Shown: positions 1 to 64,000 of the stretch, one piece after another
Position numbering within the stretch: the first letter of the stretch is position 1
Layout of the letters: the number at the start of each line of letters is the position of its first letter
Assembly (NCBI RefSeq): GCF_031127815.1
Contig: NZ_JARXHY010000004.1
Coordinates: 124,001 to 188,000, forward strand
Origin: Pelagicoccus sp. SDUM812003
GTDB lineage: Bacteria > Verrucomicrobiota > Verrucomicrobiia > Opitutales > Opitutaceae
DNA: 64,000 nt
Direction: 5' to 3'
Position numbers and translations under genes: made by a program
Notes under the pieces: generated by a model
The model's database searches: none
The model's input: the letters and a program-made list of their open reading frames with translations, nothing else
Told to the model about the DNA's origin: nothing

Positions 1-218
1 GTAAATCCTTCTGGCATAACATCAACCACTCTCGTCGCGTTTAATCGGTTGGCTCTATAAAGTTAGTCTGACTCAGGTCCTCATATATGTCGACCAATCC
101 TCTAGTTCATTGGTGGTGAGATAAGGGATCCTAGGTCGTGTTTTGTGATCCGTTTGTGTGCCTGTAATGCCGGCTTTCGAGCTTGAGGTGTGGTTGGGGG
201 CGTCGGTATGAGATAGTG
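1..218. other. A+T-rich stretch without a recognised gene
   Basis: No reading frame with a credible start, RNA gene or clear hairpin was seen here. The base composition is lower in G+C than the rest of the window and continues into the next three genes, so it probably belongs to the same acquired segment. It may hold the promoter of the small genes that follow, but no convincing -35/-10 pair was found. Confidence 0.4.
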
Positions 219-461
219 ATGAAATCCAATTCCTCTAGTCTTGTTTGGAGTGCTGTGATCGTGGGGTTGTCAGCAATAGTTTGTACCGTATTATTTATCG
301 AGTACCCGCCAGATGGGCGTTTCGAATTAGAGAAAATAGACAGCCTAAATGCTATGTGGGTTGTGGATAAACAAACGGGACGTGCTCGATTCTACAGAGT
401 TAACCTACAAACCCGAAAAATCGAAATTGTTAGTGAGGTCGATTACCAGTTTAAACCATGA
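219..461 (+). CDS. Small single-pass membrane protein, unknown function
   Basis: This is an 80-residue protein if translation begins at the ATG at 219; an upstream in-frame start at 183 would add 12 residues with no membrane or signal character. Residues about 8-27 form one hydrophobic segment (VWSAVIVGLSAIVCTVLFI). A short hydrophilic tail follows, probably outside the cytoplasm. The stop overlaps the next start in an ATGA, so the two genes are probably translationally coupled. The local G+C is clearly below the window average, as in the next two genes. No family is recognised. It is likely cargo of an integrated element. Confidence 0.55.
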   Translation: MKSNSSSLVWSAVIVGLSAIVCTVLFIEYPPDGRFELEKIDSLNAMWVVDKQTGRARFYRVNLQTRKIEIVSEVDYQFKP

Positions 462-958
462 ACTCCACTGATATTCTTCAGTCGTTGGGCATTCTTACCG
501 TGTTCTTGACATTTGTAGGAACTGTTTGGATACAGGAGCAACGTAGGAGGCACGACTTGTTGCGTGAGAAACTTGAAGCACTGATAGAACACTTGCACAC
601 TATCGCTTGGGCGCCTTTTCAGGTCTCTGTCGAGCTTTCAGATGCCAAGTGGGATTCTGATCCTGATTCGGTGTTGAGCCGAATTCGGATTTTAAACGAG
701 GCAGGGTTTTCGAATTATATCCATTCGGTTAGTCGGTCTATCTCGATCGCTGATGTCTACTTTCACCGATATTCGAGGGATTTGTATGAACTAGCAGATC
801 GTGCTCACGCGCTGCAGAACTATGTGAAGAATGGAGACCTTGATTCTTTCCTCGATACGCTCAAACCCACTATGAACAAGGCGGGTTCTATGCTTGAGGC
901 AATTCACAAGGATTTTGCTTCGATAACCAAATCAACGCACATTCCAAGCGAACTGTAG
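458..958 (+). CDS. Membrane-anchored hypothetical protein
   Basis: The protein has 166 residues. An N-terminal hydrophobic stretch (residues about 8-25, LGILTVFLTFVGTVWI) is followed by a basic turn (QEQRRRHDLLREKL) and a mostly helical cytoplasmic domain. That domain is rich in aromatic and charged residues, and no catalytic motif is visible. It starts inside the stop of the preceding gene (ATGA) and ends 9 bases before the DUF2806 gene, so the three genes look like one operon. The family is not recognised; a helical membrane-tethered partner of the DUF2806 protein is one possibility but only inference. Confidence 0.6.
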   Translation: MNSTDILQSLGILTVFLTFVGTVWIQEQRRRHDLLREKLEALIEHLHTIAWAPFQVSVELSDAKWDSDPDSVLSRIRILNEAGFSNYIHSVSRSISIADVYFHRYSRDLYELADRAHALQNYVKNGDLDSFLDTLKPTMNKAGSMLEAIHKDFASITKSTHIPSEL

Positions 959-967
959 TCGATCACT

Positions 968-1984
968 ATGGATGATAATAGAACAAGATCGATCAATAGC
1001 TTCCTGGACACAATCAGTGCTGATCTAGGGAGCCTTTACAAGCCCAAGGCTATTTCTGAAAAGCTAGTGAATGTCGAAAGTTTGGATAAAACCGTCAGCG
1101 AAATCCAAAGCTCAGAAACCCTTTCGAGAGCCCAGAAGAGGCTCGCAATGCAAGAGGCTAGACGGCAGGTCAATATCGATTCCGTGGTCGAGAAAAGCCT
1201 TGAGGAGATTTCTGAAGAAATTCCGAGTAAGCAGATGGATCCTGATTGGATCGCGAGATTCTTTCAAGAAGCTAAAGATACATCAGATGAGGATGTACAG
1301 AGTATTTGGGCAAAGGTTCTCGCTGGTGAATATGAGAACCCTGGGAGTTTCTCGAAGCGCGCTTTGAGTATGGTGAAAGACCTCTCCAAAGAGGAAGCCG
1401 AAGAGATCCAGACAGCAGCCTCTAGGGTATGGGAGGTTGAGCTTTCGGACGGCTCTAAAGTGAAGTACCTGAACGTTCTAATCGTAGACAAATGGTCTCT
1501 CGGCACAGGGTATGATGAAAGCACCCCATTTGTTGCTGATTACAAGGGCGTTTGTCAGCTCCTACAGGATTGCGGTTTTCTGCACTCGGACGATTTCCAG
1601 TTCCATTTCTCGGGAGAAGGCTATCTTGACCCCGAAAAATATCGGCTTGGTGATAGTTCGGCCAAGGCTTTAACCTTCTATGACAAAAGGTTGGTCGCGC
1701 GAACGAATCAACCAGGGTTTTTAAAGGACGAGGGACCGACCGTCACTGAAGATGGAAGGCCTAAAAGCAATACCTGGCAGCGGCAGATCTTTTTCGATGC
1801 TTGGAGGCTGACAAGAGAGGGTGAGGCTCTTTTGAGGGTTATTAAAGCGAAGCCAGACCTTGCTCTATTCCAGAAGATCTCAGAGGTGCTCGAAGAAAGA
1901 GGATTCTCTTATGACACGGTTATTCTGAATGAATCGGACCCTGAAGAAGGCTATGAGAGATCTGGTCATAATGCTTCCGCTTAG
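968..1984 (+). CDS. DUF2806 domain protein
   Basis: The protein has 338 residues. The central segment, roughly residues 95-150, carries the pattern I associate with DUF2806: DWIARFFQEAKDTSDEDVQ, then IWAKVLAGE, then PGSFSKRALSMVKDLS. The N-terminal third is charged and helical (QKRLAMQEARRQVNID). The C-terminal part has alternating aromatic and charged residues and a LTREGEALLRVI segment that could be a small winged-helix-like or capping region. There is no signal peptide, so it should be cytoplasmic. The biochemical role of DUF2806 is not established. It is the last gene of a three-gene A+T-rich operon, followed by a candidate hairpin terminator and a possible att site. Confidence 0.7.
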   Translation: MDDNRTRSINSFLDTISADLGSLYKPKAISEKLVNVESLDKTVSEIQSSETLSRAQKRLAMQEARRQVNIDSVVEKSLEEISEEIPSKQMDPDWIARFFQEAKDTSDEDVQSIWAKVLAGEYENPGSFSKRALSMVKDLSKEEAEEIQTAASRVWEVELSDGSKVKYLNVLIVDKWSLGTGYDESTPFVADYKGVCQLLQDCGFLHSDDFQFHFSGEGYLDPEKYRLGDSSAKALTFYDKRLVARTNQPGFLKDEGPTVTEDGRPKSNTWQRQIFFDAWRLTREGEALLRVIKAKPDLALFQKISEVLEERGFSYDTVILNESDPEEGYERSGHNASA

Positions 1985-2047
1985 GGTTTCTTGAATCCAA
2001 TTTCTCGCTGTTTTCTTGCCAAACCAGATTCCACTCAAAACAACTCA

Positions 2048-2070
2048 ATTCCCCTAAATAACAGGGGAAT
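2048..2070 (+). terminator. Candidate terminator hairpin after the DUF2806 gene
   Basis: A perfect 8-bp inverted repeat, ATTCCCCT (2048-2055) and AGGGGAAT (2063-2070), encloses a 7-base loop. It begins 63 bases after the DUF2806 stop. The following bases (AGGCACTTTT) are only weakly T-rich, so it may be a terminator or simply a structured boundary element. Confidence 0.4.
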
Positions 2071-2107
2071 AGGCACTTTTGAGGCTCTCCCTAGGCAAAA
2101 AAGCGAA

Positions 2108-2126
2108 TTCGATTCCCGGTGGCCCT
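2108..2126 (+). other. tRNA/tmRNA 3'-end-like fragment, possible att site
   Basis: The 19 bases TTCGATTCCCGGTGGCCCT resemble the T-loop, the 3' side of the T-stem and the acceptor strand of a tRNA or tmRNA. The 5' half of the T-arm and the rest of an RNA gene are absent, so this is a fragment. Such fragments mark the far end of elements that integrate into the 3' end of a tRNA or ssrA gene. The A+T-rich genes at 1-1984 lie on one side and host-like composition begins on the other. The assignment is inference from pattern and composition. Confidence 0.35.
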
Positions 2127-2128
2127 AG

Positions 2129-2347
2129 AGTGCGAGGTTGGTGCTTAAACGGGATGGGAATCTCACCCGCGGTGGTCCGGTTCCGCTTTGCGAGGAACTC
2201 GTTCGAGTCGCCTCAGCGATAAGGGCTCGAACTTGATTAGCTGCGAGAGTCGCCGCCGGCTCCGCCGTCAACGCCGTCTCCCGGGAGGCCGGCCGTCTTG
2301 TCGATGGAAAGTTCTATCAGGACGGGCGTCTCCCATTCCTGCTGTGA
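2129..2347 (+). pseudogene. Decayed coding remnant with an internal stop
   Basis: One frame reads protein-like sequence from 2129 to a TGA at 2345-2347, broken only by a TGA at 2234-2236. The two parts contain segments such as CEELVRVASAIRA and VNAVSREAGRLVDGKFYQDG. The stretch has high G+C and codon use like the rest of the window, unlike the segment before 2126. No start codon or ribosome binding site is evident and I do not recognise the family. It may be the tail of a host gene disrupted next to the integration point. Random open frame in G+C-rich DNA is the main alternative. Confidence 0.25.
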
Positions 2348-2543
2348 GCCTTGCGTTGGCATTTCGTTGGAATTCGTTTCGGTGTGTGAGGCTTTGTCCA
2401 TAGCGGTTCATACTAGAGGGTCGGTTTCAAATTGCAAATGAAGCGCGGGCTTTTCTTGGTCATCGTTGGCTGGCGGTGACGTCTGGGGATTGTTGTGGAG
2501 CGGTTTGCGTTTTAGATGCCTTTTGGAAAGACTTCTCCGTGAT

Positions 2544-3230
2544 ATGTTGTCCCGATGGTTGAATGCAGTTTTGTTTGACGATGCTTCTCTGAGCCAGTTT
2601 CGAGACCGTTTTCGGCGAAGCGGAGTATGTGTGGTGGACGACTTTCTGTCGCCGGAAATGGCGGACCGGATCAGCGCGTTTGTAGCGCGAGAAGCGGAAT
2701 ACGAAAACCGGTACGGAATTTTGGATACGAAGGGTGGCATCTCCCGGGAGGAGTGGGAATCGAAGGACGATGCCAGCAAGCTCTTCAGTCTCTCGCGCTT
2801 TTCGAAGGTGGGGGATCGCTACGCCCTCAGCCCAAACTGGCTTTCCTATTTACGTTTCACGAGCGCTAGCACTCAGCTTGAGCTGGGGAATCTCTGGGCT
2901 CGGATCTGTACTGACGATACCGCAGACGCGGTGGTCACGGGGAGTGAATGCCTTCTTGGGGCCTTGAGCGGAAACCAGTTCCTTCGCTATCATACGGACA
3001 AGGGCGAGGGCGCCGAACGTTTGTTCTGCACCGTTCTCTATTTGTCGAAAAACTGGCAAGAGCGCGATGGTGGCCACTTGCACATCGATGCCGAGGGTGG
3101 CGAGGTGGTGGTAGTCCCGACGTTCAATCGCTGCGTGGTGTTTTTGCCTGGGCTGAGGCACGCAGTTGGCGAGTTTGCGGAGTCTTCCACTGGTAAGACT
3201 CGGTACAGCCTTACGACCTGGTACACCTAG
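2544..3230 (+). CDS. 2OG-Fe(II) oxygenase family protein
   Basis: The protein has 228 residues from the ATG at 2544; an upstream frame extension exists but looks non-coding. The double-stranded beta-helix motif is present: the HxD pair is His150 and Asp152 (YHTDKGEG), the distal iron ligand is His206 (GLRHAVGEF), and the 2-oxoglutarate-binding arginine is Arg220 in TRYSLTTWY. The family hydroxylates small molecules or amino-acid side chains in the cytoplasm using 2-oxoglutarate, oxygen and Fe(II). It converges on the cyclase-like gene with stop codons sharing a CTAG at 3227-3230. The locus suggests it hydroxylates the peptide product, but the substrate is unknown. Confidence 0.8.
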   Translation: MLSRWLNAVLFDDASLSQFRDRFRRSGVCVVDDFLSPEMADRISAFVAREAEYENRYGILDTKGGISREEWESKDDASKLFSLSRFSKVGDRYALSPNWLSYLRFTSASTQLELGNLWARICTDDTADAVVTGSECLLGALSGNQFLRYHTDKGEGAERLFCTVLYLSKNWQERDGGHLHIDAEGGEVVVVPTFNRCVVFLPGLRHAVGEFAESSTGKTRYSLTTWYT

Positions 3231-5137
3231 CGAAACGCTTCGAGCGCGATGGCGTGCGAGAGGGCTGGATAGATCTTGAACTGAATCGCGTTGTCCCAGT
3301 AGCCGTAGTTGTAGTTTCGCTGGTCGGAAAGCGTCTGATCGACAGCCTGCTCGACCTTTTCGAAGTCTATCGCTTCCTGGGCGATTTCGCTCTGTCGGGC
3401 GCGCTCGAGGAGCTGGCGGATCTTCGTTTCCTCGGCCCGAGCCGTCGCATGAAACGAAGGGACAAAGGCTCCTTTGCTTGTTCGCAAGCGCACCGAGTCT
3501 GGCAGGATCGACTTCATGGCTTCTCGCTGAAGACCTCGGTCCATGGGGTGATCGGCGAAATGCTGGAGTGGCAGCCCGACGGCGAATTCAAGGAAACGCG
3601 TATCGTAGTAAGGGCGCAGATTCTCTAGGCCAAGTCGGCGAAACATTTGGGCCTGCTTGGATCCCATTCTGCCGGAATCGAACTCGATGGCCATGGCTTC
3701 GCGGATATCGCGGACGGGGAGAAGCGCGAAGTCGACGTGCTCTCGCAAGAGCTCTTTCAAGCCGGTCGACTCGATGAAGCCTTTTCGGAGCGAGCAGCCT
3801 TGGAGGCGACGCTCGATGGCGCCTCCTCGACTCAGAGCGCGCATTCGTTCGACGAAGCGAGGGGCCAGAGGCCCGAGGATTTCAGCTTTTAGAAAACGCT
3901 TCACGCTCGGGTGTTTGCCGAAGCCGAGCTTGAGCAGTCGAAGCGTCTCCCATATGCCAACGGCGGGAAAGCTGGCTAGGGCGCAGCCGTATCCACGGTT
4001 CGAAGCAAGGTGGTCGCCGCCCATCCCGGCGATGAGGCTTCGGGCTCCACGTTGGGCGACCGCGGTACCCATTTGCTGGTAGATGTGTCCGTATTCCCAG
4101 CGCGGTTCGTCGAGGTGTCGAGCGAATGTCTCCAAGTCCCTGAACGGCCCGTATTCATCGGAAAATACAGCGAGATGTTCCAGGTTCGAGTGCGACTTGG
4201 CGACCGTATCCATATGTTGGATCTCTTCGGTAGCGATCGGATCCAACGGAATGCGTGGACGCGCGGAGACAGCGAAGATGCGCGCGTTGATCGTCGCCCC
4301 GTATCGCGCAGCCAATGCGGTGACAGCCGACGAATCCAATCCGCCACTTAAGTTGGTCGCAACAGGGAAACTGCTCTTCATCCGCGCTTCAACGGCTCGC
4401 TGCAGATGGTGGCGAATCCCTTCGATGGATTCGCTCAAGCTGAGTCGATTGGAATCGATGAACGACGCCAGCCGATGAAAGCGATTCATCTGCTCTCCAT
4501 TTTTGGATACGCGAAGCGTGTGGGCGCTTTGAAGGCTGCGAACGGCCTTGATGAGAGTGCGCTCGGGGTAGGGATTGCGAACGCGGGCGATATTCATAGC
4601 CAGTACCAGCCGATCGACGTTTTTCGGAAAGTCTGGAATAGCGATGAGGGCATCGAGCGAACTCGAGAAGGCGAAGTAGTTGTCATTGCTCGCGTAATAC
4701 AGAGGACGGTTGCCTTCCGGGTCGCGGGCGAGCAGAAGCGTTTGATCCGTATCGAAAGCCATGGCGAGGGCGAACTCGCCGTTCAAGCGGAGCGCGTCTT
4801 CCCCGTCCTTAAGAAACAGCTCCAGCACGAGTCGACCGTCGGGCGTGTCGGGCGGCAAGCGATTTCCGAGTCGAGCGAAGGCGATCTCCCGCTCGTAAAG
4901 TCGGCCGTCGAATACGATGGATGCTTCGGCTTCTTCATTGCGAAACCGCTCCGCGCTATCGGTCGCTTGGTTAGAGTCGATCTGGAGCGTCTGTTGAGAG
5001 AGCAAAACCCACGACCGCTGGTGAGTGAAGGCGCTGTCTGGTCCGATGGAACCCATTTGGGCTCGCATCGCTTCGAGGCGCTCTTGAGAGAATGCGCCGG
5101 AGGCTTGTTTGGACAGGATACCGCAGATGGCGCTCAT
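3227..5137 (-). CDS. Asparagine-synthetase-like protein, probable lasso-type cyclase
   Basis: The protein has 636 residues from the ATG at 5137. The N-terminal third is a glutaminase-like (Ntn) fold starting MSAICGIL, so the cysteine is residue 5 and not the catalytic Cys2 of true AsnB. The synthetase domain has the ATP-pyrophosphatase loop SGGLDSS near residue 262 and IAGMGGDHLASNRG further on. A displaced cysteine with an intact ATP loop is typical of lasso peptide cyclases (McjC type), which adenylate an Asp/Glu side chain to form the macrolactam. Genes for a PqqD-like RRE protein, an HprK-like kinase and an exporter nearby support this role. A glutamine-independent amidotransferase of another pathway is the alternative. 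Confidence 0.75.
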   Translation of the reverse strand: MSAICGILSKQASGAFSQERLEAMRAQMGSIGPDSAFTHQRSWVLLSQQTLQIDSNQATDSAERFRNEEAEASIVFDGRLYEREIAFARLGNRLPPDTPDGRLVLELFLKDGEDALRLNGEFALAMAFDTDQTLLLARDPEGNRPLYYASNDNYFAFSSSLDALIAIPDFPKNVDRLVLAMNIARVRNPYPERTLIKAVRSLQSAHTLRVSKNGEQMNRFHRLASFIDSNRLSLSESIEGIRHHLQRAVEARMKSSFPVATNLSGGLDSSAVTALAARYGATINARIFAVSARPRIPLDPIATEEIQHMDTVAKSHSNLEHLAVFSDEYGPFRDLETFARHLDEPRWEYGHIYQQMGTAVAQRGARSLIAGMGGDHLASNRGYGCALASFPAVGIWETLRLLKLGFGKHPSVKRFLKAEILGPLAPRFVERMRALSRGGAIERRLQGCSLRKGFIESTGLKELLREHVDFALLPVRDIREAMAIEFDSGRMGSKQAQMFRRLGLENLRPYYDTRFLEFAVGLPLQHFADHPMDRGLQREAMKSILPDSVRLRTSKGAFVPSFHATARAEETKIRQLLERARQSEIAQEAIDFEKVEQAVDQTLSDQRNYNYGYWDNAIQFKIYPALSHAIALEAFR

Positions 5138-5223
5138 GGCAGGTCTTGGAGTGAAACGTTTGCCTTTCGGAGAAATCGTCCGCGGGCTTGCGCGATGCTG
5201 CTCTCTGGCTCCCTTTGTGTACC

Positions 5224-6384
5224 ATGCAGAGCCAACTCGCAACTCAACTGCTTCCGGACTCGTTTCTCGAGAAGGATTGGGAACGAAACTTCCGGTTTCT
5301 CGAATCCTTTTCCACCCTGGATCACAAATCCTACTTTTCGTTGGAGGATGCCGAATCGATCTTTCGCTTTGCTGGTCCGGTCTCCGAGGTGCGATGCTTG
5401 ATGGCCTTCCGAGGAAAGATCGTCAAGCTGGATAGTCTTCTCGATGGCCCGCGAGCATTCAGGGTCGAAAAGATCATGCGTCATTTCAAAGGCGGAGCCA
5501 CGCTTCGGCCGACCAATGTGCATGAGCGTTCGGAACGGATCCGCGCCTTGGCGTCGCGCCTCACGGCGGAAACAGGCTCCATCGCACGCGTCAATGCGTA
5601 TCTGACGCCGTCTCGCTCCTATGCCTTCAAGCCGCATGCTGATCCATATAATGTAGTTGTTTATCAACTTCGTGGTAGGAAGCGCTGGAAAATCTGGTCC
5701 CGGCGGGCGGATCGTCCGCTGGAAGGTGAGCATCCGGAAATCGACGCGGACAGCTTGGGGGAGCCGGAGCGGGAATTCGATCTCGAACCGGGACAGGCCA
5801 TCTACATCCCGCGTGGATTGGCGCATGCCGCGTCCGCTTTGTACAACGAGCCATCCATCCATTTGACGATTGGCTTGCACGCCCCGCTGTGGCTTTCGGT
5901 GGCCCACGACGCGCTGGCTGCCTGCGCCGATCGCGACGGTTTTCTGAGAGAATTCGCTCCGGTGGCCGGCCAGGTCGCCATGGATCGCGACACGGCGTTC
6001 GAGACTTTGGGTCGCGTTTTAGGAAGCGTCCAATTGGAGGACCTCGACGAATCGTTGCGTCGGCATGAAGAACTAAGGCAAAGCATGATCGCCGCCAAGG
6101 AAGATTCGCTCGCAGATGCGGAAGCGGTTCAGTCGCTGAACCTTGATTCGGAGGTAGGGGACGCTCGTTCGCGTATTCACGGTATGGATTTCGAGGATGA
6201 CTACTTGTCATTGAATCTTGGGCACAGGAATTTGAAGTTGCAGCCGAGCCTCAGGAAGGCGGCGGAGTTCGTTTGGAAGACGGAGCGCTTTGAAGTGAGT
6301 TCAATCCCTGAGCTGCCAGGCGGTGAGCGTTCGAAGCTGCTTTTTGCTCGCTATTTGCTGAACAATGGCGCTCTCGGAGTCTAG
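5224..6384 (+). CDS. Cupin_4/JmjC-like oxygenase
   Basis: The protein has 386 residues from the ATG at 5224; an in-frame start at 5188 adds 12 residues of little protein character. The cupin core shows HADPYNVVVYQLRGRKRWKIW followed by EPGQAIYIPRGLAHAA and SIHLTIGLHA. These are the iron ligands HxD and H of the ROXA/YcfD ribosomal oxygenase group. Known members hydroxylate arginine or histidine side chains of ribosomal proteins. The gene is divergent from the cyclase-like gene and tail-to-tail with the kinase gene (stop codons overlap in CTAG at 6381-6384). A role in hydroxylating the local peptide product is inferred from position. Confidence 0.75.
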   Translation: MQSQLATQLLPDSFLEKDWERNFRFLESFSTLDHKSYFSLEDAESIFRFAGPVSEVRCLMAFRGKIVKLDSLLDGPRAFRVEKIMRHFKGGATLRPTNVHERSERIRALASRLTAETGSIARVNAYLTPSRSYAFKPHADPYNVVVYQLRGRKRWKIWSRRADRPLEGEHPEIDADSLGEPEREFDLEPGQAIYIPRGLAHAASALYNEPSIHLTIGLHAPLWLSVAHDALAACADRDGFLREFAPVAGQVAMDRDTAFETLGRVLGSVQLEDLDESLRRHEELRQSMIAAKEDSLADAEAVQSLNLDSEVGDARSRIHGMDFEDDYLSLNLGHRNLKLQPSLRKAAEFVWKTERFEVSSIPELPGGERSKLLFARYLLNNGALGV

Positions 6385-7355
6385 CTGGTTGCGGCGATAG
6401 TGGTCAGGCAGTCTTCGATTTGTTGGCGCAGGGTTTCAAGGTCGGTAGGCTTGTGGGAGGGTCTTCGTAGTCGAATCACGGGTACGCTTGAAGCGACGAT
6501 GATCGCGTTTTGAAGCAGTTGCGAATCTGTTCCGAGAGGCACCGTCCAATGACGTTTGAAGATGCTGCTCGCGATGAGCGACAGCTTTCGTTTCCCCGAG
6601 CAGGACATCAACTGGTGGGCCTCGATTTCCGGACGCGCTTGCACCGCGAATATGGCTCGAATGGGGATCGATGCCTGGTTGCTCCAATTCAGGTTGTGGA
6701 AGTGATGCTTATCCTCCACGAACGGGATTTCGCGTGGATCACGACCGAGGAGGGAAGCTGACGACGGGTCGAGACGATGGACTCGCGGCCCGCAGTCGCA
6801 AACGGGAGGTTTGCCTTGGAAAACGCGGATGGGAAGAAGGTCGTCGGAAACGATGGGGTGGCCGATCGTTTCGAAATAGGAGCTGATGGTGGATTTGCCG
6901 CTGCCGGAGTCGCCAGCGAACGCTACGACGGCGCCGTCAACCTCCACGGCGCTCGCGTGCAGGGGGACGATTCCGCGCAGGCTGAGAACGGTGGCCAGAC
7001 CCACGCCGAGGAGATAGCTAGTCAGATCGGCGATGGCGTCGGGGCGCTCGAGTTCGACCTTGATGGTGTTTGGTCCGTCGACTAGGAAGCGTCCGGCGCT
7101 CTCGATTCGGCCCAAGAGCTTTCCCGGACACGCTTCAAACCGCGGCCGTTTCAGGAGCGGCCGTTCGAGACGATCGGGGACGGAGGCCCCTAGAAACACC
7201 AGATCAGGGGCATGGCTAAACGTTTGCTCGTTTCCGAGTTCGGGCAGGGCAAAATCGCTTTCGATCGCGAGGCCGCAGCAATGGTAGCGAAATCGATCTC
7301 CGCTTTGGGGCGAGGGGTAGAGGCGCCGCTTGGAGGATTTGTAATGCGAGGCCAT
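6381..7355 (-). CDS. HprK-like serine kinase of lasso-type RiPP loci
   Basis: The protein has 324 residues. Near residue 150 it has the P-loop GDSGSGKST, preceded by the strand pattern HASAVEVDGAVVAF and followed by an acidic SDDLLPI motif. This matches the C-terminal kinase domain of HPr kinase/phosphorylase. The N-terminal 100 residues are a separate domain starting YHCCGLAIESDFALPEL, as seen in kinases of paeninodin-type lasso clusters that phosphorylate the C-terminal serine of the precursor. It lies 6 bases downstream of the PqqD-like gene on the same strand, so the two form an operon. No PTS HPr gene is nearby, which argues against carbon-catabolite control. Confidence 0.75.
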   Translation of the reverse strand: MASHYKSSKRRLYPSPQSGDRFRYHCCGLAIESDFALPELGNEQTFSHAPDLVFLGASVPDRLERPLLKRPRFEACPGKLLGRIESAGRFLVDGPNTIKVELERPDAIADLTSYLLGVGLATVLSLRGIVPLHASAVEVDGAVVAFAGDSGSGKSTISSYFETIGHPIVSDDLLPIRVFQGKPPVCDCGPRVHRLDPSSASLLGRDPREIPFVEDKHHFHNLNWSNQASIPIRAIFAVQARPEIEAHQLMSCSGKRKLSLIASSIFKRHWTVPLGTDSQLLQNAIIVASSVPVIRLRRPSHKPTDLETLRQQIEDCLTTIAATS

Positions 7356-7361
7356 CGCCTC

Positions 7362-7649
7362 TTAGGCGGTGACTTTAGTCACAAGTCCGTTTTCTTGGAG
7401 CTCGGAAATGAACTGGCCCACTTCCTCTCTGCAGGTCGATTGGTCGACTTTGAACTCGCTAAGAATCTGAGCATAGATCTGTTCCGGCGATGTCGGGGTT
7501 TCCAGAAGGTCCCAAATCCGACTAGCGACTTGGTTCATGCCGAAGTACTTTCCGGATTCGGCATCGAGAAAGACGCGAAGGTCCTCGAGTTCGGTATCGA
7601 CGAGGTCCGAGCGACGTTTCAGAAGGGGGCTTTGAGTGGTGTTGTTCAT
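7362..7649 (-). CDS. PqqD-family peptide-binding (RRE) protein
   Basis: The protein has 95 residues. The sequence LRVFLDAESGKYFGMNQVASRIWDLL, then SPEQIYAQILSEF, then EVGQFISELQENGLV is the winged-helix pattern of PqqD and of lasso B1 proteins. These RRE domains bind the leader of a precursor peptide and present it to the modifying enzymes. It is the first recognised gene of a minus-strand operon with the HprK-like kinase and faces the exporter gene across 184 bases. It is a stand-alone domain, not fused to a transglutaminase-like B2 peptidase, and no B2 gene was found in this window. Confidence 0.85.
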   Translation of the reverse strand: MNNTTQSPLLKRRSDLVDTELEDLRVFLDAESGKYFGMNQVASRIWDLLETPTSPEQIYAQILSEFKVDQSTCREEVGQFISELQENGLVTKVTA

Positions 7650-7658
7650 AGTAGCTCG

Positions 7659-7835
7659 CTACAATCGAAGTGAGTTCAGCGGCAAGTCAAACGGTGTCTG
7701 GTTTTTTGTCCCGGGCTCTTCGCATCTCATGGTCCTTCCGGTTGCCAAATGCCCTGCTTCGTGTCCAAATGGACTTACATGACATCGCTCTTCCTCAAAT
7801 TCGGCACTGGCAGCACGCTGCGAAGGGCTCCTCAT
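7659..7835 (-). CDS. Weak candidate RiPP precursor ORF
   Basis: This open frame of 58 codons lies immediately upstream of the PqqD-like gene on the same strand, where lasso precursor genes often sit, and stops 9 bases before it. Its C-terminus GTKNQTPFDLPLNSLRL would fit a lasso core with Gly1 and Asp9 as macrolactam partners and an 8-residue tail. The middle has a Pro and a Gly at the spacing of the leader motif YxxPxLxxxG (HVSPFGHEAG). Against it, the usual threonine at leader position -2 is absent, no ribosome binding site precedes the first ATG, and the stretch must also hold two divergent promoters. An internal ATG at 7730 has GGAAGG three bases upstream but would make only 23 residues. 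Confidence 0.2.
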   Translation of the reverse strand: MRSPSQRAASAEFEEERCHVSPFGHEAGHLATGRTMRCEEPGTKNQTPFDLPLNSLRL

Positions 7836-9600
7836 GAAAGGCTATATGAACGATAGCGTATCCATACTTTGGAAGGCCTGCGTTCGCTTTATCCGTTTCG
7901 CTCCCAAGCGGCAGGCTGCGCTCATCGGTTTGCTCCTGTTGCAAGGGGTGACGACCGGGGTTGGGCTCTTGATGATAGTCCCGCTTCTGCAGGTGATTGG
8001 CATCGAAACCAGCGGCGAGGTCGGGCGGGGATCGAGCGCGGCGCTCAAGGCGATTGAATGGATCGGGATCGAACCGACTCTCGGGCTTATGCTCATCGTG
8101 TACGTCGGTGTGGTCGCTCTTGTAGCGACGGTGAGGTACTCCGTAGCCTCTCTTGCGGCGTCATTGCAATTTGGTTACATAAGCTACAATCGCGATTCGC
8201 TTTTTCGTTCCCTTCTCAGGGCGAAGTGGGAGTTCATCGTGACGCGGCGCATGTCGGACTTTTCTCATGTGCTATCCAGCCAGGTGCAGGCCATCGGACA
8301 GGCATCTTATTTGATGGTGAACTTCATCAGTCAGCTTGTATTGGCGAGCGTGATGATGGCTCTCGCTTTTTTCGCTTCTTGGCAGCTTGCGTTGGTCGCG
8401 ATCGCAATGGGTGGAATTTTGCTGGTCATGCTTCTTCCGATCAATCGAATCGTCTACGGTTCCGGACGCCTGCAGCTGATCGGCTACAAGTCGGTATTTC
8501 AGTTGCTGACGGAGCAATTGGGGTGTCTAAAGATGATAAAAGGCTTCGGCGATGAAGAAGCCTACGCGGAGCGACTGTATCGGGCAGGTTCGACAGTGGA
8601 AACCCAGAGCGCTCGGGTCTTGAGGCTCAACGCCTTGACCCAATGGGTCTACGTCACCGGAGCAGTGGTGGCTTTCGCGGTTTTCTTTTATCTCTCCCAG
8701 ACGCGCTTTTCGGTCTCTCTGGTGACGGTGATTCTTCTGCTCGTCATCTTTTCGCGGTTGCTGCCGCAGCTTTCCTCGATTCAAAAGACTTATCAGCAGC
8801 TTGTCCACAAGGTGCCAGCCTTTCGGGATGTAGAGGAGATGAAGCGAGAATGCGACGCGGCTTGCGAAGCGGGTGATCCTGTCGATGTCGGGCCGGTATT
8901 TGATCGAGAAGTCTCTATCGAGAACGTCTCCTATCGCTATCCCGGTCGGGAGGACTTCGCGCTTCGGCATGTGACTGCGTGTATTGAGAAGAATAAGACA
9001 ACTGCATTGGTCGGACCCTCGGGCTCAGGGAAGTCGACCTTGGCGGATTTGGTGGCTGGGCTCTTGGAGCCGACGTGTGGAGAAATTCGTTGCGATGGGG
9101 TGGCGCTCACTGCCGAATCGCGTCGAGCATGGCGGCGGAGCGTCGCCTACGTGACGCAGGAAGTGTTTCTGTTTCACGACACGATACGGGCCAATCTGGA
9201 ATGGGTGGCGCCGGTTCCTCCCGCTGAGGAGGCGATTTGGCATGCTCTCAAGCTGGCTGCCGCTGACGAATTTGTGGCGCGACTTCCGGATGGGCTGGAC
9301 ACCATCGTAGGGGATCGGGGGATACGCCTTTCTGGCGGTGAGCGTCAGCGGATCGCCCTTGCCAGGGCGCTGTTGGCGAAGGCCCAGTTGCTGATTTTAG
9401 ACGAGGCGACCAGCGCTTTGGACTTGGAGAGCGAGCGTCAAATCCAGAGAGCCTTGGAAGGTTTGCGAGGCAAGGCGACGTTGCTGGTCATCGCCCATCG
9501 TGAAACGACTATCCAAATGGCGGATACGCGAATTGAGCTTCTAGATTCGCGAACGGAAGGTGCGAATCGTTTTGCAAGCGAGGAAGGGGCGAGCGACTGA
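7834..9600 (+). CDS. ABC exporter, permease-ATPase half transporter of the RiPP locus
   Basis: The protein has 588 residues. The N-terminal half has six predicted membrane segments within about residues 25-320. The C-terminal ATPase domain has Walker A GPSGSGKS near residue 392, signature LSGGERQR, Walker B LLILDEATSAL and the H-loop IAHRE. The protein should act as a homodimer at the inner membrane. It lacks an N-terminal C39 peptidase, so it would export an already processed product, like lasso D proteins. The ATG at 7834 is preceded by GAAGGG at good spacing; a second ATG lies 4 codons later. It diverges from the PqqD-kinase operon, sharing a 184-base control region. Confidence 0.85.
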   Translation: MKGYMNDSVSILWKACVRFIRFAPKRQAALIGLLLLQGVTTGVGLLMIVPLLQVIGIETSGEVGRGSSAALKAIEWIGIEPTLGLMLIVYVGVVALVATVRYSVASLAASLQFGYISYNRDSLFRSLLRAKWEFIVTRRMSDFSHVLSSQVQAIGQASYLMVNFISQLVLASVMMALAFFASWQLALVAIAMGGILLVMLLPINRIVYGSGRLQLIGYKSVFQLLTEQLGCLKMIKGFGDEEAYAERLYRAGSTVETQSARVLRLNALTQWVYVTGAVVAFAVFFYLSQTRFSVSLVTVILLLVIFSRLLPQLSSIQKTYQQLVHKVPAFRDVEEMKRECDAACEAGDPVDVGPVFDREVSIENVSYRYPGREDFALRHVTACIEKNKTTALVGPSGSGKSTLADLVAGLLEPTCGEIRCDGVALTAESRRAWRRSVAYVTQEVFLFHDTIRANLEWVAPVPPAEEAIWHALKLAAADEFVARLPDGLDTIVGDRGIRLSGGERQRIALARALLAKAQLLILDEATSALDLESERQIQRALEGLRGKATLLVIAHRETTIQMADTRIELLDSRTEGANRFASEEGASD

Positions 9601-9618
9601 GGCGCTTTAGTAGCGTTC

Positions 9619-10569
9619 TCAGATGCGCCTGTGAGCGAGGCTTGCTTTCAGGTGTGAATACGCGGCTTGGATCGCCTCGAGGGACCTTGATCCGACAAGC
9701 GTTTCTGTTTCTTGGGCGCATCGATTCGAAGGGGCGACATACGGCGGTTGCTCTCCCGCAACGCGTTTTGCGTAGTAGGAGTTCTGGGCGAGCATCATTG
9801 CTATGCTCGATTCGCTAGGCTTTGGGAGTGCGAAGTGATTGAGAATCGCTGTCAGGCTTGAGCTGATCTCTTCGTAGTCGACGAAGCGCAGGGTAGAGCT
9901 TTCTGCCATATCGACCGCATGGCGAGCGTGTGACAGGTAGGTAGCGACGGCGGCGTTCGCAAGGTCCGCTCTGGAAGGTGAGTCTTTTCCCAGTCTTGCG
10001 AGCAGCCAAGCTGGTGGACCGAGCGAGAGGGATTCGATGACAGGGACAGGGCTCCTGAAAAGGAGAAGCTTTGGGGTTTTGGGTATCGAAGAATCAACTA
10101 CATTCCGATGCTCGAGGATCCAAGAAGTAAGCTTGACGACGAGTTTTCCGCCTCGAGATCTTGCCCATTCGCCATAGACCGAGAAGACGGCTCGCAACGC
10201 ATCGACACGCTGTTCGTGGCTCAGGTTTGGCAACGCTAGAATATCTCCGAGAATCGGCGGCTCGCTCACCACGATTAGGTTGGGATGCTGCTTGAGCATC
10301 TGGCACAGCAGAGTCGATCCGCAGCGTCCGCAATGGTAGATGACTCCAGCTAGGTTGTTCGGTGATTTGCGAGTGGCTGACAGCAAGGAGTCCAGCGGTC
10401 CGATGGTGGCGTTTTGTTCCATCGAGGGCAGTGCCTTGGCGCTATCCTCGAAGAAACCCGCGGAAAGATCGAGATTCGTTCCGTTTATCCATCGCGTGAG
10501 GATCCTGTTTTGGACGCTCACTATTCGATGCGGGAGCAGTCGCTCGATAGGCTGTGAATCGAAGTTCAT
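9619..10569 (-). CDS. Sulfotransferase family protein
   Basis: The protein has 316 residues. The PAPS 5'-phosphosulfate loop is GVIYHCGRCGSTLLCQML near residue 100. A later SSTLRFVDYEEI segment fits the 3'-phosphate-binding region. The protein has no signal peptide and should be cytoplasmic, transferring sulfate from PAPS to a hydroxyl or amine. It converges on the exporter gene with only 18 bases between the two stops. Sulfotransferase-like genes do occur beside lasso-type clusters. With the two oxygenases, a hydroxylate-then-sulfate modification of the product is a plausible inference. A kinase or other P-loop role cannot be excluded from sequence alone. Confidence 0.75.
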   Translation of the reverse strand: MNFDSQPIERLLPHRIVSVQNRILTRWINGTNLDLSAGFFEDSAKALPSMEQNATIGPLDSLLSATRKSPNNLAGVIYHCGRCGSTLLCQMLKQHPNLIVVSEPPILGDILALPNLSHEQRVDALRAVFSVYGEWARSRGGKLVVKLTSWILEHRNVVDSSIPKTPKLLLFRSPVPVIESLSLGPPAWLLARLGKDSPSRADLANAAVATYLSHARHAVDMAESSTLRFVDYEEISSSLTAILNHFALPKPSESSIAMMLAQNSYYAKRVAGEQPPYVAPSNRCAQETETLVGSRSLEAIQAAYSHLKASLAHRRI

Positions 10570-10741
10570 GGAGAGTGCAGGAAGCGAAGGCCTGCTGGGG
10601 CTAAGCGATTAACAAAGCGGACCCCAAAAGGTGGCGCACACGACCTCGGCCGACCTTTTGAGGAGTCTCCACTCTCTAATGGCCCGACTCAGTTGTAGTT
10701 GAAATAAGGTTACAGCGTTTTCCCTTTGCGACCGAGCGATG

Positions 10742-11284
10742 TCACTCGATCCAGGAGACGGTGGTGAGGCTGCTTTCGTCGAGGATGCCGTACTTGTGGC
10801 GGATTTCGAAAATCGTCGATTCGGCTTCGAAGATTCGAGAAAAGTTACCTTGGGTGGGGGCTTGCTCGTAGCACTTGATCTCGTAAGTGATGGTGGTTTC
10901 GTACCTCGAGTGAATGGTGGAGCTTTCGTAGGTCGTCTCTTCGTATTCCACCTTGCCGTTCTCCTTTTTCTCGGAGACTCCCTTGGTGGTGGAGGCGCTG
11001 GAAACGTGTATCGGATCGCTGGTGACATCATGGCCGTCTCCTTCGATGGAGAAATAGCTGAACTGGTACTCCTTGGTGACCTCGGCGCAGCGAAGCAGGC
11101 AGTAGTCGCGAAGCCTTTGCTCGTCGAAGCCCACGCTGGGCGAGGAGAAGGTCACGAGAAATCGGTCGTTGCCGAGCCGTTTGTGCGAGTAGCCGCCGTT
11201 GGCTCCGGCGGGTTGATAGGGAACGGCGCAAGCGGTTAGGAAGAGGAGGGAGAGGGCGGTGGCTGTTTGTAGAAGATGCTTCAT
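10742..11284 (-). CDS. CC0125/CC1285-type lipoprotein
   Basis: The protein has 180 residues. The N-terminus MKHLLQTATALSLLFLTAC is a lipoprotein signal with cysteine 19 as the acylated residue. After it comes YQPAGANGGYSHKRLGNDRFLVTF and an RDYCLLRCAEVT segment. Both match a family of small lipoproteins annotated as CC0125/CC1285, whose function is unknown. It probably sits at the outer membrane facing the periplasm. It is the last of four envelope genes on this strand, 102 bases after the preceding gene. Confidence 0.65.
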   Translation of the reverse strand: MKHLLQTATALSLLFLTACAVPYQPAGANGGYSHKRLGNDRFLVTFSSPSVGFDEQRLRDYCLLRCAEVTKEYQFSYFSIEGDGHDVTSDPIHVSSASTTKGVSEKKENGKVEYEETTYESSTIHSRYETTITYEIKCYEQAPTQGNFSRIFEAESTIFEIRHKYGILDESSLTTVSWIE

Positions 11285-11386
11285 GGCTTTTTAGGGGGAA
11301 GGTGGGATTGGTCAGCTAGGTGTTGATGGCGTCTGGGCGTGATATCCGTTTGGGAGAGCTCTCGCGTCGCTGATGCGTCTTGGCGG

Positions 11387-12001
11387 CTAGATGATCGGAT
11401 GCTCTCGTTTCTCGGCCTCCGGCTCGTCCAGCAGGGACCGGTCTGGCTTCAGGTAGATGCTTCGCAGCGCCTCTCGAATAGCGGCGTCGTACATGGGCAT
11501 TTCGTCCTTGGTGGTGATGACGTTCACCGAGACGAGCGAGCGTTCTTTCACGGTGGTCATGAGGTAGTTGTAGCGCCGGTCGTCTTCGTTCCGAGGGTAG
11601 AATTCCGCGAAAACCCACTTGTCGCCATTCACTTCAACCAGGCCGTAGAATTCGAATTCGACTCCGGGAATCGTCGATTCCAGGTGAGGTCGGGCATTCG
11701 CCAAAAGAGCGGAAAGGGAGAGGGACTTGTCCGGATAGTGAACCAGGTCGATACTGTAGATCGTGTTTTCGGAAGGGCTGACACTGCTCACCCAAGTTCG
11801 CTCGCCATCCGGCTTGATGGCTTTGGGATCGTCCGGCGGGATTGGCGTGAAACCGGCGGGAAGCACGAACGTTGGTTTGAGCGGGCCTTGGTAGTGATAG
11901 CCGGGCTCGGGCCCGTCCAGCTCCTCGATGAAGCTCTCCGTCCGGGCTGTCGATGCCATGATGCAGGCCAGAGCTAGGAAAAGGAGCGGGAGAGGACGCA
12001 T
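11387..12001 (-). CDS. Secreted protein of unknown function
   Basis: The protein has 204 residues with a signal peptide (MRPLPLLFLALACIMASTARTES, cleavage probably after residue 19-21). The mature part is soluble and mixed alpha/beta, with segments such as VEFEFYGLVEVNGDKWVFAEF and YNYLMTTVKERSLVSVNVIT. The pattern recalls small proteins that bind or protect in the periplasm, but no family can be named. It begins 3 bases after the stop of the DUF2007 gene, so the two are probably cotranscribed. Confidence 0.65.
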   Translation of the reverse strand: MRPLPLLFLALACIMASTARTESFIEELDGPEPGYHYQGPLKPTFVLPAGFTPIPPDDPKAIKPDGERTWVSSVSPSENTIYSIDLVHYPDKSLSLSALLANARPHLESTIPGVEFEFYGLVEVNGDKWVFAEFYPRNEDDRRYNYLMTTVKERSLVSVNVITTKDEMPMYDAAIREALRSIYLKPDRSLLDEPEAEKREHPII

Positions 12002-12004
12002 GGC

Positions 12005-12526
12005 TTAAGGGGTTGAGGAATGTTGATCCCCATCGCGCGGGCTTTTGCCGGGGGCCTTCTTCTTGCCTTCATTTGGGCCGAACGCCGAGTGAACTACGAT
12101 GCCGAGGACGCCGCCGACCGCGAAGACCAGAAGGACGAAGCCGACGCTTAGGCTGACGCTGCCGCCCAGGAGGAGGCCGATCAGGATGATGAGGGCGAGG
12201 GCGATCGTTGCGAACATGCCGCCGAGGAAGAACGCTTTGGTCCAGGTGAAAGGTCCCGTTTCTGGTGTTGCGAGATTCTCAGGATAGGGCTCGGGTGGTA
12301 CGAAATCGTCGGGTAAGGGGGCTACCAATTCTTGGTTGTCGAGAATGCGCCGGGCTTTTTCCTCTTCCTCCGGGGGCACTTGCAGTCTGATGCCGTCTGG
12401 CACGTATTGAGCCCCGAGAGAGTAGGTGTGCTCGTCGGCAAGCGAAACGGCGATGCCAGCCGTTTCGAGAACGGAGCGGGCTAGCGAGGCTTGGGCTTGG
12501 CTGGAGAAGCTGCGGATGGTGATCAT
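12005..12526 (-). CDS. DUF2007 domain protein with C-terminal membrane segments
   Basis: The protein has 173 residues. Residues 1-70 match DUF2007 (ITIRSFSSQAQASLARSVLETAGI and VPDGIRLQVPPEEEEKARRIL), a small ferredoxin-like fold also called putative signal-transducing protein. Two hydrophobic segments follow at about residues 100-150 (AFFLGGMFATIALALIILIGLL and LSVGFVLLVFAVGGVLGIVV), then a basic tail. It should be an inner-membrane protein with a cytoplasmic sensor-like head. It sits between the RDD gene and the secreted-protein gene on the same strand. The molecular role is unknown. Confidence 0.7.
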   Translation of the reverse strand: MITIRSFSSQAQASLARSVLETAGIAVSLADEHTYSLGAQYVPDGIRLQVPPEEEEKARRILDNQELVAPLPDDFVPPEPYPENLATPETGPFTWTKAFFLGGMFATIALALIILIGLLLGGSVSLSVGFVLLVFAVGGVLGIVVHSAFGPNEGKKKAPGKSPRDGDQHSSTP

Positions 12527-12734
12527 GCGAGTTGGCGAGGCATAACGAGTCTCTACGGCTGTAAAATACAGTTAGGAGAAACTACTTAAAGAAGTGGCGG
12601 TAGGTCAATGCTTTAGCGGTCGGAGGCCGAGGCGGGGCCGCATGAGACGTACAGCTCCAGCCGTTGGCGGCATCGACTCGCGTTTAGTGGCTGGGGAGCG
12701 GTGGAAACTCCGTTTCGCTAGGGTGGCCGCTTTT

Positions 12735-13373
12735 TTATGATACCGGTTGAGGTTCCGCGTTTTCGGGCGAGGCGTCGGTCGATTTCGTTTGTCGAACCAC
12801 TACGGTGCCGGCGATGAAGTCGTGCAGGGCCCGACGTTTTTCGTTGGTCAGCATGGTGATGACCTCCGCGATGAACCAAATGCCGGCGATGGAGGGCACG
12901 ATGGCGAAGGAGGCGCTTTGCTCGACGCTGCCGGATTCTGCTCCCTTGAAGGCGTAGGCGTAGAGTGAGATGGAGACCAGGAAAGGGATAGCGTCGCGCT
13001 TGAACGCCTGGACGAAGGTTATGGGCTGCTCTGTCTGGTGGTCGACCACGCGGATCTTGCATGCCAGCTTGCCGATTGTGCCGCCCCGGCTGCCATGAAA
13101 GTAGATCGAGTAGGCGTAGAAGAAGAGCGTGGTAGCGATGTTGATGGCGATGTGGGAGGAGGGCGTCAGGGCGAACGCGATGAAGGGAAGCAAGGAGGTG
13201 ATGGGCCAAAGCACCACCGCGTCGATCGCCGGCGAGAGAAAGCGTGGCCAGAAGGTGGAATAGCGTTCGTTTTCCTGGATGTCCCGCTCCTTGTAGTGGC
13301 TGTATATCAGCGCCGCCAAAAGCAGGCTCACGCCGAGATTGATGAGGATGGAGAAGAGTTGGACGTCGTGCAT
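12735..13373 (-). CDS. RDD family membrane protein
   Basis: The protein has 212 residues. The family's conserved R-D-D positions are visible in FWPRFLSPAIDAVVLW, then GGTIGKLACKIRVVD, then RRALHDFIAGTVVV near the C-terminus. About five hydrophobic segments are present. RDD proteins are inner-membrane proteins, some of them linked to ion transport or stress, but most are uncharacterised. It is the first of four envelope genes on this strand; the 208 bases to the next gene hold no obvious gene. Confidence 0.8.
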   Translation of the reverse strand: MHDVQLFSILINLGVSLLLAALIYSHYKERDIQENERYSTFWPRFLSPAIDAVVLWPITSLLPFIAFALTPSSHIAINIATTLFFYAYSIYFHGSRGGTIGKLACKIRVVDHQTEQPITFVQAFKRDAIPFLVSISLYAYAFKGAESGSVEQSASFAIVPSIAGIWFIAEVITMLTNEKRRALHDFIAGTVVVRQTKSTDASPENAEPQPVS

Positions 13374-13552
13374 GCTCGAGGATCTGGAGACTGGGCGGGG
13401 CTGCGCTGATCGGCTTTCGATTTGCGGAGCCGTTCAGGCGGGCTGGAGAAGGGTAACAGAACCTTTAAGCTGCCGTCGAAGGGCCTCAAGTCGTTTTTTA
13501 GCCCTTGTGTCGATGAGAGGCTGGACCGGGCGAAGCCATGCGTGACGCCACG

Positions 13553-15232
13553 CTAGAGCGCGCCTCGGATTTCCAGGGTCAGGGTGTGCGGGCTGGAAAT
13601 CTCCTCGGGGATGAGCACGTGCAGCCCTTCGGCATCTCGGCTCCATTCGATTTCCTGGCTGGCGCCGAGCAGACGCACGCTTTGGATCGTCTTGTCGGAC
13701 GCCAGATCGGAGTCGCTGCCTAGCGCCTTTATGGTGATCGTTTGATCGGAATCGGGATGCTGCATGACGATGGCGTAGAGCGCCTCGTCCTTGGTGGTGA
13801 AGCGGATGTCGGCTGCGGTATACGGAGCTTCGCGAACGTCCTTGGCGCCGCCGTAGTGGCCAGCTTCCGGTTCCTCCTCGGTGGACGGACCCTCGCCGTA
13901 GATTTTCCAAGGCCGAGTGCTGAAGATCGCCTCGCCGTTGATGTCCATCCAATCCGCCAGACCTTCGAGGAAGGCGATTTCCGCTTCGTCGAGCGTTCCG
14001 TCGCCGCGTATGGGGATGCTGAGAAGAAGGTTGCCGTTCTTGCTCACGATGTCGGCGAGCATGCGCGCCACTTGGGAGACGCTCTTGTATCGACCCTCTT
14101 CATACACGTCGCGATTGTAGTGCCAATCTCCGATACAAGTGTCGGTTTGCCAGGGGTTCTCGCGAATACCGAACGCCACGCCGCGCTCGATATCGTCGAT
14201 CACGGCGCCCAAGCGGTCCTCCGAGGTGCCTTTCACGTTGATGACCGCTTCGGGCTCGCCGTCATGCCAGTCGAGGCTGGCGTTGTAGTAGTGGGCGGCC
14301 ACATCGAGGCCGGCTTGGCCGAGCGGGAGGGTGTAGTTGTCGAAATAGAGCAGGTCGGGCTGATACTTGTCGACGAGGTCCTGCGCTCTCAGGAACCAGG
14401 TATCCACAAATTTCCTACCGAGCTCGCCTTCGGGTGGTTCCTCGGTCCAGTCGGCAGTGTTTTCGGTGTGCCACTTGGATTGAGCCTCGATGGTATTCAG
14501 GCCATCTGGCATCGCCATCAGCGGGCCGTTGTAGAGGGTTTGCGGGTCGAGGCCTTCCCACCATTTCCCTGCTCCATCCTCTTTGGTGAGGGTGTAGGCA
14601 TCGTAGCGCTCCCCGGCTCTTGGCCCCGTCGCGTCGTAGGCGTACGCGGCCTGGTACCAGTGCCAGGAGTGGGCGGAGTGGTTGCTCACGCCAAATCGAA
14701 GCCCGTGCTGGCGAGCGATTCTCGCCCACGTCCCCACGATGTCCTTCTTCGGACCGACATCGACTGAGTTCCACTCGTGATGATCGGAGTCGAAGCAGTC
14801 GAAATTGTCGTGATGATTGGCGAGGGCCACGAAGTATTTCGCCCCGGCTCGGACGTAGAGATCCATGAGCCTTTCCGGGGCCCAGTTCTCCGCTTTCCAA
14901 AGGTTTTCGATTTCCATGAAGCCGGAATCGGCTGGGTGCCCGTAGCGCTCCAGGTGGTCTTCGTATTGGCGATGCCCTTGCAGGTACATGTGGCGGGCGT
15001 ACCAGTCTCCCGCCTCCGGCTCGCATTGGGCGGACCAATGGGCCCAGATGCCGAACTTGGCATCGCGGAACCAATCGGGCGCCTGGTAGTTTTCTGCCAG
15101 CGACGTCCAGGTCGGCTCGAAGGGGCCTTCGGCGATTTCGCGCCGCTTGTCGGTTTGGCTCTCCTGGGCGTGGCTAATGCCGATGGAAGCGAGAAGGAGC
15201 GAAGCGGCGGCGAGGGCGGTGACCGGTTTCAT
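13553..15232 (-). CDS. GH29 alpha-L-fucosidase, secreted
   Basis: The protein has 559 residues from the ATG at 15232; the open frame continues upstream but only this start gives a signal peptide (MKPVTALAAASLLLASIGISHAQ). GH29 hallmarks are FGIWAHWSAQCEP near the N-terminus, GAKYFVALANHHDNFD, WNSVDVGPKKDIVG, and PDLLYFDNY, whose aspartate fits the nucleophile position. The C-terminal 100 residues form a beta-rich accessory domain. It removes alpha-L-fucose from fucans or glycans in the periplasm. It is the last gene of an operon with a zinc dehydrogenase and an aldo/keto reductase, which suggests local oxidation of the released sugar. Confidence 0.9.
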   Translation of the reverse strand: MKPVTALAAASLLLASIGISHAQESQTDKRREIAEGPFEPTWTSLAENYQAPDWFRDAKFGIWAHWSAQCEPEAGDWYARHMYLQGHRQYEDHLERYGHPADSGFMEIENLWKAENWAPERLMDLYVRAGAKYFVALANHHDNFDCFDSDHHEWNSVDVGPKKDIVGTWARIARQHGLRFGVSNHSAHSWHWYQAAYAYDATGPRAGERYDAYTLTKEDGAGKWWEGLDPQTLYNGPLMAMPDGLNTIEAQSKWHTENTADWTEEPPEGELGRKFVDTWFLRAQDLVDKYQPDLLYFDNYTLPLGQAGLDVAAHYYNASLDWHDGEPEAVINVKGTSEDRLGAVIDDIERGVAFGIRENPWQTDTCIGDWHYNRDVYEEGRYKSVSQVARMLADIVSKNGNLLLSIPIRGDGTLDEAEIAFLEGLADWMDINGEAIFSTRPWKIYGEGPSTEEEPEAGHYGGAKDVREAPYTAADIRFTTKDEALYAIVMQHPDSDQTITIKALGSDSDLASDKTIQSVRLLGASQEIEWSRDAEGLHVLIPEEISSPHTLTLEIRGAL

Positions 15233-15261
15233 TGGTATCCGAAAACGGGAGCAAGAGAGCT

Positions 15262-16338
15262 CTATATGAGTTCCTCGTCGAAGCACACCGCGACCTTGCC
15301 GCATTTGCCGGAGGCCATGAGCTTGTAGGCTTGCTCGACCTGGGAGAGTTCGAAGCGATGACTGATCAACTCCGCCGGGTGGAGGTTCCAGCGAACGAGG
15401 CGTTCCACCAGCTCCATCATCTTCCAGGTGGAGGTGACCCAGGATCCGTAGAGCGTCTTCTGGTCGTGGATCATGTCGGGGGACGGGTTGAGGCTCATGG
15501 GGCCGCCTTCGCCGATCATGACCATTTTGCCCCATTTTCGCGTGGCCTGTATGGCCATGTTGCGCGCGTTTGGATGGGCGGAACATTCCACGGCTCTCTC
15601 GACGCCCTGACCATGGGTGAGCGATCGGACTTCCGCGACGTTGTCGGGTCCTGCGGCCAAGGTCTCGTCGCAGAGCTTGAGCTCGCGAGCCAGCTGGTTG
15701 CGCTCGGCGATGGCGTCTATGCCGATGATCTTTTCCGCTCCCAGCTTGCGGCAAAGGGCGGCTGCGGCGAGTCCGACCGGTCCGAGTCCTGTGATGAGAA
15801 CGGTATCATTTCCGCTGATACCGATCTTTTCCAGTCCTTCGTAGACGGTGCCGAAACCGCAGGCCACCTGAGCTCCGTCCGCGTAGGAAAGCTTGTCTGG
15901 AAGGTGGACCAGATCCTTCTCCTCAGCGATCATGTAGGCCGCCATACCGCCGTCGCGCTGCCATCCATAGGCGCGTCGAAGTGTGGGGTGGGTGCAGGAG
16001 ATCATGTATCCTCGTCGACAGTCGTAACACTGTCCGCATCCGGAAATGTGATACACGATCGCTCGATCACCCTCGCGGAAGACGCGGCAGCCAGGGCCGG
16101 TTTTCACCACTTGGCCGGACGGCTCGTGTCCCACGATGACGCCCTGATAGCCCTCTGGACCCTTGCCGAGGTGTTCGTGATAGATGCAGCGAATATCGGA
16201 GCCGCAGATGGTTGAGGCTTTTACGCGAATGAGAACTTCGCCGAATCCCGGCTGGCGCAACTCGAACTCGTCGAGCTTGGCGGTGCTGTCGCCGGGAAGT
16301 ATGGCTCCTTGGATACGGTCTGGAATGGTAGGGCTCAT
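15262..16338 (-). CDS. Zinc-dependent medium-chain dehydrogenase
   Basis: The protein has 358 residues. The catalytic zinc region has TICGSDIR and GHEPSGQV. The structural zinc loop is GCGQCYDCRRGYMISC with four cysteines. The Rossmann motif is GLGPVGLAAAALCRKLGAEKIIG. These place it in the sorbitol/threonine dehydrogenase branch of the MDR superfamily, acting on polyols or sugars with NAD(P). It lies between the aldo/keto reductase gene (12 bases away) and the fucosidase gene (29 bases away). The natural substrate is not predictable; a deoxysugar or sugar alcohol is suggested by context. Confidence 0.85.
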   Translation of the reverse strand: MSPTIPDRIQGAILPGDSTAKLDEFELRQPGFGEVLIRVKASTICGSDIRCIYHEHLGKGPEGYQGVIVGHEPSGQVVKTGPGCRVFREGDRAIVYHISGCGQCYDCRRGYMISCTHPTLRRAYGWQRDGGMAAYMIAEEKDLVHLPDKLSYADGAQVACGFGTVYEGLEKIGISGNDTVLITGLGPVGLAAAALCRKLGAEKIIGIDAIAERNQLARELKLCDETLAAGPDNVAEVRSLTHGQGVERAVECSAHPNARNMAIQATRKWGKMVMIGEGGPMSLNPSPDMIHDQKTLYGSWVTSTWKMMELVERLVRWNLHPAELISHRFELSQVEQAYKLMASGKCGKVAVCFDEELI

Positions 16339-16350
16339 GATAGGAAAGGG

Positions 16351-17373
16351 CTATTGGGTGATGGCTCCGGCCAGGTCCCAAAGGTCTCGCCAGTCTTTGG
16401 CGGATTCCCAGAGGAAGACCTGTCCCTTGATGAGTCGGCAGTCGCGGTCGATCTTTGCGATGGCGCTCATTTGCTCGTCCGTCAGCGGGTCTTCGACCAC
16501 GGCCTTGAGGTTGGCGAGGTAGTTGCGAGGGTTTGTTGACATGGGGATGGGAACCTGCCCGCGCTGGACAGCCCACTTGATGCAGATGGTGGCGGGATGT
16601 ACGCCGTGCGCTTGAGCTATGGATACGATGACGGGATCTTCGATATCCACGGTATCGTCGGGAGTGCGATCGCGTTCCGGGCGGGCGGGCGAGCCGATGG
16701 GGCAGTAGCCGACCGGCAGGATCTGCTGGGCTTCAAGAAACGCGATGAACTCCGGTTGTTGGAAATGGGGATGGAGCTCCATTTCGTTGCAAGACGGTTT
16801 GATCGAAGCGTCCTCGAGCAAGCGCTGTAGCTTGGGCACCGTCATGTTGGAGGTGCCGATGTTTCGAACCAGCCCGCGTTGGACGAGGGACTCCATGGCG
16901 GCCCAAGTTTCCATGAACGCCTCGTGGCGATAGGGGGTCGCGTCCGGGCTGCGCGATTCGACGGAGCAGCCGGGAGGGTGGTGGTTGCGAAAGGGCCAGT
17001 GAACGAAATAGAGATCCAGGTAGTCGAGCTGAAGATTGCGGAGCGAGCGTTCGCAGGCGGCCGCCACGTCGGCGGGGCGATGGTGATCGTTCCAGACCTT
17101 GGAGTTGATCCAGAGCTCGTCGCGGGCGATGCCGCTTCCCTGCAGCCGTTTCAGGGCCTCGCCGATTTCCGCTTCGTTTCCGTAGACTTCGGCGCAATCG
17201 AAATGGCGGTAGCCGACGGAGCCGGCGCCTCGTACGGCTCGAGCCATTTCGTCAGCGGAAACGTGGTCGGATCCGAAAGTGCCCAAGCCGATGGCGGGCA
17301 TGGCGCCGTCGGCGAGCTGTATTCTAGGCACTAGATTGGGGTCGACGGCGTCGAGAGAAGGGTGAGAGCTCAT
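16351..17373 (-). CDS. Aldo/keto reductase
   Basis: The protein has 340 residues with a TIM-barrel AKR pattern. The catalytic tetrad is visible: Asp and Tyr in HFDCAEVYGNEAEIG, Lys in WINSKVW, and His in LYFVHWPF. The NADPH-binding end has VPIPMSTNPRNYLANL. It is the first gene of a three-gene minus-strand operon with the dehydrogenase and the GH29 fucosidase, and faces the AraC-type regulator across 139 bases. It probably reduces or oxidises the sugar released by the fucosidase or a derived aldehyde; this is inference. Confidence 0.87.
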   Translation of the reverse strand: MSSHPSLDAVDPNLVPRIQLADGAMPAIGLGTFGSDHVSADEMARAVRGAGSVGYRHFDCAEVYGNEAEIGEALKRLQGSGIARDELWINSKVWNDHHRPADVAAACERSLRNLQLDYLDLYFVHWPFRNHHPPGCSVESRSPDATPYRHEAFMETWAAMESLVQRGLVRNIGTSNMTVPKLQRLLEDASIKPSCNEMELHPHFQQPEFIAFLEAQQILPVGYCPIGSPARPERDRTPDDTVDIEDPVIVSIAQAHGVHPATICIKWAVQRGQVPIPMSTNPRNYLANLKAVVEDPLTDEQMSAIAKIDRDCRLIKGQVFLWESAKDWRDLWDLAGAITQ

Positions 17374-17475
17374 AGGATGGGCGGTTTGGAAATCTGGAGA
17401 AGCGAGAAGACAGGGGCGGAGATGGGGCGGGATGACGAATTTAGCGCAATCCGCGGTTGCAAGCCATGGATCGCA

Positions 17476-17504
17476 TTGACAGAGTTATGGACGAATTTTA
17501 CCTC
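17476..17504 (+). promoter_or_regulatory. Candidate sigma-70 promoter in the reductase/AraC divergent region
   Basis: A perfect -35 hexamer TTGACA (17476-17481) is followed 16-17 bases later by a poor -10 (TTACCT or TACCTC). It points toward the AraC-type gene, whose GTG start at 17513 is only about 9 bases beyond. The transcript would therefore be nearly leaderless, or a later start is used. Support is limited to the -35 match and the position between divergent genes. Confidence 0.3.
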
Positions 17505-17512
17505 GTTTACTC

Positions 17513-18418
17513 GTGTCGGATCCCCATGTTTCCCAGCTCTTCTCTTCGCAGACCAACCGAGGCCTCTACATGGTGCAAGAGGCTATGGGCGGAGGGGACG
17601 CCGCCGTGAGCGTGGTCTGCTCTGGTTGGGAGGAATGCAGCGCGGACTATCGAATCGAACGGGAGAGCTTTCCCTATTTCGCTTTGGAATACATTGCCGG
17701 GGGCGATTGGGAGATCCGTTTTTCCGAGGGGAAGAGGCGCCTTGGGCCGGGCGCCGTGATCTGCTACGGACCGGGGGTTCGCTACTCCATGCGGCCTCTG
17801 AGCGACGCTGGGCTGAGCAAGTACTTCGTCGATTTCACGGGAGAGGAGATGGAGGCGCGGCTGAGGCGGATCGGACTGCCGCCGGGCAGCGAGCGCATGG
17901 TTTTCCAGCACCGATGGTTGAGGGATCTTTTTGACCAGCTCATCGACACGAGACGGTTCGATGCCCAGGCGAGGGAACGCATTTCCGCCATGACGCTGGA
18001 CCTCTTGCTCGAGCGCTTGCCGAATCACTTCGCGGGCGAGCAGCGCAAGACGCAGGCCTGGCAGAGTTTCGAACGCTGTAGAGCGTATCTTTCCGAGCAC
18101 TACGCTCGAGCTCAATCCTTGTCCTCCGTCGCCGAGGCCTGCGGGGTTTCGCCGGCCTATCTGTCCCGCCTCTTCAATCGGTTTTCCAACGAGTCGCCCA
18201 AGGCCTTCCTCGACCGTCTGAAAATGAGTCGGGCCGCTCAGGAGCTGCTGCGGGGGAACGTGCAAGTCAAGGAGGCCGCCGCTGAAGCGGGCTACGAGGA
18301 CGTGTTCCATTTTTCCCGGGTTTTCAAAAAGCGTTTTGGCCTGCCGCCGAGCGTGTTCGCCAATCGATCTGGAGCCCGGGCGAGCTCCCCGAGCGGTCGT
18401 TCGACGGGTGGCGCCTAG
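17513..18418 (+). CDS. AraC-family transcriptional regulator
   Basis: The protein has 301 residues from a GTG start. The N-terminal half is a cupin-like sensor region (GAVICYGPGVRYSMRP). The C-terminal half has the two helix-turn-helix motifs: LSSVAEACGVSPAYLSRLFNRF, then VKEAAAEAGYEDVFHFSRVFKKRFGLPPSVF. It should bind DNA in the divergent region and activate in response to a sugar. Its position opposite the reductase-dehydrogenase-fucosidase operon makes it the likely regulator of fucoside use. A shorter start at an internal ATG is possible because no strong ribosome binding site precedes the GTG. Confidence 0.87.
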   Translation: MSDPHVSQLFSSQTNRGLYMVQEAMGGGDAAVSVVCSGWEECSADYRIERESFPYFALEYIAGGDWEIRFSEGKRRLGPGAVICYGPGVRYSMRPLSDAGLSKYFVDFTGEEMEARLRRIGLPPGSERMVFQHRWLRDLFDQLIDTRRFDAQARERISAMTLDLLLERLPNHFAGEQRKTQAWQSFERCRAYLSEHYARAQSLSSVAEACGVSPAYLSRLFNRFSNESPKAFLDRLKMSRAAQELLRGNVQVKEAAAEAGYEDVFHFSRVFKKRFGLPPSVFANRSGARASSPSGRSTGGA

Positions 18419-18676
18419 GGCTCTGCCATTAGCTTCGACGCGTGGCGTTTCATGCGCATTGCGTGCCGGATAGATGCGGATAGATGCAAAATGAGCCTAG
18501 CTCTTTTCCGTCCCGCCTTTGGCCTTCCGGACAAACCCTAGTTGGCGCAGGAAACGCAATTGGTCTTTCCTAGACAGAGCTGCAGGGCTGACGGGCGCTT
18601 CGAGAGGAAGGAATTCCTCGGGCGTCTCGGCGGGACTTTCCGCATCGGATCCACTCGGCTCGAAACCCATAGACTT

Positions 18677-19471
18677 ATGAAAACGAAAACAGTAGCTTCA
18701 GCGGCGTTGCTCGCGTGTACCCTGTCGGCCTCCAGCGTCCTGGCCGAGATGGCGGAATCCACCAAGAGCGGCGACCTCACGGCCAAGGACTTCGACCTGT
18801 CCCGCGAATCTCAGGAGCGCTTGGAAAACGCGTTGACGGCGAAGGACCTGATCGGCGCGTCGGTCCTTGATCGATCGGGCGAAAGGATCGGCAGCATCGA
18901 AGACATTCGGATTTCGAGTCTGGCCCGGAAACTGGAGTCGACCGGCCTCGGCACTCAAGCCAGCTCGGGGCAGGCCTCTTCCGGTACCGGTCTGGAGCAG
19001 TTCGTCGATCCCGATCAAGGCGACTTCGCCTATCTCTCGGTGGGCGGACTTTTCGGAATCGGAGACGACTTGGTGAAGGTGCCTCTGGATCGACTGAGCG
19101 CCCGGACACCTGACGGGCCCTACGTGCTCCAGGGCTATTCGAGAGACGAAGTGGTGGCCTTTGCGGAGGGCGGCGCTACCGAAACGACGGTCGAAGTCAT
19201 ACAGGACGAAGCGACGTTGTACGAAGAGACAAGCTCGGCCGCCAAGATGGTCTGGACCGAGGACGATGTTTCCGTGATCCGCGAAGCGTTCAACGAGGAT
19301 GAACGGATCAGTGGTGTGGCCTCGGTGATCACGATCGAAAAAAGGGGGGACAACATCGTGATCAGCGGTAGCGTCGCGAATGAAACGGAAAAGGAGGTCG
19401 CGGAAGAACTGGCCGCGCAGCATACCGATCTGACCGTGGTGAACGCTTTGGCCGTGCTGGGAAGCGACTAG
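18677..19471 (+). CDS. Secreted PRC-barrel and BON domain protein
   Basis: The protein has 264 residues from the ATG at 18677, chosen because it begins a signal peptide (MKTKTVASAALLACTLSASSVLAE); the frame is open further upstream without protein character. Residues about 55-150 form a PRC-barrel (LIGASVLDRSGERIGSIEDIRI and KVPLDRL). The C-terminal 75 residues match a BON domain (VIREAFNEDERISGVASVITIEKRGDNIVISGSV). Both folds are found in periplasmic proteins that bind phospholipid or other envelope parts. A serine/glycine-rich insert lies near residue 95. It stands alone, so its partners are unknown. Confidence 0.75.
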   Translation: MKTKTVASAALLACTLSASSVLAEMAESTKSGDLTAKDFDLSRESQERLENALTAKDLIGASVLDRSGERIGSIEDIRISSLARKLESTGLGTQASSGQASSGTGLEQFVDPDQGDFAYLSVGGLFGIGDDLVKVPLDRLSARTPDGPYVLQGYSRDEVVAFAEGGATETTVEVIQDEATLYEETSSAAKMVWTEDDVSVIREAFNEDERISGVASVITIEKRGDNIVISGSVANETEKEVAEELAAQHTDLTVVNALAVLGSD

Positions 19472-19720
19472 GGGCACGGCCCTGCGTCGCGCCGTCGGGC
19501 GTGCGCTGAGGCGTTCGAACAGGAACGCGGTTGCCCCGATCGAGGCCTCGCTCCGGTTCGCGAGCCTGTTTTTCGGAATTCAAAAGCCAGTTCGCGACGC
19601 CCAGCTGGGAGGGCGCGTTGGCTAATGCCGTGCATTACGCCTGCTTCACTTTGCTGGCGTAAATTAGGCGCTCGGCGATGTTGGTACTTCGGTTGCTAGG
19701 CGGCCTTCGCTGGTCGTTAT

Positions 19721-19737
19721 TATCCAGATAGTGGATA
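19721..19737. repeat. Short inverted repeat upstream of the Nif11 gene
   Basis: TATCCA (19721-19726) and TGGATA (19732-19737) form a 6-bp inverted repeat with a 5-base spacer, 31 bases before the Nif11 start. The right arm is part of TGGATAC, a heptamer over-represented across the window. It could be an operator or a chance pairing of that motif. Confidence 0.3.
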
Positions 19738-19768
19738 CGATCGTGATCGAATTTAACCAATAGAAGAA

Positions 19769-19990
19769 ATGTCGAAGGAAAACGTAGAGAAGCTATTGCT
19801 CGCAGGTGGCTCGGACAAGGCGCTGAGAGCGAAGTACAATGTGATCGAGACGAAGGAAAAGTTCGTGGCTGCGGCGGAGGCGGATGGCTACGTCTTTTCC
19901 GTGCAGGAGCTGGACGAGTTTTTGGACGAGGAAGGGCTGGATTTCGAGTGTTCTGGAAATCCGCGCTCCCGCCAGGTCTGGCTGCGTTGA
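19769..19990 (+). CDS. Nif11-domain small protein, possible RiPP precursor
   Basis: The protein has 73 residues. The leader-like pattern MSKENVEKLLL, ETKEKFVAAAEADGY and VFSVQELDEFLDEEG matches the Nif11 family. That family includes the leaders of many RiPP precursors and stand-alone proteins of unknown role. The short C-terminal tail ends SGNPRSRQVWLR, with one cysteine just before it. There is no classical double-glycine cleavage site, so it may be a stand-alone member and not a processed precursor. No modifying enzyme is adjacent, but two ABC half-exporters lie 120 bases downstream on the opposite strand. Neither has a C39 peptidase. Confidence 0.7.
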   Translation: MSKENVEKLLLAGGSDKALRAKYNVIETKEKFVAAAEADGYVFSVQELDEFLDEEGLDFECSGNPRSRQVWLR

Positions 19991-20110
19991 GCGGTTGGCC
20001 GAAGCAGGCTCCTGCTTGGGGCGCTCCGAGTGGGCCCTTCGCGTTCTTGCGTCAACTGTCGAATGGGGCGAATCCTCCGTTCCGCTCTCGACCGCCGCTT
20101 GGCTCGACTG

Positions 20111-21958
20111 CTACCTGCTCTGCAGGGCTTGGGCGAAACCTTCGTTTCTAAACTGGCTCGTGTAGAGATCGTAGTAGTGCCCGCGTTGGGCCAACAGCTC
20201 GTCGTGCGTTCCTTGTTCTTCGATTTGACCTTTGTTGATCACGAGAATTCGGTCCGCTGAACGAATGGTGGACAGGCGGTGGGCGATGACGAAGCTGATG
20301 CGGCCTTCGAAGACTTGCTGCATCCCGTCCTGTATCCGCTTTTCGGTTTCAGTATCGATGGAGGATGTGGCCTCGTCCATGATGAAGATCTGCGGGCCGG
20401 CTAGCAAAGCCCGGGCAAAGGAGATAAGTTGGCGTTCTCCGGTAGACAGTCGGGCTCCGCCTTCGCCGATGACCGTTTCGTATCCATTTTCCAATTTCGA
20501 AATGAAATCGTGGGCATTGACGAAGCGGGCGGCGTTTTCGATCTCCTCGTCGCTGGCATCCAGACGTCCGTAGCGGATGTTTTCCTTCACGGTGCCATTG
20601 AACAGGTGCGGCGTCTGCAACACGATGCCCAATTGCGCCTGCAGCCAATCGAGGCTGCGTTCGCGGTAGTCGATGCCATTGAACAGGATTTTTCCTTTCG
20701 TTGGTTCGTAGAATCTGGATACGAGACTGACTATGGTGCTTTTCCCTCCTCCGCTCGGGCCCACGAGGGCGATGGTTTGCCCGGCGCTCACGGTGAGGCT
20801 GAAGTCGTCCAGCACAGGTTCCTTTTGGTTGTAGGAAAAGCTCACGTTCTGAAACTGAATCTCGTCGATGCGTTTGGGATAGCCGTCGGATGCCAGCTCG
20901 GCATCGCTCAGGCTCTCGTTCTTCTCGATGCGCTCGAGAACCTGTGGCGAGTCCTTGATCTTCGGCTTGGTCGCAAGCAGGCTCATGACCCGCTCGCCTG
21001 CGGCTTGGGCTCCTTGAATTTCCGCGAGAATCATCGCGATCTGGTTGATCGGGTGGAAGAAGTTTCCCGCGTAGCTGATGAAGGCGATCAAGGTGCCGAT
21101 CTGTATGGATTCGTTCAATACGTTTATGCCGCCGTACCAAAGCGCTAGACCGGAGCCGACGCTTCCAATGAGCATGACCAGCGGCAGGTAGATGGCGCTG
21201 AGAAAGGCGCGCCGCACCGATGCGGCGAACATGTCCTGGGACATGCCTTCGAATTCGCCGAGGTTTTCCTTTTCTCGACCAAGGGTTTTGGTCGTTTTGA
21301 CGCCTGCGATGCCTTCGTTGTAGGAAGCGGTGATGCGAGCGTTGTGCTTCCTGACCTGGCGCGATGTGATCAGCATGCGCCGCTGAAAGAAGATGCTGAC
21401 TGCGATCAGGACTGGCATCGTGGAGAGCACGATCAAAGCCAGTTTCAAGTGTAGGAACAGCATGAATACGATCATGGCCAGCACGAAGCAGCTTCCCCAC
21501 ATGAGATCGAGAAAGCCCCAGGCGAGAATGCGGGAGAGGCGATCGCAATCAGCGGTGAGCCGAGAGATCAGCCAGCCGGTGGGTTGCTTGTCGTAGAAGG
21601 CGAACTCCAGCTCCTGCAGTCGACGGAAGCAGTCGCGCTTGATATCGTGGGCGATATGGTGCGAGATGCCACCGGCGCAATTGATGAAGATGAATACGCC
21701 GACGCCGAGGCACAGGGCCAGAGCGAGATAGAACGCCACCACGGGCAGCAGCTCCGAAGCGTCGCCTCCAGCGTGGATGACGTCGACCGCGAGTTTGGTA
21801 GCGATCGGAAAGCAGGCGTCGATCAAGCTGAGGATAAGGGCGGTGACGGAAAGCGGGATGAGCAGTCGCTTGTGTCCTAGGGCGAAGCGGAAGATGCTGC
21901 GCCAGAGACCGAGATCGATCTTCTTGCTGAATTCTTCTTCTGGATACGGAGTTGGCAT
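20111..21958 (-). CDS. Heterodimeric ABC exporter, second subunit
   Basis: The protein has 615 residues with an N-terminal six-helix membrane domain (about residues 35-325) and a C-terminal ATPase. Walker A is GPSGGGKST, Walker B is IFIMDEATSSID with a normal catalytic glutamate, and the H-loop is IAHRLST. The signature motif reads LSTGERQ in place of LSGGQ. In exporters such as BmrCD and TM287/288 a changed signature in one subunit pairs with a changed Walker B in the other to give one degenerate site. The upstream gene has exactly that Walker B change. The complex probably exports drugs or lipids across the inner membrane; the substrate is unknown. Confidence 0.87.
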   Translation of the reverse strand: MPTPYPEEEFSKKIDLGLWRSIFRFALGHKRLLIPLSVTALILSLIDACFPIATKLAVDVIHAGGDASELLPVVAFYLALALCLGVGVFIFINCAGGISHHIAHDIKRDCFRRLQELEFAFYDKQPTGWLISRLTADCDRLSRILAWGFLDLMWGSCFVLAMIVFMLFLHLKLALIVLSTMPVLIAVSIFFQRRMLITSRQVRKHNARITASYNEGIAGVKTTKTLGREKENLGEFEGMSQDMFAASVRRAFLSAIYLPLVMLIGSVGSGLALWYGGINVLNESIQIGTLIAFISYAGNFFHPINQIAMILAEIQGAQAAGERVMSLLATKPKIKDSPQVLERIEKNESLSDAELASDGYPKRIDEIQFQNVSFSYNQKEPVLDDFSLTVSAGQTIALVGPSGGGKSTIVSLVSRFYEPTKGKILFNGIDYRERSLDWLQAQLGIVLQTPHLFNGTVKENIRYGRLDASDEEIENAARFVNAHDFISKLENGYETVIGEGGARLSTGERQLISFARALLAGPQIFIMDEATSSIDTETEKRIQDGMQQVFEGRISFVIAHRLSTIRSADRILVINKGQIEEQGTHDELLAQRGHYYDLYTSQFRNEGFAQALQSR

Positions 21959-22004
21959 TTTGGAGATTGGATTAGCGAGAGGATGGTGACGTTTGCGGTC
22001 GACC

Positions 22005-23855
22005 TTATCTCGTTTCGGCGGCGAGGCTCGCTTCGAGTTGGGTTTGGATGTTCCAGAGTCGCTGGTAGAGTCCCGGCTCCTGGCTTAGGCTGCGGTGGTT
22101 TCCGGTCTGGGTGATGCGACCGTTCTCCAGGACGATGATCTTGTCGGCATGCGCCAAGGTGGAGAGGCGGTGGGCGATCACGATCGTGGTGCGATTCCCG
22201 TGCCGTTTCTTAAGGGCTTCGATGATCGAGTTTTCGGTTTCCGCATCCACGGCGCTGAGAGCGTCGTCGAGCAGCAGCACTGGGGGATTTCGCAGCAGGG
22301 CTCGGGAAAGCGCAACGCGCTGACGTTGCCCCCCAGAGAGCGAAATGCCGCGTTCACCGATCTCGGTCTGGTAGCCTTCGGAAAAGGTTTGTATGGTATC
22401 GTGGATACAGGCGGCTCGAGCGGCCGATTCAATCTCCATCTGTTTGGCTCCCCCGACGCCGAAGGCGATATTGTGAGCGATGCTGCGCGAGTAGAGAAAC
22501 GGCTCCTGGAGAACGACGCCGAACTGGTCGCGCAGGTAGGCCCGCTCCAGTTTTCTGATGTCGACGCCATCGATGCTAATGGTCCCGCTATCGCAGTCGT
22601 AGAAGCGAAGCAGCAGGTGCATCAGGGTGGTCTTTCCGGAGCCTGAAGGGCCGAGAATGGCAAGGGTCTCGCCAGCGTTCACTTCGAAATCGATATCGCG
22701 TACGGTGGGGTCTCCATCCTCTTCGTGAGAGAAGCTTACGTTTGCGAAACGAATGGCGCCCGAGGCAGGGCCCTTGGGATGTACGGATGCGTTGTCGGTC
22801 TCCGTTTCGAAAGGATGTGTCAGTATTTCTTCGATACGGCTGAGGGCGACGGAGGTCTTTCCGAAATCGGTGAGGATGCGTCCGATCATGCGGACCGGCC
22901 ACAGCACCATATTCATCAGGGCCAGGAAGGCGAACAAGGTGCCCACGGTGGCGGAGCCTTGGATGGCGAGGTAGGCGCTGGCGAACAAGGCGATGCCGAT
23001 CTGCAGCAGGCAGACCAGGTCGGAGATGGACCAGAACCACGACATGAGTCGGATGAGGTGGATGCCGGTGTCGCGATACTCGCCATTTGGTTTGGCGAAC
23101 TTCTCTATCTCGAAGTCGTGGCGGCCGAACGCCCTGACCACGCGGATCCCGGTGATGTTTTCCTGCACCACCGTGGTCAGCCGGCCTTCGGCTTCGTCCA
23201 CCTCCTTGAAGACGTGTTTGACCCGTTTGGTGTACACGTAGCTGTATAGGATAATAAAGGGTATCAGTCCCATTGATACGAGCGTGAGGCCGACGTGCAT
23301 GGAGAGCATGATCGGGAGCACCGCGAGGATGAGCACCACCGAGCGACCGATTTCGACCACGTGGGCGGCGAGGAAGATGCGGATGGTTTCCACGTCCGAG
23401 GTGCAGCGTTGCAGCAGGTCGCCGGTCTGGCTCTGGTCGAGGTATCGATTGTCCAGCCGTTGGATGTGATCGTAGAGCTGGTCCTTGAGGCGCTTGCATA
23501 TTCCGTCCGAGGCCTTGGCGGCGGCCAGTTTCTGGTAGTAGTTGAACACGCCGCCAAGAATGGCGAAACCGGCCATCGCGACCGCGGCGACCCAGAGGTG
23601 TTCTTTGATGAACGCTCCTCCGCCGATCGTTTTGATGACGAACGCGAGCAACCGGTTGCTGTTCTCCCCTTGATCGGTGAGAGAGAAGTCGATGGCGGCG
23701 CTCCCGATGAGCGGCGTCAGGAACTGGAACACGGTGGAGACGAAGAGGGCGGCGGCGGCCCAGCCGAAGAGGCCGCGATAGCCGCGCATCAGTCGCCACG
23801 CCGGGGCGAGCCCGGAGATTTCGGCTTTAGGAGAGGGAGTCGAGTTGGATGGCAT
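22005..23855 (-). CDS. Heterodimeric ABC exporter, first subunit with degenerate site
   Basis: The protein has 616 residues from the ATG at 23855. A longer frame would need a TTG inside the T-tract of a terminator and is rejected. The membrane domain covers about residues 30-325. In the ATPase, Walker A is GPSGSGKTT and the signature LSGGQRQR is canonical. Walker B reads VLLLDDALSAVD, so the catalytic glutamate is replaced by aspartate as in BmrC and TM287. The next gene begins 46 bases downstream and carries the complementary altered signature. The gene is preceded by a leader with a short ORF and an intrinsic terminator. Confidence 0.87.
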   Translation of the reverse strand: MPSNSTPSPKAEISGLAPAWRLMRGYRGLFGWAAAALFVSTVFQFLTPLIGSAAIDFSLTDQGENSNRLLAFVIKTIGGGAFIKEHLWVAAVAMAGFAILGGVFNYYQKLAAAKASDGICKRLKDQLYDHIQRLDNRYLDQSQTGDLLQRCTSDVETIRIFLAAHVVEIGRSVVLILAVLPIMLSMHVGLTLVSMGLIPFIILYSYVYTKRVKHVFKEVDEAEGRLTTVVQENITGIRVVRAFGRHDFEIEKFAKPNGEYRDTGIHLIRLMSWFWSISDLVCLLQIGIALFASAYLAIQGSATVGTLFAFLALMNMVLWPVRMIGRILTDFGKTSVALSRIEEILTHPFETETDNASVHPKGPASGAIRFANVSFSHEEDGDPTVRDIDFEVNAGETLAILGPSGSGKTTLMHLLLRFYDCDSGTISIDGVDIRKLERAYLRDQFGVVLQEPFLYSRSIAHNIAFGVGGAKQMEIESAARAACIHDTIQTFSEGYQTEIGERGISLSGGQRQRVALSRALLRNPPVLLLDDALSAVDAETENSIIEALKKRHGNRTTIVIAHRLSTLAHADKIIVLENGRITQTGNHRSLSQEPGLYQRLWNIQTQLEASLAAETR

Positions 23856-23920
23856 GTCCGCGAGCGGTTTTCTGTAGAAACGAAAAAGGCGAAGGCGCGG
23901 CTTCAGTTTCGGATCGGAAG

Positions 23921-23988
23921 CGGACAAAAAAGAAGGCCCGCTGTTAAGCGGGCCATAGGGATGGGAGGGAAAATTCTTTTTGGCCCGC
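23921..23988 (-). promoter_or_regulatory. Attenuator: terminator and competing antiterminator before the ABC pair
   Basis: On the minus strand, GGCCCGCT (23954-23947), a TAAC loop and AGCGGGCC (23942-23935) form a perfect 8-bp stem. It is followed by TTCTTTTTTG, a standard intrinsic terminator. Upstream at 23988-23982 the segment GCGGGCC is a perfect complement of the first arm, so it can form a competing 7-bp helix that would remove the terminator. No gene on this strand lies upstream that needs termination, so premature termination of the ABC transcript is the natural reading. The regulating signal is not known. Confidence 0.65.
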
Positions 23989-24025
23989 GATCGTTAGCGA
24001 AAGGAGCCTTCTTTTCGGTCAGTTT

Positions 24026-24085
24026 CTAGAGGCGCCCTTCTTGACGTGATAGAATCACGTTGGTCATGTGAATGGCGCGTTTCAT
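24026..24085 (-). CDS. Candidate leader peptide of the ABC operon
   Basis: A 19-codon frame, MKRAIHMTNVILSRQEGRL, starts with ATG at 24085 and stops 38 bases before the antiterminator segment. It contains a perfect 7-bp hairpin (24044-24060, ACGTGAT-AGA-ATCACGT on the plus strand). Antibiotic-induced exporters such as BmrCD use a translated leader and ribosome stalling to control a terminator, and the layout here is similar. No strong ribosome binding site precedes the ATG, so translation is not assured. A second 17-codon frame beginning inside the terminator is a weaker alternative. Confidence 0.35.
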   Translation of the reverse strand: MKRAIHMTNVILSRQEGRL

Positions 24086-24220
24086 AGTCTTAACCGATTA
24101 CCTAGTGTTATCGCTGATAAGTTAGGATTCACGGACTAAAAGGTGTTGGATTGCTTCAGGCAAGAAAAACTTTGTGGAAAATGCTCTTTATGAGCAAGTA
24201 TTGCGATTTTCCAGGGGGCA

Positions 24221-25054
24221 ATGGATAAGAACGCTATGACAGGATACCGAGGACGTATCGCTCCCACACCTACAGGTCTGATGCATCTAGGGCATGCTCG
24301 AACCTTCCTAGAGGCGCAACGTCGGGCCCGCGAGGCGGACGGCAAGCTGTTTCTGCGTATCGAAGATTTGGATCAGGCCCGCTGCAAGTCGGAGTTCGTT
24401 GACGCCCTGAAGGAGGATCTCGCTTGGGCGGGCTTGAGCTGGGAGCCGGAGGTCTGGGTGCAGAGCCAGCGGTTGGCGAGCTTCCGAGAGGCTTGGCGAC
24501 GCTTGAGGGAGGCGGGGGTGATCTTCCCGTGCAGCTGTTCGCGCAAGGATGTGGCGGAGGCGGCTCGAGCTCCGCACGAGGAGGGGCAGGAGCCGCTATA
24601 TCCCGGCACCTGTCGAGAAGTTGAGCGTGAGTTCGAAAGCGAACGGGACGCTTTGTCGATCAATTGGCGCTTTCGCGTGCCGGAGGCGGAGGTGGTCGCG
24701 TTCGAGGACGGGAGGCTCGGCCCGCAGCGTTTCGTGGGACAGCGCGACTTTGGAGATTTTCTGGTGTGGCGAAAGGACGGTTTCCCCAGCTACGAATTGG
24801 CGGTGGTGTCCGACGACATCGCTCAAGGGATAACCGAGGTGGTGCGGGGGCGGGATCTGCTGACGTCTACGGCGCGGCAGCTGTTGCTCTATCGAGCGCT
24901 CGGCGCTGCAAGCCCCGCTTTCTTCCACTGTCCTCTTGTCGTGGATACAGAGGGAAAGCGACTTGCCAAGCGAGCGGGTTCGATGGGGTTGCGCGAGCTG
25001 AGGGCCCGTGGCGTCACGGTCGCGGACGCGTTGACGAAGCTCTCGACTTCGTGA
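24221..25054 (+). CDS. gluQ: Glutamyl-Q tRNA(Asp) synthetase
   Basis: The protein has 277 residues. It resembles the catalytic half of glutamyl-tRNA synthetase, with the HIGH-like motif APTPTGLMHLGHA near the N-terminus and IEDLDQAR after it. A cysteine-containing zinc region (FPCSCSRKD, then YPGTCR) follows. The KMSKS position reads KRLAKR. There is no anticodon-binding domain, and the length suits GluQ (about 300 residues). It attaches glutamate to queuosine in tRNA(Asp). An AGGGGG lies just before the ATG at 24221. An internal ATG at 24236 would also retain the catalytic domain. Confidence 0.9.
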   Translation: MDKNAMTGYRGRIAPTPTGLMHLGHARTFLEAQRRAREADGKLFLRIEDLDQARCKSEFVDALKEDLAWAGLSWEPEVWVQSQRLASFREAWRRLREAGVIFPCSCSRKDVAEAARAPHEEGQEPLYPGTCREVEREFESERDALSINWRFRVPEAEVVAFEDGRLGPQRFVGQRDFGDFLVWRKDGFPSYELAVVSDDIAQGITEVVRGRDLLTSTARQLLLYRALGAASPAFFHCPLVVDTEGKRLAKRAGSMGLRELRARGVTVADALTKLSTS

Positions 25055-25363
25055 ACCCGCCATAGGCGATGGGGTATCGGCGCTGGAGGGCTGGAGGCGC
25101 GTGCTTCGGCCAAGGCGTTTCGGTCTGAGTCCTTGACCTCGCGCGGGGATGGCGTTGGCCTTTTCTCCAAACCCGTTTCCGTACGCATTGCCTGGGGCTT
25201 TTGACGTATCCGCGAGTAGGCGCGATGGTACGCATTGGCTCTGGCGGCGTTTTGCTTCTTCCGGCCGCGCTCAGGGCAGTCGGAGTTTCATCTCTCCGTT
25301 TAGGCGCCGCGTGTCGGACGTCGCATTCGAGGCCTGTTCCACAAAGGGCCGCACAGATCTCCC
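25055..25363. other. Gene-free interval between gluQ and marC
   Basis: These 309 bases were read on both strands. Only short frames that look like shadows of each other were found, with no convincing hairpin terminator, RNA gene or repeat. It presumably holds the end of the gluQ transcript and the promoter of the marC gene. Confidence 0.45.
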
Positions 25364-26059
25364 ATGACTCTCTCAATCGATTTTCTTCTGCTTTCGGTCG
25401 TCTCGCTGTTCACGATCATCAATCCGTTTTCGGTGGTGCCGGCGTTTCTGGCCATCACGCCGGGCGATGCCGAGGAGGAGAGACGGCGTTCGGCGCGGCT
25501 CGCTTGCATCATCGGGGCCTGCCTTCTGTCTTTCATGGCCCTACTGGGGGAGTTCATTTTCAGTCTGCTTGGCATCACCATGCCCGCCTTGCAGATCGCG
25601 GGCGGCATCATCCTTTTTTCGATCGGCTTCGAGATGGTGAGGGCTCCGGACGCTCCCAAGCGCTTGAACGAAACGGAGCGCTCGGCGGCCCGAGAGAAGG
25701 AGGACGTAGCGGTCACTCCGCTGGCGGTGCCGCTGCTTTGCGGACCGGGGGCGGTCTCCACCGTGATTCTGCTGCAGGGACAGGCGGATGCGTTTTCCGA
25801 GAGCGTGATGCTTCTTGTGAGCGTGGTGGTGGTTTATGTGGCGAGCTACTGGATTCTGAGAACCTCGGCCAAGGGGGGCGATTGGCTCAATCCCATCCTG
25901 CTGCGCATTCTTCGGCGAGTGATGGGGCTGTTGTTCGCGGTGATCGCGGTGCAGTTCGTGGTCAATGGGGTGGAGCGGCTGCCATTTATAGAGGGAAAGG
26001 CGGCGTTGGAACAAAGCGCTGAGGAGCCGACCGGCGAAGCCGAGTCAGAGGAATTCTAG
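25364..26059 (+). CDS. MarC-family integral membrane protein
   Basis: The protein has 231 residues with about six membrane helices. It matches the MarC/UPF0056 pattern: SLFTIINPFSVVPAFLAITPGD near the N-terminus, GGIILFSIGFEMVR, then TPLAVPLLCGPGAVSTVILL and RILRRVMGLLFAVIAVQFVVNGV. The family is an inner-membrane protein of uncertain function; an early link to multiple antibiotic resistance was not upheld. The acidic C-terminal tail is unremarkable. It ends 18 bases before the BCCT transporter gene and may be cotranscribed with it. Confidence 0.88.
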   Translation: MTLSIDFLLLSVVSLFTIINPFSVVPAFLAITPGDAEEERRRSARLACIIGACLLSFMALLGEFIFSLLGITMPALQIAGGIILFSIGFEMVRAPDAPKRLNETERSAAREKEDVAVTPLAVPLLCGPGAVSTVILLQGQADAFSESVMLLVSVVVVYVASYWILRTSAKGGDWLNPILLRILRRVMGLLFAVIAVQFVVNGVERLPFIEGKAALEQSAEEPTGEAESEEF

Positions 26060-26077
26060 CAATCTAGAAACGAATCA

Positions 26078-28075
26078 ATGGTTATGGAAAAACAAGAAGA
26101 GAAGAAGAGGAAATCCCCGTTTCGCATGGAGATCAATCCGCCGGTGTTCTACGGATCGGCGGCGCTGATACTGCTGTTTGTGCTCTTCGCGGCCTTGGCT
26201 CCCGAGCAGGCGGACGCTCTGTTTAGCGGTCTGCAGTCGCAGGTCACCGACAAGTTCGGCTGGTTCTACGTGCTGGCGGTGGCGGGCTTTCTGGTCTTCG
26301 TGATCTTTCTGGCGGTGAGCCGCTGCGGCGACGTGAAGCTCGGGCCGGACCACAGCAAGCCCGACTACAGCTATCGGTCGTGGTTCGCCATGCTCTTCTC
26401 GGCTGGGATGGGCATTGGGCTGATGTTTTTTGGTGTGGCGGAGCCGGTGATGCACTACGCGAGTCCGCCGGAAGCGGATCCCGGCACGATCGAGGCGGCA
26501 CGCGACGCCATGCGCATCACCTTTTTCCATTGGGGACTGCATGCCTGGGCGATCTACGCGGTGGTGGCCTTGTCGCTGGCGTATTTCGCATTTCGGCACA
26601 AGCTGCCGCTCACCATTCGTTCGGCGCTCTATCCTCTGATCGGAGACCGCATCCATGGCTGGATCGGGCATGCGGCGGACATCTTCGCGGTTCTCGGCAC
26701 GCTTTTCGGGGTAGCGACTTCGCTGGGATTCGGGGTCATCCAGGTGAACTCCGGCTTGAACTACCTGTTTGGCATGCCGGTTTCGCCGCAGATGCAGATC
26801 CTGCTCATCGTGGTGATCACTGGATTCGCCTCGCTTTCGGTCGGTTTGGGACTGGACGCGGGCATTCGACGGATTTCCGAGCTCAATGTGGTGCTCGCGG
26901 TGCTGCTGTTGGGATTCGTCATCATTTTCGGCCCCACCTTTTTTCTGGCCGAAACCTTCGTGCAGAACATCGGGATCTATCTTTCGAGCCTGTTCGACAG
27001 CACCTTCAATCTCTACGCCTACGAGCCGCGCGGCTGGATCGGCGGCTGGACCTTGTTCTACTGGGGCTGGTGGATCGCCTGGTCGCCCTTCGTGGGCATG
27101 TTCATCGCCCGCGTCTCCAGGGGGCGCACCATTCGGGAGTTCGTGGTGGGCGTGCTTTTCGTGCCGGTGGGCTTCACTTTTCTTTGGCTCACGGTTTTCG
27201 GCGACACGGCGCTGCACTTGATCATGCAACAGGGCATGCTGGACCTCGCGGAGGCGGTCTCGGCGGACACCTCGGTCGCTCTGTTTCAGTTTTTCGAAAA
27301 CCTTCCGCTGTCCAGCGTGACCTCCTTCCTGGCCACCTTGCTGGTCGTGACCTTTTTCGTGACCTCCTCCGATTCCGGATCTCTGGTGGTGGACATGCTC
27401 ACCTCGGGAGGCGATCTTGAATCCCCGCTTTGGCAGCGGCTCTTTTGGGCTTCGGCGGAGGGCGTGGTGGCCATCACGCTTCTGTTGGCGGGTGGTTTGG
27501 GGGCCCTGCAAGCGGCCACTATCGCCAGCGCCTTGCCGTTCACCCTGGTGATGGTTTGCATGTGCTGGGGTCTGATGCGGGCTCTCCGAGTGGATACGGC
27601 GAAGCAGAACGCGCTGCCAGGTTCGCGAACGGGGGCTCCCGCGGCTGGAGCTTCCCTGCCTTGGCGCACGCGTTTGAAGCAGTTGCTTTCCAACCCGAAG
27701 TTCGGAGAGGTCGAGGGCTTTATCGAAAAGACGGTCGAACCTGCATTTCGCGAGGTGCAGGCGGAATTCGCCTCCCAATCCATCGAGAGCAGGGTGGAGC
27801 GAGGAAGCGATGGCCGGTGTTGGATCGAAGTGGGCCATGGAGACGAGCCGGACTTCTACTACAGCGTTCATCCGGTTCCTTACGAGGCGCCCGCTTTCGC
27901 CATGCAGGACCTGCGAGGGAATCGTCTCGAGGAACTCAAATACTACCGTCCGGAAGTCTTCCTGAAGGAAGGCGGTCAGGACTACGAGATCATGGACTGG
28001 AGCAAAGAGGAGGTGATCCACGACGTGCTGGATCAGTACGAGAGCCACTTGAAGTTCATGGAAGCCATTCGATAG
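26078..28075 (+). CDS. BCCT-family betaine/choline transporter
   Basis: The protein has 665 residues with twelve predicted membrane helices over the first 510 residues. The BCCT signature is clear: the tryptophan-rich segment FYWGWWIAWSPFVGMFIARVSRG, followed by RTIREFVVGVLFVP. FSAGMGIGLMFFGVAEP is also typical. The last 150 residues are a cytoplasmic extension as in BetT-like members, often involved in osmotic activation. The protein takes up glycine betaine, choline or a related zwitterion with Na+ or H+. It is followed 14 bases later by a porin gene, a pairing that would deliver the solute across both membranes. Confidence 0.92.
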   Translation: MVMEKQEEKKRKSPFRMEINPPVFYGSAALILLFVLFAALAPEQADALFSGLQSQVTDKFGWFYVLAVAGFLVFVIFLAVSRCGDVKLGPDHSKPDYSYRSWFAMLFSAGMGIGLMFFGVAEPVMHYASPPEADPGTIEAARDAMRITFFHWGLHAWAIYAVVALSLAYFAFRHKLPLTIRSALYPLIGDRIHGWIGHAADIFAVLGTLFGVATSLGFGVIQVNSGLNYLFGMPVSPQMQILLIVVITGFASLSVGLGLDAGIRRISELNVVLAVLLLGFVIIFGPTFFLAETFVQNIGIYLSSLFDSTFNLYAYEPRGWIGGWTLFYWGWWIAWSPFVGMFIARVSRGRTIREFVVGVLFVPVGFTFLWLTVFGDTALHLIMQQGMLDLAEAVSADTSVALFQFFENLPLSSVTSFLATLLVVTFFVTSSDSGSLVVDMLTSGGDLESPLWQRLFWASAEGVVAITLLLAGGLGALQAATIASALPFTLVMVCMCWGLMRALRVDTAKQNALPGSRTGAPAAGASLPWRTRLKQLLSNPKFGEVEGFIEKTVEPAFREVQAEFASQSIESRVERGSDGRCWIEVGHGDEPDFYYSVHPVPYEAPAFAMQDLRGNRLEELKYYRPEVFLKEGGQDYEIMDWSKEEVIHDVLDQYESHLKFMEAIR

Positions 28076-28089
28076 GAAGGAGTCGCATC

Positions 28090-29394
28090 ATGAGAACGGG
28101 AAAACGAATTGTATCCACACTCTCTTACGCAGCCATCGTCGCGGCGATCGCTTTGCCGACGACTGGAATCGCTCAAGCCGCCGGGGACAGGGCAGAGCTC
28201 GCTCAGCGGGTCGTGGAGTTGGAAAGGGAGCTGGCGGAAGCGAAAGCCGCGTTGCTTGCGGCGCAGGAAAGCCAGACTGCCGAAGAGTCGGGTTTGGGCA
28301 GCGGCATCGAGATCGACGCTGGCGGTTCGGGGACTTTGGAGATCGGCGGGGCGGTGCGAGTGAACTACGTGCTGGGCGATTACCCCGGAGGGGGTGACGC
28401 TCCCTCGCGCGGCGGTCATGGTGGGGTGTTCGAACTCGATACCTTCCGAATCAACATGTACTATGAGAATGGCCCTTGGATGGCCAAAGGGGAATACCGT
28501 TTCTACAGCGGCTACAATTTCCTGCACACGGGCTGGCTCGGGTATCAGGTGAACGCGACGGACCACGTGGAAGTCGGCATGACGCGCGTGCCGTTCGGGG
28601 CTGGGCCGTACGGCGTTTCCCAGAGCTGGTTCTTCGATCAGCACTACTACGTCGGCTTGGCTGACGACATGGACCTGGGGGTGAAGTACCGGACGGAGCG
28701 GGGCGACTGGGCTTTCGATCTCGCGTATTTCGCCCGGTCGGAACAGAACTGGCGCGGCGGCACGGAGCGCAGCGCTCGCTACTCCTATGATGTGGTAGCG
28801 GAAGGCGGCGTGGGCTATGAGGAACGCAACCAGGTCAACCTCCGGGCCATTCGCTCATGGAGCGATGGGGCCGATCGCTCTGGCGAGTACGGAGCGTCGT
28901 TTCAGCTGGGCGAGCTCGATGGCGTCGGGGGACTGGATGACGAGACGCACTGGGCGGCGTCGCTGCACGCGGTCACGGATATTGGTAATTGGAAACTGGG
29001 TACGCAGCTCAGCTATTACGAGCTGAACGGCGTCGGCGACACGACGACATTCGGGGCCTACGACTTTCCTGTGGAGACCGCAGCGAAGGCCTGGGTGCCG
29101 GCCGTTTCGGTAAGCTACCTCGTGGAGACTCGATCCTTGGAATGGCTCGATTCGGTGCGTCCGTTTTTTGAATACAGCAATGTGATGAAACCGGAGGACG
29201 GTCTAAACGACAGCGCCTTCATGACCTTTGGCACAGCGTTCGCCAGAGGCCCTTGGTACGTTTATCTCGATTGGGTGTTTTCCAATGGAAACGAGTTCGT
29301 GGGCGGGGAGGTTCCCTATGGCGATCGTCTCGGCCGAAATCCGAACGACGAATGGCAGCAGCGGATCAATTTGAACTTCGGCTTGTATTACTAA
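28090..29394 (+). CDS. Outer-membrane porin paired with the BCCT transporter
   Basis: The protein has 434 residues. The ATG at 28090 follows a strong AAGGAG, and the frame upstream overlaps the transporter gene and is not used. A signal peptide covers about residues 1-30 (RIVSTLSYAAIVAAIALPTTGIAQA). A short heptad coiled coil follows (ELAQRVVELERELAEAKAALLAA), then a glycine-rich beta-barrel with alternating aromatic strands ending in FGLYY. The coiled coil followed by a barrel is typical of trimeric porins of Verrucomicrobiota and Planctomycetota. The link to uptake of a betaine-like solute is inferred from gene order. Confidence 0.8.
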   Translation: MRTGKRIVSTLSYAAIVAAIALPTTGIAQAAGDRAELAQRVVELERELAEAKAALLAAQESQTAEESGLGSGIEIDAGGSGTLEIGGAVRVNYVLGDYPGGGDAPSRGGHGGVFELDTFRINMYYENGPWMAKGEYRFYSGYNFLHTGWLGYQVNATDHVEVGMTRVPFGAGPYGVSQSWFFDQHYYVGLADDMDLGVKYRTERGDWAFDLAYFARSEQNWRGGTERSARYSYDVVAEGGVGYEERNQVNLRAIRSWSDGADRSGEYGASFQLGELDGVGGLDDETHWAASLHAVTDIGNWKLGTQLSYYELNGVGDTTTFGAYDFPVETAAKAWVPAVSVSYLVETRSLEWLDSVRPFFEYSNVMKPEDGLNDSAFMTFGTAFARGPWYVYLDWVFSNGNEFVGGEVPYGDRLGRNPNDEWQQRINLNFGLYY

Positions 29395-29448
29395 AATCGA
29401 TACGACGACGCAAGCGAGTTGCGAAGGTCGGTGACCTCGCGCGCTGCT

Positions 29449-29928
29449 CTAGCCTAGCGTAAACGTCGGCAGGGCGTTCGCGGCGCGGGCGATTTGCATC
29501 GCGAGCTTTTCGGCCCGCCGCATTTCCGCTCGATCGGATTCCTCGATATCGTCGAAACCGCAGAGGTGCAGGTAGCCATGGATGACGTACAGGGAAAGTT
29601 CTTCCGAGAAGTCCAGGCGTTCGCGCTGGGCGTAGTCGCGAGCCACTTCGGGACAAACGCAAATCTCGCCGGCAAGCTCGATATCGGGATCGCCCGGGAA
29701 GGTGATGACATCGGTGGGCGTGGGGTCGTCCATGAAGTCGGCGTGCAGGCGGGCGATTTCCTTTTTGCTCACGAACGCGATAGAAAGCTCGCCGGCTGGG
29801 GCGTCGAAAGCGCCGTCTCGGTCGAGGACTTCGATCAGGCGCTCGATCTGGCTTTCCTTGAGCCTTAGTCCCGGGCAGAGGTTATTTACTAGCGCCCGCT
29901 TCGGCTGCTCGTTCGTTCTTTCGATCAT
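29449..29928 (-). CDS. ybeY: Endoribonuclease YbeY
   Basis: The protein has 159 residues. The zinc-binding motif is VIHGYLHLCGFDD, which gives the H-x3-H-x4-D arrangement close to H-G-x-L-H-L-x-G-[FY]-D-H of the family. DPTPTDVITFP earlier is also conserved. It acts in 16S rRNA maturation and ribosome quality control in the cytoplasm. Its start lies inside the end of the HD phosphodiesterase gene (47-base overlap). The phoH, HD protein, ybeY order is widely conserved. Confidence 0.92.
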   Translation of the reverse strand: MIERTNEQPKRALVNNLCPGLRLKESQIERLIEVLDRDGAFDAPAGELSIAFVSKKEIARLHADFMDDPTPTDVITFPGDPDIELAGEICVCPEVARDYAQRERLDFSEELSLYVIHGYLHLCGFDDIEESDRAEMRRAEKLAMQIARAANALPTFTLG

Positions 29929-32248
29929 CGGATTTCTTGGACGGTTTCTCGATGGGCTTCTGTCCTGGGTAGGCGATGCGCGAGTGCAGCGAGTTGAGTA
30001 AGGTAAAGATGAAGCTTTCGCGGATGGCGGCCACTTCGGCGATGGTGATGGGGCAGTCGTTGAGCTGTCCGTCGTCGATGTTCGACTGGAAAATGCGGTC
30101 CACCAGTTCCTCCACGTTCTGCGGAGTGACTTTGGCGAGGGATCGGCTGGCGGCTTCCACGGAGTCGGCTAGCAGGATGACGGCGCTCTCCTTGAACTGC
30201 GGTTTCGGGCCGTCGTAGCGGTAGGTCGACTCCTGCACATGGGCCTCGTGGTCGGCCTTTTGTTTCGCCTTGTGGAAGAAGAAGCGGATCAGGTTGGTGC
30301 CATGGTGCTGGCGGATGACGTCGATGACCGGTCGCGGCAGCTTGTAGGTGAGGCCCAGGTCCACCCCTTCCTTCACGTGGCTCTTGATGACCAAGGCGGA
30401 GAAGGAGGGCGATTTCTCGTCGTGCGGATTGAAGCCGTCGAGCTGGTTTTCGGTGAAGTACTCCGGTTTCACCAGCTTGCCGATATCGTGGAACATGCAG
30501 GCCACGCGGGCCAGCAAGCCATTGGCGCCGATGGCGTTGCAGGCGTTTTCCGCCAGGTTCGCCACCATGAGGCTGTGGTGCCAGGAACCGGGTGCCTCCA
30601 TCTGCATGCGACGCAGAATCGGGTGATTGTAGTCGCAGAGCTCCAGCAGGGTGATGTCGGTAGTGCGGCGGAAAATGCCTTCGAGAATCGGCAGCAGGCC
30701 CACCACCAGCACGCCCTCCGCCAGGCCGGTGAGCAAGCCGCCCGTCATCTGGTAGATGATGGTCGGCCAAGGCAGCCCGTCCACCCGATTGAAGAGCAGG
30801 GTGAAGATGGCCACGCTGACTCCGGCGAAGAAGCCGGCGGTGACCACGCGACCGCGTTTGCGCAGGTTGCGGCAAAAGTAGATGCCTACGGTGGAGGCCA
30901 GGAAGGACATCACCAGCAGGTCGAGGCGGTTGCCGAACATGACCGCGGTGAAGAGGCTGATCATCAGGGCCATGAGCAGGCCCGGACCGGTGCCGATCAG
31001 CACTGCCACCAGGATCGGCGCTAGCACGGTCGGGGTGATGTATGGCAGGATGGCGGACAGTTTGTTGTCGTAGAGGAAGGCCTCGAAATTGCCGAGCTCG
31101 AAGCACGCTCGCACCAGGATCAGGTTGATCACTACCAGCAGAGCCAGCAGTCCCAGACGTCCATTGCTTTGAAATGTGACCTTGTGCTCCAGGCGAATGA
31201 AGAAGGTCGCGGCGATCACCATGGCCAAAACAAGCAGAATGCGGCCGAAGAGCTGGTTGTCCAAGGTGCTGACGTTCTTGCCGGCGAGGTGTCGTTGGTA
31301 GGCCACCAGCTGCTCGTGCTGCTCCGGAGTGACCGGCTGTCCCGGTTCGATGATGCTCTCGCCCTCCTGCACCTGCACGATCACCGGTTCGAAGGAGGCC
31401 CGCATCTTTTCGCGCAGGCGTTCCATCTCCTGGGCGCTTTTGCGCAGGTTGGGCTTGAGGGCGTCGCGGAAGAGGCGGATGACGGACTCGGCGACCTTGG
31501 GCGGCACGTTGGTGGCCCCGAGATTGATGCGCACGGAGCGCAGGGCGTCGTCGATGGACTCCACCCGCTTCTGGCCGACCTTGTTTTCCTGATTGACGAT
31601 TTGGAAGACGGCCACCGCGTTTCGGCCCACGTTGAAGGTCGGGTCGTCCTCGTCGTAGATGCCCAGCTTGTAGCTTTCCTCGATGCTGATCAGGCCGGTG
31701 TTGATGAGCTCCTTGAGGGTTTCGACGTTGGCGTAGTCGAGCATCGCGGCGACGTTTTCTGGGGAAAGCCGGTAGCCGCCGCGGGCGTTGAAGTCGTTGG
31801 CGATGCTCTCTATCCGGGCCTCGGCCTGGCTGGCGGTGAGGTCGTCGTCGATGGACTTGAAGTCCTCGATATCTTCGATGAGGGCCTCCACGTGCTCCTT
31901 GAAGGTGTTGTAGGGGCCCATGTCGATGCGGTAGACGTGGGGAACCTCCTCGAGGAGCTGCTGTTGCTTGCGTTCGCTGAGGATCTTGCTGCGGTAGGAA
32001 AACTCCTCGCCGGCCACGATGCGGATGGATGCGACCTGGTTGGGCAGGATCTGAAAGCCGGTCGGCTTGATGCCTACGAAGGTGGTGACCACGATAGCCG
32101 CTACGGTGAGGACGAAGACGGCGATGCCGACGGCGGGGCTTTCCTCGAGAAAGCGCGGCAGGGTGGATGGCGTCTCCGTGCGGCGCTTTCGCTTCTTATG
32201 GGGAAAGGCTTTTTGGATCCACGCCTTAAACTGCTCTGAGAACGGCAT
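29882..32248 (-). CDS. pgpH: 7TM-HD phosphodiesterase, PgpH type
   Basis: The protein has 788 residues from the ATG at 32248; the longer frame would use a TTG. It has an N-terminal membrane anchor near residues 40-62 and an extracytoplasmic 7TM-HDED domain to about residue 320. About seven membrane helices come next, and then the HD domain: GSWHHSLMVANLAENACNAIG, CMFHDIGK, LVIKSHVKEG and RQHHGT. PgpH proteins of Firmicutes hydrolyse c-di-AMP to pApA; the same architecture here supports this function. Its end overlaps the ybeY start by 47 bases. Trk potassium genes, known c-di-AMP targets in some bacteria, lie 3.6 kb away. Confidence 0.88.
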   Translation of the reverse strand: MPFSEQFKAWIQKAFPHKKRKRRTETPSTLPRFLEESPAVGIAVFVLTVAAIVVTTFVGIKPTGFQILPNQVASIRIVAGEEFSYRSKILSERKQQQLLEEVPHVYRIDMGPYNTFKEHVEALIEDIEDFKSIDDDLTASQAEARIESIANDFNARGGYRLSPENVAAMLDYANVETLKELINTGLISIEESYKLGIYDEDDPTFNVGRNAVAVFQIVNQENKVGQKRVESIDDALRSVRINLGATNVPPKVAESVIRLFRDALKPNLRKSAQEMERLREKMRASFEPVIVQVQEGESIIEPGQPVTPEQHEQLVAYQRHLAGKNVSTLDNQLFGRILLVLAMVIAATFFIRLEHKVTFQSNGRLGLLALLVVINLILVRACFELGNFEAFLYDNKLSAILPYITPTVLAPILVAVLIGTGPGLLMALMISLFTAVMFGNRLDLLVMSFLASTVGIYFCRNLRKRGRVVTAGFFAGVSVAIFTLLFNRVDGLPWPTIIYQMTGGLLTGLAEGVLVVGLLPILEGIFRRTTDITLLELCDYNHPILRRMQMEAPGSWHHSLMVANLAENACNAIGANGLLARVACMFHDIGKLVKPEYFTENQLDGFNPHDEKSPSFSALVIKSHVKEGVDLGLTYKLPRPVIDVIRQHHGTNLIRFFFHKAKQKADHEAHVQESTYRYDGPKPQFKESAVILLADSVEAASRSLAKVTPQNVEELVDRIFQSNIDDGQLNDCPITIAEVAAIRESFIFTLLNSLHSRIAYPGQKPIEKPSKKSDDRKNERAAEAGASK

Positions 32249-32479
32249 ATGTCTGATGGACTCGCTGATATCGAAATGATTCAAACAAGGGCAAGTTTAT
32301 CTTTGCGGTGGGCCAAGGGTGGTCCGATGCGTGAAAACCCGCTGCGCGAGCGCCTGTTTGAGTAACGGTTTTCGAGGACTGAGTTGAAGCGAATGCTTGG
32401 TTTGCTGGAAGCGGTGGGTGGTTTGCGGCCGGAGAGGAGGGGGGATTCGGCCAGCCGATTGAGTAAAGTCGACGGGAGC

Positions 32480-33442
32480 TCAGCTGTGCGCTTCCCGATA
32501 GCGACCGTAGGCGTCGATGATCTTCTGCACCAGATGGTGGCGCACCACGTCGCTAGATTCGAATCGGTGGAAGTGGATGCCTTTTAGGTTTTTGAGAATC
32601 TTTTTGACCTCCAGAAGGCCGGAGACGCGGGATTTTGGAATATCGATCTGCGAAACGTCGCCGGTGATGACCATCTTGCTGCCTTCTCCCAGGCGGGTGA
32701 GAAACATCATCATCTGTTCGGAAGTGGTGTTTTGGGCTTCGTCGAGGATGACGAAGGAGTTGCTGAGGGTGCGTCCGCGCATGTAGGCGAGAGGCGCGAT
32801 TTCGATCAGGCCGCGCTCGGTGAGCTTTTCCACGTCTGTGGGGGTGAGCATGTCGTGCAGGGCGTCGTAGAGCGGGCGCAGGTAGGGCAGGATCTTCTCC
32901 TGCAGGTCTCCTGGCAGGAAGCCGAGGGTCTCTCCCGCCTCGACGGCCGGTCTGCTCAGAATGAGGCGTTCGATGCTGCCATCGAGCAGTTTTGAAACGG
33001 CGGCGGCCATGGCGAGATAGGTTTTTCCGGTACCAGCAGGTCCGATGCCGAAAATGACGTCGTTTTCGAAGATGGAGCGCAGGTAGCGTTTTTGGCCGAG
33101 CGTCTTGGGCACGATGCTCTTGCGCTTGGTACGGATGACGGTGCCGCCCTCGTAGAGTTCGGCCATCTCCTCCTGGCGACCTTCGGAGACGCCCAGAGTG
33201 GTCTTTTCGAAGTCGCGGTCCTTGACGGCGAGCCCTTGCTCGCGGCCCTGCAGCAGCAGGTCGAAGACCTGGGCGATGGACTCGATGGAGCTTTCCTTCT
33301 CCGCTTCGATCTGGATCCAGTTGTCGCGAGCGACCACCGAGGCGTCGAAGGTGCGTTCGAGCAGTTCGAGGTTTTCCTCATGTCCGCAGTAGAGCTCGTT
33401 GAGCTGCCGCGGGCTTTGGAAGTGGATTTTGCGGGAAGGCAT
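32480..33442 (-). CDS. phoH: PhoH family ATPase
   Basis: The protein has 320 residues from the ATG at 33442; the longer frame begins with TTG. After an N-terminal KH-like region (residues about 10-95) the ATPase has Walker [18 protein letters not shown] near residue 140, the [20 protein letters not shown] segment, and Walker [12 protein letters not shown]. These are the hallmarks of PhoH/YbeZ, a cytoplasmic ATPase that works with YbeY in RNA metabolism. It lies 231 bases upstream of the HD phosphodiesterase gene and 68 bases downstream of the HIT gene on the same strand. Confidence 0.93.
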
Positions 33443-33510
33443 GTTAGGGAGCGAATTCCGTGTGGCGAGTGATCGGGAAAGGATGGGGAGAAGGGGCTCT
33501 CGTTCTCCAA

Positions 33511-34002
33511 TCAAAATTCACGTTTCAGGGTTTCTGAAAGGTGGTCCCACATGGCGGCGAGGGATTGCGGGAGGACTCGGGTTTCGCCCAGCACGGGCAT
33601 GAAGTTGGTATCGCCTGACCAGCGCGGCACAATATGCTGGTGGAGGTGGCGCGGCACGCCCGCCCCGGCGGCTTCCCCGAGATTGATGCCGATGTTGAAG
33701 CCGTCCGGCCGGAGGGCTTTTTCGAGCAGCTTTTTGGCTTTGATGGTGGTTTTTGTGAAGCAGAGCAGCTCTTCGTCGCTGAGGTCCTCCAGATGGGGGG
33801 CTTCGCGGTAGGGCAGCACGAGCAGGTGGCCGGCGTTGTAGGGGTACCGGTTCATGAGGATGAAACTGTGGGCTTCCCGGGAGAGGACCAAGTTTTCCTT
33901 GTCGTTGTCCAACTTGGGCAGATCGACGAACGGTCGGCGCTCGGACGGAGTTTTGTCCTGCTTGACGTACTCCATTCTCCAATATGCGTGAAGATGCTCC
34001 AT
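33511..34002 (-). CDS. HIT family nucleotide hydrolase/transferase
   Basis: The protein has 163 residues. The histidine triad reads PRHLHQHIVPRW, with the catalytic histidine in the centre. Upstream are ILMNRYPYNAGHLLVLPYRE and FNIGINLGEAAGAG, both typical of the HIT fold. Members act on dinucleoside polyphosphates or nucleoside phosphoramidates. The sequence resembles the AP4A phosphorylase-like HIT branch found next to core genes in many Verrucomicrobiota and Planctomycetota, but the substrate is not certain. It is followed by phoH on the same strand. Confidence 0.9.
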   Translation of the reverse strand: MEHLHAYWRMEYVKQDKTPSERRPFVDLPKLDNDKENLVLSREAHSFILMNRYPYNAGHLLVLPYREAPHLEDLSDEELLCFTKTTIKAKKLLEKALRPDGFNIGINLGEAAGAGVPRHLHQHIVPRWSGDTNFMPVLGETRVLPQSLAAMWDHLSETLKREF

Positions 34003-34165
34003 AGTGATAAGGGGCTGGAGAATAGGTGCCGCCGGTCGCTTGTCAATGAGAGCGAGACGGGGGCGCGATCGAGCGGAGGAGGTCGCCAGGGGCTGTCTCG
34101 GCGGCGTCGAATTTGCCGTTCGGGGAGCTTGCCTTGTGGGTCGGTCGTTGTTTTTGAAGGCGGGA

Positions 34166-35461
34166 GTGTTTATTTGGATCTACAGGATTCTGTTTCTGCC
34201 ATTGGCCCTACTGAGCTTGCCGGGCTATCTGCTGCATATCCGCAAGCGCGGCGGGTACCGCGACCGTTTTGGCACCCGCTTTGGCAAGGGCTTGAAGGTG
34301 CCGCCGAAAGCTCCCGGGAGGAAACGCATCTGGATCCAGGCGGTCAGTCTGGGGGAGATGCTGGCCATCGAGCCCCTTCTCAAGCGGTTGGAGTCCGAGC
34401 CGGAAATCGAAATCTATCTCACCGTCACCACCAGCACCGGCTATGCCCTCGCCAAGGAAAAGTACGGCCGGCAGGCGGTTGGCATTTCCTATTTTCCCAT
34501 GGACTTCTGGCTGTTCAGCCATCGCGTCTGGAATCGTATCGACCCCGATCTGGCGATCTGCGCCGAGACGGAGCTGTGGCCTGAGCACCTGCAGCAGGCC
34601 AAGCGTCGCGGGGTGCCGTTTCTGCTGATCAACGCCCGTCTTTCGGATCGATCCTTCCGCCGCTCGCTGCAGCTTCGCTGGCTCTACGGCGGTTTCATGA
34701 ATCGCATTTCCCGAGTCTTCGCTTGCTCCGATCAGGACCGCAAACGCTTCATCAAGCTCGGAATGGATCCTGAGCGGGTGGAGACCACTGGCAACATCAA
34801 GGTCGACGTGACCATCGAGCCAATCCTGGACGAGCGGGAGAAGAGCGATCTCAAGGAGAGGCTCGGCCTGGGCTCCGGGTTTCTGTTGCTCGGCTCCTCC
34901 ACTTGGCCCGGGGAGGAGGCGATGCTGCTCAAAGCCTTTCGAGCCCTGCGCGAAACCCAGCCCAGCGCCAGACTGCTCATCGTGCCGCGCCATGGCGAAC
35001 GTCGGGATGAAATCGAAGCGTTGCTGCGTCGCGACGCCTCGGATCTGCGCACCCATTTCAAGTCGCGCGGACTTCCGCAGGGCGAGGTGGATGCGCTGAT
35101 CGCGGACACCCATGGCGAGCTGAGGCAGTTGACCCAGCTGGCCGACCTGGTCTTTGTCGGAAAATCGCTGCCGCCGCACACCGAAGGCCAGACCCCGGTG
35201 GAGTGCGGCATTCTGGGGGTGCCGCTCCTTTTCGGTCCTGGCATGTCAAACTTTCGCAGCATTCGGGCGGGACTGCTGCAGTTTGGAGCCGCTCGCCAGG
35301 TGAACGACGAGCTCGAGGCCTTGGAAACCATCGTCTCTCTCAGTCAGGATGCCGAGTCGCGCAGAAGGATGGGGCAGGGCGGCAAGCGTTGGAAAGAGCA
35401 GAGCCAGGGAGCGGTCGATCGCACCGTGGACGGCATAAAGGCTTGGCTCGCTTCGAAATAG
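34166..35461 (+). CDS. waaA: 3-deoxy-D-manno-octulosonic acid transferase
   Basis: The protein has 431 residues from a GTG at 34166, chosen because AAGGCGGGAG precedes it and the length fits WaaA (about 425). The in-frame ATG at 34004 would add 54 residues without family resemblance. An N-terminal membrane anchor (FIWIYRILFLPLALLSLPGYLL) is followed by WIQAVSLGEMLAIEPLL and YLTVTTSTGYALAKEKYG of the GT-B fold. CAETELWPEHL is the conserved acceptor-side motif. The C-terminal domain has DLVFVGKSL and GHTEGQTPVE-like sequence (PPHTEGQTPVE). It transfers Kdo to lipid A at the inner membrane. Confidence 0.93.
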   Translation: MFIWIYRILFLPLALLSLPGYLLHIRKRGGYRDRFGTRFGKGLKVPPKAPGRKRIWIQAVSLGEMLAIEPLLKRLESEPEIEIYLTVTTSTGYALAKEKYGRQAVGISYFPMDFWLFSHRVWNRIDPDLAICAETELWPEHLQQAKRRGVPFLLINARLSDRSFRRSLQLRWLYGGFMNRISRVFACSDQDRKRFIKLGMDPERVETTGNIKVDVTIEPILDEREKSDLKERLGLGSGFLLLGSSTWPGEEAMLLKAFRALRETQPSARLLIVPRHGERRDEIEALLRRDASDLRTHFKSRGLPQGEVDALIADTHGELRQLTQLADLVFVGKSLPPHTEGQTPVECGILGVPLLFGPGMSNFRSIRAGLLQFGAARQVNDELEALETIVSLSQDAESRRRMGQGGKRWKEQSQGAVDRTVDGIKAWLASK

Positions 35462-35552
35462 GGAGCGTTGCTCGATCCTCTTCCAATAGCGGGCTTCAGG
35501 CCGCGGATACCCACTTGACACTGCCAGCCGAATGGCGATTTATACGGTCTGT

Positions 35553-35789
35553 ATGGCAGACAAATCCGAAAAGTGGTCCGACAACGTAGCAGGCAAGTTT
35601 TACGTAGATGAGCAGTGCATCGACTGCGATCTCTGTCGCGAAACCGCCCCTGACTTTTTTACCCGAAACGACGACGAGGCGTATTCCTTTGTCTTTAAGC
35701 AGCCGGAAAGCCAGGAGGACATCGATCTCTGCATGGAGGCCTTGGAAGGCTGTCCGGTAGAGGCCATTGGCGACGATGGCGACGAGTAG
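35553..35789 (+). CDS. 4Fe-4S ferredoxin
   Basis: The protein has 78 residues from the ATG at 35553; an in-frame ATG at 35532 would add seven residues. The cluster ligands are in CIDCDLCRETAP and the later CMEALEGCPVEAI, giving a single [4Fe-4S] cluster with the last cysteine followed by proline. The acidic composition suits a soluble electron carrier. It stands alone between waaA and the convergent trkH gene, and is followed by a good terminator, so it is probably monocistronic or the end of the waaA unit. Confidence 0.88.
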   Translation: MADKSEKWSDNVAGKFYVDEQCIDCDLCRETAPDFFTRNDDEAYSFVFKQPESQEDIDLCMEALEGCPVEAIGDDGDE

Positions 35790-35813
35790 GACTCCCCACA
35801 GGTAGACTTTTGG

Positions 35814-35847
35814 AAAACGCGGTCCCATCGGGGAGCGCGTTTTTTTG
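35814..35847 (+). terminator. Intrinsic terminator after the ferredoxin gene
   Basis: AACGCGGTCCC and GGGGAGCGCGTT pair as an imperfect G+C-rich stem with a short loop, followed by TTTTTTT. It begins 25 bases after the ferredoxin stop. The run of A residues before the stem could also let it serve the convergent trkH transcript. Confidence 0.7.
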
Positions 35848-35881
35848 TGTCGGGATCCTTTGGGGTCGGCTCAAGAAGGCC

Positions 35882-37357
35882 TCAGGAGAAACGCTTCCAG
35901 AGGGACGGAGAGAACAGGGCCAGGATCGCGTACAGCTCTAGGCGGCCCATGATCATGAGCAGAGACAGGAAGATCTTGGTGTGCGAATGCAGAAATCCGA
36001 AGTTTTCGGTGGGGCCGACCTCGGCGATGCCGGGCCCGACATTGAAGAGGGTGGCGTAGACCACGGAGAGGCAGGTATCCACCTGGTGCGTGGTTTCGAA
36101 AATGGCTACTACAACCATGGAGGAGCTGATCACGCCGCCGATGAGAATAAGGTAGTTGACCACGTCGGCCAGGGGCTGCGGTCCGAGAACGATGCCGTTT
36201 ATCTTGATCTGGCGCACCACCCGCGTGCGGAAGGAGCGCTCGATGCTCAGCAGGCTCATGCGCGCGGCGATGACCACGCGGGAAATCTTGATGCCGCCTG
36301 CGGTGGACCCGGTGCAGCCTCCCAATACCATGAGCAGCAAAAGAAGCATTTGCGGCAGGGCGCTCCATTGGGCGAAGTCCTCGGTGGCGAAGCCGGTGGT
36401 GGTCATGATCGAAACCACCTGGAAGGTGCCGGCGCGGATGGCGTGCTCCGCGTCCCAGGCGGTCCCATCGAGCATGAGGTAGGCGCTCACGAGCGCGGAT
36501 GAGCCGAGCAGGAGGCTGAAGTAGACGCGAAACTCGGTGTTGCGGCGCAGCAGGTGGAACTTGCCGAGGCAGAGGCGCAGGATGAAGAGGAAGTTCAAGC
36601 CGGCCAGGGACATGAAGACGATGGATACCCACTCGATGGCGGGGCTTTGGAAGGCGGCGAAGCTGTCGGTCCGGGTGCTGAAGCCAGCGGTGGAGACCGT
36701 GGTGAAGGAATGGTTGATGGCGTCGAACCAGCCCATGCCGGCGAAGTGGTAGGAAAGGCAGCAGGCGACGGAGAGGCCGAGGTAGACCCAGACCAGTCGC
36801 CCGACGGTGGATTGGATGCGGCTTTCCTCGAACTCGGCCACGGAGCCCGAGGCTTCCCCGGCGTAGAGCATCTTCCCGCCAACTCCGATGAATCCCAGCA
36901 CGGCTACGAAGAAGACCACCACTCCCATGCCGCCGATCCATTGGCTCAAGCAGCGCCAGAACATGATGCTGGGCGGAAAGGACTCCAAGTCGGTGAAGAC
37001 GGAGGCCCCGGTGGTGGTCAGACCGGAGGAGCTTTCGAAAATGGCGTCGGCGAGGGTGGCGTCCGGAAGGGCGATCACGTATGGGACCGAACCCACCAGG
37101 CTGGCGAGCAGCCAGGCGATGCCGATGGTGGCTAGGGCTTCCTTGCGGAAAAACTTCTTGGTGTGGCGGCGGCCGATCCAAAGAAAGGCGGTCGCGGCGG
37201 CCATGGAGATGCCGCAAGCGGTGTAGAACGCCTTGTGCGTGATGGCCGCGTGCTCGGGCGAGTCCATGAAGAACGACACGCCGATGCACAGGAAGAACGC
37301 CATGGCGAGGATCAGCATGGCGACGCCGATGAGCCGTGATACGAGGGGAAAATTCAT
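35882..37357 (-). CDS. trkH: Trk-type potassium uptake protein, membrane subunit
   Basis: The protein has 491 residues and about ten to twelve membrane helices with four pore-loop repeats. Examples are SSGLTTTGASVFTDLESFPPS, NHSFTTVSTAGFSTRTDS, VVSIMTTTGFATEDF and LFNVGPGIAEVGPTENFG, each carrying the TxG filter-like glycine. It is the K+-conducting subunit in the inner membrane. The gene is 58 bases downstream of trkA on the same strand, the expected partner. The usual length is about 480 residues, so the protein is complete. Confidence 0.93.
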   Translation of the reverse strand: MNFPLVSRLIGVAMLILAMAFFLCIGVSFFMDSPEHAAITHKAFYTACGISMAAATAFLWIGRRHTKKFFRKEALATIGIAWLLASLVGSVPYVIALPDATLADAIFESSSGLTTTGASVFTDLESFPPSIMFWRCLSQWIGGMGVVVFFVAVLGFIGVGGKMLYAGEASGSVAEFEESRIQSTVGRLVWVYLGLSVACCLSYHFAGMGWFDAINHSFTTVSTAGFSTRTDSFAAFQSPAIEWVSIVFMSLAGLNFLFILRLCLGKFHLLRRNTEFRVYFSLLLGSSALVSAYLMLDGTAWDAEHAIRAGTFQVVSIMTTTGFATEDFAQWSALPQMLLLLLMVLGGCTGSTAGGIKISRVVIAARMSLLSIERSFRTRVVRQIKINGIVLGPQPLADVVNYLILIGGVISSSMVVVAIFETTHQVDTCLSVVYATLFNVGPGIAEVGPTENFGFLHSHTKIFLSLLMIMGRLELYAILALFSPSLWKRFS

Positions 37358-37415
37358 GGATGCGAAAGCGGGAGGAAGCGAGCGGCGCGCCCAGCGGCTC
37401 GGGAGTGGTTTCGAT

Positions 37416-38777
37416 CTATTTGGTCAGCTTTAGCAGCTCCTTGATGCGGCTCTTGCAGATGATGGCGATGATGGAGTCGCCCGCTTGCAGCACGTCGTCG
37501 CCGGTGGGCGTCTTGGGCATGTAGTTGTGTTCGTGCCCCACCAGCACGCATTCCTTGGGCCAGGCCACGTCGCGAATGCGCTTCCCGGCTACGGCGGACT
37601 TTTCCGCGATGTCGAGCTCGATGATGCAGTTGCTGTCCTGCGCGCCCTGAGCGTTTTCCTCCAGCTCGATGAAGGGCTTCTTGCCGATGTAGCGCAGCAC
37701 CTCGTTGGTGGCCGCCACGCGCGGCGAGACCGCGAGCTCGACGCCGAGCGAGTTGCTGAGCTTTTCAAGAATCTCGATGTAGTCCGCCCGGTTGATGGCC
37801 AGCATGGTGTGCTTGGCCCCGAGCTTGAAGGCCTGCAGGCAGGTCATGATGTTGTCCTCGTCGTCCTTGCGGCAGGCTACGAAGAAGTCGGAATGTCCGA
37901 CCTCCTCCTCTTCCAGGACGCGCAGCGAGGTGCCGTCGCCATGGATCATGGTCACGTTTGGCAGGCGCTCGGCCAGGGACTGGCAGAGTTTCAGGTCCTT
38001 TTCGATGATGCGGATCTTGAAGCGCGGATTGGAGAGCAGGCGGGCCAGCGAGATGGCGATTTCCGAGCCGCTGAGGATGGTGACGGCGATCTTGGCCGAG
38101 CCTTTCGACGAGGGATCGAAGAGGGCCTTGGTCTCGAAAAGGGAATCTGGATGACCGAAGACGGTGACTTGATCGCCGACCTTCAAGGTGGTGTTGGCGT
38201 TGGCGACCAGGTTTTCTCCCTCCCGATTGATCAATCCGATGCGGATGTTTCCGGGCAGACGGAGTTCCTTGAGCGGGATGTTCACCACCTTGGCCCCCTG
38301 CTGGATCTCGATGGACTTCACCTCGATCTGGCCGCGTCCGAAGTCCTCCACTGCGACTCGGCCGGGATTGCGGATGCGTTTGGCGAGTTCCACTGCGGCG
38401 AGGGCTTCCGGATTGACCAGGTGGTCGATGCCGAAGTGGCGCTGGTGATTGATGAGGGAATTGTCCCGGTAGGTGCTATCGTGAGCCCGGGCGAAGGTCT
38501 TTTCCGCCCCGAGAGCCTTGGCGAGCGAGGCGGAGACCAGATTGATCTCGTCGCTGCTGGTCATGGCCAGGAAGAAGTCGCACTTGTTCACCCCGGCTCT
38601 GAGCAGGGCGCTGGCGGAGCTGCCGTTTCCTTTGATCACCCGCGCGTCGATGGTCTCGCTGAGGGCGTCCGCCAGCGTCTCGTCGCGCTCGATGACGGTA
38701 ACGTCATGATCCGCAACGCTTAGGGTTTCGCTTAGATGGGTGCCGACCTCGCCAGCTCCGACGATAACGATCTTCAT
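37416..38777 (-). CDS. trkA: Trk potassium channel regulatory subunit
   Basis: The protein has 453 residues. Two Rossmann (RCK_N) domains are present: residues 1-120 start MKIVIVGAGEVGTHLSETL, with DVTVIERDE at the end of the second strand, and a second copy near residue 230 starts IAVTILSGSEIAISLARLL. The second glycine motif is altered to SGSEI. Each is followed by an RCK_C region (IPLKELRLPGNIRIGLINREGE and KRIRDVAWPKECVLVG). TrkA is a cytoplasmic NAD(H)/ATP-binding ring that gates TrkH. In some bacteria RCK_C domains bind c-di-AMP; whether this one does is not known. Confidence 0.93.
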   Translation of the reverse strand: MKIVIVGAGEVGTHLSETLSVADHDVTVIERDETLADALSETIDARVIKGNGSSASALLRAGVNKCDFFLAMTSSDEINLVSASLAKALGAEKTFARAHDSTYRDNSLINHQRHFGIDHLVNPEALAAVELAKRIRNPGRVAVEDFGRGQIEVKSIEIQQGAKVVNIPLKELRLPGNIRIGLINREGENLVANANTTLKVGDQVTVFGHPDSLFETKALFDPSSKGSAKIAVTILSGSEIAISLARLLSNPRFKIRIIEKDLKLCQSLAERLPNVTMIHGDGTSLRVLEEEEVGHSDFFVACRKDDEDNIMTCLQAFKLGAKHTMLAINRADYIEILEKLSNSLGVELAVSPRVAATNEVLRYIGKKPFIELEENAQGAQDSNCIIELDIAEKSAVAGKRIRDVAWPKECVLVGHEHNYMPKTPTGDDVLQAGDSIIAIICKSRIKELLKLTK

Positions 38778-38875
38778 TGAGAAGAGCGTCTAGGCGATCG
38801 AAGTAGACGGGGCAAGGAAAGCTTTTTGTGGAAAACGAGTAGGCGGAGCGGCGAACCGGCCGTCTCCGAACGCGG

Positions 38876-39304
38876 CTATCTCGTCCCTTTTTTGTACCAG
38901 GCGCCGTCTTCCGCTTGCAGCCAGACGCCGTCGGCGGACTTCTTTCGCAGCTCGGCGGCCCGACCTTGGCCCACTACCGCGGTGGTGAGTCCCAGCTTCT
39001 GAGCCACGATGGTGTAGAGGGCCCGGCGGTCGGCGTTTTCCTCGTTCATCAGCTTGGTCTGTTCCGGGGTGAGCATGGCTCGCTGCTCGAGCAGCCCGTT
39101 TTTGTTTTCTCCCACCAGACCTTTGGTTTTCAGGGCGTCGATCTGGTCGACGCGCTGGAGGATGCGCTGTTTGATGGCCTCTTCGTCGTCGCTTTGGGCT
39201 GAGAGCGGAGCGGTGGAGAAGAGCAGAGCGATGAGGGCGAGAAAGAGAGGGAATCGAACGGTGTTCATGGCTGTTTTGACGGATGGTTGTCTTGGAAAAT
39301 TCAT
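38876..39304 (-). CDS. ydbL: YdbL-family periplasmic protein
   Basis: The protein has 142 residues from the ATG at 39304, whose first bases overlap the stop of the preceding gene in an ATGA; an internal ATG at 39268 gives a more ordinary signal peptide. The signal is followed by QRVDQIDALKTKGLVGENKNGLLE, the core pattern of DUF1318/YdbL. ERRALYTIVAQKLG-like sequence (ADRRALYTIVAQKLGLT) completes the match. In E. coli YdbL modulates the YdbH-YnbE lipid-transport bridge. The operon order ydbH, ynbE, ydbL is the same here. Confidence 0.85.
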   Translation of the reverse strand: MNFPRQPSVKTAMNTVRFPLFLALIALLFSTAPLSAQSDDEEAIKQRILQRVDQIDALKTKGLVGENKNGLLEQRAMLTPEQTKLMNEENADRRALYTIVAQKLGLTTAVVGQGRAAELRKKSADGVWLQAEDGAWYKKGTR

Positions 39305-39537
39305 TGTTCGGTTACGGTGGAGGACGCGGCGTCGATTTCGCTGAAGATGTCGGCCAGCTCCTGTTGAAGCTGAACCTTCAGGTTGATATCGAGATTGAGG
39401 TAGATGGGGTCGAAGGTGCTGTGCGTTCGGACCGAGAGGCAGCCGGAGGCGCTCAGGGCGAGAAGGGCCAGGGTGGCGGCCGCGAGCATCGGTTTCGGCG
39501 AGGGAGTTTCAGGTGGTTTCATAGTCGGAATGAGCAT
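39301..39537 (-). CDS. ynbE: YnbE-family lipoprotein
   Basis: The protein has 78 residues. The lipoprotein signal (ATLALLALSASGCLSV) places the acylated cysteine near residue 33. The mature part THSTFDPIYLNLDINLKVQLQQELADIF matches YnbE. In E. coli YnbE sits in the outer membrane and forms multimers that pair with the C-terminus of YdbH. It lies 5 bases downstream of the ydbH-like gene and overlaps the ydbL-like gene by 4 bases, so all three are translationally linked. Confidence 0.8.
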   Translation of the reverse strand: MLIPTMKPPETPSPKPMLAAATLALLALSASGCLSVRTHSTFDPIYLNLDINLKVQLQQELADIFSEIDAASSTVTEQ

Positions 39538-39542
39538 GGAGT

Positions 39543-42473
39543 CTAAAGGGAATTGAGTCGAATGAGGAAGTTATAAAGTTCGCTCATGGTGCCGTGCACG
39601 CGCACTGAGATGACCACCGGTAGCGTCATCTCTTCGGTGCGCGCGGAACCGGAGAGCTGCACCCGCAATGGCGTATCGGGATCGTCTTCGGGAAAAAGCT
39701 GGGCGTCGAACTGGTCAATGGTCACGTTTGAGAGCGATCGTTCGACGATGCGTTCCGGCTCGATATTCAGAAATTTCAGCACTCGGTCGGAAAGGCTGGG
39801 CTTCTGCTTCGGTGCGTTGGGATCGGAATCGGTCAGCAATCCCTCCGCGTGGTAGCTCAGCGTGGCCGTCTCTCCGCTGGGAAGCTGCAGGTGGCCTCGT
39901 TGCGGCTCGAACTGCCCATCGCGCAGCCTGAAGGGAAGCCGACCGTTGACGTTTCCTTCCATCTCCCCATCGAAAAGGTCCGCGTAGCGCGACAGCTCCC
40001 CAAGCGAGATGCGCTCAAGCTGGATGCTTCCTGCGAAGTCGGATCCATCGAGTGGCAGCTGAAGGGGGTCGAGGCGAGCGGCTCCGGAAAAGAGCTGGAG
40101 CTGGGCCAGGCGAATGTCCAAGTGTGTCCCGTCGCGAACGATGAAGTCGACCGCGGCTCCCGAGGAGCGCAGATCGCCCGCTTGCAAGGCGTCGATGCGC
40201 AAGGACGATTGCAGATCGCCACCGTCCAGTCGGGTCAGCGATTCGAGAAGCACGCGACCTTCGATTCCGCTTGCCGAAAGCTGAGAAGGGGGATGGTTGA
40301 AGGATCCATCCGAGAGCTTGAGCGAGAGACTGGCGTCTGCTTCCGCAGCGGAGGCGCGGAACGCTCCCTCCGCTGAAATCGCCGCGGAGAAGGACGCTCC
40401 CATCGCCTGCGGAGCGAATCGGGACAGGAGATCCGAGTGGGCGAAGGTGGCGGGCTCGAGGTGGTAGCTTCCGGTGAGCTGGGCGTCGCTGAGCGGTTGG
40501 GCGAGATGGTGTTCGATGAGAAGGGAAAGCGGAACTCCGTCCAACATGGCGCTTGCGGTCGACGAGCCGCTGATCCCGTCTACAGTTCCTCGATGGGTTT
40601 GGTTCAGGTAGAGCTGATCCAGTCGCAGCGTATCGATGTTGAGGATACCGCAGCTCAGGGCGATTTCGAGCGAATAGTCGCCGCTCTCTTCGTTGGCGAA
40701 CTGAAGTGAACCGCCGCTCCACTGCGCTCGTGCGGAGGCGCTCTCGATCTGGCTGGCTTGCCAATCGATTTTCGCGGTGAGCTTCGAAGCGATCCGTTCG
40801 AAGGAAGCAGGCCCTGGCGTCGTCTCCAACAGCTCGGTCGTGATGTCTGAAAACGCGACCTCTCCCTGTAGCGAAAGGCCCTCGCCGCGCAAGCTTTCGA
40901 ACTGTGTAGAAAGGTTGGATACGGAAAACGTAGCGGTGCCGCGATAGGTTTCCGCGATGGCGTCTTCCGTCGCGTCAATGATGATCTGGAGGTCTCCCTC
41001 CGCGCTCGCTCCCTCCGCGCTGGCGAATAGCTGGGCTGCATCGGAGTTCTTCAAGGTCAGGAGATAGGTGGATTCTCGGTCCCCGATGGAACTGCCCAGA
41101 GAGAGCTCTAGCGGGGCGACGCTTAAGGCCACTGGAAACCCCTCCAGACCTTTGGCGTGGAGGATGGATTGGAATCGAAAATCGATCGGCAGTTCGTCGT
41201 CCTCCGGAATGCCGATGCTCCCTGTTCCGGCTTCCAGTACCGCGTCGCTTGAGCTGCGGAAGCGAATCGGATCCGATGTGAAGGCTATCTGGGAGAAGTC
41301 TCCGGAAAACCGAGTCGAAAATGGGGCTATGGCGTATCCGGAAACAGAAGACGTTTCGAATCTCGCTGCGCCTGAAAGTTGGGGAGATGCTTCATCGTCT
41401 AGCTGCAGGTTCGCTTCCAAGGTGAAGATGCCTTGAGCGGTGTCCTGATCATAACGCCAAGCGATCGGTTGAATCGATTCCACGGATACGCTAGTCGAAT
41501 CTTCGGACCAGAGTTTCAGAGAAAGGGGAGTGTTCGGAACGAGGGCGAAGGTGTCCCACTCGAGACGCTGAGGCGTGGTCTCTAGCTGCGCCTCGAAGCT
41601 GTTCAGGTCGTCGCTATGAACGCTGATCTTGAGTTTCGGGAGCGTGGCGGTCAGATCGTCGTATGAGAAGTCGAGATCCGCTATTTCCAGGGTAGCCGTC
41701 GATTCGATTTGCTTGGCGTCGGAGAAGCGAAGCCCGAACTTTCCGTTTGTCTGCCCCAGGGTATGGATTGACGTATCAGGCAATCGACTACGCCAGTCGG
41801 GTAGGAGCCGGTCGAGTGTTGCGCTAGGGTCGGAAAGCTGAAATTGGGCGCCGATCTGCAGCTTTCCGTCGTTGTCAAGCACCCCATCGAGCGTCAGAGC
41901 GTCTGTGGCGTCAGCGAGCTGGAGGTCGAAGCGAAGCCCTTGCTCGGGCGTTCGGTTGGCTTTCGCATCGAAGGATATTTCCTCTACGCCAAAAGCGCTG
42001 ACCACGGTCAGCGACGCATTTGAAATGCTCAGCGCGTCGAGGGGAATCTGTTGCAAGGGCAGGCTCTGAAGAAACGAGTGGAGATTGTCCGGGCTGAGCT
42101 CGAGGTCGCTTTCTTCATCTCCGTCGGATTCCGGGATGTGGACGCGCGCGCGAAGTCCTTCTATGGTTAGGCCGTCTATCTTGCCCGCTTCCCATAAGCC
42201 ATCGATCGTGTAGTTGATGCGCAATGACTCTATTTGCGCCTCGCCGAACTGTGTCGCCAGAGAGATGCCGCTAGCCTGCGTGGTTTCCAGGGAAAGCTCG
42301 TCGACAGTGAGCTCCACGCTTTCAAAACCCAGTTTAGCGAGCTCGCGCTGCGCCAGGGAGCTCGCGATCGGAGCTCGAAAGATCCAGGCGCCGAGCAGCG
42401 CCAGGAGCAGGGCGATGGCAAAGGCGGCGAGAGATAAGCCGGCTTTTTTGGCGATGGCGGGGAGTCTTTTCAC
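39543..42473 (-). CDS. ydbH: YdbH-like AsmA-family intermembrane protein
   Basis: The protein has 976 residues from a GTG at 42473; a TTG four codons earlier is possible and no ATG lies near. One N-terminal membrane anchor (LSLAAFAIALLLALLGAWIF) precedes about 900 residues of periodic beta-strands, as expected for the long hydrophobic groove of AsmA-like proteins. The end (VVISVRVHGTMSELYNFLIRL) fits the YdbH C-terminal region. The E. coli homologue acts with TamB and YhdP in moving phospholipid to the outer membrane. The identification rests mainly on architecture and on the ynbE and ydbL genes directly downstream. Confidence 0.78.
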   Translation of the reverse strand: MKRLPAIAKKAGLSLAAFAIALLLALLGAWIFRAPIASSLAQRELAKLGFESVELTVDELSLETTQASGISLATQFGEAQIESLRINYTIDGLWEAGKIDGLTIEGLRARVHIPESDGDEESDLELSPDNLHSFLQSLPLQQIPLDALSISNASLTVVSAFGVEEISFDAKANRTPEQGLRFDLQLADATDALTLDGVLDNDGKLQIGAQFQLSDPSATLDRLLPDWRSRLPDTSIHTLGQTNGKFGLRFSDAKQIESTATLEIADLDFSYDDLTATLPKLKISVHSDDLNSFEAQLETTPQRLEWDTFALVPNTPLSLKLWSEDSTSVSVESIQPIAWRYDQDTAQGIFTLEANLQLDDEASPQLSGAARFETSSVSGYAIAPFSTRFSGDFSQIAFTSDPIRFRSSSDAVLEAGTGSIGIPEDDELPIDFRFQSILHAKGLEGFPVALSVAPLELSLGSSIGDRESTYLLTLKNSDAAQLFASAEGASAEGDLQIIIDATEDAIAETYRGTATFSVSNLSTQFESLRGEGLSLQGEVAFSDITTELLETTPGPASFERIASKLTAKIDWQASQIESASARAQWSGGSLQFANEESGDYSLEIALSCGILNIDTLRLDQLYLNQTHRGTVDGISGSSTASAMLDGVPLSLLIEHHLAQPLSDAQLTGSYHLEPATFAHSDLLSRFAPQAMGASFSAAISAEGAFRASAAEADASLSLKLSDGSFNHPPSQLSASGIEGRVLLESLTRLDGGDLQSSLRIDALQAGDLRSSGAAVDFIVRDGTHLDIRLAQLQLFSGAARLDPLQLPLDGSDFAGSIQLERISLGELSRYADLFDGEMEGNVNGRLPFRLRDGQFEPQRGHLQLPSGETATLSYHAEGLLTDSDPNAPKQKPSLSDRVLKFLNIEPERIVERSLSNVTIDQFDAQLFPEDDPDTPLRVQLSGSARTEEMTLPVVISVRVHGTMSELYNFLIRLNSL

Positions 42474-42548
42474 AAGATGCGACAACAGGAGTAACAGTTG
42501 ACTAGTGAAAAGCTCCTAGGTTGCAACTGGATCGAGCAGCGAAACCTA

Positions 42549-43382
42549 TTAGGGCTTGGAAAAATGCTTCCGCATCGCCGCCACCCCGCGGGCGAAGGAT
42601 TCCGCAGGGTCGCCCTCGGGCGCCACGATCGTCGCCGCCTCCCGCGCCGCGGGCCAAGCGTGGTCCATGGCTACGGAGAATCCTGCGAGCTCGAACATGG
42701 GGATGTCGTTGTTGGCGTCGCCGAAGGCCGCTAGCTGTTCGGGGTCGATGCCGAGGTGCTTGACGAGGGCTTCGAGGGCCGAGCGCTTCGAGGTCTTCGG
42801 GTTGGCCTGCTCGAAAATGTTTTTCAAGCTGCGAACCGTGTACAGCTTGCTCTCCTTCAGGAAAGGATCCTTTTCCAGCTCGTCCAGGCGCTCATCCGTA
42901 TCGAAATAGACGACTTTGAAAATGGCCTCTTTCACCACCTCCTCCGGAGTCGTAAGCGTAGGGCGGATACCAGCCAAGTCGCTGTAGTAGTCGATCCAAG
43001 GTCCCTCGCTGAGCGTGTAGATTCCCGAAACGGTGTAGATGGCGATGGCGAGTTCGTTTTTCAGTCCAAACTCGAGAGCGCGGGTCGCGTCGTCCGCGTG
43101 CAGATGAGATTCGAAGATCGTATGGGTGTTCTCGATGTCGGAGGCGTATCCACCCTGAGCGGACACCATGTATTCGATTTGGGGGAGCTTCCTGGCATGC
43201 GGCAGCATGCTCAGATAGTGGCGCCCGGAGGCGAGAATGATATGGACTCCCTGCGCATGGAGTTGCTCGATCGCGGCCCGGTTGGCGTCGCTGATCGACA
43301 GATCGGGAGCGAGCAGCGTGCCGTCAAGGTCGATGGCGACCGCTTTGATCGGAAGGGGTGGCGTTTGCGAAGCTTGGCTCAT
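42549..43382 (-). CDS. Cof-type HAD phosphatase
   Basis: The protein has 277 residues. Motif I is VAIDLDGTLLAPD, motif II is IILASGRHY, and the late motif is LAAFGDANNDIPMFELAG. A C2B cap lies between, as in the Cof/YbiV/YidA group of sugar and coenzyme phosphatases. It acts in the cytoplasm on a small phosphorylated metabolite that cannot be predicted. It sits between the eboF-like gene and the ydbH operon on the same strand, with 145 bases to the former. Confidence 0.88.
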   Translation of the reverse strand: MSQASQTPPLPIKAVAIDLDGTLLAPDLSISDANRAAIEQLHAQGVHIILASGRHYLSMLPHARKLPQIEYMVSAQGGYASDIENTHTIFESHLHADDATRALEFGLKNELAIAIYTVSGIYTLSEGPWIDYYSDLAGIRPTLTTPEEVVKEAIFKVVYFDTDERLDELEKDPFLKESKLYTVRSLKNIFEQANPKTSKRSALEALVKHLGIDPEQLAAFGDANNDIPMFELAGFSVAMDHAWPAAREAATIVAPEGDPAESFARGVAAMRKHFSKP

Positions 43383-43527
43383 ATCGGCCGCGAATTCAGG
43401 CCGAAGCCCGCCAACGGCGCGAGAAAATACCTTTGCCGACCCGCAATTGTAAGCAAACCGATTGCAACTCGTTTTCGCAACGTGGCGAAAAAGCGTTGCT
43501 CGCCAAGCCGCTCCGATGGAGCGGTCG

Positions 43528-44889
43528 TCAGTCGAAGTGCCTTAGCAGGGAATCGTGGATGTCGAGGCTGTCGAGCGCTTCGTCTTCGGTGGCTTGAGAG
43601 GAGATGTATACCGGCCAGTCGCGGGTGTGTTTCGGGGTGCAGCCGTGGGAGCCTTTGACTAGGCTGGCGTCGAGCGGGATTACATCGAGCAAGGCCCGGA
43701 AGCCGAGTTTCTTCTTGAGAAGGAACGTGGCGATTTTGGCCGGCGGGAAACGGAGTTTCGGATCGATGAAGAGCTCCACAGGGTCGTAGCCCGGCTTGCG
43801 ATGGATATCGACGCAGCGGGCGAAGTCGGGCGCCACGGCGTCGTCGAGCCAGTAGTAGTAGGTAAACCAGCTGCTTTCGTCGGCCACCGCGATAAAATCT
43901 CCCGATCGGGCATGCTCGATGCCGGCTTCGCTTCGGCCGCTGCGATCCAGCACCTTGGCTATGCCGGGCAGCGCTTCCAAGGTGGAGCGGACCTCCGAGG
44001 CGATGCTTGGATCGTTCAGGTAAACGTGAGCGACCTGGTGATCCGCGATGGCGAAGGCTCGGCTGGCCCCGCAGTCGAGCTGTTCGCGTCCCAGTTCGTC
44101 CTTGATGGTGATCCAGCCCTTTTGGCGCAGGGCGCGGTTGATGTGAATCGGGCGGTCCACCTCGGTGATTCCGTATTCGGAAAGCAATACGACCTCCACG
44201 TCGCGACTTTGGTAAAACGCGATCAGATCGCCCACGACCTCGTCGATGAGCTGAAGATCCTTGCCGATGTCGGGATGGTTAGGGCCAAGGCGCTGCAGGT
44301 TGTAGTCGAGGTGGGGCAGGTAGACCAGACTGAGAGTTGGCTGGGACTCTTTCTCGGTCCATTTGGCGGATTCGGCGATCCAGCGAGAGCAGTCGATGCC
44401 AGCTTTCGGACCCCAGAAGGTGAAGAAGGGAAAGTCCCCGAGCTCCGCTTTGATCCGTTCCCGCATATCCATGGGCTGGGTGTAGATATCGAAAACCTTG
44501 CGCCCGTCCGCTGGATACATCGGTCGAGGGGTGATCGTGTAGTCGGCTGACGAGTACATGTTGTACCACCAGAAGAGCTTGGCGCAGGTGAAGTTGGGAT
44601 CGCGTCGCTTGAGGGTCTGCCAAAGCTTGGGCTGGGTGACGAGGTGGTTGGACTGCTTCCAGAAATGGACCTCGCTGTACTGGCGATTGTACCAGCCGTT
44701 TGCCACGATGCCGTGGTCCTTCGGAGGCTTGCCGGTCAGGTAGTTCGACTGGGCGGTGCAAGTGACGGCGGGGAAGGCCGGCTTCACTGGGCGCGAGTGG
44801 CGGGTCTCGGCGAAGGCCTTGATGCGCGGCGTGCGCGCTCCGATGTGTCCTTGGGTGAGACCGACGACGTTGAGGACTGCGAGACGCAT
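43528..44889 (-). CDS. eboF: Alkaline-phosphatase-superfamily protein, EboF-like
   Basis: The protein has 453 residues of the nucleotide pyrophosphatase/phosphodiesterase branch. The metal-ligand and nucleophile region is PAFPAVTCTAQSNYLTGKPPKDHGIVANGW, with threonine as the likely nucleophile. Later ligands are in YLPHLDYNLQRLGPNHPDI, VVLLSEYGI and GSHGCTPKH. There is no signal peptide, so it is cytoplasmic. In ebo operons EboF is this kind of enzyme, and eboD-like and eboC-like genes lie directly upstream. In cyanobacteria and algae the ebo genes are tied to handling or export of a precursor metabolite. The substrate is not known. Confidence 0.78.
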   Translation of the reverse strand: MRLAVLNVVGLTQGHIGARTPRIKAFAETRHSRPVKPAFPAVTCTAQSNYLTGKPPKDHGIVANGWYNRQYSEVHFWKQSNHLVTQPKLWQTLKRRDPNFTCAKLFWWYNMYSSADYTITPRPMYPADGRKVFDIYTQPMDMRERIKAELGDFPFFTFWGPKAGIDCSRWIAESAKWTEKESQPTLSLVYLPHLDYNLQRLGPNHPDIGKDLQLIDEVVGDLIAFYQSRDVEVVLLSEYGITEVDRPIHINRALRQKGWITIKDELGREQLDCGASRAFAIADHQVAHVYLNDPSIASEVRSTLEALPGIAKVLDRSGRSEAGIEHARSGDFIAVADESSWFTYYYWLDDAVAPDFARCVDIHRKPGYDPVELFIDPKLRFPPAKIATFLLKKKLGFRALLDVIPLDASLVKGSHGCTPKHTRDWPVYISSQATEDEALDSLDIHDSLLRHFD

Positions 44890-44940
44890 GGCGAAAGGAT
44901 GAAATCCGTTTGGAGGGTGGCGGATGCGGCTTCGCTACGG

Positions 44941-46122
44941 CTATCGTCCTAGTTCGATGGATACGGGTAGGCGTAGGTCGCTGATCGACTGGAGAATGGT
45001 CTTTGTATCCATCTCGTGGATTTCAAGCCGTTTCCCGATGGCGCTGAGCAAGGTGATGGTGAGCTCGCCTCCGAGGTGCTCGCGAAATTCCTCCAAGCCC
45101 GCGAGGGTGGCGTTTTGCCCGAGATCGTTTTCCAGCTCCAATTCCGGAGCGTAGGTTTCGAAGCCCAGCTTGCGGATCAGATCCAGGATGCGCTGGGCGC
45201 TATGCGGGTCGAGCAAGCCCATCCTTTCGGAGTAGATGGTGTCGAGAGCGATGCCGATGGCTACCGCTTCGCCGTGGGAGATGCGGAAGCCGGATAGCTG
45301 CTCGAGCTTGTGGGCGGCCCAGTGTCCGAAGTCCAGCGGGCGCACGCTCCCGGTTTCGAAGGGATCGCCCGAGGTGGCGATGTGGGCCACATGGTGCTGG
45401 GCGGAGCGGTGAATGATCTCGCGCATGGCCGCGGTGTCGAAGGCCGCCAGGGCTTTGGCGTTTGCTTCGATCCATTCGAAGAAATCGCGGTCCCGAATGA
45501 GGGCCACCTTGATGGCTTCGATGTAGCCGTTGCGAAGGTGCTTCTCCGGCAGGGTGTCCAGCAGTGAGAAGTCGTTCACCACGGCGAAGGGAGGGGCGAA
45601 GGCGCCTACGAAGTTTTTCTTTCCGCGGAAGTTGAAGCCGTTTTTCACTCCTACCCCAGCGTCGCCTTGCCCCAGGGTGGTGCTAGGAAAGCGAACTAGG
45701 CGGATACCCCGATGGGCGGTCGCCGCCGCGAAGCCCACCGTATCGAGCAAGGCTCCGCCGCCGATGGCGACGATGTAGCTGTGTCGGCAGATCTTCTGGG
45801 CTTCGATCTCAGCGTAGATACCTTTCAGGTAGTCGGTCTCGTTTTTGATGGCCTCGCCGGCGGGCAGGAGGTGAATGCCGCGCAGGTCGAGCGTCTCCCC
45901 ATGCACGGCGCAGTAGGAGGCGATGTTGCGGGCGAGCTGCGGCTGGGCGGCGGCCACGCCTTCGTCGATGTAGAAGATCACACGGCTGGCCCCCTGGTTG
46001 CTGCCTGATCGGATCAGGTTGCTGAACAGCAGGTTACGCGAGTCGAAGGCGTTTTCGGTGAAGAGGACGCGAAGTTGGTAGGGGATCGCGATCGAATGTT
46101 CGATGTTGGGCAGATTCGACAT
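44941..46122 (-). CDS. eboD: 3-dehydroquinate synthase-like protein, EboD
   Basis: The protein has 393 residues. The NAD-binding and active-site regions match AroB-like enzymes: IVAIGGGALLDTVGFAAATAHRGI, RFPSTTLGQGDAGVGVKNGFN, NGYIEAIKVALIRD and LDFGHWAAHKLE. Position between an EboC-like prenyltransferase gene and an EboF-like gene marks it as the EboD branch and not the shikimate-pathway AroB. It probably converts a phosphorylated sugar acid-like substrate, but the reaction of EboD is not established. It lies 51 bases upstream of the eboF-like gene. Confidence 0.82.
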   Translation of the reverse strand: MSNLPNIEHSIAIPYQLRVLFTENAFDSRNLLFSNLIRSGSNQGASRVIFYIDEGVAAAQPQLARNIASYCAVHGETLDLRGIHLLPAGEAIKNETDYLKGIYAEIEAQKICRHSYIVAIGGGALLDTVGFAAATAHRGIRLVRFPSTTLGQGDAGVGVKNGFNFRGKKNFVGAFAPPFAVVNDFSLLDTLPEKHLRNGYIEAIKVALIRDRDFFEWIEANAKALAAFDTAAMREIIHRSAQHHVAHIATSGDPFETGSVRPLDFGHWAAHKLEQLSGFRISHGEAVAIGIALDTIYSERMGLLDPHSAQRILDLIRKLGFETYAPELELENDLGQNATLAGLEEFREHLGGELTITLLSAIGKRLEIHEMDTKTILQSISDLRLPVSIELGR

Positions 46123-46184
46123 TGGAAAGGTGACGGCTAGGGCCCCAAGGGCGATTGCTTTAGAGATGGATTAGTAACAGGCGC

Positions 46185-47045
46185 TCAGGTCGACGCAACG
46201 TAACGTTGAGCGGCGGTGGTCGCCGCGAAGAAGGCGGCGAAGATGAAAAGGTGGTTTTGCGTAGCGAGTCCAAGAGTGGAGACGATCATCAGATCGAGCA
46301 GCGGAATGCTGGCCAACAATGGAGCAATTGTTTTGCCAATTACGAGTTTACCCTCGATTCGAGCGCGAAGGAAAGCCCTAACGTACCAGGCGAGCACCAG
46401 AGCGACGACGGCCCCGCGTTGGGCGTCGAAGGATTCGGATCGGTAGTAGAAGGCCCCGACGATGGGCAGGGCGATCATGACCAGGGCAGGGTAGTCGATG
46501 GCGTTGTCCGTGGCTTCGCTGCGGGCGAGGAAGGTGACTCCCATGATGAAGGTGAAGACGGTGCCGGCGGCGATGAGGTTGTAGGTGTCGATCCCGTTGG
46601 GGAAGGCGCCGGCCACCATGAGAAACAGGCCGGCGCGGCAGGCCGCCATGTAGACCGGAGAGATCGGGTTGTTCTTGTGCCCGATGTCGTAGAGCAGGAT
46701 GAAAACCGTCACGCCTGCGGCGATGGCCAGCGGAGTCCATCCGATCCACCCGATGGCGGCAAGGCCGGCACCCAGGTAGGCGAAGCCCCAGTTTCGAACG
46801 GCGTTCGCGGGTATCTTTCCGGAGGGGATGGGCCGCTCCGGCCTATACCGCTGATCGAACTCGCGATCGAAATAGTCGTTGAGGTACATGCCTCCGGTGT
46901 AGAGCAAGCTCGAGCCGGCGAGGAATCCCGCGAGCTCGAGGGCGTCGTAGCCGCCCACGATGATCCAGGCGCAAACGATGTTTGACCAGACGGTGGCGAG
47001 GTTCGAGACGCGTCCGAGGACTAGGTGGGTGCGAAGGGATGTCAC
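46185..47045 (-). CDS. eboC: UbiA-family prenyltransferase, EboC
   Basis: The protein has 286 residues from a GTG at 47045. The longer frame adds 60 residues with no family match, so the later start is preferred. The two aspartate-rich motifs are NDYFDREFDQRY and YDIGHKNNPIS, with about eight membrane helices. The family attaches prenyl groups to aromatic acceptors at the inner membrane. Its place directly upstream of eboD and eboF identifies it as EboC. It is 62 bases from eboD. The acceptor and donor are unknown. Confidence 0.82.
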   Translation of the reverse strand: MTSLRTHLVLGRVSNLATVWSNIVCAWIIVGGYDALELAGFLAGSSLLYTGGMYLNDYFDREFDQRYRPERPIPSGKIPANAVRNWGFAYLGAGLAAIGWIGWTPLAIAAGVTVFILLYDIGHKNNPISPVYMAACRAGLFLMVAGAFPNGIDTYNLIAAGTVFTFIMGVTFLARSEATDNAIDYPALVMIALPIVGAFYYRSESFDAQRGAVVALVLAWYVRAFLRARIEGKLVIGKTIAPLLASIPLLDLMIVSTLGLATQNHLFIFAAFFAATTAAQRYVAST

Positions 47046-47285
47046 GTAGCGGCAGGATGCGACAGTTTTTGTAAAAGGAAAGCGGGAAGGGCCACGAGTA
47101 TCCTGTCCCTCAGGGGAAGAAAGGAAAATCCCTGAGGAGCGAATCAACTTTTCTCGGTGAGTCTCCAGAGTGCGGGGCGAGCTGCGGGCCGCCTTGGCGC
47201 TTCTATTCGAGCTGTTTCCGCGCAATTGCGGATTTGTGTTGTGTCGGACGCGTCAAAACGCCGATGAATCTGTCGGTACAGTTTT

Positions 47286-49241
47286 ATGCTAATTTGGGTG
47301 GATTTTCGAAGGGGGCGGGGGCGTCGGAAGATGGTGGCCGCCGCGCTGACGGGGCTGGTTTTTGCGGCATGCGCGATGGGGCAGGTTCTGGTGGTGAGCG
47401 AGCTGATGTATCATCCGCCGGGGCGCGATGCGCTCGAGTCCCGGGAACTGGAGTTTCTGGAGCTCCACAACCGTGGCGACCTGACCTTGGACCTGTCTGG
47501 CTACGCCTTTACCGAAGGCATCGACTTCGCCTTCGCGGAAGGCAGTTCTCTGGCCGCGGGGGAGTATCTGGTGCTGGTTTCATCGACAGCGGCATTCGCA
47601 AGCGTCTACGCCGAGGTGTCGCCGTTTGGCGAATACGAAGGGCAGTTGGCGAACTCCGGGGAGACTGTCGGGCTGGTGGATGGACTCGGCCGCCAGGTCG
47701 CCCGCCTGAGTTTCGGGGATAAGAGCCCGTGGCCTGTCACGCCGGATGGCTTCGGTCCGTCCCTGGTTTTGAAGGACGAGTCTCTAAGTGAAATCGCGTG
47801 GACGGATCCCGCCGCTTGGCGTGCGAGCTCCCGAATCGGCGGATCGCCTGGAGGGCCAGATGCCGCGTTGGAGGAGCCGGCGATCGTGGTGAACGAAGTG
47901 CTTTCGCATACCGATCTGCCGCAAGTCGATGCGGTGGAGCTGCGCAATCTGGAGAGCGAGGCGGTGGATATCAGCGGCTGGTATCTGACGGACAACTACG
48001 AGCAGCCGAAGCGCTACCGAATCCCGGAGGGCGCTGTGATCGAGGCTGGCGGCTATCTCGTCATAACGGAGGAGGCCTTCGCCGCGTTCTCCCAAGGGGA
48101 GAACGCGTTTCGTCTCGATAGCCATGGAGAAGCGGTTTGGATCTTTTCGGGCGACGAGCAGGGCGAGTTGAGCGGGTATGTTCACGGCTTCGAGTTCGGA
48201 GCCACCGCGAATGGGGTTTCGCTTGGCCGTTTCGTCGACAGCGGAGGCGTCGAAAGGCTGGTCGCCCTCGAATCGCTCAGTCTAGGGGAGCCCAACGGCG
48301 AAGCGTTGCTCGGGGATATCGTCATCTCGGAGCTCATGTTTGATCCGGCCTCAGGGGAAGCGGAATTCGTTGAGATCGTGAACCGGAGCGGCGACGCGGT
48401 GAGCTTGTTCGATGAAGCGAATCCGAGCAACGTCTGGAAGGTGCAGGGCATCGACTTCTCGTTTCCCCCTGGGGTCGTCCTGGCAGCGGATGAGGTCGCG
48501 ATCCTCTGCGGCGTGGAGCCGGAGCTGTTTCGCGAGCGCTATGGACTGCCCGATTCGATCCAGGTATTTGGCCCGTTTGCGGGAAAACTGAGCAACGAGG
48601 GGGAGCGCCTGGCTCTCCAACGTCCCGATTCGCCGGACTTGTTGGAAAACGGCGAACTTTACGTGCCCTACGTCGATGTGGACTGGCTGATGTACTCCGA
48701 TGCCGCTCCCTGGCCCGCAGCGATGTCGGAAGGGTTTAGCATCGAACGGCTTACGCTTGACGCGAAGGGATTCGATCCTGCTTCGTGGCGCCTCAGCCAA
48801 TACCCGTCTCCGACGGCGGGCTGGGTTCCGACAGGGGTGTTCGAGAAGTGGATACAGACGCATTTCCCGGGAAACCAAGCCAATGAGCACGATGCCCAGC
48901 CCTTGGCCGACCCGGATCAGGACGGATTGGTGAACCTGCTGGAATATGCCCATGGTAGCGATCCGCGCCGCGCCAACCTTCCGTTGCCTGCGACGATCGC
49001 AGTGAGCCAAGCGACGCAGCTAGCGTTTGCGGGATCGAGCGATCCCAGCGACTTGAAGGTCCATCTCCTGGTCTCCTACGATTTGCAGTCGTGGGACGTC
49101 TTGCCGGAGTCCGCCTACGCGATTTCGGAGAGCCTGAGCCCGAAGGACGAAGGGGTGAAGCTGATTCGCTTCGCCTTGGGCGAAACGCCAGGCGAGAGTC
49201 GTTTCTATCGCATGGCGATCGAGCTGATGACAACGGATTAA
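47286..49241 (+). CDS. Secreted lamin-tail-domain protein
   Basis: The protein has 651 residues from 47286; an ATG at 47331 would shorten the signal peptide and lose its basic N-region. Three lamin-tail (LTD) repeats are visible by the motifs VVSELMYHPPG, VVNEVLSHTDLPQVDAVELRN and VISELMFDPASGEAEFVEIVN, each followed by a beta-rich domain. Near residue 545 a calcium-binding thrombospondin type 3-like motif reads DPDQDGLVNLLEYAHGSDP, common in secreted proteins of this phylum. No catalytic CotH kinase region is present. It heads a plus-strand operon with VTC-domain, DUF4956 and HlyD genes, so it may be exported or anchored by them. Confidence 0.8.
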   Translation: MLIWVDFRRGRGRRKMVAAALTGLVFAACAMGQVLVVSELMYHPPGRDALESRELEFLELHNRGDLTLDLSGYAFTEGIDFAFAEGSSLAAGEYLVLVSSTAAFASVYAEVSPFGEYEGQLANSGETVGLVDGLGRQVARLSFGDKSPWPVTPDGFGPSLVLKDESLSEIAWTDPAAWRASSRIGGSPGGPDAALEEPAIVVNEVLSHTDLPQVDAVELRNLESEAVDISGWYLTDNYEQPKRYRIPEGAVIEAGGYLVITEEAFAAFSQGENAFRLDSHGEAVWIFSGDEQGELSGYVHGFEFGATANGVSLGRFVDSGGVERLVALESLSLGEPNGEALLGDIVISELMFDPASGEAEFVEIVNRSGDAVSLFDEANPSNVWKVQGIDFSFPPGVVLAADEVAILCGVEPELFRERYGLPDSIQVFGPFAGKLSNEGERLALQRPDSPDLLENGELYVPYVDVDWLMYSDAAPWPAAMSEGFSIERLTLDAKGFDPASWRLSQYPSPTAGWVPTGVFEKWIQTHFPGNQANEHDAQPLADPDQDGLVNLLEYAHGSDPRRANLPLPATIAVSQATQLAFAGSSDPSDLKVHLLVSYDLQSWDVLPESAYAISESLSPKDEGVKLIRFALGETPGESRFYRMAIELMTTD

Positions 49242-49353
49242 ACGCCTGGCCGCGGTTCGTGTTGCATTCACGTTACGAGTTGTATGCTGTGCATCGATCA
49301 TCTATGGACGTCCGTAGGAATAAGTACGTTTTCGATTGCCGTGAGGTCCCACC

Positions 49354-50229
49354 ATGGAGGGGACGAATTGCGAAGTGAAGCAGGATAATCCATTACTCTG
49401 TTCATCGGGAGGCGCGGAGACGGTCGAGGCGCCGCAGCCCCTGATCGCCCCTCCACGGATTAGGCATGAGCTGAAGTACATCGTGCCTGAGCGATACGCG
49501 GATGAGATTCGCGAGTACCTGCAGGTGTTTTGCGAGCCGGACTCCTTCGCCCAAGGGGAGCCACCCGTCTATACGGTATCCACGCTCCAGCTCGACACGC
49601 CGGCCTTGAGCTTGCACTTCGCCAAGGAACGCAAGCAAGTGAACCGTTTCAAGCTGCGCGTTCGCACCTATGGCGAGGAGCCCGCCGGAACGGTTTTTTT
49701 CGAGGTGAAACGCAAGGAGGAGAACTACGTGCGCAAGACGCGCTCCCGCGTCGCAGTCGCCGACTATGGGCCGCATTGCTTCGGCGAGTCACCGATGGTG
49801 CCGCGATTCAAGACCGAAGCGGAAGCGATGAACCACTACGAGTTTCTCCGACTCTATCGGTCCCTTGGGGCGTTGCCGATGGCCCATATTCGATACGAGC
49901 GCGAGTCCTGGATCGGAAATCCGGATACAAGCGTTCGAATCACCATGGATCGACGCATAAGGTATCGTCGAGCGAAGGACTTTTCGCTTCACGGCTTGTC
50001 GAAGCTTCCTTGGAGATCCATGGATACGCAGGTAGCCTTGCGTCGGCCTTTCGCAGGATTCGTGCTGGAGATGAAGTGCTCGTTGGAAGTGCCGACCTGG
50101 ATTCTGTATCTCGTGAGGAAGTACAATTTGGAGCGGTCCGGGTTTTGCAAGTACTCCACCGCGATGCGGCTGGAGTCGCTGTTCCTGGGGGATACCTACA
50201 CCGCGGGATCTGAACGTTGCTTTGGTTAA
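49354..50229 (+). CDS. VTC-domain protein
   Basis: The protein has 291 residues. The VTC polyphosphate polymerase-like tunnel domain is seen in RHELKYIVPERYADEIREYL, then FKLRVRTYGEEPAGTVFFEVKRKEENYVRKTR, with basic residues lining the tunnel, and in RRPFAGFVLEMKCS. Yeast VTC makes polyphosphate from ATP; bacterial relatives near CotH/LTD and DUF4956 genes have no proven activity. The N-terminal 30 residues are unstructured. It overlaps the DUF4956 gene by 8 bases, indicating coupled translation. Confidence 0.85.
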   Translation: MEGTNCEVKQDNPLLCSSGGAETVEAPQPLIAPPRIRHELKYIVPERYADEIREYLQVFCEPDSFAQGEPPVYTVSTLQLDTPALSLHFAKERKQVNRFKLRVRTYGEEPAGTVFFEVKRKEENYVRKTRSRVAVADYGPHCFGESPMVPRFKTEAEAMNHYEFLRLYRSLGALPMAHIRYERESWIGNPDTSVRITMDRRIRYRRAKDFSLHGLSKLPWRSMDTQVALRRPFAGFVLEMKCSLEVPTWILYLVRKYNLERSGFCKYSTAMRLESLFLGDTYTAGSERCFG

Positions 50230-50920
50230 CCGGAAAATGGATACGTTTATAGAAGGATTTGGGGCGATTCGCGAGCAGGGCCCGGTGGAGATCTTGACCG
50301 CTTTCGGCTTGAGCGCCCTGCTAGGGGTCCTGCTGGCATCGGTCTATCGTTGGACGCACTCGGGGTTCACCTATTCGCGTTCCTTCGTGCAGACGCAGGT
50401 GTTGGCCTGCGTGGTGGCGACGATCATGATATTGGCCATAGGCAACAACATGGCTCGAGGGCTCGGCATCTTAGGAGCTCTGGCTATCATACGCTTCCGC
50501 ACGCCTATTCGGGACCCGCGCGACATCATCTTCCTGTTCGCCTCGCTCGCGGTAGGGATCGCTTCCGGGGCGGGCATCTACGCCATCGCGACCATCGGAG
50601 CCTTGGTGTTCAGCGCCTGCGTGCTGATTCTCAACTGGGTGCCGTCCTCCGCCAAGCGCAAGAACGAAGGCTTGCTGCGCTTCGTGGCGCCCAACGGGGT
50701 CAACTTGGAACTGTTGCTAGCGGACGTCTTCAAACACTACACCACGAGCGTGGAAATGGTCGCCATGCGGGAAGGCGCTCAGGGGGACGATATCGAGTAT
50801 GCGTACCAAGTCTGTTTGGCTGACGCCTCCCTTTGTAGTGGTTTCATTGGTACGATCAAGCAAATCGAGGAGATTCGTGAAGCGAATTTCGTTATGCAGC
50901 GCGAGACGGTGGAGATCTAG
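50222..50920 (+). CDS. DUF4956 membrane protein
   Basis: The protein has 232 residues with about four membrane helices in the first 145 (TAFGLSALLGVLLASVY, VLACVVATIMILAIGNNMARG, IIFLFASLAVGIASGAGIYAIA, IGALVFSACVLIL). RFRTPIRDPRDIIFL between them is the conserved DUF4956 loop. A cytoplasmic ferredoxin-like tail follows. DUF4956 genes commonly sit next to VTC-domain genes, as here, but the function is unknown. It overlaps the VTC gene by 8 bases and is 3 bases from the HlyD-like gene. Confidence 0.85.
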   Translation: MVNRKMDTFIEGFGAIREQGPVEILTAFGLSALLGVLLASVYRWTHSGFTYSRSFVQTQVLACVVATIMILAIGNNMARGLGILGALAIIRFRTPIRDPRDIIFLFASLAVGIASGAGIYAIATIGALVFSACVLILNWVPSSAKRKNEGLLRFVAPNGVNLELLLADVFKHYTTSVEMVAMREGAQGDDIEYAYQVCLADASLCSGFIGTIKQIEEIREANFVMQRETVEI

Positions 50921-50923
50921 GCC

Positions 50924-52027
50924 ATGGCGGAGGATACGGAGACTTATCAGCTGCCGCCTCGCGTGAAGGCGATGATTCGGTTGAAGCGCTGGACCCGGCA
51001 TTGGCCAGTTCTGCTTTGGGTCGGTTTGGCGTGGCTCGTGGCGCAGGGTCTTTTCTACTCGCGGGCTTCGCACGCGGTCTGGGGGATCGTCGACTACCGC
51101 AATGTTAGGGTGCTGGCGAAGGAGTCCGGAATCTTGAAAGAGGTCGACGCGTCGGTCGGGGGCGCGGTCAGACGCGGCCAGATCCTGGCGAGCGTGGACA
51201 GCGATCGCATCCGCTACGAGATCGCGGCGGTACGCAGTTCGGCTGATCGACGTCGAGTCGACGCGGATCGAGAGCTCTTTCGGGTCGAGCAGCGCATCGA
51301 ATCGGAGTCGAGAGAGCTCGAGGCGCGACAAGCTCGCGAGCGGGCGGAGCGCGAGCTCCTGGTGGAGGAACTGGATCGGATGGAGGAGCTATTTGGCAAG
51401 CGGCTGATCGACCAATCGGCCGTAGTGGAAATGCGGACACGCTTGTCGGTGCTGGAGTCGTCGATCGAGTCGCTCTCGGAGAACCGCAAGGAGTTGGAAG
51501 AGGAGAGGGCGCGCATCGCTGAGCTGAGGCAACGCTGGCGTGACGAGGGGCAGCAGCATGGTGAGCTCGCGGCCTTGCTCGATTGGGAGCAGGCTCAGAC
51601 GCTCTTGGCTCCCTGTGACGCCACGGTTTTGCGCGTGGATGCGCAGCAAGGCGATTTCGTTCAGGAGGGCGACAGCGTGCTCGAACTGTTGGCGGACGAA
51701 GCTCCGGTGGTTCGCGGATTCGCCCCATTGTCCTCCGGCTTGGATCTGATCGAGGGTCGCGAAGTGTTTTTGCGAGGTGAAGGCCTCGGGAGAACGGTTT
51801 GCGTGGGACGTATCGCTGCGGTGAATCCTTCGGTGGAGTCCCTGCTCGACACTTCCAACCCGATCATGAATCGCTCCATCCGGGGTCGTTTCTTTCAGGT
51901 CGCGTGCGACGGGCTGGAGGGACGCGTGGAGGGCGAGCGCTTGGAGATCCACTTCAAGGATCCCTCGGATAGTCCGGTGGCGACTTTGGTGGAAAAGGGA
52001 TTCGCTATGCTGGGCTTCGAGAGATGA
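50924..52027 (+). CDS. HlyD-family periplasmic adaptor protein
   Basis: The protein has 367 residues. One N-terminal membrane anchor (HWPVLLWVGLAWLVAQGLF) is followed by a biotinyl-lipoyl-like segment (VLAKESGILKEVDASVGGAVRRGQILASVDSD). A long coiled coil covers about residues 100-205, rich in Arg and Glu. The second half-lipoyl domain (APCDATVLRVDAQQGDFVQEGDSVLEL) and a beta-barrel complete the adaptor. Such proteins link inner-membrane exporters to an outer-membrane channel. No exporter gene is adjacent, so DUF4956 or a distant ABC protein may be its partner. Its end overlaps the convergent eboE-like gene by 23 bases. Confidence 0.82.
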   Translation: MAEDTETYQLPPRVKAMIRLKRWTRHWPVLLWVGLAWLVAQGLFYSRASHAVWGIVDYRNVRVLAKESGILKEVDASVGGAVRRGQILASVDSDRIRYEIAAVRSSADRRRVDADRELFRVEQRIESESRELEARQARERAERELLVEELDRMEELFGKRLIDQSAVVEMRTRLSVLESSIESLSENRKELEEERARIAELRQRWRDEGQQHGELAALLDWEQAQTLLAPCDATVLRVDAQQGDFVQEGDSVLELLADEAPVVRGFAPLSSGLDLIEGREVFLRGEGLGRTVCVGRIAAVNPSVESLLDTSNPIMNRSIRGRFFQVACDGLEGRVEGERLEIHFKDPSDSPVATLVEKGFAMLGFER

Positions 52028-53189
52028 AGCCTCTGCGATCGAGTTGCGAGAGAATCCATCGGTATTCGTCGGAGACCTGATCGACAACGCTCTTGTTTTG
52101 TAGTTGATCAGGCAATACAGCCCAGGTGTAGGTTTCCATCTCGAAATGCTGACAGAGTTCAGGGGATTTCGAAATGAAGTCGAGCGTTTCGAGCAGATGG
52201 TCCGAAGTCGATTCGAGAGGGAGCTCGGGATCGGCGTGCAAGGGGATGTGAAAGTGGATACGCCACTCCTCGCTCGCGTCCCTCCCGTTTTCGCGCGCCT
52301 CGAGGGCGAGCGGCAGGTCCTCGTATCGAACGATTGGTGACTGGTTCGACCGTGCTAGGACCTGATGCAGGTAGGTTTCCTCGCGGAAGCTCTCGATAAG
52401 CGTTAGCGAAGGCTTGTCGAAGGTCCGAAGCTTGAGAGCGGAGCTGAGGTGGATCTTGCTCAACCTGATCCCGTTGCTTGAAAGCCTCTGGAGGGAATCG
52501 GCCGCCTTTTCGTATTCGAGAGCGAAGTGGCAGGTATCGTAGTTGAGCCCGACGCGTTGCAGCAGCTGTTCCGGGTCTGGATGACCGTCGACCAACTGGT
52601 CGAAAAAGGAAAGGGTTTCGGAGGTGTTTTCGAACCAGCCTAGCGGTTCCGGTTCCAAGCCGAGGTGCAGGTCGAGCTGATGCGTTTGGCAAAGGCTGTC
52701 GATATGATTGAAGCAGCGGTAGAGGTTTTGGCGCATCGCCTCGCTCTGCTCGGATGAATGGATGAAGCGCTTGAAGGATCCTGGCAGAGTGGATACGCTC
52801 CCGGAGACGCCCGGAGGGAGCAGCTGGGCGAGAATATCGAAGAGCCGATTGGTGTACTCGAGACGCTCAGGTGTGGTCCAGTCCGGGCGGTAGACTTGCT
52901 CCTTGACGCGCTGGTTGTGAAAGTTTCCGTAGGGAAAGCCGTTGATGGTGAAGACGTAGCAGTCGTTTTCCTGCAGCCAGTCGCGAAAGGCCAGCAAGGT
53001 CCGCGGATCGCTGAGCTCCTGGGCCGACGCGGCGCTGAGCCGCAGCCCGATGGCGTAGGGCTGCCTCGGGCATACGTTTCTTCGTACGCGCAGCACGTCG
53101 TTCTCCAGCGAACGGAAGGTCTCCTCCCAGTCTTTGCCTGGGTGAACGTTGGTGCAGTAGGCGAGGTGGGCGTTGTGGGCGAGTCGCAT
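52005..53189 (-). CDS. eboE: TIM-barrel sugar isomerase-like protein, EboE
   Basis: The protein has 394 residues. It begins MRLAHNAHLAYCTNVHPGKDWEETF, typical of EboE, with a xylose-isomerase-like TIM barrel: LDLHLGLEPEPLGWFENT, GLNYDTCHFALEYE, IRLSKIHLSSALKL and WRIHFHIPLHAD supply the Glu, Asp and His metal ligands. EboE is described as a metabolite traffic protein of the ebo operon; its reaction is not established. It lies 90 bases downstream of a hybrid sensor kinase gene on the same strand, not next to eboC as usual, because an opposite-strand module intervenes. Confidence 0.82.
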   Translation of the reverse strand: MRLAHNAHLAYCTNVHPGKDWEETFRSLENDVLRVRRNVCPRQPYAIGLRLSAASAQELSDPRTLLAFRDWLQENDCYVFTINGFPYGNFHNQRVKEQVYRPDWTTPERLEYTNRLFDILAQLLPPGVSGSVSTLPGSFKRFIHSSEQSEAMRQNLYRCFNHIDSLCQTHQLDLHLGLEPEPLGWFENTSETLSFFDQLVDGHPDPEQLLQRVGLNYDTCHFALEYEKAADSLQRLSSNGIRLSKIHLSSALKLRTFDKPSLTLIESFREETYLHQVLARSNQSPIVRYEDLPLALEARENGRDASEEWRIHFHIPLHADPELPLESTSDHLLETLDFISKSPELCQHFEMETYTWAVLPDQLQNKSVVDQVSDEYRWILSQLDRRGFISRSPA

Positions 53190-53278
53190 GGCCAGATCGT
53201 CAGGATCTCCTCAAGGGAAGGCCGTCTGGTGGAGGCTGGCAACCAAATGATTCGCCCTGATGGCGAAAGATGGAAGCC

Positions 53279-55726
53279 TCAGGAGGGGGGGCGGCTGCTG
53301 TGGCCGGCGCGGCGTTGGGCGATCTCGTGGCGAGCGCGTGCCAGGGCGGATTGCAGTTTCTCCGGCACGATCGGCTTGCTGAGGTAGTCGTTCATGCCTG
53401 AGGCGAGGCAGGATTCGCGATCGCCTTCCATCGCGTCGGCGGTCAGCGCGATGATCCAGGGGTCGGGATCCGTATCGGATAAACGACTACGAATGCGCTG
53501 GAGCGTCTCGAAGCCATTGATGCCTGGCATTTGGATGTCCATGAAAATGATGTCGTACTGGCGTTGCAGGCAGCGATCGAGGGCTTGGAAACCGTTTTCC
53601 GCAAGGTCAGCTTGATAGCCGAATTTGTCGAGCAGGCGAATCGCGACCATCTGGTTCACGTTGTTGTCCTCCACGATTAGCACGGACTCGGGATGGCGGA
53701 CGCGCTCGGCAGGGAAGGGCTTGGGAGCGGAATTGGGGACCGGGGCGGTTTTGCTTCCCAGGCAGGTAGCGAGCAGGCATTGCGATAGATCGTAGGGGGA
53801 ATAGGGCTTGATGATCCGGTTTGCGTAGAGCCCAGCTTCGCGCAAGCTAGGGCGGGCCTTGCTCAGGGGGGCCACGGCCACCAGCGGAAGCGGGTAGCGG
53901 CTATGCTCGATTTTCAGGGCGCTGGAGAGGTCGACCGCGGAGTCCGCCTTGAGGTCGAGATCGATCATGGCGCAGGAGAAGGGCGGTTCTTCGCGAAGCG
54001 CCGTCAAGGCTTCGCTTTCGGTGGATACGCGTCGGGACAGCATGCCGAAGGTCTCGAGCGTCTGGCTGAGGATCTCGCAGCCGCGACCTTCGTCGGCGAC
54101 GATGAGGATGCGTTTGGATTGGAGCTCTGGGAGCGGAGCGATGGCGGGCTCGTCTTCGTAGTCGGCTTCGAGGATGCAGCGAAAGACGCTGCCTTTGCCG
54201 TACTCGCTCTCCGCTTCGATGCGGCCGTTCATGAGCCCCAGCAGGCGCCGGCAGATCGCGAGCCCCAGCCCGGTGCCGCCGTATTTGCGAGTGGTGGTGG
54301 CGTCCGCTTGGGAGAACGGCTCGAAAAGCCTCTTGATCTTTCCTTTTTTGATTCCGATGCCGGTGTCTCTGATCTCAACCACGATGCGTTTGACGTTGGG
54401 CCTTGCGGTGTCGGCATTGGTGAAGACGGCGAGTTCGATGCGGCCTTGTTCGGTGAACTTGATCGCGTTTCCCAGGAGGTTGACGAGGACCTGCCGCAGG
54501 CGGGTGGTATCTCCCACGATGCGCGCTGGGGTGTCGTCCGACACGGAGAACAGTAGCGCCAGTCCCTTTTCCGAAGCCAGAGGGCGAACCACTTCCAGGG
54601 ACTGATGCAGGCAGTCCACCAGTTCGAAGGGCTCGTTTTCGGGCTCCACGCCTCCAGCTTCCAGCTTCGAGAACTGAAGGATTTCATCGATGATCGTGAG
54701 CAAGGCGTTTCCGCTTTCGGAGATGGTTTTGAGAAACGACCGTTGCTCGTCGGTGAGCTCGGTGTCTTCGAGAAGCGTCGCCATGCCGAGAACGCCGTTC
54801 ATGGGGGTGCGGATCTCGTGGCTCATGGCGGCCAGAAACTGGCTCTTGGCCAAGTTGGCCTGTTCCGCTTTCACGCGGGCCTGCTTGAGTTCGTCTTCCG
54901 CCATCTTTCGTTCGGAGATCAGAGACATCGAGCCGATGAGGTGGTCGGGGTTGCCCGAGGAATCGTAGCTCGGCTTTCCGCGCAGCTGTATCCACTCCCA
55001 TCGGTCCGACTTGGTGCGGTACCGGCATTCCACGTTGAAGCTGTCCGACGTCTTGAAGCGGATGCGGGAGAGTGCGGCTTCGAAGTGGGGCTTCTCTTCG
55101 GGATGCAGGCGCTCGAGGAGCTCGGTCAGCGTGTATTCGCGCTCGCGCATGTCCTTTTCCAAGTTCACCTGCCATCGTGGCGAGGTCCAGATGAGCTCCT
55201 TTTTCAGATCGATATCCCAGGCGCTCTCCTCGCTGGACTCCATGGCGTTTATCCAGCGGTTTGCCAGGCCGTGCAGCTTTCGCTCCTCAGCCGAGCGGTC
55301 CTCCACCACGCGGTCGAACCCGATGGCGACCGGCTGGCCGTTCAGCGTGAGGAAGGTGAGCGAGTACTCGATCAGAAACCGGTTGCCGTCCTTGTGCCGG
55401 TGCAGGGACTGGCCGGAAATGCTTTCCCCGACTTCGGGAGCGTCGAACCAGGTCTCATCCACCGTGGTGGTCCAAGGCACGTCGTGAAACAGGTCCAGGG
55501 ACTTGCCGACCACCTCGTCGCGCCTCAAGCCGTGGCAACGGGCTGAAGCTTCGTTGCAATCGCCTAGAATGATAGGGATCTCCTTCGAAGGTCCCTTCAC
55601 GATGAGATTTATTCCGTAGGGCGAGGTTTCCCAAAGGGCGTTGAGAAGCGGGTTTTCGCTGGCGATGTCCTTCAGGAAGTCGGGAGAGCGAGGGTGCTTT
55701 CCTGGCGGATGATCGATCGAGGGCAT
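53279..55726 (-). CDS. Hybrid sensor histidine kinase with two PAS and two receiver domains
   Basis: The protein has 815 residues and no membrane segment, so it is cytoplasmic. Two PAS-type domains fill about residues 25-270 ([16 protein letters not shown] ends the second). The HisKA helix is [20 protein letters not shown] near residue 305 with His as phospho-acceptor. The ATPase has [17 protein letters not shown] and [13 protein letters not shown]. Receiver 1 ([25 protein letters not shown]) is divergent but keeps an acidic pair, Asp and Lys. Receiver 2 ([29 protein letters not shown]) is canonical. It is followed by eboE, suggesting control of or by the ebo metabolite. Confidence 0.87.
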
Positions 55727-55931
55727 AAAGCGGAGAAGTTGATTGGCGTGAGGGAGGTGACCTCCGGTCTAGGTGTCGGAAGTCGCTCTCGAAGAGAGTT
55801 TAGGGGAAACGTTTGGGCGTTCAACGGCTGATTGGCTCTCTGTAGTGATAAAATCGTCAATCGCGCGGAGATTCGAGGACCGTAGAGGGCTTCGCAGGGC
55901 AGCTTCGCATCGCGTCCTGGAAAGGGGGCGT

Positions 55932-58900
55932 TCAGACCTCGAGGCGATCCTGGATCCAGCTGTGGGCTCTCTCCAGCACGCCGGTCACGGCCTCCACTCG
56001 GGCAGGTTTGGCCACGAAATCGTGCATGCCGGCCTCGATGCAATCCTCCTGGTCGCTCTGTCGAGCGTTGGCGGTGAAGGCGGAAATGTAGACTGGATGT
56101 TCGATCAGATCCGAGGCCAGGATGCGCCGAGCGCTTTCCAGGCCGTCCATCACGGGCATTTGCAGGTCCATCAAGATGGCGTCGTAGCGGATGCTCTCCG
56201 CGGCTTTCAAGCCCTCCTGGCCATTCTCGGCGGTATCGGGCGCGTAGCCGAGCTTCTTGAGCAGCTTGACCAGGACCTTGGTATTGATGGCGTTATCCTC
56301 GACCACCAGCAGGCGAAGCGGGTGCTTTGTCGCGAAGTCGCTGTCGTATCCTTTTCTTGGCGACGATTTGGATGGCTTTTGCTCTTGGCTGGATTTCTCT
56401 TCGGCCTCCGGTTCGGGCTTGGGCGCTACGGCCGGTTCTCGGGCGGGCTCCGAGTCGGATGGTCCGATGAAGATCGGCAGCTCTGTCGTTTGGCGGGATG
56501 GGCCGCCAAGCACGAGTTCGCACATCGAGCGGTGAAGCGCGGTGGGGCGAGCGGGCGTGCGGATGGCCTGACTGTTCACGCAAGGCGTCAGCTCGTCTTC
56601 AGTATCCAATGACAGGAGACGAATGAAGGGAGGAAACGCCCCCTTGCTTCGTTCCTGGCAGTCGATGAGAGCTCTTATGGTATCCAGTCGAGTGGCCGAT
56701 GGGTCGACAATCAGCAGGTCGAATTCGTTTTCCACCAGGCTCCTGGTGACTTGGTCCGGGTTCGAGCGGCAACGCCGAGAGGACATGCTCCAGAATCCGA
56801 GCTGCGCCTGAAGGGCCTTCCACGCCAGTTCGCTGTCGGTGATCACGAGGACGTTTCGTCCACTGATGGGCGCAAGGGTGGTGACGGTTTCGATGGCGTC
56901 GGCCTTGATGGTGAAGGAAAAGCGCGAACCTTTTCCGGCTTCGCTCTGCGCGGTCACGCGTCCGCCGAGCAGCGACACGATATTGCGCGTGATGGTGAGG
57001 CCGAGGCCCGTGCCGCCATATTGGCGGGAGGCGGAGGACTCCACTTGATAGAACGGGTCGAAAAGGTGCCGGATCTTCTCCGGCGGTATTCCAATGCCGG
57101 TGTCCTCAATCGAAACCGCTAGCTTCTGCTGAGAGTGTTCGTAGTCGACGCTGACGATCGCTCCACCGGATTTGGTGAACTTGATGGCGTTTCCGATGAG
57201 GTTTACCAGCACTTGGCGCAGGCGGCTGGCATCTGTATCCACAATTCCAGGAACGCCCGGTGCAATGACCAGATGCAGCTCCAGACCCTTCTTCGCGCAG
57301 TCCGGAGCGAAGAGCTGGACCGTCTCCTCCACGCATTCGATCAGGTTGATGGGCCCGGTCGAAATCTCGAGTTGGCCCGCCTCGATCTTAGCGATGTCGA
57401 GAATGTCGTCGATGATGGCGAGCAGGGAGTCCGCGGAATAGCGGATGGTTTCCACGTACTCGCTCTGTTCCTCGCTCAGTTCCAGGCTGCTGAGAAGCCC
57501 TGCCATGCCGATGATGCCGTTCATGGGAGTGCGAAACTCGTGGCTCATGTTGGCGAGGAATTCGCTTTTCGCCCGATCCGAGGACTCCGCGGCGTCGCGA
57601 GCCTTGCGCAGGGCCTCTTCGGCCTCCTTGCGAGCGGTGATGTCGCGGGCGATCTCCACGAATCCGCCGGTCTCCGAGCCGTCGACCTTCGCCAGGCGGG
57701 AGAGGGTGACGTCCGCCCAGAAGCGCGTGCCGTCCTTGCGTACGCGCCAACCTTCGAAAGAGGCTTGGCCCGTCCGTCGGGCGATGATCAGAAGCTCCTC
57801 CGGCGCTTCGTCGCTCAGGTCGGTCGAGTGGAAGAGGCGGGAATACTCCAGAGCGTTGGCCTCTTCGGAGGAATAGCCCAGCATGCGCTCGGCGGCGCTG
57901 TTCCAGCGGAGCGGGCGTCCATGATCGTCCAAAGTGAAGATCACATGGTCTCTGGCTCCTTCGATGATGAGGCGCAGCCCCTCCTCGCTTTCACGCAGCC
58001 TGGACTCGCGTTGCAGGAGCTGGGCCTGGGTCTCTCTCAACTCGCTGACCGTGTTCTCGAGGTCGCGTCGCGAGCTCTGCAAGTTCGTGGTCATGACATT
58101 GAAGGCGCCGGCCAAGGCTCCGCATTCGTCATTGCTCTGGCAATCGACCCGTTGGGAGAAGTCCCCGCGTCCGACCGCTTCGGCGCCGCGCTTCAGGGCC
58201 CTCAGGGGACTTGTGATGCGGCGGATGAGTATCCAGATAATGAAGACGCTCGCGCTTATGCCTCCAAGACTGATGGCTAGGAGCAGGTTTCTCGTGTTTG
58301 AGAGGGCGAGCAGCTCCTTTTCGTAGGAGGTTAGCAACGTGTATCGAATCGGTGGTGACGAACTCGAATTGACCTGAAGCTGGTTTGTGAGGAGATGGAA
58401 GTGTTCGCCATTCAAGAGGGCGGTTTGGACAAACTTATCCTGTCTGCCGCCATGGTTCGAGACCAATTGCAGGGCTTCCAGCTCCTGCTGGCCTGAGAGC
58501 GAAGTGCCGAGGGTCGAACGATCCGAGACGAAAGCGAGCTCCGCTCGGGTGAGAGCTTTCAGCTCGGAGATCGGCTGGTCGCCAAGTTTGATTCCTATGG
58601 TTAGGCAGCCCACCGGGTAGCCGGCGTTGGTGAGAAAGGCCGGCACCGAGATGACGTTGAAAAGGCTTTCGTTGATCGCGTAGTAGTCAGCTGAGAGCTC
58701 TCCTCCGAGAGCGGTGTCTATGCTGTCGGCCACGGTGTCGGCAAAGGTTGACAGGTTGATGGTGGTGTCACGTCTGACCAGGCTCTGCTCGGAGCCGTCG
58801 ATCGGCGTGTAGACCAGAGCGAGAACGTCCGCCTCGAATTCTCGAAAGAGGTTTCTCAGGTAGGAACGCATCGTTTCCTCGTCGAGTTGGGAAACCGCCT

Positions 58901-59147
58901 TGAAGCGAGGCTCGTTGACTGCGTTCTTGAACTGGATCTGTCGGGAGCGGCTGTGGATTTCCAGAGAGTTCAGGAGAACCGCTTCGGCGGTGGCCAGCTG
59001 GTCCTGAGCCTCTTCCAGGGTCATTTTTTGGACGTGCTGGTTTACCAAATACACCGTGCCTGCTGGCAGAGCGATCAGCAGAAAGAGCACTGGGACGAGT
59101 ACCTTCGTCTGAAATGAAAAATATCGATTGCTCTTGCTCGGATTCAC
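55932..59147 (-). CDS. Membrane hybrid sensor histidine kinase with periplasmic sensor
   Basis: The protein has 1071 residues from a GTG. One membrane helix lies near residues 15-33 and a second near 285-308, enclosing a Cache-like periplasmic domain of about 250 residues. HAMP (RRITSPLRALKRGAEAVGRGDF) and PAS domains follow. HisKA is FLANMSHEFRTPMNGIIGMAG, and the ATPase has GGTGLGLTITRNIV. A middle receiver has lost the conserved lysine (IRTPARPTAL) and is probably a pseudo-receiver. A linker rich in Pro, Glu and Lys precedes a complete receiver (LLVVEDNAIN, AILMDLQMPVMDG, FVAKPARVE). It starts 15 bases after the cupredoxin gene, so a copper or periplasmic signal is plausible. Confidence 0.85.
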   Translation of the reverse strand: MNPSKSNRYFSFQTKVLVPVLFLLIALPAGTVYLVNQHVQKMTLEEAQDQLATAEAVLLNSLEIHSRSRQIQFKNAVNEPRFKAVSQLDEETMRSYLRNLFREFEADVLALVYTPIDGSEQSLVRRDTTINLSTFADTVADSIDTALGGELSADYYAINESLFNVISVPAFLTNAGYPVGCLTIGIKLGDQPISELKALTRAELAFVSDRSTLGTSLSGQQELEALQLVSNHGGRQDKFVQTALLNGEHFHLLTNQLQVNSSSSPPIRYTLLTSYEKELLALSNTRNLLLAISLGGISASVFIIWILIRRITSPLRALKRGAEAVGRGDFSQRVDCQSNDECGALAGAFNVMTTNLQSSRRDLENTVSELRETQAQLLQRESRLRESEEGLRLIIEGARDHVIFTLDDHGRPLRWNSAAERMLGYSSEEANALEYSRLFHSTDLSDEAPEELLIIARRTGQASFEGWRVRKDGTRFWADVTLSRLAKVDGSETGGFVEIARDITARKEAEEALRKARDAAESSDRAKSEFLANMSHEFRTPMNGIIGMAGLLSSLELSEEQSEYVETIRYSADSLLAIIDDILDIAKIEAGQLEISTGPINLIECVEETVQLFAPDCAKKGLELHLVIAPGVPGIVDTDASRLRQVLVNLIGNAIKFTKSGGAIVSVDYEHSQQKLAVSIEDTGIGIPPEKIRHLFDPFYQVESSASRQYGGTGLGLTITRNIVSLLGGRVTAQSEAGKGSRFSFTIKADAIETVTTLAPISGRNVLVITDSELAWKALQAQLGFWSMSSRRCRSNPDQVTRSLVENEFDLLIVDPSATRLDTIRALIDCQERSKGAFPPFIRLLSLDTEDELTPCVNSQAIRTPARPTALHRSMCELVLGGPSRQTTELPIFIGPSDSEPAREPAVAPKPEPEAEEKSSQEQKPSKSSPRKGYDSDFATKHPLRLLVVEDNAINTKVLVKLLKKLGYAPDTAENGQEGLKAAESIRYDAILMDLQMPVMDGLESARRILASDLIEHPVYISAFTANARQSDQEDCIEAGMHDFVAKPARVEAVTGVLERAHSWIQDRLEV

Positions 59148-59162
59148 GGGTGGGGGTGGGGC

Positions 59163-59855
59163 TTAGATCTTGGGAAGGTCGAGCAGTCCCATCACGATAT
59201 CGATCTCGAGGTCTCCCTGCTCGGGCACTTCGATGTCGAGGTATTTTGAGGGAAGCCGCTCGTGCCAGGCCTTAAGTCGATAGGAGCCAGGAGGGACGTC
59301 TTTGATCTCGAAGCGGCCCCGTCGGTCGCTTTTTGAAAAGTAGGCGTTTGGCAATACGAGCACGATGCAGTGCATTTGCGAATGGATGGCGCAGAAGACG
59401 TCGACTTGTCCTGGCTTATCGAATACGAGGCGTTTGGGGTCGTCTTCGCTTTTGTACATGCCGAGGTCGAATGGTCTGACCTCCGACATGGAGAAGACGT
59501 TGTGGTAGATCTCGTCGCGATTTGGCCACTCGACTTCCGTGCCTGCCGCGATGGGCAGCACGTGGGGAATGAAGGCGCCGTCCTTTTGCGACACGCTGGC
59601 GAGTTTGCTGTTTTGCCGAGCTTGATCGCTCTCCTCGATGGACTCGATGCTGACTACGAAATCGCGCAGGCTTTCGTAGTCGATGGTGTCGAGGAACTTG
59701 TATCTGCGAGATTGATACGCGCTGTCGTTCGAGCGGGAAGTCTCGATGTTCGGGGCGGTTGCCTGGATGGAGCCCACGATGTCGCCTCCTTCCGAGCAAG
59801 AGAGGGCGAGGCCGAGGCAGGCTGCGAGGCCGAGGATGGACCGTGTGGCTTGCAT
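59163..59855 (-). CDS. Cupredoxin-like lipoprotein with C-terminal beta-sandwich
   Basis: The protein has 230 residues. The signal (SILGLAACLGLALSC) ends in a lipobox cysteine at residue 20. The middle is a plastocyanin-like domain with the type 1 copper ligands: His in DEIYHNVFSMSEVRPF and Cys, His, Met in VFCAIHSQMHC (C-x2-H-x2-M). The C-terminal 55 residues are a carboxypeptidase-regulatory-like sandwich (GRFEIKDVPPGSYRLKAWHERL). It should be a membrane-anchored periplasmic electron carrier or copper binder. It overlaps the porin stop by one base (TAATG) and precedes the Cache-domain kinase gene by 15 bases. Confidence 0.82.
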   Translation of the reverse strand: MQATRSILGLAACLGLALSCSEGGDIVGSIQATAPNIETSRSNDSAYQSRRYKFLDTIDYESLRDFVVSIESIEESDQARQNSKLASVSQKDGAFIPHVLPIAAGTEVEWPNRDEIYHNVFSMSEVRPFDLGMYKSEDDPKRLVFDKPGQVDVFCAIHSQMHCIVLVLPNAYFSKSDRRGRFEIKDVPPGSYRLKAWHERLPSKYLDIEVPEQGDLEIDIVMGLLDLPKI

Positions 59856-61201
59856 TAGAAGCGAACCCCCAGCTCCGCGGCGAATTGATCGGTATCCTGG
59901 CGTTTGTTTCCATCGGTCTGCTCGCCGTTTTCGATGGTGTATTCGACTTTCATGACGGTGTCGTCGTTGATCCAGTAGCCAAGGCCGAGAGAGGCGCGTT
60001 CGAGCTGTTCCGTGAGCGTTCCGCCGAAAAGGTAGATGGAGCGGGCTCCGTTGCCAGCGATAGGGTAGCCGCCATCCACCTCCATGGAGCTGAAGCGGGC
60101 CGCTAGGTAGAGCTGGTCGGAGAGGCTTTGACGAGCTTCCAGGTGGTAGAAGGAAAAGTCTCGGCCGTTGTCGCCAAGCGGATCGTCATCATGGTACCAA
60201 GCTTCGCCGTAGGCTCCGAGCAAGGAACCGCCCTCCCAGAGGTAGCTGAAATCCAACTGGGCGAGCTCGGCGCTGAACTGGGTGGTCTGGTCTGAGCCGA
60301 TCGGCACGAACACCACGTTTCCTATCCAGAGTTCGGACTGCTGATCTCGAGCTGCGTCGAGGTCGCCGGTGCGCATGAGGCTGAGGCTCAGGTCGAGCTC
60401 GTTGGTGACTTGGTAGCCGATGCGGCCGGCGATGGATTTGTCTGAGTCGAAGTCGCGCAGCAAGGAGGTGTTTCCGTTTTGCACTGCCACTGCGTAGGAG
60501 AAGCGATCGAGATCGCCATAGAGTTCGACGCCTTGGTCGATGCCCCAAAGGTCGGCCACGGAATGGGAGATGAGCGGATTCTGCATGACGTAGCGATTCA
60601 GGTACTCTTCGCCGAAAGGAATGTCGAAGCGCCCGAGCCGGAGGTTTACCAGGCGGTCCAGCTCGCCCTCGAGTCCCAAGGCGTTTTCGAAATCCACGAA
60701 GAGAGAGCCCACTTCGATGCCTTCGTCGTCGGATTCGCGGCGAAACAGTTCGAGGCCGCCTACCAGGTAGATGCCGCGGCTCAGTTCGGCCTCGAGGAAC
60801 AGTCGAGCGTCGTCCACGCGAAACTCCTCGTTGGGAAACTCGTTGTTCTTCTCGCCCGCGAAGAAGGCCAGACCCGCTTCGCCGGAAACGATCAGGCGCT
60901 CGTTGAGGCTCTTTCGGGCCGGCGCGGCGCTGCGCTGGAAGGCGCTGTCTTGCAGGTCTTGGATGGCGAGCTCCTGCGCCTGGTCCTCGCTTTCGAGGCT
61001 TTCCAAGCGCTGCTTGAGGGCGGCGATTTCCGCCTGCTGCTGCTGAGCCAGCTTGAGCAGGGTCTCGTTTTGCGTGGCGAGCTCGCTCAGGCGTCGTTCG
61101 AGATCGTCGTTCGATAAGGCGCTGCTAGCGATGGCGAGGCAAAGCGAGCAGGAGAGAACTCTGGAGAGCGTTCCCTTGGTGCGAGGGTTAGAGTAGGCCA
61201 T
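59855..61201 (-). CDS. Outer-membrane porin, OprO/P-like
   Basis: The protein has 448 residues with a signal peptide (LSRVLSCSLCLAIASSALS). A heptad coiled coil (LERRLSELATQNETLLKLAQQQQAEIAALKQRLESLESE region) is followed by an amphipathic barrel ending in a phenylalanine after FAAELGVR. The barrel strands such as VDDARLFLEAELSRGIYLVGGLELF and LGLGYWINDDTVMKVEYTIENG match phosphate-selective-porin-like proteins. Its stop shares one base with the next gene's start, so the cupredoxin is coupled to it. The solute is unknown. Confidence 0.85.
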   Translation of the reverse strand: MAYSNPRTKGTLSRVLSCSLCLAIASSALSNDDLERRLSELATQNETLLKLAQQQQAEIAALKQRLESLESEDQAQELAIQDLQDSAFQRSAAPARKSLNERLIVSGEAGLAFFAGEKNNEFPNEEFRVDDARLFLEAELSRGIYLVGGLELFRRESDDEGIEVGSLFVDFENALGLEGELDRLVNLRLGRFDIPFGEEYLNRYVMQNPLISHSVADLWGIDQGVELYGDLDRFSYAVAVQNGNTSLLRDFDSDKSIAGRIGYQVTNELDLSLSLMRTGDLDAARDQQSELWIGNVVFVPIGSDQTTQFSAELAQLDFSYLWEGGSLLGAYGEAWYHDDDPLGDNGRDFSFYHLEARQSLSDQLYLAARFSSMEVDGGYPIAGNGARSIYLFGGTLTEQLERASLGLGYWINDDTVMKVEYTIENGEQTDGNKRQDTDQFAAELGVRF

Positions 61202-61330
61202 ACGAACACTAGGTATCGGCGGCCAGGGTTCGTAGCTAAGCCGAAGCTCGAATTTCTCGGCGAAGTCGTGCCAGCTTCGTCGCGTCTGCTTTCCAGGCGT
61301 GGCTGGGAGAGGGACTCGATGGGATGGGCC

Positions 61331-62140
61331 TTACCAGTCGAACCGAGCGAAATTCGGGCACTGTTTGAGAAAACTCACCGGGGTCTGGTAGAAAACCGTA
61401 TCGATGATCTCGTCGTCGTAGCCGCGGCGTCGCATTTCCATGGCGGCGTAGGGCACGGCGAGAGGCACGCTGACGCCCCAGTCGCAGGCGGAGTTCATCC
61501 AAAGGCGGTCCGGTCCGTAGGTTTCCAGGATGTCGATGGCCCGCGGGGCGGTGGTCTTGGACTCCGGGTAGAGGGTGATGCCCCCGCGCATGCCGGCGTC
61601 CATGACGTACTTGGCGGTGTGTTCCTCCACGTGGTCGATCAGGACGCGAGCTGGATCGATGCGCGAATCGGATTTTATCAGATCCACGATCAGCTGCGTG
61701 CCCTTGAGCTTGTCCTCGAGGTGCGGTGTATGCACCAGAATGAGCTGGTTGTGGCGGGCTGCCAGATCGATGTGCATCTCCAGCACCTTCATCTCGTTGC
61801 GGCTGTTCTTGTTCAGGCCGATTTCGCCGATGCCCAGCACGTTCGGCTTGTCGAGAAATTCCGGTATGAGGGCGATGACCTCCTTGGCCAGCTCCACGTC
61901 CTCCGATTCCTTGGGGTTGATGCACAGCCAGCAGAAGTGCGGCAGCTTGAACTTCGCGGCTCGAGCTGGCTCGTACTCGGTCAGCTGACGGAAGTAGTCG
62001 TAGAACCCTTGGGAGGAGCTGCGATCGAAACCAGCCCAGAAGGCGGGCTCGCAGACGGCTTTGCACCCTGCGGTGACCATGGCGATGTAGTCGTCGGTGG
62101 TCCGACTGACCATATGGGCGTGGGGTTCGATATATCGCAT
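61331..62140 (-). CDS. eboB: TatD-family metal hydrolase, EboB
   Basis: The protein has 269 residues. Metal ligands of the amidohydrolase-like TatD fold are visible: EPHAHM (HxH), GIGEIGLNK (Glu), LILVHTPHLED (His), DHVEEH (His) and NSACDWG (Asp). This branch with the GCKAVCEPAFWAGFD and LCINPKESED segments resembles EboB of ebo operons. TatD proteins are cytoplasmic hydrolases, some acting on nucleic acid, but the EboB substrate is unknown. It lies 8 kb from the eboE-like gene on the same strand, with kinase, cupredoxin and porin genes between. Confidence 0.8.
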   Translation of the reverse strand: MRYIEPHAHMVSRTTDDYIAMVTAGCKAVCEPAFWAGFDRSSSQGFYDYFRQLTEYEPARAAKFKLPHFCWLCINPKESEDVELAKEVIALIPEFLDKPNVLGIGEIGLNKNSRNEMKVLEMHIDLAARHNQLILVHTPHLEDKLKGTQLIVDLIKSDSRIDPARVLIDHVEEHTAKYVMDAGMRGGITLYPESKTTAPRAIDILETYGPDRLWMNSACDWGVSVPLAVPYAAMEMRRRGYDDEIIDTVFYQTPVSFLKQCPNFARFDW

Positions 62141-62329
62141 GTGAGTTCGTGAACGTATCTGAGAGTTTGGATACGAGAAGGGAAAAGTCCTTCTACGCTG
62201 GTCGTCGAGTCAAGCGACCTGGCGCGGCGATGGCAATAGCTCAATGCGTGGAACGCTTCGCTGCGGTTTCCGTGCGAACGAGGGGGAGGGGGCGTTGTTT
62301 CGTGGCGGGCGGCCAGTCTTTGCGGCCGG

Positions 62330-64000
62330 CTACGCGACTTGCGGTTTTGCGGAGTTGGAGTCGGTCTTCTTTTCCGCCAGGCAGCTGGAGATGGCTTCGT
62401 AGAGCAGCGGAGCCTTTACCGGCTTGGTCAAAAACGCGTTCATGCCCGCCTCGTAGCAGGCGTTTTCCGAGCTAGCGTAGGAGTGGGCGGTCAAAGCCAC
62501 GATAGGCAGCTCTGAATGGCGAGGGTCCTTGCGAATCGCTTTAGTGGCGGCGAGACCATCCATCACCGGCATGCTGATATCCATCAGCACCAGATCGTAG
62601 GTCCCGTTTTCGACCGCCGCGATGGCTTTTTCGCCGTTGTCCACGCAGGTGCTGCGGGCGGACATTTTTTTCAGCAGGGAGGTGACGACGCGCTGGTTCA
62701 CGAAGTCGTCCTCCACCACGAGAATGTGCGGTTCGGATTCGAAGCGCGGTTTGGCGGCGGGGGAGGCGGTCTTGCCCGGGGTGGCCAAGTAGGACTTGAC
62801 CGGTAGGCGTACAGTTACCTCGGTGCCCCGGCCGAGGGCGGAATCCACTTCGATCTCGCCTCCCATGGCGTTGCAAAGCCTTTCGCAGATGCTCAGACCG
62901 AGGCCGAAGCCGCAGCTCTCGCGGGTTTTGTCGAGGTGCGCTTGGCTGAAGGGGTCGAAGAGCTTGGGCAGGATTTTTTCCGGAATACCCGGCCCGGTAT
63001 CGGAGACGACGATGGTGAGCAGGCTGTGGTCCTCGCCCTTTGCTCGGTCAAGGGTCAGTCGCACGGTGACGGAGCCTTTGTCGGTGAAGCGGATGGCGTT
63101 GCCGCCCAGTTCGTCGAGGATTTGCAGCAGTCGGCGCCTGTCGACGCGCAAGGCTTCAGCCCCGTCTGGCTCGACGATGACTTGGAATTCGAGTTGCTTG
63201 TTTAAGGCTTGGGTTTTCAATCGAGCGCAGATGGCGGATCTGAGCTCCTCCCAGAGGACGCGCTGCGGCGATATGGACAGCTGATTGTGTTCCAGCTCCG
63301 AATAGTCGACCACCTGATCGACCAAGTGCTGCAGGTGCTCGCCCGAGCGATTCATCAATGCGAGCTGTTGCCGGCTCTCCTGGCTGAGAGACGGATCGTC
63401 GGAGAGGATGTCCAGGAAACCGAGAATCGGATTGAGCGGGGTGCGCAGCTCGTGGCTGACGATGGAGAGAAACTGGTCCTTGGCCCGGGTGGCGGATTCG
63501 GCCCGGTCGCGCTCTTCGGTCAGCGTCTGAGCTTGCTCCTCCAAAAGGGCGGCCTGCTCCTGCAGTTGGGCCGCTTGCTGACTTAGCAGAGCGTTGGAAT
63601 GCTCCAGCTCGGCCTCTCGCTGCCTGAGGGTGGAGATGGTGGCCTGGAGCGACTTCATCATCCACGAGGAGATCAGGCACACTGCGGTGGTATAGAGGGT
63701 GAAGATGGCGATCGAGACCGCCCATTGCCGAACGGAATGGCTGGAAACGGAATCCCCGTCATCGGCGATGCCGAGCGAGGAGTAGAAACTCGCCGCGAAG
63801 ATCGATCCGACCGCGGCAAGGCCGATCGACGCGAGAGCGTGGCGAGAGCCGCATACGATCGAAGAGATCACGCAGGCGCAGACCAAGAGAACGAAGCGGC
63901 TGGGAGCGGGTCCCCAGGCGGCTACGCCGCAGACCCCGATGATCAGAATGTTTCCCACCACTATGTTGGTGATCACCCTGTTGGGAATGCTCTTGGCGAA
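62330..64000 (-). CDS. Membrane hybrid sensor histidine kinase, 5' end outside the window
   Basis: The frame is open to the window edge; a GTG at 63976 could be a start but the sequence before it (IPNRVITN) reads as protein, so the gene is treated as partial. At least 548 residues are present. Several membrane helices fill the first 110. A coiled coil (QQAAQLQEQAALLEEQAQTL) leads to HisKA FLSIVSHELRTPLNPILGFL, an ATPase with GGNAIRFT and CGFGLGLSICERL, and a C-terminal receiver (HILVVEDDFVNQ, LVLMDISMPVMDG, FLTKPVKA). It lies 190 bases upstream of the eboB-like gene and may be part of the same regulatory group. Confidence 0.85.
   Translation of the reverse strand, partial: FAKSIPNRVITNIVVGNILIIGVCGVAAWGPAPSRFVLLVCACVISSIVCGSRHALASIGLAAVGSIFAASFYSSLGIADDGDSVSSHSVRQWAVSIAIFTLYTTAVCLISSWMMKSLQATISTLRQREAELEHSNALLSQQAAQLQEQAALLEEQAQTLTEERDRAESATRAKDQFLSIVSHELRTPLNPILGFLDILSDDPSLSQESRQQLALMNRSGEHLQHLVDQVVDYSELEHNQLSISPQRVLWEELRSAICARLKTQALNKQLEFQVIVEPDGAEALRVDRRRLLQILDELGGNAIRFTDKGSVTVRLTLDRAKGEDHSLLTIVVSDTGPGIPEKILPKLFDPFSQAHLDKTRESCGFGLGLSICERLCNAMGGEIEVDSALGRGTEVTVRLPVKSYLATPGKTASPAAKPRFESEPHILVVEDDFVNQRVVTSLLKKMSARSTCVDNGEKAIAAVENGTYDLVLMDISMPVMDGLAATKAIRKDPRHSELPIVALTAHSYASSENACYEAGMNAFLTKPVKAPLLYEAISSCLAEKKTDSNSAKPQVA

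Follow-up and report, generated by a model that had tools for sequence, protein, structure and literature searches.

The gene cluster described here, located in a 64-kb stretch of DNA (hereafter the window), is most probably a functional lasso peptide cluster of the kinase type that has its own precursor gene and whose leader peptidase (B2) would act in trans, probably being shared with a second lasso cluster of the same genome (L021), while two oxygenases and a sulfotransferase-like protein would decorate the core peptide. The seven genes that had been predicted between positions 2544 and 10569 are all present, each with an open reading frame at its predicted coordinates, and the same holds for the precursor gene; all five active-site motifs that were checked in the cluster are intact. 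The original prediction of a lasso-like or lasso-derived locus was right about a lasso pathway with a kinase and tailoring enzymes, but too cautious in its naming, since a canonical precursor is present.

Genes of the window cluster

The precursor gene A (54 aa; 2237..2401, minus strand) was first spotted by inspecting the gaps between genes, 142 bp to the left of the originally proposed boundary at 2544. Its 37-aa leader contains W23-E-T-P26-V-L28 and has T36 at position -2, while the core, GLPGDGVDGGAGGDSRS, fits a predicted Gly1-Asp8 ring and ends in ...DSRS, i.e. with a C-terminal Ser. The ORF combines a WxxPxL-type leader, a small residue at core position 1 and an Asp within positions 7-9. 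A profile built from the precursors of five relatives (chosen by eye from a listing of gap ORFs, with the window precursor left out) placed it at rank 2 genome-wide (E 4.4e-4, the next match being at 0.07). In the gap listing, four ORFs carried both motif flags, all of them among the six that were called precursors; L022 and L023 carry one flag each, and not the same one. The precursors of G066, G099 and G174 were missed by the profile and were chosen by eye next to the cyclase. Counting that of the window, 13 precursors are found at homologous loci, which contradicts the possibility, raised earlier, that relatives conserve no precursor gene. WxxP occurs in all 13, largely by selection, since motif flags were used for picking. 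The C-terminal Ser, also present in 13/13, was not such a flag, but it is part of the model behind the later profile matches (L062 to L065).

Cyclase C (636 aa; 3227..5137, minus strand) has SGGLDS at 264 and starts with MSAICGI, which places Cys at 5 instead of 2, in agreement with the displaced Cys5 and intact SGGLDSS loop noticed before. It matches Asn_synthase (2.8e-32), and its best NCBIfam model is the lasso cyclase NF033535 (4.2e-60, 204 bits; below the model's cut-off of 525). Its sister in the cyclase tree, from which locus L030 (G033) was left out, is the cyclase of L071, a locus with B1, B2, an ABC exporter, K and a precursor.

The stand-alone RRE B1 (PqqD-like, 95 aa; 7362..7649, minus strand) lies 6 bp upstream of the kinase gene K (324 aa; 6381..7355, minus strand). 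The PqqD match of B1 (2.9e-19) is above the Pfam cut-off; the lasso PqqD model NF033536, at 3e-18 and 66 bits, falls short of its threshold (80). Solved lasso RREs are matched as well, namely the lasso PqqD chaperone 9x90 (4.8e-12), TbiB1 (2.1e-11) and TfuB1. In the kinase the motif H-G-G-G-K-S-D-D is complete (H133, G148, G151, G153, K154, S155, D171 and D172, with the loop GDSGSGKS), and it is this motif that earns it the label HprK-like, as its match to Hpr_kinase_C is at E 0.0014 only, below the cut-off. The domain matches of the ABC exporter D (588 aa; 7834..9600, plus strand) are ABC_membrane and ABC_tran and do not include Peptidase_C39. The PqqD-like protein, the HprK-like kinase and the exporter without C39 had all been correctly recognised.

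The same is true for the two oxygenases. The 2OG-Fe(II) oxygenase (228 aa; 2544..3230, plus strand) resembles prolyl hydroxylases of the EglN/PHD type (PF13640, 2OG-FeII_Oxy_3, 3.2e-14; EglN2, 2.2e-7) and has the residues H150xD152...H206...R220, whereas the JmjC_2/cupin_4 oxygenase (386 aa; 5224..6384, plus strand) is like NO66, MINA and YcfD (PF08007, 7.3e-24; NO66, 8.8e-21; L16 arginine hydroxylase, 2.3e-7; H138xD140). For the latter, an alternative TTG start is possible at 5188.

The sulfotransferase-like protein (316 aa; 9619..10569, minus strand) carries the weakest name of the cluster. Its matches to Sulfotransfer_3 (E 0.015) and NodProtNoeE (3.5e-4) are both below cut-off, but its GRCGSTL loop at 81 is intact and it can be aligned with three homologues, two of which (L029 and L069) exceed the Sulfotransfer_3 cut-off. 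The family is not specific to lasso clusters (it is matched in 13 of 200 genomes, mostly without a B2 match). Of the 13 lasso-type cyclase loci that were read in this verrucomicrobial family, 11 contain a sulfotransferase gene, yet no sulfated lasso peptide was found in those parts of the literature that were available to the search, which makes sulfation a checkable prediction of new chemistry.

The distant B2 peptidase and the second cluster

A genome-wide search with PF13471, as had been proposed, found one intact B2, at L004:8313-8825, in the middle of a contig other than that of the window cluster (126 kb into the 530 kb of C3, versus 126-135 kb of 450 kb on C4). It matches PF13471 at 1.6e-22 and NF033537 at 88.2 bits (cut-off 33), retains Cys93 and His130, and resembles the cluster genes in its codon-position GC. 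At 12 residues after the His, where McjB has a catalytic Asp, every one of the 12 readable B2s, this one included, has Gly; a PDB search with the protein gave no meaningful match. The claim that there is no B2 peptidase consequently holds for the window cluster and not for the genome. Of the two routes then envisaged for leader removal, that it is done elsewhere is supported by this gene, presuming that its product acts on the window precursor, while a new protein is superfluous, since the genome encodes an ordinary B2 on a different contig.

The second lasso cluster (L021) has a precursor, B1, C and K, with neither B2 nor an exporter in the stretch read, after which further genes follow on the same contig. 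The genome thus holds two precursors and one B2, and because L021 is also without a B2, it is plausible that the one B2 serves both clusters. A similar separation exists in a congener (G006), where B2 is detached as well, at ~97 kb from the precursor on the same 5.5-Mb contig. The detached B2s (of G000 and G006) have no neighbours in common at E 1e-5 and differ in chromosomal place; the downstream neighbour of the orphan B2 occurs in three of eight genomes of the genus, its own included.

Among 200 genomes of the family, eight have a precursor match (E 0.01), all of which belong to the 12 with a PF13471 match (E 1e-6); five of these eight contributed rows to the precursor profile and three did not. 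One of the 13 lasso-type cyclase loci (L070, at a contig end, was left out) has no adjacent precursor (L066, the precursor of that genome being L065), and in another the kinase lies in a separately labelled locus (L067, with the kinase in L068); for L069, the part retrieved showed no kinase.

In Puniceicoccaceae bacterium K14, cluster L029 shares with the window genome the exporter (57% identity), the sulfotransferase (35%) and B2 (53%), and cluster L062 is collinear with L021. Unlike in the window genome, both K14 clusters contain a B2, that of L029 overlapping the exporter gene start by 4 bp. The L029 cyclase is only 26% identical to that of the window, and the two are not sisters in the tree.

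Alternatives to a shared peptidase

It is unlikely, though worth weighing, that the window cluster is decaying after having lost its B2, in which case the orphan B2 would serve L021 only and the window precursor would depend on some other protease or stay uncut. The presence of B2 at the 5' side of the exporter in K14 and its lack in the window cluster would fit such a loss, as would the excess of precursors over B2s. The B2 tree also points this way, as it places the orphan and G006 B2s next to the L021-type B2 of K14 (G015b), but with a support of only 0.556, and by pairwise identity the orphan is nearer to the window-type B2 of K14 than to the L021-type one (45%), a ranking that the tree does not confirm. 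Decay is further opposed by the intact reading frames and motifs of the cluster. Moreover, the gap in front of the exporter (7650-7833) contains nothing recognisable as a relic. A 55-aa ORF with a GTG start (7670..7837, plus strand) does occupy the position of B2 in K14, sharing 4 bp with the start of the exporter gene, and its residues 4-25 are 45% identical to the orphan B2 (SW 40; 2 of 1000 shuffles as high). Of the 12 B2s used in this test (that of G066 was left out), the orphan is the only one clearly above the shuffles, the best of the 11 others being equalled by 62 of 1000, and at the DNA level 140 of 300 shuffles scored as high; the ORF as a B2 relic is therefore not supported.

It is less probable still that nothing acts in trans, either because contigs were mis-joined or because the 2-3% of the genome that was not sequenced contains a second B2. 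With a draft assembly of 88 contigs that is 97.5% complete, another B2 might have been missed in this way, but the window cluster and the orphan B2 are far from contig ends, L021 is followed by further genes, and the congener shows the same separation on its 5.5-Mb contig. Hardly any weight is left for a non-peptide amidotransferase pathway with an AsnB of the exopolysaccharide or PEP-CTERM type. In its favour, genes that read like those of such systems lie near related cassettes, the cyclase scores 138 bits with TIGR03108, and in the PDB it matches asparagine synthetase B best (6.8e-11), none of its three matches there being a lasso cyclase. Against it, the score with the lasso model is higher, the genome has a precursor, a lasso RRE and a B2, and in the tree the 13 cyclases of lasso loci are split from six AsnB-type enzymes with a support of 100/100. 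Judged by this phylogeny, cyclase C groups with the cyclases of lasso loci and not with AsnB; the AsnB-like placement once named as a possible refutation did not materialise, and the amidotransferase pathway is rejected.

Proposed pathway and comparison with known systems

In the preferred reading, i.e. a functional cluster with B2 in trans, B1 would bind the 54-aa precursor via its W-x-x-P-x-L leader, the kinase would phosphorylate a Ser (probably the C-terminal one), B2 would cut the leader after Thr(-2)-Ala(-1) and probably serve the L021 cluster too, the cyclase would link Gly1 to Asp8, and the exporter would export the product, perhaps those of both clusters. Both oxygenases, together with the sulfotransferase-like protein, would decorate the core, where the C-terminal Ser, Pro3, Arg16 and the Asp residues are candidate sites. 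The order of these steps, the threading and chemistry of the product, and the sites and nature of its tailoring are predictions. For the unmodified lasso peptides, the calculated [M+H]+ is 1455.65 for the window product and 1747.87 for that of L021. Taken jointly, it is conceivable, though less likely than not, that a single hub B2 (and perhaps a single exporter) matures two lassos in trans, each cluster having its own precursor, RRE, cyclase and kinase, that the lassos of this family are characteristically sulfated and phosphorylated, and that the window product is also hydroxylated by its PHD-like and NO66/YcfD-like oxygenases. If one B2 does serve two pairs of B1 and precursor, B1-B2 specificity becomes testable within one natural host.

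The available parts of the literature offer several parallels. Paeninodin and other HprK-type phospho-lasso peptides come from Firmicutes and Sphingobium (PMC8498205); the paeninodin type likewise has A, discrete B1 and B2, C, D, an HprK-like kinase and a precursor with a C-terminal Ser, whereas the window cluster has its B2 elsewhere, adds two oxygenases and a sulfotransferase-like protein, and belongs to another phylum. The bsf cluster of Bradymonas comprises A, B1, B2, C, D and K, with BsfK acting on core Ser3 (PMC10368454). The motif residues of the window kinase have a spacing identical to those of BsfK, and Ile(-2) recurs in two related precursors (L023 and L063), but in the window precursor residue -2 is Thr and core position 3 is not Ser, and the bsf genes named in the accessible portion of that paper include no oxygenase. 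A 2OG-Fe(II) hydroxylase within a lasso cluster is also known from canucin A, where CanE acts on the linear precursor (PMC8498205); of the two oxygenases in the window cluster, one is PHD-like and the other JmjC_2/NO66-like. Lasso pathways that are not encoded in one piece include citrulassin, with its PAD encoded outside the cluster (PMC8498205), and, judging from a title in the reference lists of PMC13352647 and PMC13381572, the cebulassopins with a 'split biosynthetic operon'; in the window genome the distant part is instead the leader peptidase, with only one found for two clusters. Genome mining that relies on finding A, B and C side by side could miss the window cluster and its sister on C26, or call them defective.

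As for the surroundings, a tRNA search of the 64-kb window found none, four proteins compared with the PADLOC defence-system models gave no match, and P0008, searched on its own in the named genomes, had no relative there. Genes that read like those of exopolysaccharide and PEP-CTERM systems lie near related cassettes; the labels exopolysaccharide, PEP-CTERM and phage on flanking genes come from reading, with a family scan behind DUF2806 only.

Precursor gene and layout of the window cluster

The window cluster is a real lasso-peptide pathway, the novelty of which lies in a leader peptidase that would act in trans and in its tailoring set. The seven genes named in the original prediction (2544-10569) are real and closely packed, and their names match the family scans, with reservations (the scores of some are below the cut-off). 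The 2OG oxygenase and cyclase genes are convergent, with a 4-bp overlap of their ends, as are the JmjC_2 oxygenase and kinase genes (also 4 bp); the kinase gene starts 6 bp after that of B1 (the RRE protein), and the B1 and exporter genes are in divergent orientation.

The main correction to the first reading, a lasso-like locus with no B2 peptidase, is that precursor and B2 genes both exist. Short ORFs were listed between the genes of the window locus and of six further loci, with L004 (the locus of the orphan B2) yielding none. In the other five, among them L021 (this genome's other lasso cluster), a single ORF of 50-57 aa next to the cyclase gene or close to it has a WxxP leader, and an ORF of the same kind lies in the window at 2237-2401 on the minus strand (leader MDKASHTETNSNEMPTQGSQQEWETPVLIELSIDKTA, core GLPGDGVDGGAGGDSRS). 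Over the whole genome, a profile (A1) of these five precursors, the window sequence excluded, gave 6.2e-22 for the model's own row on contig C26, 4.4e-4 for the window ORF in second place and 0.07 for the next match. With the window included, the resulting six-row profile reached E 0.01 or better in 8 of 200 family genomes; G007, G148 and G218 are matched genomes without a row in it, and a second, new match appeared in Puniceicoccaceae bacterium K14 (G015). The profile missed G066, G099 and G174, where candidate precursors were chosen by eye.

All 13 precursors counted (window, L021, L022, L023, L024, L029, L062, L063, L064, L065, L067, L069 and L071) end in Ser, the window's included. By the available text of PMC8498205, a C-terminal Ser is the reported phosphorylation residue of several lasso kinases; that of PMC10368454 gives Ser3 as the target of BsfK. 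Most discrete lasso RREs recognise [Y/W]xxPx[L/V/I/A/F/Y], according to the accessible part of PMC13381572. The precursors at L023:9316-9480 and L063:10580-10732 have an apparent Ile at -2 (KIE/GG...), as reported for Bradymonas. For those at L022:10919-11092 and L071:14378-14605, the Thr(-2) rule gives Asn as core start (TA/NTGGGGGD and TE/NDIGIGGD). Asn would be unusual as ring residue 1 of a lasso core. Finally, a stretch of lower GC (0.46), comprising window 1-2000 and the locus L006, stops ~250 bp ahead of the precursor gene; its genes, phage- or element-like in appearance, include one for a 2324-aa protein in L006 and one for a DUF2806 protein (968-1984).

A leader peptidase encoded elsewhere

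PF13471 matches the genome at C3:126429-126770 (1.6e-22), over a stretch of a 1043-aa protein (2.5e-5) and in one sub-threshold place. The first of these places is the orphan B2 (L004:8313-8825; 170 aa, GTG start), which passes the NCBIfam lasso B2 model; no lasso genes were seen beside it in L004. It lies 16 bp downstream of a lipoprotein-like gene (L004:7433-8296), which has two similar GWY...W.WA stretches and possibly shares one transcript with it. Its closest relatives are the B2 of the congener G006 (54% identity) and the two of K14 (53% and 45%). In the B2 tree the pair with G006 has a support of 0.989 and this pair plus both K14 proteins 0.998, the branching order of the pair towards the K14 proteins receiving just 0.556. 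In 12/12 B2 proteins, Gly stands 12 residues downstream of the His in HAW, a position occupied by Asp in McjB.

The sole other PqqD of the genome is found in L021, on C26. The cluster there (L021:7737-13879) comprises a kinase, PF00685 sulfotransferase, B1, precursor (L021:9822-9980), cyclase, Asp_Arg_Hydrox oxygenase and GT8-Sulfotransfer_3 fusion, with neither B2 nor exporter in the stretch read. The K14 cluster L062 is collinear with it but ends in B2, which L021 lacks. In total the genome has two precursors, two B1s, two lasso-type cyclases, a kinase per cluster, but a single B2 and, at E 1e-100, a single exporter of the window's type. The leader peptidase of the window pathway would act in trans and is probably shared by the two clusters; the exporter may perhaps serve both as well. 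In five genomes of the genus (L021, L022, L023, L024, L063) the gene order kinase-(sulfotransferase)-B1-(B2)-precursor-cyclase forms a cassette with no window-type exporter at its side; judged by reading, nearby genes resemble exopolysaccharide genes, and one would encode a PEP-CTERM-like protein.

In K14 (Verrucomicrobiota), where 14,361 bases of contig JAKYXN010000040 (L089) are identical to the cluster L029, the B2 gene and the start of the exporter gene share 4 bp (ATGA). The L029 exporter and sulfotransferase share 57% and 35% identity with those of the window, whereas identity between the cyclases is low (26%). In its exporter, sulfotransferase and B2 the window pathway is thus K14-like, with the B2 lying elsewhere. 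The congener G006 carries on one contig both its precursor (C6:3424316) and its sole PF13471 match at E 1e-6 (C6:3521220), separated by ~97 kb, so that such a separation is not peculiar to the present assembly. In G218 the precursor (L065:8788-8943) lies mid-contig, on another contig than L066:4978-12537, which holds exporter, B2, kinase, sulfotransferase, B1 and cyclase genes. The available text of PMC8498205, in which CanE is also described, places the citrulassin PAD outside its cluster, and PMC13352647, in its accessible part, cites by title cebulassopins from a split operon.

Placement of the cyclase

A phylogenetic position among AsnB-like enzymes of a non-peptide pathway had been named beforehand as evidence against a lasso pathway. 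The best PDB match of the window cyclase is AsnB (6.8e-11), followed by a hydroxyamidotransferase and beta-lactam synthetase. The phylogeny places it with the lasso-locus cyclases (n=13), which split from AsnB-type enzymes of the same family (n=6) with 100/100 support and in 200/200 bootstrap trees. It pairs at 100/100 with the cyclase of L071, the B1 of which is PqqD by Pfam (2.5e-13); three terminal branches of this tree are flagged long, and branching within the lasso side is weakly supported. PF00733 occurs in four places of the genome, two being the window and L021 cyclases. The window cyclase starts with MSAICGI, with Cys at position 5, and among seven aligned cyclases this position is Cys in just three (window, L071, L067), Ala in three and Phe in one, so that Cys 5 is not a conserved nucleophile.

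Sulfotransferases and oxygenases

A sulfotransferase gene is present in 11/13 loci with a lasso-type cyclase, none being seen in L024 and L071. PF00685 enzymes occur in L021, L022, L023, L062, L063, L064 and L066. The family of the window protein is represented, besides the window itself, in L029, L064, L067 and L069; it is found in 13/200 genomes, mostly those without a B2 match, and is not lasso-specific. In its available text, PMC8498205 mentions putative sulfotransferase genes of Firmicutes lasso clusters with no product, and contains no word beginning 'sulfat'; that of PMC9266682 has none beginning 'sulf', and that of PMC13352647 has 'sulfat' once, in an unrelated reference. No sulfated lasso peptide was found among the mostly non-subscription papers listed for lasso peptides with sulfotransferase or sulfation, or in the available text of those named here, and no title on lasso peptides of Verrucomicrobia or Opitutales was among the matches listed.

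In the PDB the best matches of the window JmjC_2 protein are NO66 (8.8e-21) and MINA; a putative asparaginyl hydroxylase follows more weakly at 6.6e-8 and the L16 arginine hydroxylase at 2.3e-7. The 2OG oxygenase matches EglN/PHD prolyl hydroxylases (2.2e-7). His is absent from the precursor core; Pro3 and Arg16 might be the oxygenase targets, a guess from PDB resemblance. Two JmjC_2 proteins are present in the G099 lasso locus (L067), and Asp_Arg_Hydrox oxygenases in L021, L069 and, by 64% identity, L062.
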